Of a DNA stretch of 64,000 nucleotides, positions 1 through 64,000 are shown one piece after another. A program made the position numbers and the translations under genes. Under the pieces are notes generated by a model. It was given only the letters and a program-made list of their open reading frames with translations, made no database searches and was not told where the DNA came from. Numbering within the stretch: the stretch's first letter is position 1; each line of letters begins with the position of its first letter. The DNA comes from Planctomycetes bacterium GWF2_41_51 (GTDB lineage Bacteria > Planctomycetota > Phycisphaerae > Sedimentisphaerales > UBA12454), in the NCBI GenBank assembly GCA_001825665.1, contig MHXZ01000073.1, positions 1 through 64,000 of the forward strand, given 5' to 3'.

Positions 1-1
1 A

Positions 2-592
2 GATTTGCAGAGAATCAATAATCAAAAGCCGCAGATTGTGATTACGATGCCGATACTTGTGGGGCTTGACGGCGTTGAAAAGATGAGTAAGTCAAAGGGT
101 AATTATATCGGCGTAACGGATTCGCCTAAAGATATGTTCGGCAAAGTGATGAGTATAAGCGATGAAATGATGGAAAATTATTTTACGCTGCTGACGAATT
201 TGCCGACTGAGAAAATCAAAGAACTTGTGGATTCGCAGAAGACTCATCCGAAAGAAGCGAAGGTATTCTTAGGCAAAACGATTATAAAGCAATTTTATGA
301 TGAAGCAGCGGCACAGATGGCAGCCGATGAATTTGAAAAAGTATTCGCTCAGAAACAGTTGCCGCAGGATATGCCGGAAGTTAAAATAGCAAATGAGGCA
401 ATAACAGCGGCAAAACTGCTGACTGCCTGTAATCTTGTCGCAAGCGGCGGGGAAGCGAAAAGACTTATCGCAGGCGGCGGAATGAGTATTGATGGTGAAA
501 AGGTTAGTGACCCTAATAAATCGATAACACCTGTAAACGGAATGATTGTTCGTGCGGGAAAACTTAAATTTGCAAAATTGATGGTAAATTAA
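2..592 (+). CDS. tyrS: Tyrosyl-tRNA synthetase, C-terminal part (gene runs off the 5' window edge)
   Basis: KMSKSKGNYIGV class I signature; C-terminal S4-like domain (LVASGGEAKRLIAGGGMSIDGEKV). Confidence 0.93.
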   Translation, partial: DLQRINNQKPQIVITMPILVGLDGVEKMSKSKGNYIGVTDSPKDMFGKVMSISDEMMENYFTLLTNLPTEKIKELVDSQKTHPKEAKVFLGKTIIKQFYDEAAAQMAADEFEKVFAQKQLPQDMPEVKIANEAITAAKLLTACNLVASGGEAKRLIAGGGMSIDGEKVSDPNKSITPVNGMIVRAGKLKFAKLMVN

Positions 593-594
593 AT

Positions 595-1176
595 ATGAAA
601 CTGCCAGAAATAAAAAAAACTGATAAGTATACAGGCCTTTATGTTGTGGATTTCGGAGACCATAGTGGAGTTGGATTTACCGCGGAAGAAGTCGCTGAAC
701 TTCTTGAAAGCGAAAAGTTCAAAGAGGTAAAAGTATATAAAATTTACAGAGCTTACCCTGACGGCAAAATGGAATTAAAGGGTGTGCCGAATTCGATATT
801 TGAACTTGAATCCGGAATGTTCTTTTATGAATCTGATGAAAGCACAGCGCGGAGCGATTATAAAAAACTGGTTAATTCTGCTGTTACATCCGCACCGCCG
901 ACAAAGGCGAAAGTTCACCTTGCAAAATATGATGATGGAAAATTTGTAACTGCGATTATTTATCCTGCTGAACAAAACGATGAGGTCAGCAGATGGCTTT
1001 TGGATATCGATTATAAAACAACCGGTGCTGCCGAAGGCGGCGTTGATTCAGTTAAAAGGTATTATGCCGATGAACCCGAAGTTCTGGAAAGGCATCAGTT
1101 GTTCAGCAGTTCTCAGATTGAAAGCCTGACCGGCCAGCAGCTTTTGGCCGCAACTAAAATGTCTTATGTAAGATGA
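595..1176 (+). CDS. Hypothetical protein
   Basis: Intact 193 aa ORF directly after tyrS; no recognised domain. Confidence 0.7.
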   Translation: MKLPEIKKTDKYTGLYVVDFGDHSGVGFTAEEVAELLESEKFKEVKVYKIYRAYPDGKMELKGVPNSIFELESGMFFYESDESTARSDYKKLVNSAVTSAPPTKAKVHLAKYDDGKFVTAIIYPAEQNDEVSRWLLDIDYKTTGAAEGGVDSVKRYYADEPEVLERHQLFSSSQIESLTGQQLLAATKMSYVR

Positions 1177-1361
1177 GAAATAAACTTCTCATTTCACTTG
1201 TGGTGTTTGTTTCTTCATTCTTTCGGACAAAACCAAAATCCGATGATTTAAAAAAACTGGATTTTTCTTCCTCCACTCAGAAAATGGGACTTTCGTTCAC
1301 AGATAAAATCCGAAATACATTTCGCCACAAGTGGATAAACAAATCTTAAATTTTTCAATTT

Positions 1362-4300
1362 TTAAGCATTTGCGCCATGGCACTTTTTGTATTTTTTCCC
1401 GCTTCCGCAGGGGCATGGGTCGTTGCGGCCGACTTTCGGCTTTTCGTGAACAATCTGCTTAACCTTTGCGGCTTCACCTTGCGGCGCCTGCGCTGCGGCA
1501 CGCTGCTGCTCTGAAACTTCAAAGTGATCGACTTCTTTATGCTGAGTTCGACCTGCCTGCCAGACATTTCTCGTTCTTGTTCCTGCTTCGAGACGAACCT
1601 TGAAGATGGTATCTGTAACTTTATCCTGAATCAAATCGAGCATATCGGAAAACATCTTGAAGCCTTCCTGCTTATATTCAATTTTCGGATCTTTTTCCGC
1701 ATAAGCTCGCATAAAGATGCTTTCCTTCAGTCGATCCATCGAATAAAGGTGATCTTTCCATGCTGAATCGTAATATTGCAGCAATATATATTTCTCAAGT
1801 TCAGAAAGCTCTGTTCGCAGAAAATCTTTGCCTGCTTTAAGAAGCGTTTCCTTAACTGATTGCTTGTCCTCAAGCTGCTCGGCTGAAAGTTTTGCGTTGA
1901 ATCTGTTGTTTGTCCATTCAGCAAGGACGGCTGCGGAAGAAGCGGATGCAATTTGTTCATCGATTTCTTTCTCAAGGCCGCTGCTGTGATACTCTTCACT
2001 TATTTTCAAAAGTTCTTTATGAATGTTGTTAGGCGAGGTTGTCTGCAAATATGTAACAGGCATATCTGCGCCGAATCTGTCCTTTATCCATCGCGAAAGA
2101 TTTTCGAACGCATAAACATTTACGCTGTCGCCGCGGAAAGTCATACTCATCGCGAACTCAATCGGGTATTCTATTTCACGCCTTGCATATCGAGCCTGCA
2201 CCTGCTCCAATAATTTTTCATAAACCTGCTCTGGCTTTAAATCCTTCAATTCGTTCACTTCGAGTTTGATGGCAAATTTGTTAAATGCCCAATTAGTGAA
2301 AGACTTAATTCCGAATTCAGGGTCAAGGAACGTACTGATTATCGAGCAATCTTTTTTGTCAATCTGTTCGGCGGATGCTTCAATCAGGTTCTGCTCGATT
2401 TCTTCAGCGGTCATCTGGCGAATTTTACTGCCCGAAAGATTAACGCTGAATGTCGTCATCGCCCATTTAACAAGCGATTCGATGTTCCATGTGTTTCTAT
2501 CTTCGAAATCTTCGAGGTATTCGCCCAAAGTTACCGATATATTGTTTGATGCGTCATTTTTAGCGGTTTTCTTTATAATTTCCTCAACACGTTCAGCTTC
2601 CGCGCCGTCAAAGCGTTTTGGACTAATATCAACTCCAAAAGCGGTTCTGGCCCATTCGGAAATTCCTTTATACTGATAACCTTCAGCAAGAATTGTGCTG
2701 ACAGCGGTATCGATTGTCCCGTCAATCATCGCGGTTATTACTTCTTTGAGCTCGCGTCCTTCGATTACCTGTCTTCTTCGCGAATAAAAAGTTTTTCTCT
2801 GATAATCCATTACCTCGTCATATTCGAGAAGGCTTTTTCTTGCTTCGAAGTTTCGCTGCTCGACTTTCTTCTGAACTTTTTCAATTTGTCTGCTTATTGT
2901 TCGATGAAGAATTGGCTCGTCTTCTTTCCATCCTACAAGGCTAAGCAGTTTTGGAATTCTTTCTCCGCCGAAAAGCTGCATCAAATCGTCATCAAAGCTC
3001 AAAAAGAACTGGCTCGAACCGGGGTCACCTTGTCTTCCGGCTCGGCCTCTAAGCTGATTATCGATTCTTCTCGCTTCATGGCGTTCTGTGCCGACTATGT
3101 GCAGGCCGCCGACAACTTTCTGATTCCCTCTCGTATGGAAAACATTCGCAAGCGGGTCAGTTGATTTATAAGTTATGAGGTTTTCTGTGCCGCCTTGTTT
3201 TATAGTATATATTTCTGTATCTTTGGCGGCAGGGTTGGTTTCTATTTTTTCTATTTCGAAAAGAACGCTTGCGCTTAGCTTTATATCAGTCCCTCTTCCC
3301 GCCATGTTGGTTGCGATTGTTACATTGCCGCAAAGATTGCCTCTGCGGTCGGTATGCTGATGTCCTGCTTTTTCTACAATCAAAGCTTCTCTTGCGTGCT
3401 GTTTGGCGTTCAATACTTCGTGCTCAAGGCCGTATTTTTTCGTCAATGCGTTTGAGATCGCTTCGCTTTTTTCGACGCTGATGGTGCCGACAAGGACGGG
3501 TCTGCCTGCGGTGCTTACCTGGTGAATTTCATCGACGATGGCATTGAATTTTTCGCGAAGACTTTTATAAATCATATCGTCTTTGTCGTCGCGAACACAG
3601 GGCTTGTTCGTAGGAATCGTAATCACTTCGAGTTTGTATATCTGCGAAAATTCATCCGCTTCGGTTGCTGCTGTTCCGGTCATACCTGCGATTTTTTTAT
3701 AAAGCCTGAAAAAGTTTTGCAGCGTAATTGTCGCAAGCGTCTGCGATTCTTCCTTTATCGTTACGTTTTCCTTCGCCTCGACAGCCTGGTGGAGACCATC
3801 CGACCATTGTCTGCCGTGCATAAGTCGTCCTGTGAATTCATCGACGATGACAACTTTGCCATCCATAACGACATAATCTTTTTCTCGCTCGAAAACGGTA
3901 TGAGCGCGAAGGCTCTGCTCGATAAGATGTTTCCATTCGGTATTTGCGCCGACAAAGAACGAACCTACTCCTACTAAATCCTGCGCAGCTCCTGTTCCAT
4001 CGTGATTAAGATGTGCGCTCTTGCGGTCGTATTCGACTTCATAATATTGTTTTGACGTGGAGAGCCGGTTTTCAAAAGTTTCAATATCCTGCCTGCTTTT
4101 TTCAATAACCGATTGAGCTTTTTGAACTCTGGCGTCGTCTTTTGCTTTTTTCGCGTCCGACAATTCGCCCTGAGCGTTGGCCAATGTTTTTTGAGCCGTT
4201 TCGAGCTGCTGCTTTGTGCGGTCGTATTCGCTCTGCATTTTTATAAGCTGTCTTGCGACGCCATCAGCCTTTTTGTACCTGCTGACATCGTCGAAAGCGG

Positions 4301-5015
4301 GGCCGGATATAATCAGCGGGGTACGTGCCTCGTCGATTAAAATCGAGTCCACTTCGTCGATAATTGCGTAATCGAGCGGCCCTTGTGCGAGCTGCTCTGC
4401 CGAGACTTTCATATTGTCGCGAAGATAATCAAAGCCGAATTCATTATTCGTGCCATAAGTTATATCGCAGCCGTATTGTGCTTTACGGTCATCGCCGCTT
4501 GTGTCCATATCAGCCTGAATCGCGCCGACATTCAGGCCGAGCATTTTATAAATCGGTCCCATCCATTCGGAGTCACGTTTCGCCAGATAGTCATTTACGG
4601 TAACTATATGAACTTTTTTTCCGGTAAGATGAACAAGATACGCGGCAAGAGTCGCGACGAGAGTTTTTCCTTCGCCCGTTGCCATTTCAGCGATTCTGCC
4701 ATCGTACAGTACATTGCCGCCGATAAGCTGAACATTGAAATGCCGCATATTAACGCTTCGCCTTGCAGCTTCACGAACAACCGCGAAAGCCTCGGACAAA
4801 ATGTCATCCGGGTTTTGACCCTGCGCGAGTCTGTCTTTGAATTCCTGTGTTTTTGCTTTCAGGGCATCGTCATTGAGACTTTTTATTTGCTCTTCGTACT
4901 CGCCGGCGGCAAGGGCCTTGTGCATATAGCCTTTTACGAGTCTTTCATTGCGAGAGCCGAAAAGTTTAACCAGCAGACGACTTATACTTCCCTTAGCCAT
5001 AATTGAATAACTCAA
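1362..5015 (-). CDS. secA: Preprotein translocase ATPase SecA, enlarged (1217 aa), C-terminal SEC-C zinc motif
   Basis: [50 protein letters not shown], terminal [21 protein letters not shown]. Confidence 0.98.
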
Positions 5016-5027
5016 ACTAAAAACTAT

Positions 5028-5582
5028 TTATACTCTTGTTACGTACTCACCGGTTCTTGTATCAACGCGGACAATATCGCCTACTTTTACGAATGTCGGC
5101 ACATATACTACAGCGCCGGTTTCAAGCGTTGCGTTTTTCTTCTGACCTGTTGCAGCAGCCCCCTTGATATCAGGCGGGCAATCCACAACTTTTAAATCAA
5201 CGGTGTTCGGCAGGACTACGGAAATCAGTTTGCCCTGATAAGAACTTACGAGCAGTTCGGTATTCGGTTTGAGATATTTTTTTCCGTCGCCGAAAGCATC
5301 GTCGTCAAGAGTAATCTGGTCGAAGGTTTCGAGATCCATAATAATATGGCCGCTCGGTTCGGAATAAAGATATTCATATTTACGTTTATCTACAGTAACT
5401 TCCTCGATAAATTCTTCCGACCTGATTCTTGCATTTGAAATCAGACCATCGGTAATGCTCTTGAGCTTTGTCTGGTAAATGGCGCCGCCTTTGCCGAGCT
5501 TTACATGTTCGAATTCAATAATTACGTAGAGCTTGCCATCCATCTGGATAGTTTGCCCTTTTTTCATTTCCGCAGCTTTCAT
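5028..5582 (-). CDS. efp: Translation elongation factor P
   Basis: 184 aa, KLGKGGAIYQTKLKS loop and EF-P domain order; C-terminal DIVRVDTRTGEYVTRV. Confidence 0.95.
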   Translation of the reverse strand: MKAAEMKKGQTIQMDGKLYVIIEFEHVKLGKGGAIYQTKLKSITDGLISNARIRSEEFIEEVTVDKRKYEYLYSEPSGHIIMDLETFDQITLDDDAFGDGKKYLKPNTELLVSSYQGKLISVVLPNTVDLKVVDCPPDIKGAAATGQKKNATLETGAVVYVPTFVKVGDIVRVDTRTGEYVTRV

Positions 5583-5904
5583 TCCGTTAGACCTCTCAAT
5601 ACGTTATTCATTTCTTACCTATATTAAAGACACATTGTTTTATCATTGTGAAACATCGTGTTTTGGTTGAGGTTACGCAACTTGTATCGTAAGACGCAAT
5701 ACGTTAAACGTAACGAGCATCGCAACCGCAACCTTTCGACGAATATGGGTAAGTATCGCAGAAATGTGCCGAAAGTCAACCCCACAGAATTGGCTTAATG
5801 GCAAAGTTTATCACTTGAATTAGTTTTTCAAATCCTTTATATTATGCCGTCTTATCGAGTGATGAGGCGGTATTTTTGAAAATCTTAAATTAGCAGGTGG
5901 AAAA

Positions 5905-7299
5905 ATGGCAGACGCACTAACTCCGGATATCGAAGGCATCGTACCCGAAAAAACGTCCAAGGACCCATTTCTGACTGAGTTGGCAAAGCTTGCTCGGCAA
6001 AATAACAGGATACCAACAGAGTTTTATGAGCAGTATGTAGTCAAACGCGGCCTCAGAAACGCCGACGGCACGGGAGTTTTGGCCGGCCTTACTGAAATCG
6101 GCGATGTGCACGGCTATATCGTCAGCGAAGGCGAAAAAGTGCCTGTCGACGGCAGACTGCGATACAGAGGAATGGAGATTGAAGACCTTGTCGCCGGGTT
6201 CCAGAAAGAAAAAAGACACGGTTTTGAAGAAACAGCGTATCTGCTGCTGTTTGGCGAGCTGCCGAAGAAAAAGGAATTACACAAATTCTGCAATCTTCTC
6301 GGCAGAAATAGAAGATTGCCGGAAGGCTTTACGGAAAATATGATTCTAAAAGCCCCCAGCAGTAATGTTATGAACAAACTGGCCAGAAGCGTTCTTGCTG
6401 CTTACTCTTATGACAAAACACCTGAAGACAGGTCTATGAAAAATATACTGCGTCAGTGTATCGGGCTTATCGCGAGATTTCCGGTTTTTGCGGCTTACGG
6501 ATACGAAGCCAAGAGACATTACTATGACAAACGCAGCCTTTATATACATCCGCCGGATGAAAAACTTTCGACTGCCGAAAATTTTCTCAGACTTATACGC
6601 GCAGACAAAGCTTACACTAAAACGGAAGCTGCTCTGCTTGATTTGTGCCTGGTTCTGCATGCAGAGCACGGCGGTGGAAATAACTCCACTTTTACAACAC
6701 ACGTGGTTACGTCGTCTGATACCGATGTTTATTCGGCGATTGCCGCTGCTATCGGTTCACTGAAAGGTTTTAAGCACGGCGGAGCGAATATCCAGGTTGT
6801 GCAGATGATGGAAGACATCAAGCAAAACGTCAAAAATTATGAAAGTGAAAATCAGGTTGCTGATTATCTCGAGAAGATTGTCAGGAAAGAAGCTTTCGAT
6901 GGAAGCGGACTGATTTACGGTTTGGGACACGCTGTTTATACTATTTCTGACCCGAGAACAGGGTTGCTTCGAAAACAGGCCGCCAAACTTGCGAAAGAAA
7001 AAGACATCGAATGGGAATTTAACCTTTATACGTTAGTGGAGAGCCTTGCGCCTGAAATATTCCAGAGAATCAAAAAATCCGACAAGAAAATTTGCCCGAA
7101 TGTCGATTTCTATTCAGGCTTTGTCTATAGGATGCTTGGAATACCTGTGGAACTTTATACGCCGCTTTTTGCTATGTCGAGAATCGCCGGATGGTGCGCT
7201 CATCTTATTGAAGAGAATGTAAGCGGCGGAAGAATTATCAGGCCTGCGTATAAGAGCGTAGCGGAAACAAAAGAATATACGCCGATGTCAAAAAGATAA
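5905..7299 (+). CDS. Citrate/2-methylcitrate synthase family protein
   Basis: GRLRYRGMEIEDLV, LHAEHGGGNNSTFTTHVV, GLGHAVYTISDPR. Confidence 0.92.
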   Translation: MADALTPDIEGIVPEKTSKDPFLTELAKLARQNNRIPTEFYEQYVVKRGLRNADGTGVLAGLTEIGDVHGYIVSEGEKVPVDGRLRYRGMEIEDLVAGFQKEKRHGFEETAYLLLFGELPKKKELHKFCNLLGRNRRLPEGFTENMILKAPSSNVMNKLARSVLAAYSYDKTPEDRSMKNILRQCIGLIARFPVFAAYGYEAKRHYYDKRSLYIHPPDEKLSTAENFLRLIRADKAYTKTEAALLDLCLVLHAEHGGGNNSTFTTHVVTSSDTDVYSAIAAAIGSLKGFKHGGANIQVVQMMEDIKQNVKNYESENQVADYLEKIVRKEAFDGSGLIYGLGHAVYTISDPRTGLLRKQAAKLAKEKDIEWEFNLYTLVESLAPEIFQRIKKSDKKICPNVDFYSGFVYRMLGIPVELYTPLFAMSRIAGWCAHLIEENVSGGRIIRPAYKSVAETKEYTPMSKR

Positions 7300-7312
7300 A
7301 TAAATTTATTCA

Positions 7313-7350
7313 AAAAAAGTGCATAAGTTTCAAACCTATGCACTTTTTTA
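7313..7350. terminator. Bidirectional intrinsic terminator between convergent citrate synthase and thioredoxin reductase genes
   Basis: AAAAAGTGCATA ... TATGCACTTTTT inverted repeat with A and T tracts. Confidence 0.85.
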
Positions 7351-7365
7351 TGCGCTAATTTCTTT

Positions 7366-8364
7366 TTACCATTCACAAGGCATTATCTTGTCTGAAACTG
7401 GTTTAGTCCACCAGTTCGGGTCTCTTAGATACTGCTTGGTCATCATCGCAGCATTGACGCCGTCGCCTACAGCGGTTGCAAGCTGCATCGCAGCCCCGAT
7501 TCGGCAATCTCCTGCTACGAAAACACCCTGAACCTTTGTTCGCAAAAATCCGTCATTGCATCTGATAAAACCCAGTTCAGATAAATCCACGAACCCCTTG
7601 AGAAAGCTCGTATTCGGCATCGTTCCGACAAAAATGAAAACTCCTTCGCAGGCAAGAGGCTCTTCGATGTTGGTTTGAACGTTTCTCACCATAACGCTTT
7701 CAACTTTCTTGTCGCCGTTAATTGCGATAATGACGCTATCGAGCCTTAATTTGATATTCGAATTTGGTGCTTTGACTTTATTCATCAGCTCTTCGATGAG
7801 AATTGTTGTCGCTCTGAATTCCTGTCTTCTGTGCACGAGTGTAAGCTCAGATGCGAAATTAGCGACGTGAATCGCTTCTTCGATAGCGGTATTTCCGCCG
7901 CCGACTGCGACAACTTTTTTGCCCTTGAAAAAAGGCGCATCGCACGTTCCGCAATAACTGACTCCCGCGCCCGCGTTTCGGAATTTGTCTTCGCCCGGTA
8001 CGCCCAGTTTTTTATAGTCGCTCCCGCAGGCAAGTATAATTGAGCGTGCGACAAATTCTTCTTTGCCGCAATTTATTTTTATATTTCCGTCCTGAAGTTT
8101 TTCAAGGCTCGTTACTTCGATTCCGTTTTTGAATTCTGCTCCGAAATTTGCAGCCTGTTTCTGCATTCTTTCAATTAAATCCGCTCCTGATATATTCTCG
8201 AAGCCGGGATAGTTTTCTATACGGTCGGTATTGATTATCTGTCCGCCTGGATAAAACCTATCGAGCAGCAGAGTTTTCATTCTGTCTCTTGCATTGTAAA
8301 TTGCCGCGGCTAATCCCGCAGGACCTGCACCTATGATAATATTGTCATAAATATTTTCTGCCAT
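7366..8364 (-). CDS. Thioredoxin reductase family FAD/NAD(P) oxidoreductase
   Basis: GAGPAGLAAAIYNAR, CGTCDAPFF redox centre, VFVAGDCRIGAAMQLATAVGDG. Confidence 0.92.
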   Translation of the reverse strand: MAENIYDNIIIGAGPAGLAAAIYNARDRMKTLLLDRFYPGGQIINTDRIENYPGFENISGADLIERMQKQAANFGAEFKNGIEVTSLEKLQDGNIKINCGKEEFVARSIILACGSDYKKLGVPGEDKFRNAGAGVSYCGTCDAPFFKGKKVVAVGGGNTAIEEAIHVANFASELTLVHRRQEFRATTILIEELMNKVKAPNSNIKLRLDSVIIAINGDKKVESVMVRNVQTNIEEPLACEGVFIFVGTMPNTSFLKGFVDLSELGFIRCNDGFLRTKVQGVFVAGDCRIGAAMQLATAVGDGVNAAMMTKQYLRDPNWWTKPVSDKIMPCEW

Positions 8365-8373
8365 TACGATTCC

Positions 8374-9717
8374 TTATTTTGAACGCGGATTTTTTTTGTT
8401 TTGATATTGTTCTATCTGCTGAATTTTGTCAAGCCATTGAGGAAAATCGGATAGAACCGATGCCCTTGTTGTCCTTTCGAGCCTGTATGAAATATTGCCC
8501 TGTATGTCTGCCGATACGAGCCTTCCCCGACCGTCGAAATACATCTTCTGATTGGAAGTGATGGCTCCGAAATAATCGGCCTGTGCCGCCGAACGCTCCG
8601 GCAGAGCAGCAGTTTCAGTCGATTTTATTCTCGATAAAATAACAGGCGCTATTCTGCCGTCGGTCTGCAATGTTTCGAGGTAAATCGTATCAAAGTCGCT
8701 TTTGAGAAAATCTGCGACAACAAGGTCGAACAAAGAATCAGGCACCATTATATCGCTGAACGGAAGCTGTTCGAATCTTCCGGATTTTTCTATCGTCAAT
8801 ACTCCCGCGCGAAGCTGAATGATTATTCTCTGCTGACGGTTCGTAAGCATAAATCCCTGGTTAATTGTCCAATCGAATTCGCTCAATTTAATATCTGATT
8901 GAAAAAGTGAATGTTCGGCAAACGTGTCTGAAGAAGGACTGTAGAACAGCAGCGATGCAGAAGTTAGCGGCAGATTATTGTCTGAATCAGCATTATAATT
9001 AATCGTATCGGTAGTAAATCCTATCGGATTTCCGCCTGCGTCTTTTATGCGATAATAGTCGGAAACCATCTGTTCAGATAAATCTGAATTTGGCAGTTCG
9101 GACAAAAATGACTTTTTAAAATTTCCCAAAAATTGAACGCCTTTCGCGAAGGAATTGTCGGGATTATATTTCACGGATGCAAGGAGAGATTTAAATACCT
9201 TTTCGGCAAGTTCAATTCCGGTTCCCTGCTGTACAACCTCAAGAGTTAGAATTCTATCATTCGGCAATACGGTAGTGCCGATAAAAAGAACCGCTTTTTC
9301 TGAACCGATTCTCGCATGGTCGAAAGTAAATTGACCGAAATTATCTGCTCCGAAAGTTTCTATGTGTCCCTGCATCGATGCTGCGATTTCATTAAACCGT
9401 TCATTAGGGTCAACTTTTGCCATCAGCAGAGAATATCTCCACGATGCTGAAATAGCAGAATCGTTGCTTATCCGCAATACAGCCGTAAGTCTGAATTCAT
9501 TATTTTCAAATTTAAAATCATTCGAAAGCCTCTTCCAGTTTTCAGATAGAGGCATCGCGACCTCAAGACCGGTCCCTTTAAGCGCGATTGAATCAGAAAG
9601 TGCGAAAGATGTCCTTGAAGAAATAACTATTTTGGCAATAAGAATCCCAAGTAAAAGCAAAACCAAAAAAGCCAGCTTATCGAATCCCATTCGTCTTAAA
9701 TTTTCACTTTTCGACAT
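8374..9717 (-). CDS. Hypothetical membrane-anchored protein
   Basis: 447 aa ORF with N-terminal TM segment; overlaps the arsC-like gene by 14 nt. Confidence 0.75.
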   Translation of the reverse strand: MSKSENLRRMGFDKLAFLVLLLLGILIAKIVISSRTSFALSDSIALKGTGLEVAMPLSENWKRLSNDFKFENNEFRLTAVLRISNDSAISASWRYSLLMAKVDPNERFNEIAASMQGHIETFGADNFGQFTFDHARIGSEKAVLFIGTTVLPNDRILTLEVVQQGTGIELAEKVFKSLLASVKYNPDNSFAKGVQFLGNFKKSFLSELPNSDLSEQMVSDYYRIKDAGGNPIGFTTDTINYNADSDNNLPLTSASLLFYSPSSDTFAEHSLFQSDIKLSEFDWTINQGFMLTNRQQRIIIQLRAGVLTIEKSGRFEQLPFSDIMVPDSLFDLVVADFLKSDFDTIYLETLQTDGRIAPVILSRIKSTETAALPERSAAQADYFGAITSNQKMYFDGRGRLVSADIQGNISYRLERTTRASVLSDFPQWLDKIQQIEQYQNKKNPRSK

Positions 9718-10168
9718 TTTTATCCTTTTGTAAATCCTGTTCGAGACTATCCGGCAAAGTCATAATATAATCTTTTATATCGTCCCGTGTTTTTCTAAAC
9801 TCGTTCATAATTTTTTCATCAGAACCGATAGCAAACATCGGGTCTGGAAAAGGTTTATGAATCAGCTTTCCTTTTCCGAAAAAGACAGGGCAGTTTTCAC
9901 GGGCGTTGTCACACAGTGTAATCACGTAATCGAAAGTGATTCCTTCAATATCGTTTACATGTTTTGAATATTGCCGCGAAATATCGACACCCGCCTCTGC
10001 CATTACTTTTATGGCTCTCAAGCTGACACTGGCCGGCATAACACCTGCACTGAAAACTTCGATGCAGTCGCTTTTGAGCTTTCTTGCCCAGCCTTCAGCC
10101 ATTTGACTTCGACAGGCATTGCCCGTGCACAAAAAAAGTATATTCAATTTTTCTTTGTTTTCTGTCAC
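9704..10168 (-). CDS. arsC: Low-molecular-weight phosphatase-fold arsenate reductase (ArsC, thioredoxin-coupled type)
   Basis: LFLCTGNACRSQMAEGWAR P-loop; second redox cysteines LCDNARENCPVF; HKPFPDP. Confidence 0.85.
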   Translation of the reverse strand: MTENKEKLNILFLCTGNACRSQMAEGWARKLKSDCIEVFSAGVMPASVSLRAIKVMAEAGVDISRQYSKHVNDIEGITFDYVITLCDNARENCPVFFGKGKLIHKPFPDPMFAIGSDEKIMNEFRKTRDDIKDYIMTLPDSLEQDLQKDKNVEK

Positions 10169-10189
10169 TGTAATTCCGGTAAAAACAAA

Positions 10190-11422
10190 CTATTCTAACC
10201 TTTGCGCGGCTGATTTTCCAGCCAGAAAACCGCTCGAAAAAGCGAATTGCAGATTATAGCCCCCGCACGGCCCGTCAACGTTCATCACTTCACCTGCGAA
10301 AAACAAACCCGGCTGGATTTTCGACTGCATGGTTTTAGTGTCAATTTGACTGTTATCAACGCCGCCTCGCGTTACCGTTGCGCGTTCTATGTCCTGTGCG
10401 GATACGATATTAAATGGATAATTCTTGAGTTTTTCGGCAAGATTTTTGCGTATTTTTTTATTTATCTGACCCGCTTCAATTTTAGGGATTTGATTTTCAC
10501 TGCATATTACGTTTGCCAGTGCTTTCGGCAGAAAATGAGAAAGAATTTGCACAATATTTTTTTTCGGATTTTCAGCTATTAATTCAGCCAATTGCCTGTC
10601 AATCTCATCAATGTTTGTATTAGGCACGAAATCGACAAATACCTTATAATTATTAGCAATTAGTCCTGCGATATTTCTGCTCAAATCAAAAACCGCGGGG
10701 CCTCCTATGCCGCTGTGTGTAAATATCATCGGGCCTCTGTCGATAATTTTTTTGTCTCCGATTTTGCAGCTTATTGTTACATTTGATAATCCCAAACCTG
10801 CTAAATCCCTGCAAAATTTTTCCGCTGCGATAAGCGGAACAATTGCAGCGACTGGTTTGGTAATATTATGCCCGAATTCCGATGCGAATTTATATCCGTC
10901 TCCGGTCGAACCTGTTTGCGGCCAGCTTACTCCGCCTGTTGCGATTATCAGCGCCTTTGCTGAAACTGTAAATTTCTCTGTCGGAATTATAAACAAATTG
11001 TTCTGTTTTGTTACATTTTGAGTTTTTCTGCCGTAATAAATCTGTACCTGCTTGTTTTTTAATTCCGTCAGTAAAACATTATTTACGTCAGTCGATGAAT
11101 GTGTCGCAGGAAAAATGCAGCCGTCTTCTTCAACAACCGTATCCAGTCCTCGTTCATGAAAAAAATCAAGCAGTTTCTGAGGCGGATATTCATAGATGCT
11201 GTGGCGCACGAACCTGTCGAAAGGTTTAAAAGCCCTGATTATTTCATCAGGTTTTCCAGTATGCGTAAGATTGCATCTGCCTCTGCCCGTAAGCAGAAGT
11301 TTTCTTCCGGCAGTGGTATTCGATTCGAAAATAACGATTTTTTTCGAATATGCCGCCGCTGTTATAGCTGCCATCATACCCGCCGGCCCTGCGCCAATTA
11401 TACAAATATCAGTTTCAGTCAT
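10190..11422 (-). CDS. HI0933/YhiN family FAD-dependent oxidoreductase
   Basis: IIGAGPAGMMAAITAA, GRKLLLTGRGRCNLTH, C-terminal FAGEVMNVDGPCGGYNLQFAFSSG. Confidence 0.92.
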   Translation of the reverse strand: MTETDICIIGAGPAGMMAAITAAAYSKKIVIFESNTTAGRKLLLTGRGRCNLTHTGKPDEIIRAFKPFDRFVRHSIYEYPPQKLLDFFHERGLDTVVEEDGCIFPATHSSTDVNNVLLTELKNKQVQIYYGRKTQNVTKQNNLFIIPTEKFTVSAKALIIATGGVSWPQTGSTGDGYKFASEFGHNITKPVAAIVPLIAAEKFCRDLAGLGLSNVTISCKIGDKKIIDRGPMIFTHSGIGGPAVFDLSRNIAGLIANNYKVFVDFVPNTNIDEIDRQLAELIAENPKKNIVQILSHFLPKALANVICSENQIPKIEAGQINKKIRKNLAEKLKNYPFNIVSAQDIERATVTRGGVDNSQIDTKTMQSKIQPGLFFAGEVMNVDGPCGGYNLQFAFSSGFLAGKSAAQRLE

Positions 11423-11485
11423 ATTTTAATTTTGAAAAGCTAAAGATTTAAGATTAACATAGTCAACCCTGATTTTAGAAACATA

Positions 11486-12928
11486 ATGAAAGAAAATACA
11501 GAAAAAAGCAATATAAATGAAGGCGGCTGCAAACAAGTGCTGAAAATCGCCTTCCCCTTGATACTCAGCACCTCGGCAATGACGCTGCAAATGTTTGTCG
11601 ATAGAGTTCTGCTGATGTGGTTCGACCGTGACGCGATGAGCGGGGCGATGCTCGGCGGAATACTTAGTTTCGTGCCGTTTAGTTTATTCCTCGGGACTGC
11701 TACGTACGCCAGCACTTTCGTGTCCCAATACGATGGCGCTAAGATGCCCAAAAGAATCGGTCCGGCCGTCTGGCAAAGCGTTTATTTCTCTCTTGCCGCT
11801 GCCCTGATTATGGCTGCATTCGCGTTATTCGATAAACAAATAATAACAATGGTCGGGCATCAGCCTCAAATTGCCCGATACGAGCTTACATATCTCAGAA
11901 TATTGCTTTTAGGCTCTCTGCCTGGAATTTTGGATTCAGCGGTTTCCTGTTTTTTAACCGGCAGAGGAAAAACATGGATTGTAATGTGGGTTAATGTTTT
12001 AAAAACTATAATCAACATAGCTTTCGATTATGTTTTGATTTTCGGACATTTTGGTTTTCCCAGATGGGGCATTGCAGGAGCGGCCATAGCTACAGTCGGC
12101 GCCAACTGCATTGCCTGCATAATTTATTTTGTGATTTTCCTCCTGCCGGCAAATCGAAAGAATTTTGATACCTCAAATTATCTATTCGACAAAGACCTTT
12201 TCGGCAGGCTCATGAAATTCGGCTTTCCAAGCGGTGTCCAGTTTATGCTCGACGTCCTCGGCTTCACTCTTTTTATTGTATTTATTGGCAGAATTGACGC
12301 TTTATCATTTGCCGCATCGTCGATGGTTTTCCAAATCAATATGCTCGCGTTTATGCCGATGATTGGTTTCGGTATGGCCACAAGCATACTCGTCGGCAGG
12401 GAAATAGGCGCAGGTAAACCACAGCTTGCGCAGAAAGCAACCTTTTCGGCCGCTAAACTCACGTTCGGTTATATGATTGCAGTCGCGACCAGCTATTGGC
12501 TTTTTCCCGATTTATATTTGCTGCCTTTCGGCGCAGGCGCTGATCCGCAGCAGATGCAGGCTATCAGGCCGATAGCAATTACACTTCTTTATTTTGTCAG
12601 CTTCTATTGTATTTTCGATACAGGTAATATAATCTTTTCAGCGGCACTCAAAGGAGCGGGCGATACGAGATTTGTAATGTATGTCTCGATTTGGCTGAAC
12701 TGGCTGATTATGGTGATTCCAAGCTGGTTTGCGGTAACTTATCTGCACGGCAAAGCAAGGCTTTTTGTAGCATGGGCTGCGCTGTCTGGTTATGTTTGTG
12801 CGCTTGCGATTTTGTTTCTGCTGCGATTCCTTTCCGGAAAATGGAAATCTATGCGAGTTATCGAAAAAACGCCCGCAATGCCGTCTATGATGCCAAATGT
12901 TCCGACGGTTGAATCGGATATGAGCTAA
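11486..12928 (+). CDS. MATE family efflux transporter
   Basis: About 12 TM segments; MATE-like motifs (IAFPLILSTSAMTLQMFVDRVLL, ALKGAGDTRFVMY). Confidence 0.9.
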   Translation: MKENTEKSNINEGGCKQVLKIAFPLILSTSAMTLQMFVDRVLLMWFDRDAMSGAMLGGILSFVPFSLFLGTATYASTFVSQYDGAKMPKRIGPAVWQSVYFSLAAALIMAAFALFDKQIITMVGHQPQIARYELTYLRILLLGSLPGILDSAVSCFLTGRGKTWIVMWVNVLKTIINIAFDYVLIFGHFGFPRWGIAGAAIATVGANCIACIIYFVIFLLPANRKNFDTSNYLFDKDLFGRLMKFGFPSGVQFMLDVLGFTLFIVFIGRIDALSFAASSMVFQINMLAFMPMIGFGMATSILVGREIGAGKPQLAQKATFSAAKLTFGYMIAVATSYWLFPDLYLLPFGAGADPQQMQAIRPIAITLLYFVSFYCIFDTGNIIFSAALKGAGDTRFVMYVSIWLNWLIMVIPSWFAVTYLHGKARLFVAWAALSGYVCALAILFLLRFLSGKWKSMRVIEKTPAMPSMMPNVPTVESDMS

Positions 12929-12989
12929 TTTTACCTGTCTCCCGCAAATTATCCAAGTTAAACATCTCTTTTCGTGATTTAAAAATTTT

Positions 12990-13435
12990 GTCCAACGGGT
13001 CTATAAGCCGGGTTCTGTATTTGTACGGCCATTTCTCTAAGGCCGACCGTTACCGATCGGCTCAAGCAGCCTACCCGCTGAAATAACGCTCGGGCCGAGC
13101 ATTTCAGCATACTTGGCCTTGCAGACGGTGGGGTTTACCATGCCGATTCTGTCACCAGAATCGCGGTGCGCTCTTACCGCACCTTTTCACCATTGCCCGG
13201 AGGCTGTGTATTTTCTGTGGCACTTTCCCGTCCCGCACTTACTCCATATTCTCATAAAATGAATTTTAAATCAAAAGAGAATACCAAGTAAGTACGGGAG
13301 GTGGCCGTTAGCCATCACCGCGCCCTGTTCTGCCCGGACTTTCCTCCCCGCACCTGCTTCATATTCTCGTATTCATCAATTAACTGTTACAAGAATACCA
13401 AGCAGGTACGGGGCGGCCGTCCGACCCGCTGAACA
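12990..13435 (-). ncRNA. rnpB: RNase P RNA, bacterial A-type, with extended P3 and P9 arms
   Basis: Reverse complement contains GAGGAAAGTCCGGGC, GGTGAAAAGGTGCGGTAAGAGCGCACCG, GGTAAACCCCACC, CAAGGCCAAGTA, GGGTAGGCTGCTTGAGCC, ACAGAACCCGGCTTATAGACCCGTT; P1 pairs AGCGGGTC with GACCCGTT. Confidence 0.97.
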
Positions 13436-13616
13436 ATTCTATTATTTATACGATGAAATGCATTTTTTAGCAAATATCAAATCTTTTATCGGAACTAAAT
13501 AGTTGGAAAATGGAGTTTAAACCTTGCTTTTTAGCCCATTTTTTGATATAATATTAAATTAAAGACTGAATTAGTATAGTATTTTATTCCTGTATTATAG
13601 GCTGGAGTGCGAAAGA

Positions 13617-16600
13617 ATGAAGATTTTTACCAAGGCAAATTCACCATCCAAAAATAACCAAAATATTCTGCAATCATTTAGCGGAATACTTTTCATATTA
13701 TTTCTCTTTTTACTTGTTACGGAAACATCCATCGCCGTTCCCGCATGTCCGGGAGGCGTAAAAGTCAAACAGCCCGATGGAACAGAAATAACCGTCCGCC
13801 TTCGAGGCGACGAGTTTGTGCATTGGAACGAAAGCGAAGATGGTTTTCAAATCACAAAGAATAAAAAAACCAAACAATGGGTTTATGTGATTAAAGAGAG
13901 CGGGAAAGCTGTCGCAAGTCAACACGCGGTTGGAAAAGCCCATCCCAAATCTATCAAAGCGGTAATCCCTGATATTGCCGAAATGACCGCTATCGCCCGA
14001 ATGAATAAATCCGAAAAACTTATGGATCTCGAACAGCCTGCATTGGCGCCTCTTACCGGCACAATGCGCAATTTGGTTATATTAGTTAATTTTTCCGATA
14101 TGACAGTCGCGTATCCAAGGCAAAATTATGATAATCTGTTTAATCAGGTTGGATATTCAACTGATGGCGCAGTCGGTTCAGTAAAGGATTTTTATCATGA
14201 AATTTCATACAATGCTCTTACCGTGCAATCTACAGTTGTTGAGCCGGTTACATTAAATAACGGTTATGCTTATTATGGAGCTGATGGCAGCAATGGAGAA
14301 ATTGATCTTAATGCTCAGCAAATGGTTGCCCAGGCCTTGCAAAAACTTGAAACTCGCGGATTTGATTTCAGCACAATGGATGGCGATGGTGACGGCTGGA
14401 TTGATGGCCTGACAATTATACATGCAGGCGGCGGCGAAGAATATGGTGGAAACGATCCTGATTATATCTGGTCGCATCAGTGGGCGTTGGCAAGTACGGT
14501 TACGTATGATGGAATCAAAATGAAGACATATCATACCGAGCCTGCACGACGCGGATGGGATACGCATCCAGCCACCCATGGCATAACGAGAATCGGTGTC
14601 ATCTGTCACGAAAATGGTCATTTTCTTGGTTTGCCCGATTTATATGATTATGATTATGACAGCGAAGGGGCTGGAAAATTTTGCCTGATGGCAGGCGGGA
14701 GCTGGAATGGAGAATACGGAACAACACCTGCTCACATGAGCGCATGGTGCAAGAGCGACCTCGGCTGGATTACCCCGACTTTAATTTTAGCCAACGGAAC
14801 ATATACACTGCCAATGGTGGAAACAAACGCTCAGGTCCTTAAACTGCAGGGTGATTTCCCTTCCTCTCAATATTTTTTAGTCGAAAATAAACAAAATTCT
14901 GGTTTTGATTCAGCACTGCCAGGCTCATCGCGAGGCATTTTGATATGGCATGTTGACGAGACTGTAACTACTAACAATGACGACCAGACTCATTACCTTG
15001 TCGACCTTGAAGAAGCAAGCGGCACACAGCACTTGCAGCTAAATGAAAATGAAGGCGAAGATTCGGATTATTATCGCGCTGGCAATGCGACGATCTTTAA
15101 CGATACCAGCGTTCCTAATAATAAAAGTTATTCGAGCCAGCTTTTGAATATCAACATAACAAACGTTGGCCCAACCGGCGCTAATATGGCCGTTACAATT
15201 TCCGGTATACCAGGACCGGGCCTTCCAATGAACCCAAATCCCGCAAATGGCGCAATAGATATAAGTTTAAATGCCGACCTTAGCTGGACTGCCCCGGCTG
15301 AAGCGACCTCGCATGACGTCTATTTTGGAACAGTAAGTCCCGGAACATTCTGCGGCAATCAAACTGGAACGTTTTTTGACCCTGGTACATTGGTTCATGG
15401 CACAACTTACTATTGGCGTATCGATGAAAAAGACACTTACGGTAATATTTCAACCGGCACTGTCTGGTCATTTACGACTATCGCTAATCATTTATTGACA
15501 ATTTCCGCATCAGCAGGTGGAACCGTAACCACTCCGGGTAAAGGTACATTTGAATATGAGCATGGAACCAATGTATCAGTTGCAGCTTCGCCAGACCCAT
15601 ATTACTTTTTTGTGAAATGGACAGGCTCAGCGGTAGCAGAGGGCAAAGTTGCAAATCCAAATTCTCCGAGCACAACAGTTCTTATGGACGATGATTATTC
15701 GTTAAAGGCTAATTTCGATAGTATTTACAATCGTCTAATAGCGTCTTCCACCAGCGGCGGAACCGTGATTGCGCCTGGTATCGGTTCATACTTCTATGAT
15801 CCGGATACTAATGTGCAGATTGAGGCAACGGAAGATATTAATAATTTTTATTTTATTAACTGGACGGGTTCTGCGGTACTCAATGGCAAAGTTGCTGACC
15901 CATGTTCACGCATAACCAATGTTCTTATGAGCGACGACTACACAGTTCAGGCCAACTATGGTTTTGCAATGACTCCGATAGATAATTTATGGACAAAAAC
16001 TTATAGCGGATTATCAAACAGCGATGATTACGCCGCAGATATCGCCGCCGATTCGAATGGAAATGTCTATGTGACTGGTTATGCAAAATACAGCGGAACC
16101 AATTATGATTTTACTACGGTAAAATATGCCCCGGATGGAAATCAGCTTTGGATAAAAACATACAACCGAAATACTTCTAACAACGATTATGCGCTTGCGA
16201 TCACGGCAGACGCAAACTCTAATGTTATTGTCGCAGGTTACAGCTATACGAGTTTTGCCGGTTACGATGCTTTGATTGTAAAATATAATTCCGAAGGTAC
16301 TCAGCTTTGGACAAAATATTACAATTCTACAGGAACAAAAAATGACCGGTTCTACGACGTCGCCGCAGACGCCAACGGAAATATTTACGCCGTCGGCAGA
16401 GCAAACGATGACACATTGATAATTAAGTACGCTCCTAATGGTACAATGTTATGGACGAAAACGTATAATGGCTCTGCAAACGCTTACGATGCGTTATATA
16501 AAGTTGCAATAGATACTCAGGGAAATGCTTTTGCGTGCGGCGAAACTTCACTTTCAGGTTCTGCCAGGGACTGTATGGTCGTTAAATATGCTCCTGATGG

Positions 16601-17426
16601 AACACGGCTTTGGCTGCAAACTCATGGCGACTTTGACAATGATTTTCTCGAATCTATAGCTCTCGGCGCTGATGGAAGCGTTTATGTTACTGGTTCAATT
16701 GAAACTGAAACAGATTGCGATTATGTTACTTTAAAATATTCCCCGACAGGCCAGAAAATTTGGGATGCAAATTATTCAGGTTCAGCCTATGGCTGGGACG
16801 AGTCGGTTGCTGTCGCTGTTTGTCCGGATGGCAATGTCGTAGTTACAGGATACAGCACCGCAGAAAACGTTGACTCAGCCACAATAAAATACAACTCACA
16901 AACCGGCGAGCAGATTTGGGTACAGCGATATAACGGCGGCGCAAATTCGACCGATTATACCGAATCGATTGCAGTAGACAGGTTGGGAAATATCTATGCT
17001 CATGGCAGAAGATATGAGAATGGCAACAATGACTATCTCACAATTTGCTACAATGCCGATGGTTCACTGCTCTGGAGAATGAATCACAATGGCACGGCAG
17101 GTCTCGATGATATCGGCACAGCGTTAGTGGTGATTGATGACGAAGAGGAATACCAAAGCAATGTTTACGTAACCGGCACAACTCAGATTTCGGCAACTAA
17201 TTGCGATTATTTGACTTTGAAATATTCTGTTGATTATACTCCTTGCCGGCAGCCTCTGGGCGATTTGACCGGCGACTGCAAAGTAGACTTGTTTGATTTT
17301 AGTATTTATGCCGACAGCTATTTTACTTCACAGCAGGATTTTAGCATGCTTTGTGATTTAGCTCAGAGCTGGCTTGAATGCGGCCTGCTCATACAGGACA
17401 ACTGCTGGCTTCAGTCAATAGAATAA
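13617..17426 (+). CDS. Secreted M6-family metalloprotease-like protein with InlB-B-type repeats, SBBP-type beta-propeller repeats and C-terminal dockerin-like segment
   Basis: HENGHFLGLPDLYDYD zinc motif; two GGTV..PG.G.F.Y..GTNV...A....Y.F..WTGSAV repeats; repeated KYAPDGTxLW; C-terminal GDLTGDCKVDLFDFSIYADSY. Confidence 0.9.
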   Translation: MKIFTKANSPSKNNQNILQSFSGILFILFLFLLVTETSIAVPACPGGVKVKQPDGTEITVRLRGDEFVHWNESEDGFQITKNKKTKQWVYVIKESGKAVASQHAVGKAHPKSIKAVIPDIAEMTAIARMNKSEKLMDLEQPALAPLTGTMRNLVILVNFSDMTVAYPRQNYDNLFNQVGYSTDGAVGSVKDFYHEISYNALTVQSTVVEPVTLNNGYAYYGADGSNGEIDLNAQQMVAQALQKLETRGFDFSTMDGDGDGWIDGLTIIHAGGGEEYGGNDPDYIWSHQWALASTVTYDGIKMKTYHTEPARRGWDTHPATHGITRIGVICHENGHFLGLPDLYDYDYDSEGAGKFCLMAGGSWNGEYGTTPAHMSAWCKSDLGWITPTLILANGTYTLPMVETNAQVLKLQGDFPSSQYFLVENKQNSGFDSALPGSSRGILIWHVDETVTTNNDDQTHYLVDLEEASGTQHLQLNENEGEDSDYYRAGNATIFNDTSVPNNKSYSSQLLNINITNVGPTGANMAVTISGIPGPGLPMNPNPANGAIDISLNADLSWTAPAEATSHDVYFGTVSPGTFCGNQTGTFFDPGTLVHGTTYYWRIDEKDTYGNISTGTVWSFTTIANHLLTISASAGGTVTTPGKGTFEYEHGTNVSVAASPDPYYFFVKWTGSAVAEGKVANPNSPSTTVLMDDDYSLKANFDSIYNRLIASSTSGGTVIAPGIGSYFYDPDTNVQIEATEDINNFYFINWTGSAVLNGKVADPCSRITNVLMSDDYTVQANYGFAMTPIDNLWTKTYSGLSNSDDYAADIAADSNGNVYVTGYAKYSGTNYDFTTVKYAPDGNQLWIKTYNRNTSNNDYALAITADANSNVIVAGYSYTSFAGYDALIVKYNSEGTQLWTKYYNSTGTKNDRFYDVAADANGNIYAVGRANDDTLIIKYAPNGTMLWTKTYNGSANAYDALYKVAIDTQGNAFACGETSLSGSARDCMVVKYAPDGTRLWLQTHGDFDNDFLESIALGADGSVYVTGSIETETDCDYVTLKYSPTGQKIWDANYSGSAYGWDESVAVAVCPDGNVVVTGYSTAENVDSATIKYNSQTGEQIWVQRYNGGANSTDYTESIAVDRLGNIYAHGRRYENGNNDYLTICYNADGSLLWRMNHNGTAGLDDIGTALVVIDDEEEYQSNVYVTGTTQISATNCDYLTLKYSVDYTPCRQPLGDLTGDCKVDLFDFSIYADSYFTSQQDFSMLCDLAQSWLECGLLIQDNCWLQSIE

Positions 17427-17433
17427 AAAAACA

Positions 17434-17468
17434 GGGGATAGAATTTAATCTAATTCAATTCTATCCCC
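17434..17468. terminator. Intrinsic terminator after the M6 protease gene
   Basis: GGGGATAGAATT / AATTCTATCCCC 12-bp stem followed by a T-rich tract. Confidence 0.85.
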
Positions 17469-17535
17469 TTATATTTTCTTAATTTTTCAATTCTTCAATC
17501 TTTACTTTTCAATCTTAAATCTCAAAGGAGCCTCT

Positions 17536-19002
17536 ATGCGCACAATCCATCTATCTGATGAAAAAATCAAAAAAGCAGACAATGTTTGTAAAAATTTAAA
17601 ACACCAGCGGCCAAAAACCCGAACTGATTTAGAAAATTGTGTTACTGAATATCTTAATATCCAAATCAGCGACCAGAAAATATGTCCCAATCACGATTCG
17701 CCGATGGATTATTTGTGGCACTGCTACAACAGCGACTTTAACGGCTCTGCAAACGCAGATTGCATCGTATGGGCAGGCCGAGGCGGCGGGAAAACCTATC
17801 TTGCCGCGGCCGCTACACTGCTCGATAGTATTTTCAAACCCGGCTGTAAAACACGAATCCTCGCAGGCAGCGAAAATCAGGCGCATAAAATGTTTGATAA
17901 CCTTACCAAATTTGCGCATGGTAATTTTCAGGAGTTTGTAGATGACGAAAATAAAAACAAATGCTGCTTCAGAAATGGCTCCGATGTCGAAATACTCACA
18001 CAATCAATGGCTTCGGTCAGGGGCAGTCATATTCATAAATTGCGGTGTGATGAAGTCGAGCTTTTCAAAAAGCCGATTTTCGAAGCGGCCAAATTTACAA
18101 CCAAAACCAATAATGGAATCATTGCCGCAATGGAAACTTTGAGCACGATGCATCAGCCATTTGGAATTATGCACGAGCTTGTCGATAAAGCGCAGGAAAA
18201 CGGAACAAAAATTTTCAAATGGTGCGTCTGGGAAGTAATTGAAAATTGCAGAGACCGCTCATGCAGCCAGTGTCCTTTGAATAATGATTGCCGCGGCAGA
18301 GCGAAAAACGCTGACGGCTTTTATAAAATCGATGATGTTATTGCCGCAATGAAGCGAACAAGCAGGGCGATGTTCGATTCTGAAATGCTTTGCCTGCGTC
18401 CTTCGCTGCAAAATGTTGTCTTTGCCGAATTCAATCCTGATATTCACATTGCGCCCATAGAATATGATTCCGATTTGCCTTTGTATCGCGCGATTGATTT
18501 TGGTTTTGTTAATCCGTTTGTCTGTTTGTGGATTCAGGTTGATAATAGCGGTACGGTCCGTGTCATCGATGAGTATATCCAGTCTCGAAGAACAATAGAA
18601 TCGCACGCCGATGAACTGAAAAACAGAAAACCTTTCCGGGAAGACAAAGTGACTATGACTTTTTGCGACCCCGCAGGCTCAGGCGTAAACGATGTTACAG
18701 GCACAAGTCCCGTCGGCCAGTTAAAAGCAAGAGGAATCAAAATTCGTTACAAAAGAAGCATGATTCTCGAAGGCATAGAGCTTATCAGAAGGGCACTTCA
18801 AAACGGCCAGGGCAAAAGCAATTTAATTATCAGTCCTCGCTGCGGTAGGTTGATCGAAGCGATGCAGAGTTATCATTATCCTCAATGCGGCTCGATTGAA
18901 ACTCCCCAAAAAGACGGCATCTACGACCACCCAATAGATGCTCTCCGCTATTTCTTCGTAAATTATTATAATTCGTCTCCCGCAAAAACCAGAAAATATT
19001 AG
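17536..19002 (+). CDS. Phage-type terminase large subunit, isolated from other phage genes
   Basis: Walker A WAGRGGGKTYLA, Walker B-like LRCDEVELF, nuclease motifs YRAIDFGF / FCDPAGSG / DHPIDALRYFF; cysteine cluster CRDRSCSQCPLNNDC; AAAGGAG RBS. Confidence 0.9.
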   Translation: MRTIHLSDEKIKKADNVCKNLKHQRPKTRTDLENCVTEYLNIQISDQKICPNHDSPMDYLWHCYNSDFNGSANADCIVWAGRGGGKTYLAAAATLLDSIFKPGCKTRILAGSENQAHKMFDNLTKFAHGNFQEFVDDENKNKCCFRNGSDVEILTQSMASVRGSHIHKLRCDEVELFKKPIFEAAKFTTKTNNGIIAAMETLSTMHQPFGIMHELVDKAQENGTKIFKWCVWEVIENCRDRSCSQCPLNNDCRGRAKNADGFYKIDDVIAAMKRTSRAMFDSEMLCLRPSLQNVVFAEFNPDIHIAPIEYDSDLPLYRAIDFGFVNPFVCLWIQVDNSGTVRVIDEYIQSRRTIESHADELKNRKPFREDKVTMTFCDPAGSGVNDVTGTSPVGQLKARGIKIRYKRSMILEGIELIRRALQNGQGKSNLIISPRCGRLIEAMQSYHYPQCGSIETPQKDGIYDHPIDALRYFFVNYYNSSPAKTRKY

Positions 19003-19117
19003 AAAATTAAATTTTATAATCTAACTATGATTATGGTAGAATGTTTTCTTACAGAGAGTATTTTGCATGAGTTGGCGGCATCGATTTTGGCGCAGGATTA
19101 TAGTGGAGAATTAAAAA

Positions 19118-19575
19118 ATGAAAAATAATGCTCGCGGCTGTGATGGGTATCTGTTTAATTGTGAGACAAAATGCGAACCTGTTTTAATTAGTGCCTGTTT
19201 ACTTGGTATTCCATGCCGCTGGCACGGACGCAGACCACAAAAACGGGACAAGCTTATAGAGCGTTTGAAAAAAAAATATGTATTGCTTCCGGTTTGCCCT
19301 GAACAGCTTGAGGTATGCCGACGCCTCGGACCGGCGAAAAACTTTATGGAACAGGAGCACAGGTTCTTGACGAAAACTTAAAGATAATAGCCCCGGAAAA
19401 TGGCCGCGACGTAACACAATTTCATATCAACGGCGCAAAATATGTACTTGAAATAGCGAAAATTACGGATGCCTCCCGTGCCTATCTAAAGGCAGGCAGC
19501 CCATCGTGTGATAAACAGGGAGTAACCGGTGAAGTATTAAAACGCGGAGGCATAGAAGTTATCTCGGTGCCTTAA
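19118..19575 (+). pseudogene. DUF523 family protein, frameshifted
   Basis: Frame 1: VLISACLLGIPCRWHG...LLPVCPEQLE; continues in another frame as MPTPRTGEKLYGTGAQ...GRDVTQFHINGA...KAGSPSCDKQGVTGEVLKRGGIEVIS; one nucleotide appears missing near 19312. Confidence 0.8.
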
Positions 19576-19609
19576 AAACTATATAGATTATTTAAAATTG
19601 ATGAATAAA

Positions 19610-19637
19610 AAAGGCTGCGGATTTTTTCGCAGCCTTT
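19610..19637. terminator. Intrinsic terminator
   Basis: AAAGGCTGCG-gattttt-CGCAGCCTTT with flanking A/T runs. Confidence 0.85.
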
Positions 19638-19661
19638 ATATTTATAAACATTTCGGTCTGA

Positions 19662-20765
19662 TTATTTTCTTTTTCTCAAAGCTAAAACAGCTCCAATGGA
19701 AAGAATAGCTATCGTCGCCGGTTCTGGAATAACAGTATGGAAAATCGGGTCGTTATCATCTGCGTTAAGGTCGGTATAAAATTTGTCGCCTATATAGCCG
19801 CTTTTACCGTCAATTCTGCCGTATGTCGATTTTTCATTCGCGGTTTGGCCTGCTTCGTTTGAAACATACAAATCATCACCGAATATTACAATCCCTGCCA
19901 ACGCGCCTCCGCCGCTCTGACCATCAGCGTCAAGTTCAAGATTTGCCCACGGCATACTAATAGTTTCCTGCAGCGACAATAGAACAGAATCAAAAACGCT
20001 GATTTGTCTTTGTGTGTACTGAGTAACAAATACTGAAGAATCGGTGAAATCAATATCGATTGGAGAAGCAACTCCATTAATGGTTTGATACGATGAGCCG
20101 TCTGAAGAAACCACGAATACCTGGTTGCTTCCATAGCCTGCTACCCATATATTGCCCGAAGAGTCAACCTCAAGACCGCGAAGATTGCTCGCAAGGGAAA
20201 CGCTTCCGCCCGTTCCGAAAGATGTATCCAGAGCAGCGCCTGTGATTGAGCCGCCGCTTTCGGTGAGCAGCCATTTATTCAATGCGCCGGTAGTTCTGTC
20301 TGTGTTATAAACTGCAAGCTGGCCGCCCTGACGTTTTACGCTAACACCTTCGGAATTACTAAGGCCGGTCAGGTTAAAAATATTTGAGCTTAGGTCTGAA
20401 TTGTAAATTTTGATTGATGTTCCTTCGGCAAAATAAACTCTGCCGGCATCGTCAACACTGATTGATTTGCCGCGAACGCCTGTAACCTGCGCATCGGCTG
20501 CATCTATATAATCGTTCACTGTTAAATCAATCCTGCGTACTGCCGGGCTGTTGTTATAACCGGCATAAAGATAACGGCCGTCAGGTGAAATTGCCAATCC
20601 TCTATTGTCCCGCGGACTGGAGCTTTGTATCTGACCGAAATCAGATTGACTTGTGTCAACCATATACTGAACTGACCATTCGAGATTATCGAAATTTACT
20701 GCCTTTGCGGGCATTGATGCAGCGGCAATAACCGCCAGAGCAAAAACGTACATTATCCGATTCAT
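19662..20765 (-). CDS. PEP-CTERM sorting-domain protein, beta-propeller-like
   Basis: Signal peptide; C-terminus VIPEPATIAILSIGAVLALRKRK. Confidence 0.9.
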   Translation of the reverse strand: MNRIMYVFALAVIAAASMPAKAVNFDNLEWSVQYMVDTSQSDFGQIQSSSPRDNRGLAISPDGRYLYAGYNNSPAVRRIDLTVNDYIDAADAQVTGVRGKSISVDDAGRVYFAEGTSIKIYNSDLSSNIFNLTGLSNSEGVSVKRQGGQLAVYNTDRTTGALNKWLLTESGGSITGAALDTSFGTGGSVSLASNLRGLEVDSSGNIWVAGYGSNQVFVVSSDGSSYQTINGVASPIDIDFTDSSVFVTQYTQRQISVFDSVLLSLQETISMPWANLELDADGQSGGGALAGIVIFGDDLYVSNEAGQTANEKSTYGRIDGKSGYIGDKFYTDLNADDNDPIFHTVIPEPATIAILSIGAVLALRKRK

Positions 20766-21003
20766 TTTCTTCTTCCTTCCCCAAAAAATTACGATTAGAT
20801 TAAATTACGTTAAATTACATTTATGGAAGCGCAGAAGATATGTAGAGCAATTCCCTTTGCTGATGCGGTTTCCTCCCTGCATCTTCTCCGACTCCCGGCT
20901 TTTTAAGGCCGATAACATTGTATCAAAATACGTCGTTTTTGCAAAGAAAAATGATATAAATTATCGTAAGTCTTTGTGTTGTAAAGAATTATATTTATAT
21001 TAT

Positions 21004-23949
21004 CTAAATCGTGTCTCCGATTTCTGTCATCCATTCCTCAGCAAATATGTTAAAATCGGAAAAATCCGTCCTGCCGCTCTGATCAAAATCAGCCTTTTCG
21101 CACCAGTATGGATAATCGCACTCCTCAAGCCACGTTGAAACCAGAACCGCCAAATCATAAAAATCAACTCTGCAATCCTTGACTCCCGGCCATTCTGAAT
21201 TAGCTATATCCGCCCGCGGACACTCTGCATTCGTATTTAATGTCAATTCATAGTTGCCTGCGATTGGCCAATAATATGAATTATAAACTTTGACATAGTA
21301 TCTTCCGCTTACAGGGCATACCCATTCCCCATAAAATTCCATTTCTTCCTTGGCGTTCCTGTCGTACAAGGCTATTTCTAATTCATTTGTAAATATGTCA
21401 ACCCAATACGCTCTGCCTTCGACGGCATCGAAGTAAAACCAGTCTGGCTCAGTTGTTTCCGAGTTGATATGACCGCTCGTTGGAATATTGTTTTTCAGCT
21501 CAACAGGATATTTCATTTCAATGTCAACGTTTTCCAAATCGTCGTACATCATCGACAGCGGCCTGGCGTTTTCGATATTGAACGCTTCCAGCGCAAATGG
21601 ATTTTCAAATCCGAACAATGGCGTAAACGCTCTTACAAATCCCTGCCAGCCCATCGGAACTCCTTCAAGCGTATATTGCCCCGGCTCTGTTATCATAGTA
21701 GAAGCCACAATACTTTCCTCCGGGTCTTCTGCTTCAGTATATGCCTGGATGAAAATAGGGTCTCCTTGATGCCCATCATATTCGATTGTTCCGCTAATAG
21801 ACCCAAGTTCGCCTATCCTTAAGTTAGTATAATTTTCCTCGGAATTATAATTGCCGTATGGGTCGCTTCCTTCGCTTTCAATGATTATAAATCTTCCCGG
21901 AAGATTATCAGGAATAAAACCTTTCCATATTATAAATTCTATACAGTTTTGACCGCGTACTGCCTGGAATTCTCCGAACCAATACCAGTCTTTTTCTCTG
22001 TACGAATTGTCCATATAGTAAACCTCGCCTATAACAGAACCATCGCCATATCGGGTTATTACAAATTTTATACTACACAAGGCCGATGTGTCCTGCGGAA
22101 TATAAGTCATAAAAATGTTAAAGCAGTAGTAGTTATCCATTTGAAAATCATCATAAGTTTCAATCGCTCCAAAAAGAAAACTCTTGTCTGTAGCCATGTA
22201 AACTGTCTTGATATCAGTACCGCTGACTAACTGAAGCTCTTCTATATCCTCATCATCCACTGCATCGCCGCTTGGGTCATTCAATATTATTTGATTGGCC
22301 TGCCAGTCGTCTAAATAGCCATTCAGATATATCGGCTGCTGGTTTTTATAATCCAGATAAATCAGTCCGCTCGGCTGCAAATCGAATTCTTTTTGCCAGT
22401 ATTCCTGAGTCATCTCCGGCACAATTCCTCCAAGCGTCGGGTCATTATCTAATCCATGTCCAAAGGTTCCAATAAACGGGAAATTCCATTCATCGAACAC
22501 CGGCAGCAAATCCCGCGGATTAACAGGATTCGGATATCGTGCAGATGAACCGAAAACAGGATTCAAATCAATTTGTCCATTCTCGACTTCGATGCTTTCA
22601 ATATCTGCCGAAAGATTATTTAATGTCCCGCTCACATTCCCCCAGTATTCGAATGTCGCATTAAGTATATTATTGCCATCTTCGCTCAAAAATCCTTCAA
22701 GATAACCCTGTCTCCACTCGTAGTTTCCATAGTATTCGAATTCAATTTCGATAAATCTCGTTGCTGTGACACCAAACCAGTCGATATCCCACGGCGTAGG
22801 TGTAACACCGTCCGTAAAAGTAAGACTCCCTTCATCACCTTCTATGTCTGTGAAATTATATACCAGCGTTAGTTCGCCAATGTATGCCGAACCTGCATCA
22901 TATATACCGAAAGTCTTGGTTTTTTCCATCGGCAGTTCTGCGACTGTATCGTTCATAATCGAATCGCGGAAAACAACTAATTTTTTCTCAATCTCATCTG
23001 CGATAAATTCATCTTCCATAGCTATATAGAAAAAGTCGTCTTCCTGTTCGTCTTCTTCACCGCGGATGTATTCTACCGAGTCCAGATAATAATTTATGCC
23101 GTTAATCATTTCCTGTTTAATTTGTGCCAGTGCCGCTTTGCCGTCATTTGAATCGCTCGGTGTCGGCAGAACCTTCAAAAAATCAGGATGAGCGGAAAAA
23201 ATATCGTCGCTTATTTTTAAATTGCCGCCGTAATACTTTTCATATAATTTCGCGTTAGGACTGACATACAAATCGTAAGCCGCTTTGTATTCAAGCTGCG
23301 CCTTTATAAACGTCAAAATCCCTTTAAGCATCAGAACTTCGCCGTAATCGACCTCCACCGGCTCCAAAGGATTCTCAAATTCATAATCTATTGCGTGAAA
23401 AATCCTCAATTCATCGGCACTCAAATAAACTCTGAACCTGTTTGTCGGGCTGTCAATTATTGAATCAAGCTCCGCGATTATCGCCTCGATTTCAGGAATA
23501 AAATTTTCTTCTGATATTTTCCGCAAATCGTTAACATCCGGCGCATCATCAGGAATTTCATAATAGTCGTGCTGATTCTTTGTTTCGCTAAATTCGATTC
23601 TCGCAGGCCGGAAATACGGCGCCCAGAATTGTCCCGATATGTTAATCCCGAACTTGTCCATCTGTTCAAAAGCGCTGTCAATATTACCTGCATCATCTTT
23701 TACAACAAGCATTGCCGTTCTTGACAACGCGTGGAAAAATTTCAATTCTCTGCTTGTCTGACAGTCGCCGCATCCTGCATCCTTAAGCCCGTTATCGAAT
23801 GTCTGATATCCGTTTCGTATTCCGTCCAGCGTTCCGTCGAACAACTGTGCTCTTCCTGTTGTTAGATAATTCTCTGCATTACTTGCGAGCAAATTTGAAT
23901 TTATTAAAGCTGTAAATACCAAAAGACAAACTATAATTTTGCGGTACAT
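21004..23949 (-). CDS. Large secreted protein with C-terminal dockerin-like repeats
   Basis: Signal peptide; KDCRVDFYDLAVLVSTWLEECDYPYWCEKADFDQSGRTDFSDFNIFAEEWM. Confidence 0.85.
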   Translation of the reverse strand: MYRKIIVCLLVFTALINSNLLASNAENYLTTGRAQLFDGTLDGIRNGYQTFDNGLKDAGCGDCQTSRELKFFHALSRTAMLVVKDDAGNIDSAFEQMDKFGINISGQFWAPYFRPARIEFSETKNQHDYYEIPDDAPDVNDLRKISEENFIPEIEAIIAELDSIIDSPTNRFRVYLSADELRIFHAIDYEFENPLEPVEVDYGEVLMLKGILTFIKAQLEYKAAYDLYVSPNAKLYEKYYGGNLKISDDIFSAHPDFLKVLPTPSDSNDGKAALAQIKQEMINGINYYLDSVEYIRGEEDEQEDDFFYIAMEDEFIADEIEKKLVVFRDSIMNDTVAELPMEKTKTFGIYDAGSAYIGELTLVYNFTDIEGDEGSLTFTDGVTPTPWDIDWFGVTATRFIEIEFEYYGNYEWRQGYLEGFLSEDGNNILNATFEYWGNVSGTLNNLSADIESIEVENGQIDLNPVFGSSARYPNPVNPRDLLPVFDEWNFPFIGTFGHGLDNDPTLGGIVPEMTQEYWQKEFDLQPSGLIYLDYKNQQPIYLNGYLDDWQANQIILNDPSGDAVDDEDIEELQLVSGTDIKTVYMATDKSFLFGAIETYDDFQMDNYYCFNIFMTYIPQDTSALCSIKFVITRYGDGSVIGEVYYMDNSYREKDWYWFGEFQAVRGQNCIEFIIWKGFIPDNLPGRFIIIESEGSDPYGNYNSEENYTNLRIGELGSISGTIEYDGHQGDPIFIQAYTEAEDPEESIVASTMITEPGQYTLEGVPMGWQGFVRAFTPLFGFENPFALEAFNIENARPLSMMYDDLENVDIEMKYPVELKNNIPTSGHINSETTEPDWFYFDAVEGRAYWVDIFTNELEIALYDRNAKEEMEFYGEWVCPVSGRYYVKVYNSYYWPIAGNYELTLNTNAECPRADIANSEWPGVKDCRVDFYDLAVLVSTWLEECDYPYWCEKADFDQSGRTDFSDFNIFAEEWMTEIGDTI

Positions 23950-24689
23950 TGATATTCCTCCTGTAACTTCGAATTGAAAGTTGTATTTTTGTCGGTCTTT
24001 ACTGAACCGTTCTGCTTAAGTATATATGAATTTCTTATTTTAAAATTATTTTGTTTTATATCCCATTGAGCAAAATTGCTTTCAAGGATACTCCCGTCAC
24101 TGGTTTTAATAATTACATGGCCGCGCAAATCTATGTTGCCGCTTTTGGAAACCGCTGCTCTTTTGCAGCTTATAGAAAGCGTCAAATCATTATCAAAATA
24201 AAACTTGCATTCGAGATTATTCGCACAAGCTTCTGCGACATTGGAAAAGTTAATATTTCCAATATTTAGTTCGTCAGCAGGGCGGGTTATTATTTCCTTT
24301 GTTTCCTCGATTAATTTCTCAGAAGTTTTGTTTTCGGAAAAAGTTTTGTTCTTTTCTGGTGCAGGTGAATATTCATATAATTTAAGCTGCAAATTGTCTA
24401 TTGTAGCCTTATTGTACATTGCCGTCGTAAATGGCCCAATGCTGCTGTTTTCAAGGTCTAAACTGTCGAACGCGATGGCATAAGCAGGTCTCTGGCTGTT
24501 TGGCTCAGTAAATCGTATGCAGCTGAATGCGTCGATATGATTGCCCGCAGGCTGGTTGAAATCAAAAATACCCGGATTTATTTTGAATGCTTGAAAATTG
24601 CTGCTGAAAAAGAATGCGCAGGAAATAAAAACAATCCAGCAAATCAGGATCGTTGCATAGACTATCTTCTTTCTTCTTCCTTTCTCCAT
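23931..24689 (-). CDS. Hypothetical membrane-anchored protein
   Basis: N-terminal TM helix; 252 aa; overlaps the following gene start by 19 nt. Confidence 0.7.
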   Translation of the reverse strand: MEKGRRKKIVYATILICWIVFISCAFFFSSNFQAFKINPGIFDFNQPAGNHIDAFSCIRFTEPNSQRPAYAIAFDSLDLENSSIGPFTTAMYNKATIDNLQLKLYEYSPAPEKNKTFSENKTSEKLIEETKEIITRPADELNIGNINFSNVAEACANNLECKFYFDNDLTLSISCKRAAVSKSGNIDLRGHVIIKTSDGSILESNFAQWDIKQNNFKIRNSYILKQNGSVKTDKNTTFNSKLQEEYQCTAKL

Positions 24690-24752
24690 ATAACTGCCTT
24701 TTTCAAAGGATAATATTCTAAGCGAAAATTAAAGAAAGTCAAGAAAAAAGAC

Positions 24753-25187
24753 TTAATATGTTTTATTTGTCTCGGCCTTACTGATATGCTTTCTTATGAA
24801 TTGTTCTATTGCTGAAACCGCTTGCTCTTTGAATTCCGCCGGGCTTGAAGCTACCCATATCGTAAAGTTATAAAATTCCTGGATATCCGTATTGAGCCAT
24901 TTTCCATTATTATTTAGAAATAAGAGCAGTGTAGTAATAGCAATCCTTTTATTTCCGTTTTGGAACGGATGATTTTTAATCATAAGATAAAACAGTATTG
25001 AGGCTTTTGGAATGACTGCTGGATACAAATGTCTTCCGCCGAACTTTTGAAAAGGCGTCAATAAACAGCTCTCGAGAATATTTGGAAACCTTGTCGTAAA
25101 ATCCGGAATCGGTTCGTCGAATTTAAGAAGTTGCTGCGCAAGACTGAAAGCGATATGCTCCACCTCTTTTACTGTCAGCGGAATCAT
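24753..25187 (-). CDS. Death-on-curing (Doc/Fic fold) family toxin
   Basis: Fic/Doc core motif HPFQNGNKRIAITTLLLFL. Confidence 0.85.
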   Translation of the reverse strand: MIPLTVKEVEHIAFSLAQQLLKFDEPIPDFTTRFPNILESCLLTPFQKFGGRHLYPAVIPKASILFYLMIKNHPFQNGNKRIAITTLLLFLNNNGKWLNTDIQEFYNFTIWVASSPAEFKEQAVSAIEQFIRKHISKAETNKTY

Positions 25188-25438
25188 TATTCAGCCCCCA
25201 GCTTTTTAAGAAGCGGACCGTACTGTTTTACAACTTTCTTAACCGTACGATCGATTTGACTTTTTTTGGTGCTGGAAAGTTCCTTTCCCAGTATATCGTT
25301 TACGGTTTTGTCTGTAATAATGTAAGTTCTGCCAACTTTTTCTGCCGGAATAACCCCTGCTTTTACTTTTTTATATACAGCTATTCGGCTGATTCCTAAT
25401 AGTTTAGCTAATTCCGGTACTGTCAGGTTCTTTTTCAT
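25187..25438 (-). CDS. Helix-turn-helix (excisionase/MerR-like) DNA-binding protein, probable antitoxin
   Basis: LTVPELAKLLGISRIAVYKKVKAGVIPAEKVGRTYII; start/stop overlap with the toxin gene. Confidence 0.8.
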   Translation of the reverse strand: MKKNLTVPELAKLLGISRIAVYKKVKAGVIPAEKVGRTYIITDKTVNDILGKELSSTKKSQIDRTVKKVVKQYGPLLKKLGAE

Positions 25439-25465
25439 AAGGCTATTTAAAATAATAAGTTGTGA

Positions 25466-25521
25466 CGTTAACTGGTTATAAATAAGTTAACCTGTGTTAA
25501 ATATATATATAAAAGTTAACA
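25466..25521. promoter_or_regulatory. Candidate autoregulatory operator of the toxin-antitoxin pair (three GTTAAC boxes)
   Basis: GTTAAC at 25467, 25486 and 25515, plus GGTTA...TAACC inverted repeat, directly upstream of the HTH gene. Confidence 0.5.
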
Positions 25522-25545
25522 TTAAAATAAGCTCTTGTCAATCAA

Positions 25546-26136
25546 TTATTTGTGTAACTTTTCCGAAGATACAATCCTGTAATGTGAGGGATATTTGGAA
25601 TTGAACTCTTTGCTGTGATGAACGACATATTTATTTTCCGCAAGCAGCGAGTTGATATATTTTTTATCTTCCTCGAAATTTGAAAAATCATGTTTTTGCT
25701 TTTCAATTTCCGCCAGAACCCTCGGCCAGATTTTTTTCCATTCCTCAATATCTTCATCGCTAACCGGCTTTGCGCTTTTCACAAACGCCTCAGTAAAATC
25801 CTCCAGCGATATTTTCCCTTCCTTAATGAGTCGCAAATTCACGCGAACATATTTCCCGTTCGGCGGCAGCTCATGAAAATCATAATCCTCGAACTCATTT
25901 GCCTCCGCAATTTCCCGCCCGATATATTCCTTCGCCGAATTTGCATCTCTGATTAGGTGCGCAGGCCCGAAAAATCCCTGAAAAAAAGTTTTATAAATAT
26001 CGACAAGCCTCTGCTCGGGGTATCTCTCAATCTCCTGCTTAATGATTTTCGATAATTTCGCGTCATCACAATATTCGCATGAAATATTCATAAAAATTAA
26101 AGGCAAAATAAATATAAATATTTTTTTAACATCCAT
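25546..26136 (-). CDS. Hypothetical secreted protein
   Basis: N-terminal hydrophobic signal (IFIFILPLIFMNISC); 196 aa ORF. Confidence 0.75.
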   Translation of the reverse strand: MDVKKIFIFILPLIFMNISCEYCDDAKLSKIIKQEIERYPEQRLVDIYKTFFQGFFGPAHLIRDANSAKEYIGREIAEANEFEDYDFHELPPNGKYVRVNLRLIKEGKISLEDFTEAFVKSAKPVSDEDIEEWKKIWPRVLAEIEKQKHDFSNFEEDKKYINSLLAENKYVVHHSKEFNSKYPSHYRIVSSEKLHK

Positions 26137-26262
26137 TAAACACTAAGTTCTAAATGTTTGGAACATTTGAATTTTTGGTAATTCGATATTGTTTCGAGAT
26201 TCGTATTTCGTATTTCGAATTTACTTTAGTCTAACTTTGCCCCTGTAATTTGTCAATCAGGC

Positions 26263-26925
26263 TTATCTCCCGCCGCGTCCGTCCGGCCCGCCCGGCCCTC
26301 CAAAACGTGGCATTTCAATCCCGCGTTCCTGCGCCCGTTTCTGCATCGCTTCACCGAATTGTCTTCGTTGAGCTCTTTGTTCGGGTGTCCCGCGTTCTCT
26401 CATTGCTCTCATCCGTGAGCCATCAACTCTTCTGCCGCCTTGTGCCTGCTGTGCGCGTTCTCTCCGTCTTTGCATATTCGGATCGTTTGCATCTCGTCTC
26501 GGCCTTTCACTTCTCATCTGTTCAAAATTTCCGCGCATCGATTGCATTTCATCAATCAGTTTATCGAGATATGGGGTTTGCTGTTCTTTAGGCAGAGTAA
26601 TATATGTATCGATATGATAGTCTATCAATTTTCTTCCGCTTGCCATCGTGTACATCATCTGCTCGCGCTGTGAAAGTCTCTTATATCTTTCGCTGTTTCT
26701 GTAATCGATTATCTGTTTGGCGTTTTGTTTATCGGGATTCGGCATATTGGCATCATTCCATTCTCTTCTGCGTCTGCCGAATTCATCAGTTTCTTCTCCG
26801 CCTTTGAACATAAGATACATCCCGCCCGATGCAGATAGAACTATAACGGCTATAACAGCGGCAATGATTGCGATTTTTTTTCTATTTGGTTTCGCCTTTT
26901 GAAGTTTTCCGTTTATTGCTGCCAT
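26263..26925 (-). CDS. Hypothetical protein with TM segment and Arg/Gly-rich C-terminus
   Basis: IAIIAAVIAVIVLSASGGMYLMF; RERAQQAQGGRR...GGPGGPDGRGGR. Confidence 0.7.
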   Translation of the reverse strand: MAAINGKLQKAKPNRKKIAIIAAVIAVIVLSASGGMYLMFKGGEETDEFGRRRREWNDANMPNPDKQNAKQIIDYRNSERYKRLSQREQMMYTMASGRKLIDYHIDTYITLPKEQQTPYLDKLIDEMQSMRGNFEQMRSERPRRDANDPNMQRRRERAQQAQGGRRVDGSRMRAMRERGTPEQRAQRRQFGEAMQKRAQERGIEMPRFGGPGGPDGRGGR

Positions 26926-27509
26926 TATTTGTTCCTTTCTCTGTCGCCGATAATATTATCCGCATATAAATACATAAACGAGCCGTTTTCCCATTCATCG
27001 CCTTGTCTTATTTTGCCGTGGAACCCGCTGTAATCATGCATCACATCGACCTCTCCCACAGGAATTTTAATTTGACGTTCGACTCCGCGTCTGTTCCGAA
27101 TAAACGTTATCTCTTTGCTGTTATCGAATCTTATTCCGCCCAGCCGCGTATTATATGCATAGCTTGATCCGTTTTCCCGAAAATATCTCGCTTGCGGATC
27201 CGCAGGGCACTTCAGAGATTCAGGCCCGCTCAAATATTTTTTCATTACTTCACAAAATGGTTTAAGACCCATATCTTTTTCCGAATCTACCGTCCTGCTT
27301 GGTAAATATATCGCATAAGGCATTACATTGCGGTTCTCATCAAGGTACATTCTAAATGATACCGCGCAGCCGTGAAGGTTCTGTTTGCAGCCGACTCTAT
27401 ATGCGCTTCTCCGTGCCGCCTGCAGCGCAGGCATCAATATCCCCATCAAAAGAGCGATTATCGAGAGAACCACCAACAATTCGACCAACGTGAAACCCTT
27501 TTTCTGCAC
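26925..27509 (-). CDS. Type II secretion/prepilin-like protein (N-terminal cleavage/methylation motif)
   Basis: MQKKGFTLVELLVVLSIIALLMGILMPALQAARR. Confidence 0.9.
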   Translation of the reverse strand: MQKKGFTLVELLVVLSIIALLMGILMPALQAARRSAYRVGCKQNLHGCAVSFRMYLDENRNVMPYAIYLPSRTVDSEKDMGLKPFCEVMKKYLSGPESLKCPADPQARYFRENGSSYAYNTRLGGIRFDNSKEITFIRNRRGVERQIKIPVGEVDVMHDYSGFHGKIRQGDEWENGSFMYLYADNIIGDRERNK

Positions 27510-27651
27510 TTTCCCATTCCTAAATAGACTAATTCCAACATTTATAGTGTCATTTTGTTATCAAAAGTAACAGACTAATTGCAAAGACGCTTCAAAACAC
27601 CTGTAAATTGCATTATTTTTTTACAGTGTAAATCCCGTGTTGAGGAGCCTG

Positions 27652-27669
27652 CCCCCGCGCAGGCGGGGG
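27652..27669. repeat. GC-rich palindrome, intergenic
   Basis: CCCCCGC-gcag-GCGGGGG in an AT-rich context. Confidence 0.75.
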
Positions 27670-27702
27670 GTGTCTAAAAAAAAACAGGGTAAATCAGTGT
27701 CT

Positions 27703-29280
27703 CTAAGGTGGAAAAAAACAATGTGCATTCCCTTGATCTTCACGTTCCCATCCCTCCGGCACAAGACTTTTTAAATCAATCTTCTCAAACCTCGTCAATT
27801 CCGGCCCAATCACAACTGCCCCAGGCTGATTTTCCTCTATCATTTTACGCATTTTGCCTAACCCCGCCGTATGAGTCATCTTCCTTTCCTGCTCAGTTAG
27901 CTTATCGCCAACCCTGAATGCAAACGCTCCAGCCGATAGTTCCCGATAAATCTCCCCGCCTCCCTCAATCGCATACAATGGCGTCAATGCAAGAATAGGT
28001 TTCGAATTACCTGCTTTCGTGATGATGTTCTTTGAAATCTTATGAACCCGCATCGGCGTCCACTTTTCAATTTCCCAAATTTTTGAAATTTTCGAAAACG
28101 GTTTTTGTTTGATTGCTGTAAATAACGCAAGCGCGACAAAAACATAAATCCATATCCTCGTGCATTTCAGCGAATAAAAAAGCCCATAAGCCAAACTGAT
28201 AATTATAAAAGCGACTGGTATCCCAAAATATTGTTTCCACATCGTCGGCGGAAAATATGCGATAGCAAACGAAGCAATCACCAGCATCCCCGCAAGCAGG
28301 GAGTTTGCGTCATCTGTAAAAACAATTTTTCGTCTCTTGGCAAAAACATAAACCCACACAACGATTGCGAACAAAATCAAAAACAGAAATTCTCTATTTC
28401 TCATCGTCATGAATGTAAGATAAAATTTGCTGTAAGCAATTCCAAGTTTATGAAGCAATTCGCTGTTGAGTGTTGGTATCGTATAGATGTTAACAAAGAA
28501 AGCCTGCCCGCTGCAAATAATTATCCAAACTGGAACAATACTGAAAACAATCACGCTCCCCAAAAATGCCAAAAATAATTTTTTAAAACTTAAAATTACC
28601 GTGTTAATCCGTGTAAATCCGTGTCTAATAGTATCCGTGTTATTCAGTGTCATTTTCGCAATAACCATCACCATAAAAAATGGAATCACAAATACTGTAG
28701 TCGCTCTCGTCCACACAGCAATCGTCAAAAGCGAACCAATCGCCGCGATTTTCACACAGTTATTCATTTGTTTAGCCGTTGCCGGTACGGCAACGCTGTC
28801 CAATTCTAAAAAAATCCTCAAACTCAAAATAATGCACAGCAATACCAAATCATGGTTCCAGGCAAGTCCCAGCAGATAATTCGAATAAGGGTTGAACACA
28901 AATATCATTGTCCCCGCCAGCCCCGCAAAAATACCTCCAAAGTAGTATTGCCTAAAAATTTTCCTGAAAATACTAAATAGGCAAACAATTATAACTATAT
29001 CGAACACAACCGAAACAATCCTGCCCGCCAGAAGGTAATGCGTCGTCCCGCTTAGTTTATAAATCCCCGCCAGTAAAAGCGGATGATAGGGCAGTTGAGC
29101 AACATACGAAAAATCGCGATAAACCATCAGCCCCTTGCTCAGCAGATACCCGCCCGTGCAGTACATCTGTTCATCGCTCGTCATCGCACGGCTCATACTC
29201 GCCGCAAACAGATAAACAGACAAAAACGCAATCACCGCGCCCGCAAATATATATAGAATTTTTCGATAGTATCTGTCCAC
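27703..29280 (-). CDS. Multi-pass membrane protein, glycosyltransferase (PMT/ArnT-like) type
   Basis: About 10 TM segments; MTSDEQMYCTGGYLLSKGLMVYRDFSYVAQLPYHPLLLAGIYKL typical of the family. Confidence 0.75.
   Translation of the reverse strand: MDRYYRKILYIFAGAVIAFLSVYLFAASMSRAMTSDEQMYCTGGYLLSKGLMVYRDFSYVAQLPYHPLLLAGIYKLSGTTHYLLAGRIVSVVFDIVIIVCLFSIFRKIFRQYYFGGIFAGLAGTMIFVFNPYSNYLLGLAWNHDLVLLCIILSLRIFLELDSVAVPATAKQMNNCVKIAAIGSLLTIAVWTRATTVFVIPFFMVMVIAKMTLNNTDTIRHGFTRINTVILSFKKLFLAFLGSVIVFSIVPVWIIICSGQAFFVNIYTIPTLNSELLHKLGIAYSKFYLTFMTMRNREFLFLILFAIVVWVYVFAKRRKIVFTDDANSLLAGMLVIASFAIAYFPPTMWKQYFGIPVAFIIISLAYGLFYSLKCTRIWIYVFVALALFTAIKQKPFSKISKIWEIEKWTPMRVHKISKNIITKAGNSKPILALTPLYAIEGGGEIYRELSAGAFAFRVGDKLTEQERKMTHTAGLGKMRKMIEENQPGAVVIGPELTRFEKIDLKSLVPEGWEREDQGNAHCFFPP
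28600..28652. repeat. Degenerate tandem CCGTGTnAAT phrase repeat inside a CDS
   Basis: ccgtgttaatccgtgtaaatccgtgtctaatagtatccgtgttattcagtgtcat. Confidence 0.8.
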
Positions 29281-29400
29281 AGAGCTAATTAAAATCTTAT
29301 TAAAAAATAAAGCAATAGAATAATCCTTTGAATGTCATCCTTTATAGATTATAATCCCGCGCCTTGTGATTTAATTATTTACAGTAATGGGGGAAAAAGA

Positions 29401-30735
29401 ATGAACCGGTCAATTTGCAGATTCATTTTACTATTCATCGTAATTTATTTTACTGCTCCAGCTTTCGCGCTCAGACTCGCAGGCAATCCTGCCGAGCTTA
29501 CAACAGACCCTCGCGCATATCCTCATACCATTGCTGATGAATTTGATTTCAGCGGCAGGTTGGTTGTTTGGATTGATTCGAGAGACGATGTAAATTATGT
29601 CCCGCGTGTATATGCCGCCCGTCTTAATGACAATTCCCATACCGAATATCTCATTGATGTTAATGCGTTCAATGCCTCAGCCGTTCGAACCGATGGCGTA
29701 TACATTGCGTATTTCGTGTGGAATGAATCGATGCTGGCCTTGCGTATCGCTGATATCACAGATATTAACAATCCCGTAATCAAAGAAATAGAAATCGCAG
29801 CCTCTTACGTTGACAGTTTTGAAGTTGACAATGGCGTTGTCGTTTTCAAGGAAAACGGAGACGGATATTCCATTCCGTCAGTTATTTCCGCTGTTTCACT
29901 TTCAGACCCGTTTCTGACAAAGCACACTGTAAAAGAATTTCCGTTTAATGACTACAGTTATACGAACATATCCCTCGACTCCAATAGAGTCATCTGGAGC
30001 GGCGAATACTACGATGATGTAAATTATCTTTATTCCAACTACATTGACGTTGCAGACATCACCGACATTGCAAATCCCGTAGTTGCCCGCAATTCCCTTC
30101 CGCAAACCCAGACCGGCGGATACATCGTATGGATAAACGCTTTAGCAGTCTCAGATGATTGGCTCATTGCTCGCGGAAGTTACAACGATACCGATTGCGT
30201 CTTCGGCGTTCACAATTATTACGACCCGCAGAATTGGTCATTTACTATGATAAGACAAATGGATAGCTATAAGGAATTTATCCTGCGAGTTGATGCGCCT
30301 TACGCCGTTTGGGTCGAAAATGATATGCAGCACCCTGAATTTACCGGCCGGCAGATGCAAACACAAAGTCAATCAGTATCATCCGAGCAGGGCATTATTG
30401 TTGGCGCAGTCTTGTTCGATAACGGCAAAACCGTAACTTCAATTATAAAGACCTCTGACCAGAACTGGACTTTAATGGGCGCAGCCGTCAGCGGCGGCAA
30501 AGTCGTCTGGGGTGCTGACTATTTCTATGCTGACCCTGAAACAGAAAGTGCCGAAGAATACCGCGACCTCTTCACAGATACCCTCGAATTGGAATGTGGC
30601 GACAGAGGCTATTCGCTTGCCGATTTGAATCGCGATTGCAAAGTCGATTTTGCCGATTTCGCAATCATGTCAGAACGCTGGCTTGTTTGCACTTTGCCGA
30701 ACGATGAAATCTGTATCGACGGTGAAGTTTATTGA
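29401..30735 (+). CDS. Secreted protein with C-terminal dockerin-like segment
   Basis: Signal peptide MNRSICRFILLFIVIYFTAPAFA; YSLADLNRDCKVDFADFAIMSERWLVC. Confidence 0.85.
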   Translation: MNRSICRFILLFIVIYFTAPAFALRLAGNPAELTTDPRAYPHTIADEFDFSGRLVVWIDSRDDVNYVPRVYAARLNDNSHTEYLIDVNAFNASAVRTDGVYIAYFVWNESMLALRIADITDINNPVIKEIEIAASYVDSFEVDNGVVVFKENGDGYSIPSVISAVSLSDPFLTKHTVKEFPFNDYSYTNISLDSNRVIWSGEYYDDVNYLYSNYIDVADITDIANPVVARNSLPQTQTGGYIVWINALAVSDDWLIARGSYNDTDCVFGVHNYYDPQNWSFTMIRQMDSYKEFILRVDAPYAVWVENDMQHPEFTGRQMQTQSQSVSSEQGIIVGAVLFDNGKTVTSIIKTSDQNWTLMGAAVSGGKVVWGADYFYADPETESAEEYRDLFTDTLELECGDRGYSLADLNRDCKVDFADFAIMSERWLVCTLPNDEICIDGEVY

Positions 30736-31103
30736 TATTTTCCAGGTCAGAAATTTAACATCATATCAGTTAAAACATAAAACCATGGATTTACAAAAAT
30801 AAATCTTTTAATTAACGTTTCAACAGCCTCCTTTTATGTATTATCCTTTCCCCGCTGCCAGATATTGGCTATTGCAAAAAAAAATATTTGCATTCTCTTT
30901 TCTATTAGATAGAACTTTATCTAAGTAGTGAGAAAACTTGTGCAACCCTTAGACCGCCTGAGACTCAGCAGTGATTTATTTGTACTCTCACTCGGCAGCC
31001 TGCTCCTGCGAAAGCACCGATGGCTATAATAAAATTATCTCTATGGCCTCTGTGACCTCTGTGGCAAACAAATAAAACCTGCTCTGTGGCGATTTTCTTT
31101 TTA

Positions 31104-31526
31104 TTAGAGGCTTTTATTTCTTTTCCTCTCTGCAAGTATCGCAAGTATCTTCGATGCCGTCTCAGGTTCAAGCGACGATACCGGTTCATCTTCTCCCTCT
31201 TCATTTTGTTTGATACCCGGCTTATTTGCTAAAATAACCATGCATGCTTTTCTGCTCGTCTCAGAACTCTTGCTTTCACACAGTTGAACAAGCCGTGCAG
31301 CGGCCACTGCATTATATCTTGCCAATAAAATCTGTCCCGCCATTTTATATGATTCAAGTTTGCACTCGATTCCTTCGATAAATTCTTTACTGCACAGCCA
31401 TCTTCTCCACAATATGGGCGATAGTTTATTTTTTTCGAGAACTGCCGTTTCATCTCCGTTCATCTCGAACAAATCGTTTATTACTTTTATTTGTTTTTGC
31501 GTAAGTTTCATTTCTGCCTCATACAA
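31104..31526 (-). CDS. Small-terminase-like / HTH phage packaging protein
   Basis: LTQKQIKVINDLFEMNGDETAVLEKNKLSPILWRRWLCSKEFIEGIECKLESYKMAGQILLARYNAVAAARLVQL, TerS-like layout; adjacent to the ParB-like gene. Confidence 0.55.
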   Translation of the reverse strand: MYEAEMKLTQKQIKVINDLFEMNGDETAVLEKNKLSPILWRRWLCSKEFIEGIECKLESYKMAGQILLARYNAVAAARLVQLCESKSSETSRKACMVILANKPGIKQNEEGEDEPVSSLEPETASKILAILAERKRNKSL

Positions 31527-31529
31527 AAT

Positions 31530-32144
31530 TTATTTTATTCTTTGTGCTATAGCCGTTATCGCTGCTGCCATCTTTTCTGCTTTAGTACCTTTTGCCGGCA
31601 TTGCTTTCTCGATTGCCGCCTGAACAATTTCCATCTGTTCATCATTAAGGAAAAATACCAGCGTATTCAAAAACACATCAGAGCCGCGACCGTCAGGAAG
31701 CGGTAAAGACTTCACCGTTATATCTCTCAATTTTTCAATTACCTGTTTACTGTCCGCCAATTTTTCCGCCAATTCTTTTGAGCCGTATTTCTCTGATAAT
31801 TTTTTTATCAGTTCGATTTTCAATCTCAAATCGTCTTTCCCTCCCAGCCGGTTCAGCGTCGAAAGCAAAATTCTGACTCCGTCATCGTCAACATCCCACA
31901 CTGCGCAATCAGCAAAAGTTTCGCCCAATTGTTTCAATGCTTCCGCCCGATGATGACCGTTTATAATTTGATAGAACCCTTTTTTCTCCGGATGCGCCCG
32001 CACAATCAGCGGCTCATAATTCCCCGTCTGTTTAATATGATTCTTTAGCTTTTCAAAATTTACTCCGCTCATCCTGTTCGGATTCTCCGGATGAGCCAAA
32101 AGCTTCTCCATCTCGATTTTTAATACTGTATTTTTTTTGCTCAT
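31530..32144 (-). CDS. ParB/Srx-type N-terminal domain protein
   Basis: LAHPENPNRMSGVNFEKLKNHIKQTGNYEPLIVRAHPEKKGFYQIINGHHRAEALKQLG. Confidence 0.85.
   Translation of the reverse strand: MSKKNTVLKIEMEKLLAHPENPNRMSGVNFEKLKNHIKQTGNYEPLIVRAHPEKKGFYQIINGHHRAEALKQLGETFADCAVWDVDDDGVRILLSTLNRLGGKDDLRLKIELIKKLSEKYGSKELAEKLADSKQVIEKLRDITVKSLPLPDGRGSDVFLNTLVFFLNDEQMEIVQAAIEKAMPAKGTKAEKMAAAITAIAQRIK
31679..31706. repeat. Palindromic element inside the ParB-like CDS
   Basis: Minus strand CCGCTTCC-TGAC-GGTCGCGG, translated as LPLPDGRGSD. Confidence 0.7.
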
Positions 32145-32337
32145 ATTTAAGTTCCTATAATAATTTAACGTCCTATAATGTTGCTCGAAAGAATAATTGC
32201 TTAAGTCTTTAAATAGTATGGACTTAGGATGTAATTTTGCGTCTGTATTTGCTTTAGGGTCTGTTGTTTATTATATTCTAATGTCAAAGCTGCACGGATT
32301 TGGGGCTGATAAGTTTTATTTTTTTGGGAAATAGCAA

Positions 32338-33081
32338 ATGGAGAAAACAAATTTGAAGTCTCGTTCTGCGCTTGCGCTCTGGCTTTGCGTTTTTGCTTTT
32401 ATCTTTGTACCTGCAAAGGCAACGATAATACAAACCGCCGACGGTTTTTCCGACACCGGCGATGCTGTCTTTTTCAAATCCCAGCTAACAATCACAAATG
32501 ACCTGCTCACCGTACAGCTTTTTAACATTTCACCAACAGCGTCCAACAGCCCAGACGACATGTTGAGCAGTTACTTTTTCGATATTCAAAACAGCCTCGG
32601 CCAAAGACCCGATTTGGTTTTGCTCAGCGCTTATGGCGATGTTTACAAAACCAGCAAAAACTCAGTTGATACATTGCACGCAGCTTCAGCAAATCTAAAA
32701 GCGGAAAACAAAAAAGATTACACATGGCAATATCTGCAATTAAACGCATCCAAAGTCCCATTTCTCGGCTTTGGTGTCGGTACAGTCGGCAATTCCGATT
32801 TATCACCAAATAATTTCAACGGTAATATCGTCGGCGGTATGGATTACTCCATCATCACAGGTGAAATTACAACTCAAAGTCTGCACAACAGGCTGCTCGT
32901 CAAAAACTCTATCACATTTACTTTTTCAGGCTTAACAGGATTTAACGAAAATGATATTTCGCAATCATTCGCTTTTGGTTTGGGCACTTCTCCAGACACA
33001 ATGCTTGTTGGAATTCCAGAACCTTCAACTGTGGCGATTCTTTGTTTCGGCTGCTTGTTGTTTATAAGAAAAAAGCATTGA
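32338..33081 (+). CDS. PEP-CTERM sorting-domain protein
   Basis: Signal peptide; C-terminus GIPEPSTVAILCFGCLLFIRKKH. Confidence 0.9.
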   Translation: MEKTNLKSRSALALWLCVFAFIFVPAKATIIQTADGFSDTGDAVFFKSQLTITNDLLTVQLFNISPTASNSPDDMLSSYFFDIQNSLGQRPDLVLLSAYGDVYKTSKNSVDTLHAASANLKAENKKDYTWQYLQLNASKVPFLGFGVGTVGNSDLSPNNFNGNIVGGMDYSIITGEITTQSLHNRLLVKNSITFTFSGLTGFNENDISQSFAFGLGTSPDTMLVGIPEPSTVAILCFGCLLFIRKKH

Positions 33082-33322
33082 TCGTTACTCTCTTCTTCAA
33101 GCCTCAATTTTCATCCTCTAATCAGTTAATTTTTTTTGCCTAAAAGGCCCATAAAAGAACGTCATTTGCCCCAAAACCCGCTTTTTACGCCTAAAAACAT
33201 AGTTTATGCCTTTGTAAATTTGCCTAAATTGCCGAAATCTGCTACAATGCTTCCATCAGTCAGGGGTGTGGACTACAGCGAGGTTTTGGTACTGAATTTT
33301 GGGATGATGCAGGTATCAAATT

Positions 33323-33991
33323 TTGGGGGTTAACATAATGAAAAAATTTCTTCTTGTACTTATCGTTCTTGCAATGAGTGTTGCTGCTCAGGCGAACATT
33401 ATTACATACTCCGACAGTGTTACAGGTTTATTCGACCTCGTGCCCGATACAGACCTTCTCGTTTCTCAGTTCGACTCGTCTCTCGGCACATTAAACAGCG
33501 TTACCATTACATTCTATACCGCTCTCCAGGGTTCGCTCGGCTTTGAGAACCTCAAACAATTCGGCGGGAACTTCAGTATTTCCACAAATAATATTTATGC
33601 CGCCGTTGTTATTGGCGGCGGTATTTGCGCATCAAATTATAACGATAATCAGATGTACACCGCAACCCTTGGTGCTTATGACGGTACGACAGATTACGCC
33701 GGAACAAGCGGAACAATTCTCGCGACATACAGCGATTCTGATACAATGCCGTTCTTTTTTAATACTCCCGATAGTATGGCTCAATTCCTTGGAACAGGAA
33801 ATATGACTTTCACAACTCAGACTTTTTCTATGATGTCGCTTGGATTGCCAACCAACAGTGAAGCTGCCATTAATACTACCGGCCAGGCTTCTGTAACAAT
33901 CTCTTACGATTATACACCCGTGCCCGAACCTGCGACCATCGCAATCCTTTCCCTCGGCGGATTATTCTTATTTAAGAGAAAAACAGCTTAA
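33323..33991 (+). CDS. PEP-CTERM sorting-domain protein
   Basis: Signal peptide; PVPEPATIAILSLGGLFLFKRKTA. Confidence 0.9.
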   Translation: MGVNIMKKFLLVLIVLAMSVAAQANIITYSDSVTGLFDLVPDTDLLVSQFDSSLGTLNSVTITFYTALQGSLGFENLKQFGGNFSISTNNIYAAVVIGGGICASNYNDNQMYTATLGAYDGTTDYAGTSGTILATYSDSDTMPFFFNTPDSMAQFLGTGNMTFTTQTFSMMSLGLPTNSEAAINTTGQASVTISYDYTPVPEPATIAILSLGGLFLFKRKTA

Positions 33992-34095
33992 CCAAAGCGC
34001 TGCAAAAGTATTCCAAATGGCCGGCCTAAACCACCGGCTTTTTTTATTTACTTATAAAATTTTTTCGCCGTCAGGCGCCTCAATAGTTTTTAGTT

Positions 34096-34842
34096 TTAAG
34101 CTTTAAACTTTAAGTTTAGCTGAGCGTTTCGCCAGATATAATATACCGGCCTCTCCGATAACCTGCTGATAAAAAATTCCGTCCTCTTCAAACACTGCGG
34201 CAGACACTTCGCTCTCCTGCCGTATGCCGAAAGAAAATCCGTTATGTGTTTTTCAATAAACGCTTTCGCTTTAGTATTCAGATTTTCGATTTTCCTGTTC
34301 GTTAATTCTATATCAACAAGCTCATATTCTTCAATCCCAACCGAACTAAGTGCCTGCCGAAGTTTAACGCTCCTCAACGGCTCGTGTGCCTCGTATTTCA
34401 TCATCCCCGCTTTCTCAAAAAACGGATTGACCTTCCCCATCACCGCAAGCGCCTCGATATAAGGCATATTAAGCAGCGGCATGGTTTTTTTCACAAGCTG
34501 ATAAGCCAGCCCCAAAGCTCTGTACCGCGGCTCAATCACAACCCTCGATATCGTGCGAATGTTTTGATTGATTAGCTGCAAATTCGCACTGCTTGACCCC
34601 GATTTTGTAAACAGTCCCTGCGTCGCGACATTACGAAGCTGCACGCTCACTGCAGGCATTGAATAAATTATAATTCCAACCACTGGCTCGATTAGTTCAC
34701 GGGAAGGATGACAGTCAATTATTTTATAAATCGTCGCTGTTGGTCCCGTTTGACAACTGCGATAATGAAACCGCGACAGCAATTTGTAATCGTCTAAACT
34801 CCCCTGAACAATCTTCAAATATTTCTTTATCGTACATTGCAT
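34096..34842 (-). CDS. GNAT-fold acetyltransferase-like protein (resembles the acetyltransferase half of COG2401-type proteins)
   Basis: ISRVVIEPRYRALGLAYQLVKKTMPLLNMPYIEALAVMGKVNPFFEKAGMMKYE. Confidence 0.7.
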   Translation of the reverse strand: MQCTIKKYLKIVQGSLDDYKLLSRFHYRSCQTGPTATIYKIIDCHPSRELIEPVVGIIIYSMPAVSVQLRNVATQGLFTKSGSSSANLQLINQNIRTISRVVIEPRYRALGLAYQLVKKTMPLLNMPYIEALAVMGKVNPFFEKAGMMKYEAHEPLRSVKLRQALSSVGIEEYELVDIELTNRKIENLNTKAKAFIEKHITDFLSAYGRRAKCLPQCLKRTEFFISRLSERPVYYIWRNAQLNLKFKA

Positions 34843-34933
34843 TTTAAAATGATACGCCCAAGGCGTTCCTCAACTTTTCAATTATTAAATATATTTATTA
34901 TTTTCTTTGTGCCTTAGTGTCTTCGTGGCTGCG

Positions 34934-35641
34934 TTAATTTTTATAAACCACTTCCGCTTCACCAGCCAAATGCTTGATAACGATTACCTCCGGCCGTAAA
35001 TCCGCCAGCAAATCATCATGTGCGCTTGCGAGAATAAATGTTTTGCCCGTCTTGGTTGCGAATTTGCGAAGGTTATGCGATATGACCGCCGCCGTTACTC
35101 TGTCCAGTTGACTGCAAAACTCATCTGCGAAAATGAATTGTTTATCCGAGGCAATTGCTTTTGCGATTCGATAGCGATATTTCTGTCCCTCTGACAAATT
35201 CGCCGGCGAATTGAGCACACAAAATACATCCGTCAGCCCTGCGTAGCTCAATGTCCTCAATATCTCAAGAAATCCGGTATTGGAATTTGCTCGTTGATTA
35301 TTGGTTATTCTCTTGTAATTTGTATCTTGGTTATTGGTTATTTTTTCTATTGCATCAACACAAGTCTTATCATTCGCAAGCGGTATATCATCGATATTGA
35401 GTTTATTTTCATTTTCGCAATGATTATAAAATTCTCGCAGAATCACGCTTTTGCCGCTCCCTGATGGCCCTGTGATATAGCATATCTGCCCAGGCGATAA
35501 GTTGATTGTGCAGTTATGCAGGATAGCGTTACTTTTAAGCCGCTGCACTGTGATACCGAAAGCCCGCATAACATCGCTGACCTTGCCGGTTAAAGGAAGT
35601 TTCCAGTCAAACATTTTATTTGCCGTTAATGTTATATTCAT
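34934..35641 (-). CDS. ABC-type ATPase without TM domains (resembles the ATPase half of COG2401-type proteins)
   Basis: Walker A GPSGSGKS, signature LSEGQKYRYRIAKAI, Walker B FIFADEFCSQLD, H-loop LASAHDD. Confidence 0.8.
   Translation of the reverse strand: MNITLTANKMFDWKLPLTGKVSDVMRAFGITVQRLKSNAILHNCTINLSPGQICYITGPSGSGKSVILREFYNHCENENKLNIDDIPLANDKTCVDAIEKITNNQDTNYKRITNNQRANSNTGFLEILRTLSYAGLTDVFCVLNSPANLSEGQKYRYRIAKAIASDKQFIFADEFCSQLDRVTAAVISHNLRKFATKTGKTFILASAHDDLLADLRPEVIVIKHLAGEAEVVYKN
35291..35347. repeat. Degenerate TTGGTTATT phrase repeat inside the ABC-ATPase CDS
   Basis: tcgttgattattggttattctcttgtaatttgtatcttggttattggttatt. Confidence 0.8.
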
Positions 35642-35666
35642 AAATAACCTTTCTTTGCGTCTATAA

Positions 35667-35790
35667 TTACACAGAACTTGCGCAAATTTTTGACGACATT
35701 TTTAAAAAAAGGTTAAGAGGCATTTAGATTTGAATAATAATGAAGTAAAATTTTTAAATTTTTTTATTCGCGCAAGTTTCCTCCTGCGCA
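35667..35790 (-). promoter_or_regulatory. Upstream module of the ABC-ATPase gene, shared with the portal operon
   Basis: Minus strand: TGCGCG-A/T tract-(about 90 nt)-AAATTTGCGCAAGTTCTGTGTAA; compare 50731-50840. Confidence 0.5.
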
Positions 35791-35866
35791 ATATTATTGA
35801 AAACCAGTGATTAGCCCTCGGCTCTGCCGGGGGTTCTTCTGAAAATTGCCTTAACGTTTAATTTGG

Positions 35867-37381
35867 CTACAGACCCGCCAGCCAATTTTCCGCAAATACT
35901 GCAAAATCAGCAAAATTCACTATGTTGTTTTTATTTATATCAATTCCGCCGCAGTAATTATTTGAAGCATCGCAATCCATCATCAGCCATTTTGAGCAAA
36001 ACGCGCCAAGGTCTTCAATGCCGACTCCATCCGGACACGCAAAATCACCGACCAAAGATTCGAAATTTAATCGTGGATAATTTACTCCATCGCCGCACAT
36101 TCTCCATAAATCGTTTGTGCCGTTCGTTGTTTCGTTGCAGAAATCCCAACCCGCCGCAGTAAACGTTGCGCACGTTTTCATCTCAGCAGTCGTCTTACCT
36201 GTCCCACCTGAACTTGTCTGCTGGTTAGAAGTATTTTTATCCCAGAAGCTATCTGTCACCGTGCCGCCATTATAGCCTATCATACCGTATATATTGTATG
36301 AACCTGAACCGGCGGTAACCAAACCTGTGGAATAGCAGTTATCGATTGTACCTGATACAACTACACCTATCAGTCCGCCAACGTTGTTCGATGTTGTCCC
36401 TACGCTGACTGCTCCTGTTGCGTACGAATCGAAAATATTATTATTTCCGTAATGGTCTCCCACAAGCCCCCCAATATACGTGCTGCTCGAATAGCCGGTA
36501 ACCATTCCGTCCGCAAAACACATACTAATGAATCCGCTGTTTATGCCGATAAGCCCGCCCACATAGGATTTTCCGCTGACTGCTCCTGTTGCATGACAGC
36601 GCACGACAATAGCCGAACTGTCATAATTTTCGCCGATGAGTCCGCCAACTTTATAAACAGTCGTTGAACCTGATACTTGGCCATAAGCGCTGCAATTTAT
36701 CACATTGCCATAGTTCCTGCCTATCAATCCTCCTGTTCCGCCTTGTCCGCCAATACTTGTCACTGAAACAGATGCCGATGAATCTCGGATAATGCCGGTT
36801 GAACTATTTTCGCCCACAAGCCCACCCAACGTTGAAATACTCGGTCCATTAGCGGTTCCCGTTGCGCTGCAATTTGTGATAAGACCGCCATAATTGTAAC
36901 CGACTACGCAGCCGGCAGGGTACTCACCGTAAACCTGACCAGCCGTATTGCAGTTCTCGATAGTACCTCCCTCATGAAATCCGACAAGCCCTCCGACAGA
37001 GTAGCGGCCGGTCATACTGAACGAAGTAATATTAATATTAATTATGCTGCTGCCAATCGCATATCCGAAGAGACCAACGTTATCACCTGTTGGCGTGTTG
37101 ATGACGGCATTGCTGATAATGTGGCTGTTGCCGTTAATGGTGCCGGTGAACTTAGTGGTTGAATTGCCGACAGGTACTATTGCAGCACCGTATAAATTCA
37201 CATCGTCTGTAAGGATAAAATGCTTGTTCCAGTCACTGTCGGTTATCATCAATTCCTGCCAATTAGAAATGCTGCTGATTTTATAAGGTGCGTCTGGCTC
37301 TCCTGTCCCGCCGTTATATGTCCCCGCGATAGAAAAACTGACAAATGCAAAAAACGCTAATACTCCCGCTATCTTCTTCAT
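35867..37381 (-). CDS. Secreted GLUG-repeat protein with C-terminal dockerin-like segment
   Basis: Repeated VGGLVG/GGLIG.N.G.I..C.A.G.V.G units; GGIDINKNNIVNFADFAVFAENWLAG. Confidence 0.88.
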   Translation of the reverse strand: MKKIAGVLAFFAFVSFSIAGTYNGGTGEPDAPYKISSISNWQELMITDSDWNKHFILTDDVNLYGAAIVPVGNSTTKFTGTINGNSHIISNAVINTPTGDNVGLFGYAIGSSIININITSFSMTGRYSVGGLVGFHEGGTIENCNTAGQVYGEYPAGCVVGYNYGGLITNCSATGTANGPSISTLGGLVGENSSTGIIRDSSASVSVTSIGGQGGTGGLIGRNYGNVINCSAYGQVSGSTTVYKVGGLIGENYDSSAIVVRCHATGAVSGKSYVGGLIGINSGFISMCFADGMVTGYSSSTYIGGLVGDHYGNNNIFDSYATGAVSVGTTSNNVGGLIGVVVSGTIDNCYSTGLVTAGSGSYNIYGMIGYNGGTVTDSFWDKNTSNQQTSSGGTGKTTAEMKTCATFTAAGWDFCNETTNGTNDLWRMCGDGVNYPRLNFESLVGDFACPDGVGIEDLGAFCSKWLMMDCDASNNYCGGIDINKNNIVNFADFAVFAENWLAGL

Positions 37382-37585
37382 ACCTTCATCTCCATTTAAT
37401 TGGGACGTATTATATCTTTTTGCAGGTCCAACGTCAATTACTTTATTTTGCCCTGGCCTTAATTCGCGCCGCAGTTAGTCAAAAGCGAAGAATAAATTTC
37501 CAGTTTACGTTTTCGCCTTATATGGCTATAATAAGGGGAAATTGGGACTAATTTGCCTGATATATAACAAGGTAAGGAATGTATT

Positions 37586-38662
37586 ATGGGTCAATCTCTG
37601 GACAAACTAACAATAAAAGGCTTTAAGTCCATCAAGTCTCTTGAGAACTTTAAGCTTAAAAACCTTAACATAATGATAGGCGGCAATGGCGCAGGAAAAA
37701 GCAATTTTATTGAAGTTTTCCGCATGCTTTGCGCTATGGCTGAAGGTGAGAGTGCGTTTGATAAGTTTACCCAAATGGGTGGTGGTGCTGATGATTTTCT
37801 TCATAATGGGCCTAAGGCAACGCCTGTTATAGAAATAGATTTGAATTTTGAAGAATTTTATTTTTCAAGAAGATTATTTCCTACTGTCAGCGAAAAATTT
37901 GTTATAGAAAAAGAAGGTATCTTCGGAAAAAACAAATTTGCTACTGGTATTTATGATACACATTTACAATCAGAAATCGGTAAATCATTAAGAAATCAGG
38001 TTAATGAACTTGTTTCTAATATTATTGTTTATCATTTTCATGATACTAGTTCAACGGCTCCGATGAGGCGTTCTGAAATCACAGCAGATAATATAAAATT
38101 ACGTTCCGATGCTTCTAACATTGCCCCATTTCTTTTACAGTTGAGAAAAGATGAGCCTAAACATTATAATGCAGTAGTAGAAGCGGTCAGATTAGTAACA
38201 CCATTTTTTGATGATTTTATATTGGAGCCTGAACGAAAAGGTGAAAAGGAAAAAGTTAATTTAAGCTGGCGGCAAAAGGGTTCGGATTATCCTATGCAGC
38301 CTTATCATTTCTCAGATGGTACTATTCGCTTTATATGTCTTGCTACCGCTCTTTTACAACCCGCACCACCTTCAGCGATTATTATTGATGAACCTGAACT
38401 TGGCCTTCATCCTTATGCAATAGAAATATTATCAGAATTGATTAAAGCTGCTTCAACAAAAACCCAGGTAATCATTTCTACGCAATCTCCGCACTTGATA
38501 GATAAATTTAACCCGGAAGATATTATTGTTGTTAACCGGGAAGATGGAGCTTCAACTTTTGATAGACTAAATGAAAAAGAGCTTGCTGAGTGGCTAAAAG
38601 ATTATTCGCTTGGCGAGCTTTGGAGAAAAAATGTAATAGCCGGAGGTCCGGTTAATGAGTAG
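37586..38662 (+). CDS. AAA/ABC-type ATPase (RecF/OLD-like), probable defence-type ATPase
   Basis: LTIKGFKSIKSLENFKLKNLNIMIGGNGAGKSNFIEVFRML; AIIIDEPELGLHPYAIEIL; VIISTQSPHLID. Confidence 0.88.
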   Translation: MGQSLDKLTIKGFKSIKSLENFKLKNLNIMIGGNGAGKSNFIEVFRMLCAMAEGESAFDKFTQMGGGADDFLHNGPKATPVIEIDLNFEEFYFSRRLFPTVSEKFVIEKEGIFGKNKFATGIYDTHLQSEIGKSLRNQVNELVSNIIVYHFHDTSSTAPMRRSEITADNIKLRSDASNIAPFLLQLRKDEPKHYNAVVEAVRLVTPFFDDFILEPERKGEKEKVNLSWRQKGSDYPMQPYHFSDGTIRFICLATALLQPAPPSAIIIDEPELGLHPYAIEILSELIKAASTKTQVIISTQSPHLIDKFNPEDIIVVNREDGASTFDRLNEKELAEWLKDYSLGELWRKNVIAGGPVNE

Positions 38663-39323
38663 TATCGAAGTTTACATCATTTGCGAAGGGCCGACGGAAC
38701 AAACCTTTGTCAGAGATATTCTTAAGCGGCAAATGAGTTATAACAATATTTTTTTATATCCAATTTTGATTGGAAAACCCGGACATCAGGGAGGAAATGT
38801 TAAATTTGACAGAGCTAAGGAAGATATAGGTAGGTTTTTGAAACAAAGGCCGGATACATATGTATCTACTATGCTTGATTATTTTAGATTAGACCCAAAT
38901 TGGCCGGGAAACAGGAAAAGCAGACTTACTGCAATAAAAAAAGCTGAAAAAGTAGAAACAGCTACTGTGGCAGAAATTGAGCGGTTGTTTCCGAAACTTA
39001 ATGTTAAAAAGCGTTTTATTCCATATATTGAAATGCATGAATTTGAAGCTTTGTTATTCAGTGATGCTTCAATTCTTGCGGATAAAATATCCGTGCCGAA
39101 AAATGAAATAGATAAGATTTTAAATGAATGTAAAGAACCGGAAGAGATTAATGATGGTGCAGAAACTGCTCCCTCGAAAAGGTTAATTGCTTTATGCGAT
39201 AGTTATCGTAAAGTTGCTATGGGAAAAACCATATCTGAGGCCATTGGGATAAAAACCATTCGTGAAAAATGTTCCCATTTTAACGAATGGTTAACAAAAT
39301 TAGAGCAACTTGAAACTTTATAA
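38655..39323 (+). CDS. DUF4276 family protein (TOPRIM-like)
   Basis: VYIICEGPTEQTFVRDILKRQM; TMLDYFRLDPNWPG; IPYIEMHEFEALLFSD; 8-nt overlap with the upstream ATPase. Confidence 0.85.
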   Translation: MSSIEVYIICEGPTEQTFVRDILKRQMSYNNIFLYPILIGKPGHQGGNVKFDRAKEDIGRFLKQRPDTYVSTMLDYFRLDPNWPGNRKSRLTAIKKAEKVETATVAEIERLFPKLNVKKRFIPYIEMHEFEALLFSDASILADKISVPKNEIDKILNECKEPEEINDGAETAPSKRLIALCDSYRKVAMGKTISEAIGIKTIREKCSHFNEWLTKLEQLETL

Positions 39324-39414
39324 AATAATCAAATAAATCTGCGTAATCTGTGATAAAAATTTTTGTCGTATTCCATTGAAAGCCACCTTGCTTTCTCCTT
39401 CCTTGCTTCTGTCT

Positions 39415-39810
39415 CTACCTTTTGCCGGCCGATTTAATGAGCTTCCGCACTTCATAATAGCTGATCTTATTATTTCGAGCTATTTTATTCATTGGCAAAT
39501 CGTTGATAAAATAATCTTTCATAATTTTCATTTTCAATGGTGTCAGATTTTTATTCGACAGGGCGTTAACGAAATTATTGTTGCTGATTCGATCCGCGAT
39601 CTTTTTGATTCGTCTTGCGATAGTTGCCTCGTGCACTTGCGCTGCCGCTGCGATATTGCGAAAATTTTGTGAGGCAAGAAACAGGTTGATAAAAGCCTTG
39701 TCTTTATCCGGCAGCATCTCGATTCTGCCGGGAATTTTTTCGAGCAAATCTAAAAGTTCTCTCTTCGTGATTTTTTTCAATTTTGCTGTTTGGATTTCTT
39801 GTACCAACAT
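39415..39810 (-). CDS. Hypothetical HTH protein
   Basis: Two HTH-like segments (NIAAAAQVHEATIARRIKKIADRI; PMNKIARNNKISYYEVRKLIKSA). Confidence 0.65.
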   Translation of the reverse strand: MLVQEIQTAKLKKITKRELLDLLEKIPGRIEMLPDKDKAFINLFLASQNFRNIAAAAQVHEATIARRIKKIADRISNNNFVNALSNKNLTPLKMKIMKDYFINDLPMNKIARNNKISYYEVRKLIKSAGKR

Positions 39811-40060
39811 ATCTACCTCCGTTCATTTCTGCTCTTATATTTTCCTCATCAATTTAACGACCGCAAAGACCTTTATTGTTCTTATATATTGTTTGTTTTT
39901 TACTTAACTTTTGTGCTATTTTAACTGAAAATATTAAAAAAGCAAACCATTTTTTTGTAATTTTTGTTAATTTTTTAATAAGTTTACTAAATACTTAACA
40001 AATAAAGAGTTGCAATATTTTTCAAATTGTGGTAATAATCATAAAAATTCGGGTGGAGAA

Positions 40061-40951
40061 ATGGAAAGTTCGATACATCTTATAGTTAGGCGTAACGAAC
40101 AGACGGTGAATGAGTTTACGTTTGCAGAGGGAAATCCAATCTTAATTGGACGCAGGTCCGATGTCCAGGTTGTTCTTACAGATAATGCCGTATCTCGTCA
40201 GCACGCAAAGATTTGCGCTGATGACGGCAAATGGGTGATAGAGGATTTGGATTCTGCAAATCGAACATTTCTTAACGGCCAGGCCGTTCATAAATCGCAA
40301 CTCAAGCAGGGCGATATACTTACGATTGCCGATTTCTCTGTGATGGTCAATATTGCCAGCAAAATTGATAATATGAAATTATCCGCTGATGATACCGTAA
40401 GTCTCGAAGCCGCTTCACTTTCCACTCCGCGCGATGAAGTAATTGTGCGAAAACCCGATGCCTCCCACGCTCCCGCCTTAAGACTTGCCGCCAGAAGACT
40501 TACGGATTTTGCGCAAGCTATAGAATCTCTGGGTTCGGCAAATAATCTTGACGAGTTTGTGCAATCGCTATTAAAGCTTTCTGTGCAGCAGTTTACGGCA
40601 TTTCGCGTTTGGTGCGGAATCAGAAGCGCCAACACTGGCCCAATCACTTTCCAGGCCGGCAAACGACGCGACGGCAAGCCGGTTCTTTTGACGGATATCA
40701 GGTTAGGGCCTAAAGTTACAGAAACTTTCGAACGCGGCCAATCTTTGGTTCTTCCGCAAGTTGCGGCAAAACTTGAAACAACCGAGCGAATCCGTTCCGC
40801 TATGATAGCAAGCATAAAACGCCCAAGTGGTTGTTTCGGCGTAATTTACATCGACAACGCAATGGTTCACCAGCATTATAGTCTTAGCGATTTGGATTAT
40901 TTAATGATTCTCGCCATGCACACCGCTGCTGTATTAAAAAGCCATCTTTAA
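40061..40951 (+). CDS. FHA domain protein with C-terminal GAF-like region
   Basis: ILIGRRSDVQVVLTDNAVSRQHAKICADDGKWVIEDLDSANRTFLNGQAV. Confidence 0.85.
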   Translation: MESSIHLIVRRNEQTVNEFTFAEGNPILIGRRSDVQVVLTDNAVSRQHAKICADDGKWVIEDLDSANRTFLNGQAVHKSQLKQGDILTIADFSVMVNIASKIDNMKLSADDTVSLEAASLSTPRDEVIVRKPDASHAPALRLAARRLTDFAQAIESLGSANNLDEFVQSLLKLSVQQFTAFRVWCGIRSANTGPITFQAGKRRDGKPVLLTDIRLGPKVTETFERGQSLVLPQVAAKLETTERIRSAMIASIKRPSGCFGVIYIDNAMVHQHYSLSDLDYLMILAMHTAAVLKSHL

Positions 40952-40972
40952 ATCATACAGGAGTAAATAGTT

Positions 40973-41647
40973 ATGCTTAAAAACATGATGTTTTTCCATT
41001 TCTATATTATCGCAATAGCATCTTTTTGTTTCGCTCTTCCCCAGAATCCTTTGCCCGCAATTGAAACACCGGATTTTTCAAATCTGATTTCTCAACCGGT
41101 TTTAAAAACAATTGAAAACAATAAAATTGTTATCATACAGGATGGCAACGAGTTAACAAAAAATCTAATTGGAATTGCTTCGCCGCCAAAGGAAAATTTA
41201 AAACAGATGGCAAATCAATTTGTGAATAATTTATTAAAAGGCGAAAACATTTTTGTCGTTGCTGACCTGAACGATTGTAATTCAGTAAGCGTTTACCGGT
41301 CTCCTGATGCAATGTTTATCAACGCAGAAATTATTCGGCAGGGCTATGGTTTAGCTTCTTCCGAACAAACCTTTAAACATGCGGAGCAGTTTAAACAATT
41401 TGAAATTTTCGCGAGACAAACAGCAAAAGGAATTTGGGGAGTTCAGGCAATTATCACAGCGGCAGTGCAGGACAGCAATAATATAAAATTATCTGATAAT
41501 GACGAAACTACTGTTTATGTAACCAAATCAGGAACGAAGTATCATACAAAGGATTGCAGATTCCTAAGAAAAAGTTCCACACCCATAAAGCTCAGCGAGG
41601 CAAAAACAAAGTATTCTCCATGCAGCGTTTGCAAACCTCCGCAGTAA
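40973..41647 (+). CDS. Staphylococcal-nuclease-like fold protein, probably degenerate at the active site
   Basis: LIGIASPPKENLKQMANQFVNNLLKG...FINAEIIRQGYGLAS...FEIFARQTAKGIWG; C-terminal KYHTKDCRFLRKSSTPI...YSPCSVCKPP. Confidence 0.7.
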   Translation: MLKNMMFFHFYIIAIASFCFALPQNPLPAIETPDFSNLISQPVLKTIENNKIVIIQDGNELTKNLIGIASPPKENLKQMANQFVNNLLKGENIFVVADLNDCNSVSVYRSPDAMFINAEIIRQGYGLASSEQTFKHAEQFKQFEIFARQTAKGIWGVQAIITAAVQDSNNIKLSDNDETTVYVTKSGTKYHTKDCRFLRKSSTPIKLSEAKTKYSPCSVCKPPQ

Positions 41648-41907
41648 TATTACCATTTAGTGAATTTAGAGGACGATACAGTTCGCCTGGTTTGCCTGCT
41701 TTAACAAGTCGAATAATACTTAACACGAATTTTAATATTTTATGCGCTTTTTATATTTTTTTACAACCGACATGAAGTTTAAAAACGTATATTGTATAGA
41801 TAGTTTCAGACGCGTGTTTTACTGGAACAAGGCTTTAAAAATTAATAATAGGCTCTTGTTAATTGCTCGAAGGAGCAATCTGATGCATTCAGAAAGGAGG
41901 CACGGTT

Positions 41908-42666
41908 ATGGAAAAGGCAAGGAAATTAGCTGACATACTTGAACGCGTAAGAGGGGGAGAAGACCCGGCCAAAATCAGGCAGCAGGCAAAGCAGTTGCTT
42001 GCGACACTTCGATTGAGCGACATTAGCAAAGCTCATAAATATCTTGTAGGTACGGGAATGTCTCTCGACCAGCTTCGCACTCTCGTTTATGCCTTTGCAT
42101 CTATTCTCGGTGATCAATTTGCGCTGCTTAGAGCTAACCTTTCAGCCGACCATCCCATTCGCAGAGTTCTCGCTGAACACGAAATGTTCGAATGTTTTCT
42201 GGCAGACCTTGAAATTGCGAATATAATGATTCAGGACACAGATGAACTGACAGAACTCTCAAGTGAATTCAGAAGATTGCAGCATATAACAGAGCATCTG
42301 CAGGCAATTGATATTCATGACCAGCGTGAAGACGATTTGATTTTCCCCGTTCTTGAAAATTATCCGTGCAGAAGTATTTGCGTAGTTCTCAGCAAAGCAC
42401 ATTGGCGAATCAAAAATATGGTAGGCAATCTGACAATGGCCGTTAATAACTTCAGGCAGTTCGACCCGATACAATTCAAAATTCAAATCAACGCTCTTTC
42501 TTCAGCCATCGTGCCGATTATGCGGGAACATATTTTCCAGGAGGATAATATTTTGTATCCTGTTGCGATTGACTGTGTAAAAGATGACAGAGTATGGTGG
42601 CGGATAAAACAGCTAAGTGATGAAATGGGTTATTGTGGTTTTGATGCTCAGCCTTGCTGTTCATAA
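41908..42666 (+). CDS. Hemerythrin-like / DUF438-type protein
   Basis: EHLQAIDIHDQREDDLIFPVLENY; IMREHIFQEDNILYPVAIDC; AAGGAGG RBS. Confidence 0.75.
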   Translation: MEKARKLADILERVRGGEDPAKIRQQAKQLLATLRLSDISKAHKYLVGTGMSLDQLRTLVYAFASILGDQFALLRANLSADHPIRRVLAEHEMFECFLADLEIANIMIQDTDELTELSSEFRRLQHITEHLQAIDIHDQREDDLIFPVLENYPCRSICVVLSKAHWRIKNMVGNLTMAVNNFRQFDPIQFKIQINALSSAIVPIMREHIFQEDNILYPVAIDCVKDDRVWWRIKQLSDEMGYCGFDAQPCCS

Positions 42667-42733
42667 ATTCTACCTCTTGCAGGGGGATGATGATAGTTGC
42701 CCTTTAATGGGCAGCCGGGAGGAATTAGGATAT

Positions 42734-42759
42734 AGCTCCTCAAAGCATCGGGGAGCTTT
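42734..42759 (+). terminator. Intrinsic terminator after the hemerythrin-like gene
   Basis: AGCTCC...GGAGCT stem then TTTTTT. Confidence 0.75.
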
Positions 42760-42760
42760 T

Positions 42761-43417
42761 TTAATGCCAGCAAATCGCTTCGGCCGGCACATTCGCCAAA
42801 TCGGGAGCGTAGAAATCGGCGCCCGGTATTTGAGCAGATGTGAAACTCGAAGTTATTCCCAGGCATTTACATCCTGCCGCCTTCGCCGCTTTAATTCCGC
42901 TAAGTGCATCCTCGATGACAAGGCAGTCTTTCGGATTTAAATCAATTCGCTTTGCAGCGAGCAGGAAAATTTCCGGGTCAGGTTTTTTATTTTTTACATC
43001 GTTGCCTGCCAGAACCGCATCGAATATTTCAGCAGGAATTTTTATTTCATCGAGGTTGCCTTTTACTTTTCTCCAGTCGGCGCTCGAAGCTACCGCGATT
43101 TTCTTATTCATCTTTCTGCATTTTGCAATAAATTCTCTTACTCCGTTAAGAGGCTCCAAATCGCCTTTGATTATCTCGAGATAAATATCATAAGTGCGTT
43201 TTTTCGCCTGTGGTAAATCCAGCGGGAAATTATATGTTTCCGCGACTCCGCCAAGGAATCTGTCTTCGCCTGTTCCCGTAAAAGGGTGAAAATCCTGCGG
43301 CAAAACGGTTAGACCTTTTTCAGCGAACATCTGCGAAGCGGCCTTTATAATAAAAGGCTCCGAATCGAGCAATACGCCATCCATATCAAATATGATTCCG
43401 TAAGGTAGTTGTGACAT
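42761..43417 (-). CDS. HAD hydrolase, beta-phosphoglucomutase-like
   Basis: IIFDMDGVLLDSEP; VASSADWRKVKGNL; KPDPEIFLLAAKRI; VIEDALSGIKAAKAAG. Confidence 0.92.
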   Translation of the reverse strand: MSQLPYGIIFDMDGVLLDSEPFIIKAASQMFAEKGLTVLPQDFHPFTGTGEDRFLGGVAETYNFPLDLPQAKKRTYDIYLEIIKGDLEPLNGVREFIAKCRKMNKKIAVASSADWRKVKGNLDEIKIPAEIFDAVLAGNDVKNKKPDPEIFLLAAKRIDLNPKDCLVIEDALSGIKAAKAAGCKCLGITSSFTSAQIPGADFYAPDLANVPAEAICWH

Positions 43418-43533
43418 TTTACATCCTATAAAAGTAAGATATGATTTTAAATATTGAGACCAAACCCTCTAACCGATTGCTTTTTGAATATCATCCTTAA
43501 TTTTTTTCTTTTTACCGGCCATATCAAATACGT

Positions 43534-44589
43534 TTATTCGTCTTCATCCTTGGTTTTATTTTCGCTCAATCGGTCAGCGCCTAACTGCCCGCACGCCGCT
43601 TTAACAGCTTGCCCGCGCCGAAATCTTATTATCGTTTCGAAACCCGCCTGCATAAGCATATCCTTGAATTCTTTTATCTGCTCACGCCTGGCAGGCTGGT
43701 AATCGGCGCCGGGATGAGGATTATATTCAATCAGGTTTACTCCAACTTTCAATGGCCTGATGTATTGAATTAGTTTTCTCGCCAAATCGAAACTGTCATT
43801 AACACCGTCAATCATACAATATTCAATCGTAATTCGCCGGCCGGTTGTTTCATTATAATATTTCATTGCCGACAGCAGTTCCTTGAGCGAATATTTATGA
43901 GCGGCAGGTACAATTTCTTTCCTTACCCCGTCATCCGCCGAGTGCAGCGATACCGCAAGCCGCGGAAAAACATCTTCATCCGCAAGTTTCCTGATTGCCT
44001 CCGGTATACCGACAGTTGAAATAGTCTGCCGTCTGAACCCGATTTGCTTTCCTATCTCAGTTGCGTTAATCCTCACCGCCCGCATAGTATTATCATAATT
44101 TTCCAGCGGCTCACCCATCCCCATATAGACAAGATTGTTCACCTTGCATCCGCTGTCAGCGCAAATCGCCGATACCTGGTCGATTATTTCACCCGCATCG
44201 AGATTCCTCTGGAAACCCAAAGCGCCCGTTGCGCAGAATTTACATCCAAGCCTGCATCCAACCTGCGTTGATACGCAAATTGTCTTTCTTCCGTTCTCAT
44301 CCAGCAGTACAGATTCGATTTTATTTCCATCCGCCGTTTGAAAAAGATATTTCACAGTCCCGTCAGGGTCAACGAGCTTAGCTTCGATTTTGAGCTGTGT
44401 TATATAATAACCGTCATCGACGATTCTCTTCCGCATATCCTTAGACAGGGTAGTCATAAGATTAATATCGTTTAAGTTATGCTGGTGCAGATAGGTGAAT
44501 ATGTACTTGGAAAGGTATTCCTTGCCGCCATATTTGGCAACTATCGCTTTCAGTTCTTCCGGCGTCTTGTTTTTAAAATCTTTGTCCAT
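43534..44589 (-). CDS. rlmN: Dual-specificity RNA methyltransferase RlmN
   Basis: QVGCRLGCKFCATGALGFQRNLDAGEII radical SAM motif; NLVYMGMGEPLENYDN; VNLIEYNPHPGADYQPA. Confidence 0.95.
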   Translation of the reverse strand: MDKDFKNKTPEELKAIVAKYGGKEYLSKYIFTYLHQHNLNDINLMTTLSKDMRKRIVDDGYYITQLKIEAKLVDPDGTVKYLFQTADGNKIESVLLDENGRKTICVSTQVGCRLGCKFCATGALGFQRNLDAGEIIDQVSAICADSGCKVNNLVYMGMGEPLENYDNTMRAVRINATEIGKQIGFRRQTISTVGIPEAIRKLADEDVFPRLAVSLHSADDGVRKEIVPAAHKYSLKELLSAMKYYNETTGRRITIEYCMIDGVNDSFDLARKLIQYIRPLKVGVNLIEYNPHPGADYQPARREQIKEFKDMLMQAGFETIIRFRRGQAVKAACGQLGADRLSENKTKDEDE

Positions 44590-44640
44590 CGGGATAATAT
44601 ACCCGCAAAGACGCCAAATTACAAGAGACTGGATTCTAAA

Positions 44641-45090
44641 CTAATTGCTGCTGCTTTTTTCTCTATTACCTGTTTTCTTATCAAAGACGTAATAGTTTGG
44701 ATCAATTCTTTTTCCATTTAAACCATATGCCACAAAAATAGCATCTTTTCCATTCATATCTGCAGGATGTGGATAATTAAAGGTTATCTCATATGAATTC
44801 ATATCAGAGTGGTATACCGTTTTATCAAATATTCTCCGATACTCAGAATTTTCAAAAGTATCGAACATATTTACATCAACACTAATTGGATAACTTTTAT
44901 GTTCATCATAATATTTATCTAAATATCGAAATATGCTCCACCTGAATGTTGCCATATCTTCAGAATATTTGCTCATTTTCCAATTGTCTTCTCGGATTAT
45001 TTGAATTTTCGGGAATAGCAAGAGCAAGGAAATTAACAATCCAGCACTAACAAATAGAATTATAGTAAATAAACGTTTTTTAAGCATCAT
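44641..45090 (-). CDS. Hypothetical membrane-anchored protein
   Basis: N-terminal TM segment, 149 aa ORF. Confidence 0.6.
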   Translation of the reverse strand: MMLKKRLFTIILFVSAGLLISLLLLFPKIQIIREDNWKMSKYSEDMATFRWSIFRYLDKYYDEHKSYPISVDVNMFDTFENSEYRRIFDKTVYHSDMNSYEITFNYPHPADMNGKDAIFVAYGLNGKRIDPNYYVFDKKTGNREKSSSN

Positions 45091-45304
45091 AGTATTACCT
45101 TATTATTTACATACAGCGCCTGAAACAATTTTCGAAAGAGTTTTGCATGTAGAACTACACATGCTAACCCGATTTTTACTGTTCCGCCAGCGAAATTTTC
45201 CTGCGGCTTATTACAAGATGGATACTTTGCACCGCTTGCAGGACTGTAACCGGCATTATACCTTTTGCCAACCCATGTTTCAAAGCCGTTGACAATTTAC
45301 ATAT

Positions 45305-45933
45305 CACAAAAAATTCTACCGGCCGTGATACCGGCAATCAATATCTCGATTACACCGACGAAACCGACGTTGACAATCACACTGGCGTCCAATACGGCCG
45401 CGTTGCCGTTGGCTGTGACGAATTTGGCGGTCTTTCTGATTATGATGAAAACGGAATTATTAATTTTCTTGATTATCGCTTTTTATCGCAAAACTGGAAC
45501 GAGGATGAAACAGACTACAGCATTGATGATCACAATGATATTGATATTTATGATTAGACATATTTCGCCGCCGAATGGCTTTGGCAGGATGAAACCGAAA
45601 TGCTGATGATGTCTTATCCGAGCCGCGACAGTGATGGAGCGGGTAATTCAAAAATTTTATGATTTAATTCCTTCCACAACGATTACTGCTCGTCAGAACG
45701 AACTTGAAAAACTTAAAAATGAAAAATATTTCTCTTCAAAATGTTCACTGAGTTTAGCACCCGCACCTGTGGCGGGTGAATTTTGTGATTCGTATGAATC
45801 GCAAATACTTGATATTGAAATGTTAGTTGATTGGCTGGACGATCTTTGGCAGACCGATGAAGAAATTAGAAACTCAATGACAGAAGAAGAATTTTTGAAT
45901 TTCAGAAATTCAATCAAAGAATCCGCCAAATAA
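45305..45933 (+). pseudogene. Decayed 3' end of a dockerin-like secreted protein gene
   Basis: Frame reading GLSDYDENGIINFLDYRFLSQNWNEDE...DDHNDIDIYD*TYFAAEWLW with in-frame TAG at 45555-45557, then shift into the ORF 45631-45933 frame. Confidence 0.6.
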
Positions 45934-46622
45934 TATATTTAAGAATCTGTGTCCATCTGTGGCTGGTGGTAGTGATTAAAATAGTCTCGGCTTCCGAATC
46001 CACAACTATTCACTATTCGTTATTCACTCTTCACTAAAAACGAGATACACTTCACGAAGACGCGAGATGCGATTATTAAAGACCCTGAACCTCTATAGAA
46101 AACGCTTCATTTTGATATACTTTTCTCACCATTTTATCCAAAATCCCGTGCAAATACGTGCAATCCGAGGTTAATTTTTCAATTTTTAGCAAATTCGATG
46201 TAATTGCTTGTTTTTCAAGCAGTTATATTTTGCAATTCGTTCATAAGTCCTTTATTTACGTTGTTGCGGTATAGACATATCGTTATTTTTTAACCCCTTA
46301 TTTTCAACGCAAAAATTAGGTTTTTCGCAATTCCGCGCAAGTCGTCGAAGCGAAGCGGAGACCCCCGAATCAATCAGAAAATTTTTACCTCGAAGAAAAT
46401 TTTAGAGGGGGAGCGTCAAATTTTTTTGAATAAATTTTACTGTTCGTATTCTTGTGGTGATTGTTCTGGTATAATCCACAAGCACCTTATACTTTCAATC
46501 AGAAAACTTATTACCCCTGCCGGCATAATAAAGGTTTTTTGAGTTTGACATAATAGGTCTATTGAAAGTACAATTTTAAGTCTGATTTTTTTATGATTTT
46601 TTCTAATGGAGAAACTTGAGCT

Positions 46623-47999
46623 ATGGATCCTAAGATATTTAAGGCCTATGACATACGTGGTATTTATCCCGACCAGTTAGATGAAGATGCCGCCTGGAAA
46701 ATCGGCAATGCCGCCGCGACATTTTTACGTTCTCTGCTCCGCGGCTACGACCGCGGCCTTGCAAATAAACAAAGTTTATGCGTCGGCTGTGACATGCGTT
46801 CCCACAGCCCGTTGCTTGTTGAAGCGCTTAAACGCGGAATGAATGCAGCCGGTGCTAACGTTATAGATATCGGAATGATAGATACCCCTCAAATGTATTT
46901 TGCCATAAATCATTTAGGCACTTGCGGCGGCGTTCAGGTTACCGCTTCGCACAATCCCGCGAAGTATAACGGCTTTAAAATCTCAGGGTTAGAAGCAAAA
47001 CCCGTTGGCGAAGATACCGGCCTAAAAGAGATTAAACACATAGCTACGGCACTATTACATACTTTGGGAACCGCCGATGGAACAGTTGAGAAAACCGATT
47101 TAACTAAGGCATATAAAGAACATATCTTAAAATTTCTTGATGGCAAAGTTAAACCTTTAAAAATCGTTATAGATGCGTCAAATGGCATGGCCGGTAAAAT
47201 GGTTCCATTGATTTTTGAAGGTTTGGGAATCGAAATTATAAAGCTCAATTTCGAGCATAAGGGCGTGTTTAAGCATGAGCCTAACCCTCTTGTCGAAAGC
47301 AACTTAGAACAGCTCAAAAGCACAATCATAAAACGCAAAGCCAACGTCGGTATTTGTTTCGACGGCGACGCCGATAGATTAGTTATGATTGATGAAAAAG
47401 GCGAAACAATCGGATGCGATATCCTTACTGCGCTTATGGTTCCGTACTTTTTAAAGAAGGCCCCGGGTTCGGCTGTTGTTTACGATTTGCGAAGCAGTTG
47501 GGTCGTTCGTGAAGAAATATTAAAATATGGCGGAGTCCCCAGACGCGAACGAGTAGGCCATTCGTTTATGAAAAAGACTTTGCGAACCGCGAGAGCGATT
47601 TTCGGCGGCGAATTAAGCGGCCATTTTTATTATAGAGATAATTTCTTTGCGGATTCAGGTTTTATTACTTTTGTCCACATGATTAATATTTTGAGCGCGG
47701 CTGACAAGCCTGTCAGCGAACTTATAAAACCATTGAAAAGATATTTCTCGAGCGGAGAGATTAATTTCGCAGTCGAAGATAAACAAGCTATGATGACCGA
47801 ATTAAAACGCAAATTTAGTCAGGGCGACGCCGACGATTTAGACGGCATTACGGTTCAGTTTAAGGATTGGTGGTTTAACTGCCGTCCGAGCAATACCGAA
47901 CCGCTGCTGCGGCTAAACGTAGAAGCTAAAAATAAGGAACTGCTCGAAAAGCAATTCAAAGAAATAGAAAATATTCTGGGCAAACCCGTTGCCCATTAA
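46623..47999 (+). CDS. Phosphomannomutase/phosphoglucomutase
   Basis: IFKAYDIRGIYP; QVTASHNPAKYNGFK; CFDGDADRLVMID; GELSGHFYYRD; SNTEPLLRLNVEA. Confidence 0.95.
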   Translation: MDPKIFKAYDIRGIYPDQLDEDAAWKIGNAAATFLRSLLRGYDRGLANKQSLCVGCDMRSHSPLLVEALKRGMNAAGANVIDIGMIDTPQMYFAINHLGTCGGVQVTASHNPAKYNGFKISGLEAKPVGEDTGLKEIKHIATALLHTLGTADGTVEKTDLTKAYKEHILKFLDGKVKPLKIVIDASNGMAGKMVPLIFEGLGIEIIKLNFEHKGVFKHEPNPLVESNLEQLKSTIIKRKANVGICFDGDADRLVMIDEKGETIGCDILTALMVPYFLKKAPGSAVVYDLRSSWVVREEILKYGGVPRRERVGHSFMKKTLRTARAIFGGELSGHFYYRDNFFADSGFITFVHMINILSAADKPVSELIKPLKRYFSSGEINFAVEDKQAMMTELKRKFSQGDADDLDGITVQFKDWWFNCRPSNTEPLLRLNVEAKNKELLEKQFKEIENILGKPVAH

Positions 48000-48014
48000 T
48001 GGGGAATTTTTAAA

Positions 48015-48830
48015 ATGAGATTTTTCATTGTTTTTATTATATCGTTATCGGCTTTGTTTCTTGTCGGCTGCCAGACGAATCCAGTTACAGGCGAAACAGA
48101 ATTTGTGATTATCAGTCCTGAACGTGAAAAGGAAATGGGCGCCGATTATGCCAAGGAAGTTGAAAAAGAACTTGGCAAGAGCGTACAAGATGTGCAACTT
48201 CAGAATTATATAAGCAGCGTCGGTCAAAGCGTTGCAAAAGTAAGCCACATGGCGGATTATGGATTTTCGTATAAAGCCATTGACCATAACTCTGTAAATG
48301 CGTTTGCGATTCCGGGAGGATATATATATATAACAACAGGTATGCTCAAGCAGATGAATAATGAAGCGCAGCTTGCGGCCGTGCTTGGCCACGAAACCGC
48401 ACACGTTACCGCAAGGCATATTGCCAACCAGATGACACGGGATTTAATGATAAACCTTGGATTAACAGCGGCAAGTTATAGAGTTCCTACCACCGCATTG
48501 AGAGTGGCGGGAATTGTAGCACAGCTAGAGGGAATGTCGTTTACGAGAACTCAGGAAAGACAGGCGGACCAGGTAGGACTCGATTATTTGGTTAAAGCGG
48601 GGTATACGCCGAACGGTATGATTGAGACGATGGAAATATTGGAAAGGCAGAGCGAATCAAAGCCGATTGAATTTTTATCGACTCATCCAAGTCCTGAAAA
48701 CAGAATAGAATTAATCAGAGAGAATATCTTCAATAATCGTTACAGTACCAGCGGGAAAGTAGGAGCAGAAGAATATTCGGCAAATGTTATAGAAAAGCTG
48801 AAGCAAATAAAACCGCAGCAGCAAAAGTAA
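48015..48830 (+). CDS. M48 family metalloprotease, lipoprotein
   Basis: Lipobox LVGC; AAVLGHETAHVTARH HExxH motif; TRTQERQADQVGLDYL. Confidence 0.93.
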   Translation: MRFFIVFIISLSALFLVGCQTNPVTGETEFVIISPEREKEMGADYAKEVEKELGKSVQDVQLQNYISSVGQSVAKVSHMADYGFSYKAIDHNSVNAFAIPGGYIYITTGMLKQMNNEAQLAAVLGHETAHVTARHIANQMTRDLMINLGLTAASYRVPTTALRVAGIVAQLEGMSFTRTQERQADQVGLDYLVKAGYTPNGMIETMEILERQSESKPIEFLSTHPSPENRIELIRENIFNNRYSTSGKVGAEEYSANVIEKLKQIKPQQQK

Positions 48831-49701
48831 TGCCTCCAATCGTATGCAGAAGAATGGTATATTTACTTAAATTGGAATAACCTTGCTGGGATAGTTTTTC
48901 AGGATTACAGGCTTTAAAACAATTAATACATAAAAAACCTATCATTACAAATAATATCAATCGAACCATAAAATTTTCAATCATGAATAATGATAGAATT
49001 GTTACTACAAACAAAGCGGCTTTGTAAAGAATGGCTGCTTTTTTTATGCCTAATGTAACTACCAACGTTCTTTTATTGACTGCTTTATCAGCGAGGTAGT
49101 CGGGGAATTCGTTTGCGAAGATTACAAGGAAAATTAAAACCGCAACAAACAATGAAGGCAAAAGCGGCACTAAATCAATTAAGTCGGTCTGGATGTAATA
49201 TGCTCCATAAACAGGCAGAATGCCGAAAAGAAAACCAATTGTAATTTCTCCTGCTGTGCGATAACCGAGTTTCAACGGCGGGGCAGTATAAAAAAATGCA
49301 CCGAGCAAACCTATGATTCCAAGTGAAAGCACAAACAAACTTTTTGTAATTGCCAGTATAACAAGTCCCAATGCCGCGCCTGATGCAAAAAGTATCAGTG
49401 AGCCGATAAGGACTTCTTTTGGTGTCAGCAGGTTCTTTTGAATTATTTGAGCACCGCCAGAAAATGGGGTCGGGTTTTTGTTGAGCCAGTCATTTTTTGA
49501 TTTGCTGTCGAAATAATCATTGGAAACGTTAGCACCCATTTGGAAAAAAGAAATAGAAAAAACAGCAAGCGAAAAAAGCACCAAATTAAATTCATGAGTA
49601 TGTGACCATGCAAGAGCTGTACCAATTAATATAGGAATTACGCTTGCGGTACAGAATTGAAGTCTTACTTCTTTAAGCCAGATTAGAGCTTTTGAGTTCA
49701 T
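48787..49701 (-). CDS. UbiA-type prenyltransferase (MenA-like)
   Basis: ANVSNDYFDSKSKND; ANEFPDYLADKAVNKRTLVVTLG; multiple TM segments. Confidence 0.88.
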   Translation of the reverse strand: MNSKALIWLKEVRLQFCTASVIPILIGTALAWSHTHEFNLVLFSLAVFSISFFQMGANVSNDYFDSKSKNDWLNKNPTPFSGGAQIIQKNLLTPKEVLIGSLILFASGAALGLVILAITKSLFVLSLGIIGLLGAFFYTAPPLKLGYRTAGEITIGFLFGILPVYGAYYIQTDLIDLVPLLPSLFVAVLIFLVIFANEFPDYLADKAVNKRTLVVTLGIKKAAILYKAALFVVTILSLFMIENFMVRLILFVMIGFLCINCFKACNPEKLSQQGYSNLSKYTILLHTIGGITFAAAVLFASAFL

Positions 49702-50192
49702 GTATAATTTTCAATATATTTTTTTAAATGCGGCGGAAATTGCTGAATGCGTTTTTCTTTGCTGCCGCTTTCATAATCTGAAAATTCAAAACCTGGTGCG
49801 ACAGTGCAGCCGAGCAGTGCGAATTTTCCGCCGGGTGTTAGCTTTGTTCCCTGCCAGATATTTTTTTCAACAACCACTTGTGGTTTTTGGTTTTTGAGAA
49901 TATCTGTGCCGAGGATTTCTATTTTAATTTTACCATTATCAGAAATCTTGAGCATTTCGACCGCATCGCCGAGATAAAAATGAAATATTTCATCACTTTT
50001 TACGCGGTGCAGTTTTGAAAAACTGGTTGGCGTAATCAGATATAAAATTGCAGTTGAAAAGTTTCTTGGACCATCGTATCGATTTGGCAACCCGGAAATT
50101 TTTTCCGATGAACGATAGGTTTCGATATAATAGCCGCCTTCATCCGGCAAAGGCTTCATATTGAAATATTTAATTAGTTCATCGGCGGTCAT
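49698..50192 (-). CDS. Cupin protein, DUF985 family
   Basis: EGGYYIETYRSSEKI; FSTAILYLITPTSFSKLHRVKSDEIFHFYLGDAVEML; CTVAPGFEFSDYE. Confidence 0.9.
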   Translation of the reverse strand: MTADELIKYFNMKPLPDEGGYYIETYRSSEKISGLPNRYDGPRNFSTAILYLITPTSFSKLHRVKSDEIFHFYLGDAVEMLKISDNGKIKIEILGTDILKNQKPQVVVEKNIWQGTKLTPGGKFALLGCTVAPGFEFSDYESGSKEKRIQQFPPHLKKYIENYT

Positions 50193-50199
50193 AAAGTCG

Positions 50200-50655
50200 T
50201 TAATCTTCTTTTAGAACAACATCATCATATTCGAGTTCAAAACGCAATTTGTGTTTAGCTTCCTGTTGAGCGAGCGAATGAAAAAGCTTTTTAGCTTCGT
50301 GGTCTGCTGTCGCAGCGGCGAGGTCTGTGTAAAGCATATATGCAGCTTTTTCTTTCTTCATCGCCAGGGTCAGGATGTCCTGGTATTTCATATTTTCTGT
50401 GGGTTTGATATCGACTGCATAATCAGCAATTTTCAAATCGGGAACTTTATCCTGGCCGAGTTTAACTTTTTTGCCTTTTTTGAAATCTTCGAGAATTTTT
50501 CTGTGACCCTGTTCTTCAGAAGCGAAATTGAGAAGAACCTGTTTCATTTCCGGATTTTTCGCTTTCCCGGCAAGGCTGGTATAGAAATTATAAGCTTCAA
50601 TTTCATTATCAATAGCAAAATCAAGAATTTCATCAATTATATTAATTTTTTCCAT
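50200..50655 (-). CDS. Ferritin-like/rubrerythrin-type protein
   Basis: AIDNEIEAYNFYTSLAGKA...EEQGHRKIL...KEKAAYMLYTDLA...QQEAKHKLRFELEYD. Confidence 0.88.
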   Translation of the reverse strand: MEKINIIDEILDFAIDNEIEAYNFYTSLAGKAKNPEMKQVLLNFASEEQGHRKILEDFKKGKKVKLGQDKVPDLKIADYAVDIKPTENMKYQDILTLAMKKEKAAYMLYTDLAAATADHEAKKLFHSLAQQEAKHKLRFELEYDDVVLKED

Positions 50656-50730
50656 CTTTAATACCTCATAAAAATTATGTTTATCTAATTATAGATTAAA
50701 AAATATTAAAAGCAAGCGCGTGTAAAAACC

Positions 50731-50840
50731 TGCGCATTATTAAATTTTTTAAAAAATTCATCCTTATTTGACAAGCACTTAGAAGAATATGCCAAAATAA
50801 TTTTATAACTCTTCATTAAATCTGCGCAAGTTAGCTGTAA
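50731..50840 (+). promoter_or_regulatory. Upstream module of the portal operon, shared with the ABC-ATPase gene
   Basis: TGCGCA-A/T tract-(92 nt)-AAATCTGCGCAAGTTAGCTGTAA; compare minus strand 35790-35667. Confidence 0.5.
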
Positions 50841-50886
50841 GGATGGAAGCACACGTAAATCAGCTATTTGAGTCGGAGAAATTTTA

Positions 50887-52440
50887 ATGGGTTTTGAATT
50901 TACAAATTTTAACAGCAGTAACATAAATGCAGATTTTGTGGATTGGCTTGTCGATGAGCAATGGGTAGATATGCAGAGGCATTTCGGGAGATTATGGGAT
51001 TATTATCAAAATCCAATGTATTCGCCGGCAGGTATAACCGCGATTGACGGCAAATTAAATGAGTCTGCAAGGACTTACATTCAGGCGCAGGAAATGGGGC
51101 TGCCTGCGAGAATTACAGGTATTAAGAGAACGCAAATAAGCGGTTTGACGGGAGGCAAGGCTGTCGCAGATATAGAAAGGAAGGAAGTTGTAATTGAAAA
51201 CGATATCGGCTGGCGAATCAATGCGATGGTGGATTTTCTGTTCGGCAAGGGGGTTGATATTGTCAGTAAAGCAGAAGATAAAAACAGGCGAATTGAAATT
51301 GATAAAATTATAAAACAGATATTCAACTCCAATGGAGGAGTAAGATTTTTTCAGGATATGGCAGTGCTCGGAGCTGTTTATGGCTTTGTGGACTGCATCA
51401 TCAGGCCGGGGCAGAAGATGGTTGATTTCTGGCAAAACTCACTAACCCCCAACATGAAGTTGGGGGCTTCTGGAAACGACACCTCCTTTACCAAAGTTAT
51501 GGAACTGGTTTCGGACTGCGGCCTGGAATTGATTGAAGCTCAAAGAGCACTGCCTATTCTCGATGAAAGAGACTTTCGGAAAATCAATTTTTATGTTCAG
51601 CATTTTATTGAACAGAAAAATGAAATTACGACAGAAGGCAACTTCCTGAGGAGATTACTTGCTCCTGAAAGCAGCATCGCGGCGCGGCGCACAGCGGCTG
51701 TTACTGAAATTATTTCTGCAAACTGGTGGCAGAGATATGAAGATAAACAACTTATAGCTGAGGGATCTAATATTGCAGAAATTGTACCTGTTGTTCATAT
51801 CCAAAATGTCGCACAACCTTTGTATTACGAGGGAATTAGTGATGTGGAATCACTTATAGCGCTTCAGGATGAATTGAATACACGACTTAGCGATAGGGCA
51901 AGCAGGATAACATTCCAGGCATTTAAAATGTATCTTGCCAAGGGGATTGAAGGCGTTGAGAACAGAGCGGTATCGCCGGGCAGAATGTGGTGCACGGATA
52001 ATCCCGAAGCAAGCATTGAACAATTCGGCGGAGACAGCAGCTCGCCGAGTGAGGATGCGCATATCGCTGAAATAAGGGAAGCTTTAGATAAATCGAGCGG
52101 AGTTACGCCGGTGGCGGCAGGAGTATTGAAAGAGAAACTTGGAAATTTAACCAGTGCGGTCGCTTTAAGGATGACGCTTATGGGAATGCTGGCGAAGACA
52201 GAACGGAAGCATTACGCATACGGTCAGGGGCTTAAAGAAATCGCGGCGATGGTGATGCATTTACTTGATGTGACAAAAATCTATCCCAATGCAAAAGGGG
52301 AAAGGGTGTTTGATGTGATTTTTCCAAGTCCGCTGCCGGAGAATATGCTTGAAAAATTAAATGAGGCGAAATTGAAACAGGAACTTGGAGTTCCACAAGA
52401 ACAGATATTGAGAGAGCTTGGTTATGAGATGAAAAGTTAA
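50887..52440 (+). CDS. Phage portal-like protein
   Basis: 517 aa, first gene of a head module; NEITTEGNFLRRLL...QDELNTRLSDRASRITFQAFKMYLAKG...TSAVALRMTLMGMLAKTERKHYAYGQGLKEI. Confidence 0.75.
   Translation: MGFEFTNFNSSNINADFVDWLVDEQWVDMQRHFGRLWDYYQNPMYSPAGITAIDGKLNESARTYIQAQEMGLPARITGIKRTQISGLTGGKAVADIERKEVVIENDIGWRINAMVDFLFGKGVDIVSKAEDKNRRIEIDKIIKQIFNSNGGVRFFQDMAVLGAVYGFVDCIIRPGQKMVDFWQNSLTPNMKLGASGNDTSFTKVMELVSDCGLELIEAQRALPILDERDFRKINFYVQHFIEQKNEITTEGNFLRRLLAPESSIAARRTAAVTEIISANWWQRYEDKQLIAEGSNIAEIVPVVHIQNVAQPLYYEGISDVESLIALQDELNTRLSDRASRITFQAFKMYLAKGIEGVENRAVSPGRMWCTDNPEASIEQFGGDSSSPSEDAHIAEIREALDKSSGVTPVAAGVLKEKLGNLTSAVALRMTLMGMLAKTERKHYAYGQGLKEIAAMVMHLLDVTKIYPNAKGERVFDVIFPSPLPENMLEKLNEAKLKQELGVPQEQILRELGYEMKS
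51446..51466. repeat. Perfect palindrome inside the portal-like gene
   Basis: CCCCCAAC-ATGAA-GTTGGGGG (8-bp stem). Confidence 0.85.
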
Positions 52441-52505
52441 AATAAATTCGAAATACTAAATTGAAATACGAAATAAATTCAAAACAATGAAAGGCAAATA
52501 TTTTT

Positions 52506-53024
52506 ATGAGTCAGAATGACACAGAAATTGAGGGTTCAGAAGAACAAGAGCAGCGGAGTGAAAAGCTTGTTGATGTAAGTGAAGCGATTCGTTATCGCAA
52601 AAGGGCACAGCTTGCCGAGCAGAAAAAAGCACTTCTTGAACAAGAACTTGCGGACAGAAAAAGCGAAGTTGAAAAACTTAACAAAAATCTGTCACAAATG
52701 AATGTTGAACGTCAGTTAATTGAAAAATTTGTTTCGGCAGGTGTTAAAGATTTGGATGCCGCATTAATCATCGGCAAGAGCAGAATCGAAAATGATTCGA
52801 AAATAACCGCACAGGATGTTGTTGAGCAATTGATAAAAGAGAAAGGTTATCTATTTAATGAAACTCAATCAGCGTTAGCGAGTGCAAAGACAAGCGGAGT
52901 CAAAGACAGGTTGTCCGGGACAACGGGTGCTCTTGAACGGGCGGCTAAAAAAGCTGCGAAAAGCGGTTCAAGAACGGATTTGCAGGAATACCTGCGAACG
53001 AGAAGGAATTTTGTCAGCCACTAA
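52506..53024 (+). CDS. Scaffold-like coiled-coil protein of the head module
   Basis: EAIRYRKRAQLAEQKKALLEQELADRKSEVEKLNKNLSQM between portal and capsid. Confidence 0.6.
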   Translation: MSQNDTEIEGSEEQEQRSEKLVDVSEAIRYRKRAQLAEQKKALLEQELADRKSEVEKLNKNLSQMNVERQLIEKFVSAGVKDLDAALIIGKSRIENDSKITAQDVVEQLIKEKGYLFNETQSALASAKTSGVKDRLSGTTGALERAAKKAAKSGSRTDLQEYLRTRRNFVSH

Positions 53025-53068
53025 GGCACAAAGACACTAAGAGAATATTTATTAAGAAAGGATAAACT

Positions 53069-54223
53069 ATGGCTTTTACAGGTAAAGCTACATACACGGC
53101 AGGTATAACGCTGCCAGAAATTGCGGAAGATGTTTCTGATATTGTCGGAATCATATCGCCGGTGGAGACATTTTTGCTGGATGCGATTGGCGATCCGATG
53201 CGCGAAGCAAAAAGTACATATCATGAATGGCTGGAAGATTCGCTTGTTCCAAATAAAGATTCAATAAGCGACAGCTCTATTAGTGATCCGGCCGGAGAGA
53301 CGAGTTTTGATGTTGCCAATGGAGAAAGATTCAGAGTTGGCGACCAAATTCAAACGGCAGGGAGTGAAGAATTGATGCTGGTAACTGGTGTAACGGGCGA
53401 CACAATTACAGTTGTTCGCGGTTACGCAGGCACGACTCCTGAAAATATTTCAAATGGCGAGGTGATTCATATCCTCGGCAATGCTGCACTCGAAGGAGAT
53501 GACAAGCCGGCAGCGAGATTTACGAATCGGATTCGCTGTGGAAACTATACCCAGATTTTTACATCGAGTGTCGAAGTAAGCGGGACGAATATTGCCGCAA
53601 GTCATCTGGGAATTTCAAACGAAATGGATTATCAGAAATCCGAGAGGCTGCGTGAACTGATTCGAGATCTTGAAAATACCATTATTAATGGCGGTCAGCC
53701 TTCGGCAAATCCGCAAGGTTCAGGCACGGTACGCAGAAGTCTGAAAGGCATAATCCAGAGCATAGCAACGAATGTTTATCGTACGGGAGATGCGGGATTT
53801 CCGAGCGGAACCGGCCTTGATGAAGCAAAAATTAATTACGTGCTTCGTCAGATTTGGGAGAACAGCAGCGGAAATGTTGACCTGATTGTTGTCGGAGGTT
53901 ATCAGAAACGAAAAATCAATTCGTTTTTGACTGCAAGCAGAAGTTTTGGGCCTGCTGATAATACTTACACCGATATGGTAAGCGTTTATGAAAGCGATTT
54001 CGGTGTTTGCAGGATAATCACAAGCAGATGGGTTCCGCAGGATGCGGTATTGCTGCTGGATTCTTCGCGTATCAGCGTGCTGCCAATGTCGGGCAGAAGT
54101 TTTCATTTCAAACCGCTTGCAAGCAGCGGCGATTATGAGTGCGGTCAGCTAATCGGCGAATACACACTCGAATTCAAAAATGAAGGTGCGCACGGGATTA
54201 TCAGGGACCTTGCGATAAATTAA
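53069..54223 (+). CDS. Major capsid protein-like (SU10/DUF5309 type)
   Basis: ISPVETFLLDAIGDPMREAKSTYHEWLEDSLVPN; VVGGYQKRKINSFL; WVPQDAVLLLDSSRISVLPM. Confidence 0.8.
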   Translation: MAFTGKATYTAGITLPEIAEDVSDIVGIISPVETFLLDAIGDPMREAKSTYHEWLEDSLVPNKDSISDSSISDPAGETSFDVANGERFRVGDQIQTAGSEELMLVTGVTGDTITVVRGYAGTTPENISNGEVIHILGNAALEGDDKPAARFTNRIRCGNYTQIFTSSVEVSGTNIAASHLGISNEMDYQKSERLRELIRDLENTIINGGQPSANPQGSGTVRRSLKGIIQSIATNVYRTGDAGFPSGTGLDEAKINYVLRQIWENSSGNVDLIVVGGYQKRKINSFLTASRSFGPADNTYTDMVSVYESDFGVCRIITSRWVPQDAVLLLDSSRISVLPMSGRSFHFKPLASSGDYECGQLIGEYTLEFKNEGAHGIIRDLAIN

Positions 54224-54247
54224 TTGAATGAGGTTTGAATTTTTTCG

Positions 54248-54305
54248 GCCGGGTACGGGTATCTACAAAACATTGCGATTTAAAGGTTAGATAATCCGGC
54301 CCGGC
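54248..54305 (+). promoter_or_regulatory. Long hairpin between capsid gene and downstream genes
   Basis: GCCGGG..CGG.TATCTA [22 nt] TAGATA..CCG.CCCGGC. Confidence 0.55.
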
Positions 54306-54356
54306 TGATAAATTTTATAAAAATTCTGTGATTTTTTAAGCAGATGAGGCAAAGAA

Positions 54357-55016
54357 ATGAATAGTTTTTCAAATGACGTTGATATTTTGAAATATGAACC
54401 GATTCTGTTCGGCGATTTGCATTTTGCCGGTCAAGAGCTAATAAGCGGCATCGGAGCTAATGTAAGCGGTTCTGTTTTAAATGCCCCTGGTGCAAATTTT
54501 ATGAATAATCAAATTATAGCCGGGATGGTTGTGAACTTGCGCAGTGAGGACAGTTTAATTGACGATTGTTATGAAATAATATCTATCGATTCGGCGGCAC
54601 AACTTACAGTTTCTATAATGAGGGCGGATGGGCAAGCAGAAATAATCCCTTTGAAAGATGCAGAAGATGTGAGCTATAAAATCTGCACATATCAGGCGCA
54701 AAGCAACGAAATATTCTTGCAGCTTACGCAGCATTTCGGATTGAGGCCAGGTGTTTCTGATGGGCAGTACAGTGTGGATGACATTCTTGATGTTTCAGTT
54801 TTGAGACAGGTTTCTGTTTATGGGATTTTGTCGGGTGTTTATGCGACACTTTCCGGAAAATCTGATGACAAAGAAAACTATTGGAAGAAAAGCCAGTATT
54901 ACAGGGGGCTTTATGAAAAGGCTTTGCAGAGATGCAGAATAAGTTTTGATTTAGGTGACGACGGTATTGCTGATTCGGTTCGCAGCGGTTCAAGTGTCAG
55001 ATTAATGAGGGATTAA
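54357..55016 (+). CDS. Phage-module hypothetical protein (head-completion position)
   Basis: Intact ORF in the operon after the capsid gene. Confidence 0.65.
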   Translation: MNSFSNDVDILKYEPILFGDLHFAGQELISGIGANVSGSVLNAPGANFMNNQIIAGMVVNLRSEDSLIDDCYEIISIDSAAQLTVSIMRADGQAEIIPLKDAEDVSYKICTYQAQSNEIFLQLTQHFGLRPGVSDGQYSVDDILDVSVLRQVSVYGILSGVYATLSGKSDDKENYWKKSQYYRGLYEKALQRCRISFDLGDDGIADSVRSGSSVRLMRD

Positions 55017-55018
55017 TT

Positions 55019-55384
55019 ATGAAAGCTGCTATCGATGAAATACTTGTTGATGATGAAATTTTTGAGCTTGAGATTAAAAGCCAACAAAGAAAAGTTGTCC
55101 AAAGGTCTTCGATGGGGCTTGATGGGCAGATAAGTATCGATCTTGGGCTTCGCGGAAGAAAGCTAATTCAAAAAGGTGAATTGAAAGCTAAGAGCAAGGC
55201 TGAACTTCAAAAAAGAATAAATGAAATAAACGAAATGATCGATGGAGAACTGCATAGTTTAAAATGTCCGGATGGAAGAATATTCAATAATCTTTTGATT
55301 GATGAATTTTTAACTGGAACAATCGTGAATAGCGGGGCACATCAAAGCTGTAACTATCAGATTGTATACATACAGCAAGGCTAA
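55019..55384 (+). CDS. Phage-module hypothetical protein
   Basis: Intact ORF, 2 nt from upstream stop. Confidence 0.65.
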   Translation: MKAAIDEILVDDEIFELEIKSQQRKVVQRSSMGLDGQISIDLGLRGRKLIQKGELKAKSKAELQKRINEINEMIDGELHSLKCPDGRIFNNLLIDEFLTGTIVNSGAHQSCNYQIVYIQQG

Positions 55385-55387
55385 AGC

Positions 55388-56135
55388 AATGTTATTAAGT
55401 GAAGTAAGTAAAGTTCGAGTGTACGCGCTGCCTGCGGGCGTGAGCGGGAGTGGAAAAGCAAATCAATTAGCTGGGTCGGCAATTGTAAAATGGAATTCAA
55501 CATACACTAATATGCTGCATCAGGTTTATGTGAATGGGCGGTTCGCGGGAGTAACAGTTGGATGCACGCAGAGGATGATTATAGTGCCGCTTCCGCTTTC
55601 GCAAAAAACAGCGGTGAAGATTGAGGTGTTTGCGGTAGATTACCTAAACACTAATACAGATTATTCAGAGGTAATTCGCTCTGAACAAATACAAGCAGCA
55701 AGAATTAAAATAGAATTTCCAATGACAGATGAACTGCCGGTGGATGGAAACCTGGATATTTACTTTGAAGATAAAAAGCTAAACAAAGCAACTATTAAAA
55801 TTCAAAATGAGTATTCAGAAAAGGGCGGATTTGGATTAAGCAGTTTTGGCAAAAGTGATTTTGGATATGACGGCAGCGCAGCAGTCGGATTCGGCAGAGG
55901 AAATTTTGGTTTAGGAGGTTTCGGCTTTGATGCAGAATTATTATGCTGGCAGAGCGAACAACTTAAAACAGGTACATACAAATTTGACATACGTATTTCG
56001 GATAGTATGGGCAATCACACAGATTTAATTGAAACGGAAACATTGACTGTAATTTCGCCTGCAACACCGGCGGAAAGGCTGACAGTGGAATCGTTCGACA
56101 AAAATAACGGCAAATTAATTTTAAAATCGGCTTAG
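55388..56135 (+). CDS. Phage-module structural protein with FG-rich repeat segment
   Basis: GGFGLSSFGKSDFGYDGSAAVGFGRGNFGLGGFGFDAEL; Fn3-like flanks. Confidence 0.65.
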
Positions 56136-56145
56136 GAGAATTAAA

Positions 56146-56595
56146 ATGGCAGAAGTATATCCATCAGACAATGAGCTTTTGAATATCTTGAATGATGATG
56201 AGACTGGTGTGGAATTTATCACGACCGGCAAAGCACCCTATTATCTCGAATTTAGAAAGTTGCTTTACAGACTGATTCTTGCGACTAAAAGAGCGAATGA
56301 CTTGCGGGTATTTGATGAGGGTGGATTGGATATTGGCGTTAAGAGCGGTAAATTTTGGGTAGGAACGACGCTTGTCGAGTATTCAGGGTCAAGCGGAAAT
56401 ACGCTGGCAGATGATAGAAGCAATATTTATGTCTATCTCGATGCGGCGGGGAATCTGATTATTAATGAGTATTCACAATTTCCGAATATGGAAACAACTC
56501 CTCACTTGAGACTGGCGATTGTAACAACAAGCGGCGGGGATATTACTTCGATAACAGATGCGAGATGCAGTTTCTATGTTCCGAGCGGAGTGTAA
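56146..56595 (+). CDS. Phage-module hypothetical protein (tail/fibre-like)
   Basis: Intact ORF; GGLDIGVKSGKFWVGTTLVEYSGSSGNTLADDRSNIYVYLDAAGNL. Confidence 0.65.
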   Translation: MAEVYPSDNELLNILNDDETGVEFITTGKAPYYLEFRKLLYRLILATKRANDLRVFDEGGLDIGVKSGKFWVGTTLVEYSGSSGNTLADDRSNIYVYLDAAGNLIINEYSQFPNMETTPHLRLAIVTTSGGDITSITDARCSFYVPSGV

Positions 56596-56597
56596 CA

Positions 56598-57728
56598 ATG
56601 GCAGATAAATTCGTATCATCGGCAGGACCAAAAGGAACGGGGGACGGCAGCAGTGAAGCAAATGCCTGGAGTTTGATGAATGCATTAACATATGCTGGAG
56701 CAGGTGATTATGTATGGATTAAAAACGATGGCGTGTATTATGGAACTTATGTAGTCGGGTGCAGCGGATCGTATACGGATAATACGCACATTTATTTTAT
56801 TGGGTATAATAATGTCAATGATTGTGACCTGGTAAATCATATCAGCGATATGGATTATGGTAAAGGGTTCTGGGGAGGGCCATTGAATCCGGATGCCGCT
56901 AACTGCTGGGTGGATATTGACGGGCAGGGCGCGGCGACTCATGTTGTTTATCAATATCAAAAAAATAATGTTCACTGGCGGAATATATATTTTCATAATA
57001 ATAACAAAACGGCATATAACTGCGTTTTTTATGCAAAGAATTGCAGCGGCGTTACTTTTACCAAATGTAAATTTACAGATGGATATATGAATTTGTGGGT
57101 CGATACAAATAGTACGAATTGCATGATTAAGTGCTGCTATTTCAGCGATTATGTTGCTTCAAATCTTGATATTGGCGGAGGAAGCTATCTTAATATTTTT
57201 TCGCATTGCGTTTTCAACGGCGGGCAGGCAAAGATGTACAGGTCGGTTGGATGCAACAGCATTTTTATTGGCGGTAATTATGGTATCGGTGCGTTCTATT
57301 ATCAAAACATCGTCTTCAATAATACGATGTATAATCAAACCGCATATTGCCTTGGTTATGGGCACAATTCTTACGCCGGCGGCTTGATAGAATACAATAA
57401 TATTTTTATACCAGCGGCGAAAAATATTCCTGCGTTTTACAGAAATGGTTACGGATCACTGGCTTATTCAGGTTATGGGTGTGCTTATTGTTTGGAAGAA
57501 AACTCTGTTCTTGACACACCTTACAGTGGTGAAAAAGGGCTTAATGTAAATCCTCAATTCGCTGATCCGGCAGGAAAAGATTTTAGAGTACGCAATCCGC
57601 TTGTTCTGCGCGGAGGTATGCCGGATTTTGCGGGAAATGCAAGTCAAATTGGAGCTGTTCTGCAAAAATATCAGTTCGCAAATCGGTCGAGAGCGGCGAA
57701 CATGGCAAGATTATCAATTTTCAAATAG
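56598..57728 (+). CDS. Right-handed beta-helix protein, tailspike-like
   Basis: Asn/Cys-rich short repeats (VHWRNIYFHNNNKTAYNCVFYAKNCSGVTFTKCKFTDGYMNLWVDTNSTNCMIKCCYFSDYV). Confidence 0.65.
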   Translation: MADKFVSSAGPKGTGDGSSEANAWSLMNALTYAGAGDYVWIKNDGVYYGTYVVGCSGSYTDNTHIYFIGYNNVNDCDLVNHISDMDYGKGFWGGPLNPDAANCWVDIDGQGAATHVVYQYQKNNVHWRNIYFHNNNKTAYNCVFYAKNCSGVTFTKCKFTDGYMNLWVDTNSTNCMIKCCYFSDYVASNLDIGGGSYLNIFSHCVFNGGQAKMYRSVGCNSIFIGGNYGIGAFYYQNIVFNNTMYNQTAYCLGYGHNSYAGGLIEYNNIFIPAAKNIPAFYRNGYGSLAYSGYGCAYCLEENSVLDTPYSGEKGLNVNPQFADPAGKDFRVRNPLVLRGGMPDFAGNASQIGAVLQKYQFANRSRAANMARLSIFK

Positions 57729-57738
57729 GAGGTTTCAA

Positions 57739-58182
57739 ATGGCAAATTCAGCAATTGATATACCCTTTTACGTTGCGAAAGATGGAGCGCCTTTAATTGG
57801 AAGCGATGCTGAAATGAATTTCGATTCCCTGCAAACAATCAGCGGGGTAGATAAAATCGCTTTGGCTCCGGCAATAAGTGAAATCGGCGGCGGATGGTAT
57901 AAGTTCAGCGTTGCGTTTGGGGCTGCTCCATTTGACCAGGGCGACCTTGTTGGAGCTATTGATGCGGATAAAAACGGTAACAACTCACTTGCGGCGGCAG
58001 AGAGATTCATACCTATCGAGGTGAGGCTTGATTTTTACGGCCTTATGCGAAGTGTTTATCTGATGACACAAAGTAAATTAACCGGAGACATGGAAATAAA
58101 AAATTCTGACGGCGATACAATATTGAAACTTGCTATTTCTGATAATGCAAATGAAATTCAAAGATCTGCGGTAAGTGAATAA
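57739..58182 (+). CDS. Phage-module hypothetical protein
   Basis: Start ATG at 57739 with AGGAGG RBS; ends overlapping the next start codon. Confidence 0.65.
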   Translation: MANSAIDIPFYVAKDGAPLIGSDAEMNFDSLQTISGVDKIALAPAISEIGGGWYKFSVAFGAAPFDQGDLVGAIDADKNGNNSLAAAERFIPIEVRLDFYGLMRSVYLMTQSKLTGDMEIKNSDGDTILKLAISDNANEIQRSAVSE

Positions 58183-58853
58183 TGGAAGCGAAATTTTTTG
58201 ATAGTATATACGGCGGAGATTCGGCTAACGGTGTTAAACTTTGTATGGGAATTACAGATGGTGATTTCTGGGCGAGGCCGACAGGTGTGCAGGTTTTATA
58301 CAAAGGAACTGAAATTGACAATGTTGATTTCAGGGCTATTGTTGATTCGGCAAATATTGCTGAAGATAATTTTGAGATTATCTGCGGGCAGCCTTTGAGC
58401 AGATTTCTTTACATCGTAAGGCGGGTTAATTGCTGCGGTATCGAGGAAAAGACGGTCAATGCTGTTTTGCGAGTTGAGTTTGACAGCCAAGGCAATCTCA
58501 TTGAATACGGCTGCAATAAGATTATTGATGTCTCTGCACATCAGGCCGATGGAGACAAAGTTTCGCTAAGATGGTTTTATCATGCGATTCATCAAGCGAA
58601 AAAAATAAAAAGCTTTTTCATTTACAGCGATAATGGTAACGGAACAATCGATTATCAAGATCCAATCGGGATAGTCGAATATACAGGATGCAAATTTTAT
58701 CAGTTTATTACAAATTCGCTTTCAGGGAATCATTACAAGTTCTGTATACGAGCAGTTGCGGATGATTCTGTTTCAGAATTTTATAATGAAATTAAAATCG
58801 GGCTTAATAGACAATCACCTAACGAGGTTCAATTGATATGTCAAACAATGTAG
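58182..58853 (+). CDS. Phage-module hypothetical protein
   Basis: TAATG overlap with upstream gene; 223 aa. Confidence 0.65.
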   Translation: MEAKFFDSIYGGDSANGVKLCMGITDGDFWARPTGVQVLYKGTEIDNVDFRAIVDSANIAEDNFEIICGQPLSRFLYIVRRVNCCGIEEKTVNAVLRVEFDSQGNLIEYGCNKIIDVSAHQADGDKVSLRWFYHAIHQAKKIKSFFIYSDNGNGTIDYQDPIGIVEYTGCKFYQFITNSLSGNHYKFCIRAVADDSVSEFYNEIKIGLNRQSPNEVQLICQTM

Positions 58854-60568
58854 AATTTTTTCAGCCTCAATGTGCAAAGCTCGCTGTCGGTCCGGCCATA
58901 GCGAGCGTCTATGTTGACGGAGTGTTTTGTGATTTTCTCAATGTGGAATCAATAACGATTGCTGCGGATCCTGATTTTAATAAAGCACAATTGAATTGCT
59001 CTATTAACAGCGACATAGAATGCGGGCGAAAGATTGTTATAAAAACCGTATATGACAGCGGAATCGGGATTACCCGGCCAGAGGAAATTACGGTATTCGC
59101 GGGATATATTGAACAAATTGAAATCGCAGAAACAACGAAGATTACAGCAAAAGATTATTCGTCAAAATTAAAAAGAAAAACTGTTTACGGCAGGAACATT
59201 TATTCAAGCGGTCAAACAATATTCATAGCTTCCGCTGAAACAGCTTTCAATCCCTCAGGCATAGCTAATTTATCGAAAGAATCCCACTTTTTCACGGCAG
59301 ATGAGAATGATGCGAAGTTATTTAAATGCGCTGATGCGATATATTATCTTTTACAAACCTACATCCCGGCAGGAGAATTGGTCATTCCGACATTGGCAGA
59401 ACTTGAGAGCCTGACAGAAAATTGCGGGATTATCGATGTCGATGTTACGGGGCTTAATCTTATTGACGCCATTTCAAGATGCTGCAAACAGGCAGGACTA
59501 AGATTTAAATTTGTGCCGACATATGGCGAGACTTCGGCAACAGAGACAATTGTGTTTTTCAGACCTGAAATTTGCAGGCAGGTTGAATTGAATTGTCAAT
59601 GGCAGGGAGAGAAAATCGATATTTCGAAAACTAATATCTGTGAAGTTTCGCAAAAGAAAAATTATGCTGCGGTAAACAGGTATATCGTGCAAGGCGATTA
59701 TAAAATATTTGAAGCCACTTTTGAACTGGTGAAAGGATGGGACCCATCGCTGGAAGCCAATGATTATGACAGATATTCCCCAATCACAAATGAAAACTTC
59801 AATGAAGTTCGGGATGTTTATCGCAAGTGGGTCTTGAACGAAGCGGGTGACTACAGCGCAAGTCCGTATAATCAGGGAGAGGCTTTTAATTTTTCGAATA
59901 TTTTTGAAAACGCGAACTACATCCGCAAAAGAAGAAGATTTTTACCTGCGCTGGCATGCGGTCAGGACGGCAGTTCAATCGGTTATAATCTGGAAATGTC
60001 ATATACTGATGGAAGTTACTGGTGGCCTTATATGAATTCGTTTAAGGTATTGCTTGACCAGTGCGGTATCTGGCTATCCACTGAACAACTTGATTCGGAT
60101 ATGTGGTTTGCGATTCTTAAAGGCGTATTGAAAGTAAGAATTACCGCTTCGGTTGCGGCGGATGAAAGAATAAATTTTGCCACGACAGACGGGGCTGTAA
60201 ACTCAATTATCGATGTTGTTGATAGAGTCGTTACGCTGCCGAGGAGATTCAAATATCAGAAAGTATCGCCTTACAGCATTTTCAAAAATACAACAGCAAA
60301 CGAAATAGACAATACAAACGCTCTTGTGGAATTTGCGAGAGGGCTGTGCGGTTCTTCTCGAAACGTAAACGAGCAGCTTGAAATCAAGACAATGATTTTA
60401 TCGCCTTTCTTTGCTCCCGGTGACAGAATAACAGCAAGTCCCGACAGCAGAGATATTCTCAGCGTTTTGTACGATACCAGAAATATTTGTTATGTCGAAA
60501 AAGTTCATAACGATTATGCAAATCAGCAGACAAGCATTACGGCAGTGAAGAAAAGGAAAGCAATATGA
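58838..60568 (+). CDS. Phage-module large protein, tail-hub/late-control-like
   Basis: 576 aa; VFAGYIEQIEIAETTKITAKDYSSKLKRKTVYGRNI; translationally overlapped on both sides. Confidence 0.55.
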   Translation: MSNNVEFFQPQCAKLAVGPAIASVYVDGVFCDFLNVESITIAADPDFNKAQLNCSINSDIECGRKIVIKTVYDSGIGITRPEEITVFAGYIEQIEIAETTKITAKDYSSKLKRKTVYGRNIYSSGQTIFIASAETAFNPSGIANLSKESHFFTADENDAKLFKCADAIYYLLQTYIPAGELVIPTLAELESLTENCGIIDVDVTGLNLIDAISRCCKQAGLRFKFVPTYGETSATETIVFFRPEICRQVELNCQWQGEKIDISKTNICEVSQKKNYAAVNRYIVQGDYKIFEATFELVKGWDPSLEANDYDRYSPITNENFNEVRDVYRKWVLNEAGDYSASPYNQGEAFNFSNIFENANYIRKRRRFLPALACGQDGSSIGYNLEMSYTDGSYWWPYMNSFKVLLDQCGIWLSTEQLDSDMWFAILKGVLKVRITASVAADERINFATTDGAVNSIIDVVDRVVTLPRRFKYQKVSPYSIFKNTTANEIDNTNALVEFARGLCGSSRNVNEQLEIKTMILSPFFAPGDRITASPDSRDILSVLYDTRNICYVEKVHNDYANQQTSITAVKKRKAI

Positions 60569-60897
60569 GCGATGAGATAACCCAAAACGAACAGCAGCAG
60601 ATGATGGAAAGATTATTGCGAAACGGTGAGCCGATGACCGAGAACGCATTTGTTACCTCGGCGGGCGGCAGAAACCCTGGTTTCGTTGCAAGAGTCATCA
60701 GTAAACACAACTATAATCATTACAACGTACGCGCGTGTGAATTAAGGTCGGCAGGTCTGTATCCAATCGCGGTCGGCGAAGAAGTGCGGGCGGTGAATGT
60801 TGCAGAGCCGTTTACTTCGCAGGGAACTCTGACGGCAGGCAAATACGTGATAATGTTCAAGATGGGCGAGTATTATTGTTTTTACGCTAACGCATAA
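60565..60897 (+). CDS. Phage-module small protein
   Basis: ATGA overlap with upstream gene. Confidence 0.65.
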   Translation: MSDEITQNEQQQMMERLLRNGEPMTENAFVTSAGGRNPGFVARVISKHNYNHYNVRACELRSAGLYPIAVGEEVRAVNVAEPFTSQGTLTAGKYVIMFKMGEYYCFYANA

Positions 60898-60933
60898 AAC
60901 AAATTTAAAATTGAAGATTGAAAATTTATGGAA

Positions 60934-60954
60934 CTGCCTTCGGCAGGTTTTTTT
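60934..60954 (+). terminator. Intrinsic terminator at the end of the main phage-module operon
   Basis: CTGCC-TTC-GGCAG followed by TTTTTTT. Confidence 0.8.
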
Positions 60955-61242
60955 ATGAGCGATACACTAAAAAATAAATATTGGAATTTTAATAAGCAAA
61001 TAGATTTATCTGTTTTGATTCAGCTTGTTTTTCTGGCGGCTTTAATTGTCGGAACGTGGGTCAATCTTCAGCAGCAGCTTTCGCTTTTGCAGCACGATAT
61101 AACGAGCCTGCTGGAAACACAGAAAATCTTTCAGCAGCGAATCGAGGAGCTGACCAGAACAAGCATAACATACGAATACCGGCTGCGGTCGATAGAAAAA
61201 TATATTCCGCAGGCCGATATCGAAAAAAGCAGAGATATGTAA
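60955..61242 (+). CDS. Small membrane protein (one TM + coiled coil)
   Basis: IQLVFLAALIVGTWVNLQQQLSLLQHDITSLLETQKIFQQRIEEL. Confidence 0.6.
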   Translation: MSDTLKNKYWNFNKQIDLSVLIQLVFLAALIVGTWVNLQQQLSLLQHDITSLLETQKIFQQRIEELTRTSITYEYRLRSIEKYIPQADIEKSRDM

Positions 61243-61277
61243 AATTTATAAATACTTAATACCATGTGAAAAAATAC

Positions 61278-62353
61278 TTAACCAATGCAGTTACATATTT
61301 GATTTTTGAAATTCAGTCGTTCATAAATTTCATGATTTTCCCGGCAAATTGCAATACTGACCTTTTTATTACAGCTTCTGATTACATCTATCAAATATTT
61401 ATAGAACTCTAATTGATTTTCGAGTTTATATCTTAATTTTCCATCATTTGCTATATCTGTTAAACCAATGAATAAATCAGGATTGATTTTATAAGCATTT
61501 TTGGAAAGGCTAATATGACCTTTGAACATTCTCAACATGCCCATTGTAATACTTTCCGGCTCTGTATTAGAAAAGATTTTTTCAATTAGCGAACGATACT
61601 CATTTTTCCAATTTTCGCAAAGTATACCAGGGTCTATTCGGAATCGTATACGATAACCATGCTGCTGGCATTTTTTTGCTGAATTTATTCTTTCGTCGAG
61701 AGAAGCGGCTGCTAATTCGTAATCATCAATAATTTTTTGAGGGTTTAAACTCCATGAAACTACGACATTATTATTTGGTTCTAATGTCAAAAGGTTGTCT
61801 ATGTTACTGCTTTTTGTGAGCATCATTAAAAAACTATTTTTTAAATTGCGGAAAAAAGGAACAAACATATTCGTGAGGTTCGTAATGTGGTCAAGAGCGA
61901 GACTGTCACGCATTTCGCCCAAATTATAACAGATTTTGTGCATATTACTGCTTGAAATTTTAGTTATCTGTTCGAACATTTAGAATAGTTGATATTAATT
62001 TTTATAAAAGCGCCATATTTCCTATAAACATAAGCAAGGTAGCAGTATATACAATTATAAGGACAACCATTTGAAACCGGAATTAATTTATAATACGGTA
62101 AACATTTCATGTTATCTCCAATGTTTCCGTCAAAATGATTTACAAAGGATGAGGCGGCACCAATCATAAGCACTTTTTTACTTTGAGCCAGAGATTGTGC
62201 CATTGAGAGATTGAAATAAAGAAGTTTCTGAGTTTTGATGATTTTAACCTCAACCGGTTGAAATGAATTTATGATTCTCTGGGCCTCGAAACTGTCACTA
62301 ACTTTTTCCCAGAGATAAATTATTTCAGGTTTAAAGTTTTTTGCTGAATCCAC
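61278..62353 (-). pseudogene. Spore photoproduct lyase-like radical SAM protein, split by a frameshift
   Basis: KLIPVSNGCPYNCIYCYLAYVYRKYGAFIKININYS, then KMFEQITKIS... in another frame; VVSWSLNPQKII...RFRIDPGI. Confidence 0.75.
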
Positions 62354-62410
62354 ATCTATTCTCCAAATATTATTAAAACCTAAATGAATTAAAATAGAAA
62401 GGAATTTTTG

Positions 62411-62899
62411 ATGAATACTAAGATTATTTTGTCTGCAATTATTGTAATGTCTGTTGTGCTGGTAACGGGTTGTCAGTTTGCGTATGATTTCTGGCCTGCG
62501 GAGATTTCGCCGCTTGCGCTCAAATATGCGGGCAGGGACGTTAACAGTATTTGCTGGTACGAAAAAAATCTGCATACCGCCAACGAACTGAAAAGCGAGG
62601 TCATCGATGTTTACATCGGCGAAAGTCTCAAGCTCGAATACCTTGCCAATCTCAACAAGGAAAAATATCAGCAGGTTCTCGGTCTGCTCGATGTCTCAAT
62701 AAAACAGGCGCAGAGCGACAGGCAAAGTATGATTGGAACAATCCAGCAACCGGGCTGGCTTCTCGCCGGTCTTTTGACATTGCTGCCGGTCGGGTCGTAT
62801 ATTGCAGGCTGGCGAACGCTTTGGCCGAATCATTATACCGAACAGGAAGTACAGGCAGAAATCGCAAAAGCCAAAACGCCTCGTCCGACCATTGCATAA
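62411..62899 (+). CDS. Hypothetical lipoprotein
   Basis: Lipobox VLVTGC; TM segment near C-terminus; GAAAGGA RBS. Confidence 0.65.
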   Translation: MNTKIILSAIIVMSVVLVTGCQFAYDFWPAEISPLALKYAGRDVNSICWYEKNLHTANELKSEVIDVYIGESLKLEYLANLNKEKYQQVLGLLDVSIKQAQSDRQSMIGTIQQPGWLLAGLLTLLPVGSYIAGWRTLWPNHYTEQEVQAEIAKAKTPRPTIA

Positions 62900-63988
62900 T
62901 TATTTTTTCTTTGTCGCAGGCAACAGCGACATGCCGAGAGCCAGAATTATAACTGTCGCAGGTTCGGGCACAACTTTGAGAAGAAACGCACGTTCAACGC
63001 CGTTGCGAATACCAACCCCGACGATTTGTCCATCGTTGTTAATATCGTAAGCGTATCGCAGCGACCATCCGCTTGAGGGGTCGATTAGTATGTTTAGGTC
63101 TATGGCTGTTGATGATTCGAACAGGCAGGCACGTGCAGCACCGCTTGCGTTTTCTGCGTAGCCGACGATTTGTCCGAGATTATTGTTTGCTATAGCAAGG
63201 CTGTAATTTCCGCCGAGCGTTCCAAAATCCGTATTTATTCCGCTGCCGTCGCTGTTGAAAATGCAGGCGTTGTAGAAACCATTTTCATTATCAGCACTGC
63301 CGACGATTTGACCGCCATCATTGATTGAGTATGCCCAGCTTCTTTTGTCGTAAAGCGGTATATTGCCGGTATCAGAAAATTTGCAGGCTATATCTGTTCC
63401 GCTTCCGTTTTGCTCGCTGCCGACGATTGTACCTGTAGAATTTATCGAAAGCGCCCAACTGTTATCACCGCCGAGAAAGCCGGTATTTGTGAAATTGTAT
63501 GCCTCAGTTTCTCCGGCATCTCTGCCGCTTCTGCCGACTGTTGTTCCAGTATTATTGATTGCGACTGCCATACTGTTGGTGTTGTCGCTTAAAGAAGCAG
63601 GAGAAACACCGGCAGTGAAAGTGCAGGCTCGTCTGTCTGTGGTACTGTTTTGTGACCAGCCGACAATGGCACCATCATTATTAATTGCGTACGCGTAACT
63701 TGAGGTATAGCCGGTAAGTGTTCCGAGATTGTTTACGCTGCCATCGGTGTTGAATCTGCAGGCGATATAATTCCCGGAATCATCTTCTGCTCTGCCAACG
63801 ACAACTCCGCTATCGTTGATACTGTATGCCCAGCTTTTTCCGCCATCGGAAAGTGAGCCAAGGTCGATGACATCATAGAGGGATGCTTGAGACAGACTTG
63901 ATAAACAGAACATTGAAATAAGAATTAGAAATGACGGTCTCGATGTGCGCACAGACACAAATGGGAATTTCTTCATAACTTCTTCCAC
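62900..63988 (-). CDS. PEP-CTERM protein with HAF-type repeats
   Basis: Repeated AYSINDSGVVVGRAEDDSGNYIACRFN-like units; VVPEPATVIILALGMSLLPATKKK. Confidence 0.88.
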   Translation of the reverse strand: MEEVMKKFPFVSVRTSRPSFLILISMFCLSSLSQASLYDVIDLGSLSDGGKSWAYSINDSGVVVGRAEDDSGNYIACRFNTDGSVNNLGTLTGYTSSYAYAINNDGAIVGWSQNSTTDRRACTFTAGVSPASLSDNTNSMAVAINNTGTTVGRSGRDAGETEAYNFTNTGFLGGDNSWALSINSTGTIVGSEQNGSGTDIACKFSDTGNIPLYDKRSWAYSINDGGQIVGSADNENGFYNACIFNSDGSGINTDFGTLGGNYSLAIANNNLGQIVGYAENASGAARACLFESSTAIDLNILIDPSSGWSLRYAYDINNDGQIVGVGIRNGVERAFLLKVVPEPATVIILALGMSLLPATKKK

Positions 63989-64000
63989 CTAAATAAACTA

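Follow-up and report, generated by a model that had tools for sequence, protein, structure and literature searches.

The gene for the RNA of RNase P (rnpB) in Planctomycetes bacterium GWF2_41_51 carries two long hairpins of related sequence, one in the place of helix P3 and the other in that of P9. The question raised by this locus is how one ribozyme acquired two such hairpins and what keeps them paired. The first-pass annotation of the window (the whole analysed stretch, 64,000 nucleotides) had proposed that a hairpin was duplicated, or a palindromic element inserted, at two sites, with both copies maintained by pairing. Both halves of that proposal were supported when the genome of the window (G000) was compared with those of its relatives, most of them draft MAGs.

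Two homologous hairpins in one RNase P RNA

The Rfam model RNaseP_bact_a (RF00010) matched the gene over its complete length (model 1-367) at 276.3 bits (E 3.8e-89; gathering threshold 100), with the class A core conserved. The P3 and P9 hairpins shared 74% identity by BLAST (E 0.003 across the whole 4.8-Mb genome) and 71% in a global alignment. Their alignment score was 30.5, compared with a maximum of 16.0 in 20,000 pair-preserving shuffles; the two hairpins are homologous, far beyond chance. The Rfam match and the shuffles together confirmed the original description of an RNase P RNA with two related long hairpins at P3 and P9. The genome is a draft assembly, which would leave room for an assembly or binning artefact, and two GC-capped hairpins might look alike by chance. 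However, both hairpins, with identical site-specific pairs but a divergent sequence, also occur in G005, a different species of the same genus, which ruled out an assembly artefact, and none of the 20,000 shuffles reached the P3/P9 score. We regard artefact or chance as a negligible explanation.

Table 1. Positions of rnpB and its two element copies in the window
Feature	Positions	Strand	Basis
rnpB, bacterial class A RNase P RNA	12988-13432	minus	Rfam RF00010 match
Hairpin 1, palindromic element copy, entire P3, 66 nt	13347-13412	minus	model R1
Hairpin 2, palindromic element copy, entire P9, 67 nt	13232-13298	minus	model R1

The two hairpins differ by compensatory changes, as had been noted, but not by two swaps from C-G to U-A. 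Only pair 8 is of that kind (C-G in P3, U-A in P9); at pair 10, P3 has G-C and P9 has A-U. Since C-G at pair 8 (22 of 26 copies) and A-U at pair 10 (20 of 26) are the family consensus, the change at pair 8 arose in P9 and that at pair 10 in P3, one compensatory step in each hairpin. The same pair states were found in G005, and both hairpins had therefore separated before the G000 and G005 species split. The remaining mismatches were mostly G.U on the RNA strand, in agreement with the annotation, together with one G.G at pair 14 in both hairpins.

On the RNA strand the P3 hairpin alone folded at -39.7 kcal/mol and the P9 hairpin at -33.4 kcal/mol, with stems of about 24 and 21 bp and few mismatches; the opposite strand folded more weakly (-25.7 and -19.8 kcal/mol). 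In the fold of the whole gene, the probability of each hairpin was close to 1. Pairing of the 5' arm of one hairpin with the 3' arm of the other, also raised by the annotation, was feasible when the arms were taken by themselves (-30.4 and -28.8 kcal/mol). It was ruled out as the main state, in that the self-hairpins won (-40.9 and -34.0 kcal/mol) and the probability of cross-pairing in the folded RNA was about zero.

The P9 element stands where a short GNRA-capped P9 is usual. A short GNRA-like P9 was present in 81 of 102 rnpB genes, and its loop was lost in G000, G005, and G011. In class A enzymes the GNRA-like loop of P9 contacts P1, and the loss of this L9 contact in the three genomes is a testable consequence of P9 replacement.

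A mobile family of palindromic elements

The hairpins belong to a dispersed family of palindromic elements, which bears out the insertion half of the original proposal. Its members have the ends CCCGCACC...GGTGCGGG and are about 35-195 nt long, and the same ends recur across relatives in the order Sedimentisphaerales. A covariance model was built on 26 copies with a 20-pair arm, in which 69 cells had changed on both sides, compared with 22.4 in shuffles, and it found copies in 38 of the 162 genomes of the order. Against model R1, the P3 hairpin scored 56.7 bits (E 7.9e-12) and the P9 hairpin 53.3 bits (E 7.6e-11). The search for further copies in G000 itself yielded three diverged candidates (C15, C29, and C66), of which C66 was weak (E 0.04). 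A GTDB scan with one strict form of the ends, which requires an exact match of 30 bases and therefore overlooks most variants, matched nine stretches, all from planctomycete MAGs (Planctomycetota, Phycisphaerales, Anaerohalosphaeraceae). The strict pattern had no match among viral contigs, so that a viral origin is weakly disfavoured.

Dozens of copies lie elsewhere in the genomes, many of them between protein genes or at their ends, and they fall into several distinct subfamilies with unconserved loops. Copies were also found inside the 23S rRNA of G025 (L106) and G029 (L105) and inside the 16S rRNA of G150 (L102), and a copy in G039 (L257) has the same flanks as the two in 23S. We take the 23S site to be the tip of helix 25, a classical site of intervening sequences, and the 16S site to be helix 8. 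In G070 one copy was nested in another (L097:1988-2079), beside the end of a pyruvate-kinase-like reading frame.

We found a perfect 4-bp target duplication at 13 of 56 non-rnpB copies, where 1.2 were expected. One additional base pair separates the duplication from the element, as in TGAAt[..]aTGAA and TTGAc[..]gTTGA, and perfect duplications were confined to copies of the Anaerohalosphaeraceae. Ahead of a gene that by eye resembles rsmE, the junction is empty in G011 (TTTATGAGATTT) and filled in G003 and G004 (ATGAGt[element]aTGAG). Furthermore, the rnpB gene of G070 has at J15/18 a copy that shares 95% identity with one located where a protein gene ends. The duplications, the empty site, and this close match indicate that the family is mobile. 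It is also MITE-like, being short and dispersed, with terminal inverted repeats, and too short to encode a transposase. Under the strict pattern, no transposon-sized pair of these ends was present among the matches listed for eight genomes. In a search for a link to REP/RAYT systems, Y1 genes were found in all 12 genomes searched, and the strict end CCCGCACCTACTT in none of the 12 Y1 loci examined.

Several dispersed copies (L226, L229, L232, L236, L241, L245, and L255) lie at junctions of a TGA stop with an ATG start. At these sites the last base of the element and the duplicated TGAA or TGAG re-create the ATG, and both frames appear to survive. Before the rsmE-like gene (L245 and L255), the elements of G003 and G004 were 92% identical and the flanking coding DNA 64-75%; this element may be either recently re-inserted or unusually conserved.

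Hairpin replacement and probable copying within rnpB

The rnpB genes of 24 genomes held 40 copies, up to three per gene, at P3 (13), P19 (11), P12 (9), P9 (3), J15/18 (3), and P15-17 (1). Helix names were taken from the alignment to the Rfam model and the usual class A numbering, with P19 and J15/18 as positional readings. The junctions recur. At P3, CGC[element]GAGGAAAG was common to the window, G005, G006, G022, G070, G108, and G157, and TGC[element]GAGGAAAG to G025, G029, and G039; this GC[..]GAGGAAAG place of P3 is used in the unrelated families f1, f6, and f7. At P9, GGCCACCT[element]ACGGGAAAG was common to the window and G005, and G011 has GGCCATCT[element]ACGGGAAAG. Judged by these recurring junctions, the element evidently replaces the native hairpin at P3, P9, and P19.

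None of the 40 rnpB copies had a target duplication, and therefore either the element entered rnpB by another route than the simple one used at other sites or the trace of insertion has been lost. The clean junctions could mean that the element inserted in the ordinary way and that selection then favoured a clean stem, or that hairpins were exchanged directly. The latter might extend to a general habit of the element, by which it swaps hairpin for hairpin at the tips of structured RNA genes (P3, P9, P12, and P19 of RNase P RNA; 23S and 16S rRNA), by exact replacement without duplication and through, for instance, extruded DNA hairpins or an RNA-templated step. We consider this extended reading, route included, unlikely.

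When 100 elements were compared, a G.G at pair 14 was found in only six copies, all of 65-67 nt: P3 and P9 of G000 and G005, and P3 and P12 of G006. This private mismatch indicates that the P3, P9, and P12 copies of the clade came from one rnpB copy, most likely a resident of the gene in their ancestor, which upholds the duplication half of the original proposal. P9 of G000 was closest to P9 of G005, and P3 of G005 to P3 of G006. Identity within one gene reached 94% between P3 and P12 of G006, 97% between P3 and P19 of G039, and 84% between P3 and P19 of G022. In 11 of 85 genes, the similarity of P3 to P19 of the same rnpB lay above the 99th percentile for pairs taken from mismatched genomes, where 0.8 were expected (a few loci duplicate one genome). 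Hairpins with CCTGTCACTTGTTTT occupied both P3 and P19 in the two f3 genomes G027 and G031, and no other paired copy of CCTGTCACTTGTTTT was found; CCCCCTCTGCTTC occurred in P3 and P12 of G009 and at two further genomic places.

Copies in one rnpB are thus often mutual nearest relatives (as in G006, G039, and G022), and the CCTGTCACTTGTTTT hairpins follow the same pattern. These likenesses would fit pure gene conversion between rnpB helices, with the dispersed copies as escapees from rnpB instead of its source. We think this distinctly improbable, in that the dispersed copies number dozens, bear 4-bp duplications, and form several distinct subfamilies, and the rnpB copies read come from 24 genomes only. 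Moreover, the P3 place of G003 is occupied by another subfamily, nearest to the dispersed copies of G009 and G010.

Maintenance, origin, and precedents of the rnpB hairpins

Transition-type departures from Watson-Crick pairing were counted once per clade, site, and position. On the RNA strand, G.U outnumbered A.C by 45 to 12 in rnpB copies (p 1.3e-5, only indicative given that the collapsing of clades was approximate), whereas the dispersed copies were balanced (46 versus 39). The bias was absent in the few rRNA copies. The G.U excess in rnpB copies only, together with the covariation, supports the view that pairing in these copies is maintained as RNA, as the original proposal had it.

The P3 and P9 hairpins are, we believe with good confidence, copies of a short, non-autonomous, MITE-like palindromic element with CCCGCACC inverted repeats that is tolerated in rnpB, re-copied between helices, and kept paired. 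One copy would have entered rnpB in the ancestor of G000, G005, and G006, moved by some enzyme, and taken the place of a native hairpin, which was presumably lost in the process. A second helix would then have gained a copy, P9 in the line of G000 and G005 and P12 in G006, probably copied in that direction. The element would be tolerated because it is self-folding: it lengthens a peripheral helix away from the catalytic core, which stays intact. Selection against misfolding would then keep the arms paired as RNA, which would account for the compensatory pairs and the G.U bias. The copies may thus be near-neutral guests rather than adaptive parts.

The selection on pairing, the persistence of the hairpins in G000 and G005 from their shared ancestor onward, and the replacement of the GNRA-like P9 loop in these species would also be expected if the extensions were adaptive arms, a useful module used twice for stability, for protein docking, or in place of the lost L9 contact. 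But close relatives in the genus (G001 to G004) manage without these sequences, the sites differ by lineage, the loops are unconserved, and similar hairpins are found in rRNA and at gene junctions; selection on pairing is expected merely to avoid misfolding as well. An adaptive role of this kind is in our opinion very doubtful. Compatible with mobile hairpins is the further idea that they behave as intervening sequences, with RNase III cutting the long stems and leaving a fragmented mature RNase P RNA, as in fragmented 23S rRNA. The length of the stems with their few mismatches would suit such cleavage, as would the 23S copies at the presumed tip of helix 25, whereas cleavage may be impeded by the G.G mismatch and the G.U pairs. 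Fragmentation is conceivable, though we lean against it.

Among the papers searched, none bore on insertions in planctomycete RNase P RNA. Rickettsia palindromic elements (RPE) sit in M1 RNA (rnpB), tmRNA, and protein genes (review PMC2229807, citing Ogata 2002). They are likewise short, palindromic, mobile, and found inside RNA genes including that of RNase P. The likeness is drawn at the level of kind; their hosts are alphaproteobacteria, an unrelated lineage. Their presence in M1 RNA is a precedent, and what is new in the Sedimentisphaerales is the multiplicity (up to three copies in several helices of one ribozyme), the replacement of hairpins, and the spread between helices. The MITEs Correia/NEMIS, RUP, ERIC, and YPAL are below 200 bp, with terminal inverted repeats, target duplications, and RNA hairpins in transcripts (PMC2229807). 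The Sedimentisphaerales element resembles them in size and in its terminal inverted repeats, has target duplications at part of its non-rnpB sites, would likewise form hairpins in transcripts, and differs in its CCCGCACC ends, its 4-bp instead of TA duplication, and its place in structured RNA genes.

Intervening sequences in bacterial 23S and 16S rRNA are hairpin insertions at the tips of peripheral helices, and three genomes have element copies at one 23S site. Unlike those sequences, the element lies mostly in RNase P RNA and comes from a dispersed repeat family. Short tandem repeats in cyanobacterial rnpB, and double-hairpin elements in fungal mitochondrial rnpB and rRNA, also invade RNase P RNA loops but differ from it in sequence, organisms, and structure. 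An essential ribozyme appears to have been remodelled many times by mobile hairpins within one bacterial order. These events amount to repeated natural experiments that test which peripheral parts of RNase P RNA are exchangeable, and they offer a concrete route for structured RNAs to gain new helices. They also raise the question of by what means a hairpin is swapped without leaving a duplication.

Several rnpB loci had further peculiarities. A second palindromic sequence, TTTGAGATTTCAAATTTGAAATTTCAGAT and similar, was seen in P9, P12, or P3 of several Anaerohalosphaeraceae rnpB genes (L013 of G001, L036 of G005, L037 of G006, and L009 of G012). G048 (L050) had a full and a weak (62.5 bits) RNase P RNA match about 0.8 kb apart, and G052 (L052 and L053) had two strong matches on separate contigs. 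Near rnpB in the window, an open reading frame at 17536-19002 on the plus strand resembled the large subunit of a phage terminase, and a similar terminase-like sequence seems to adjoin rnpB of G001 (L013), both judged by eye.
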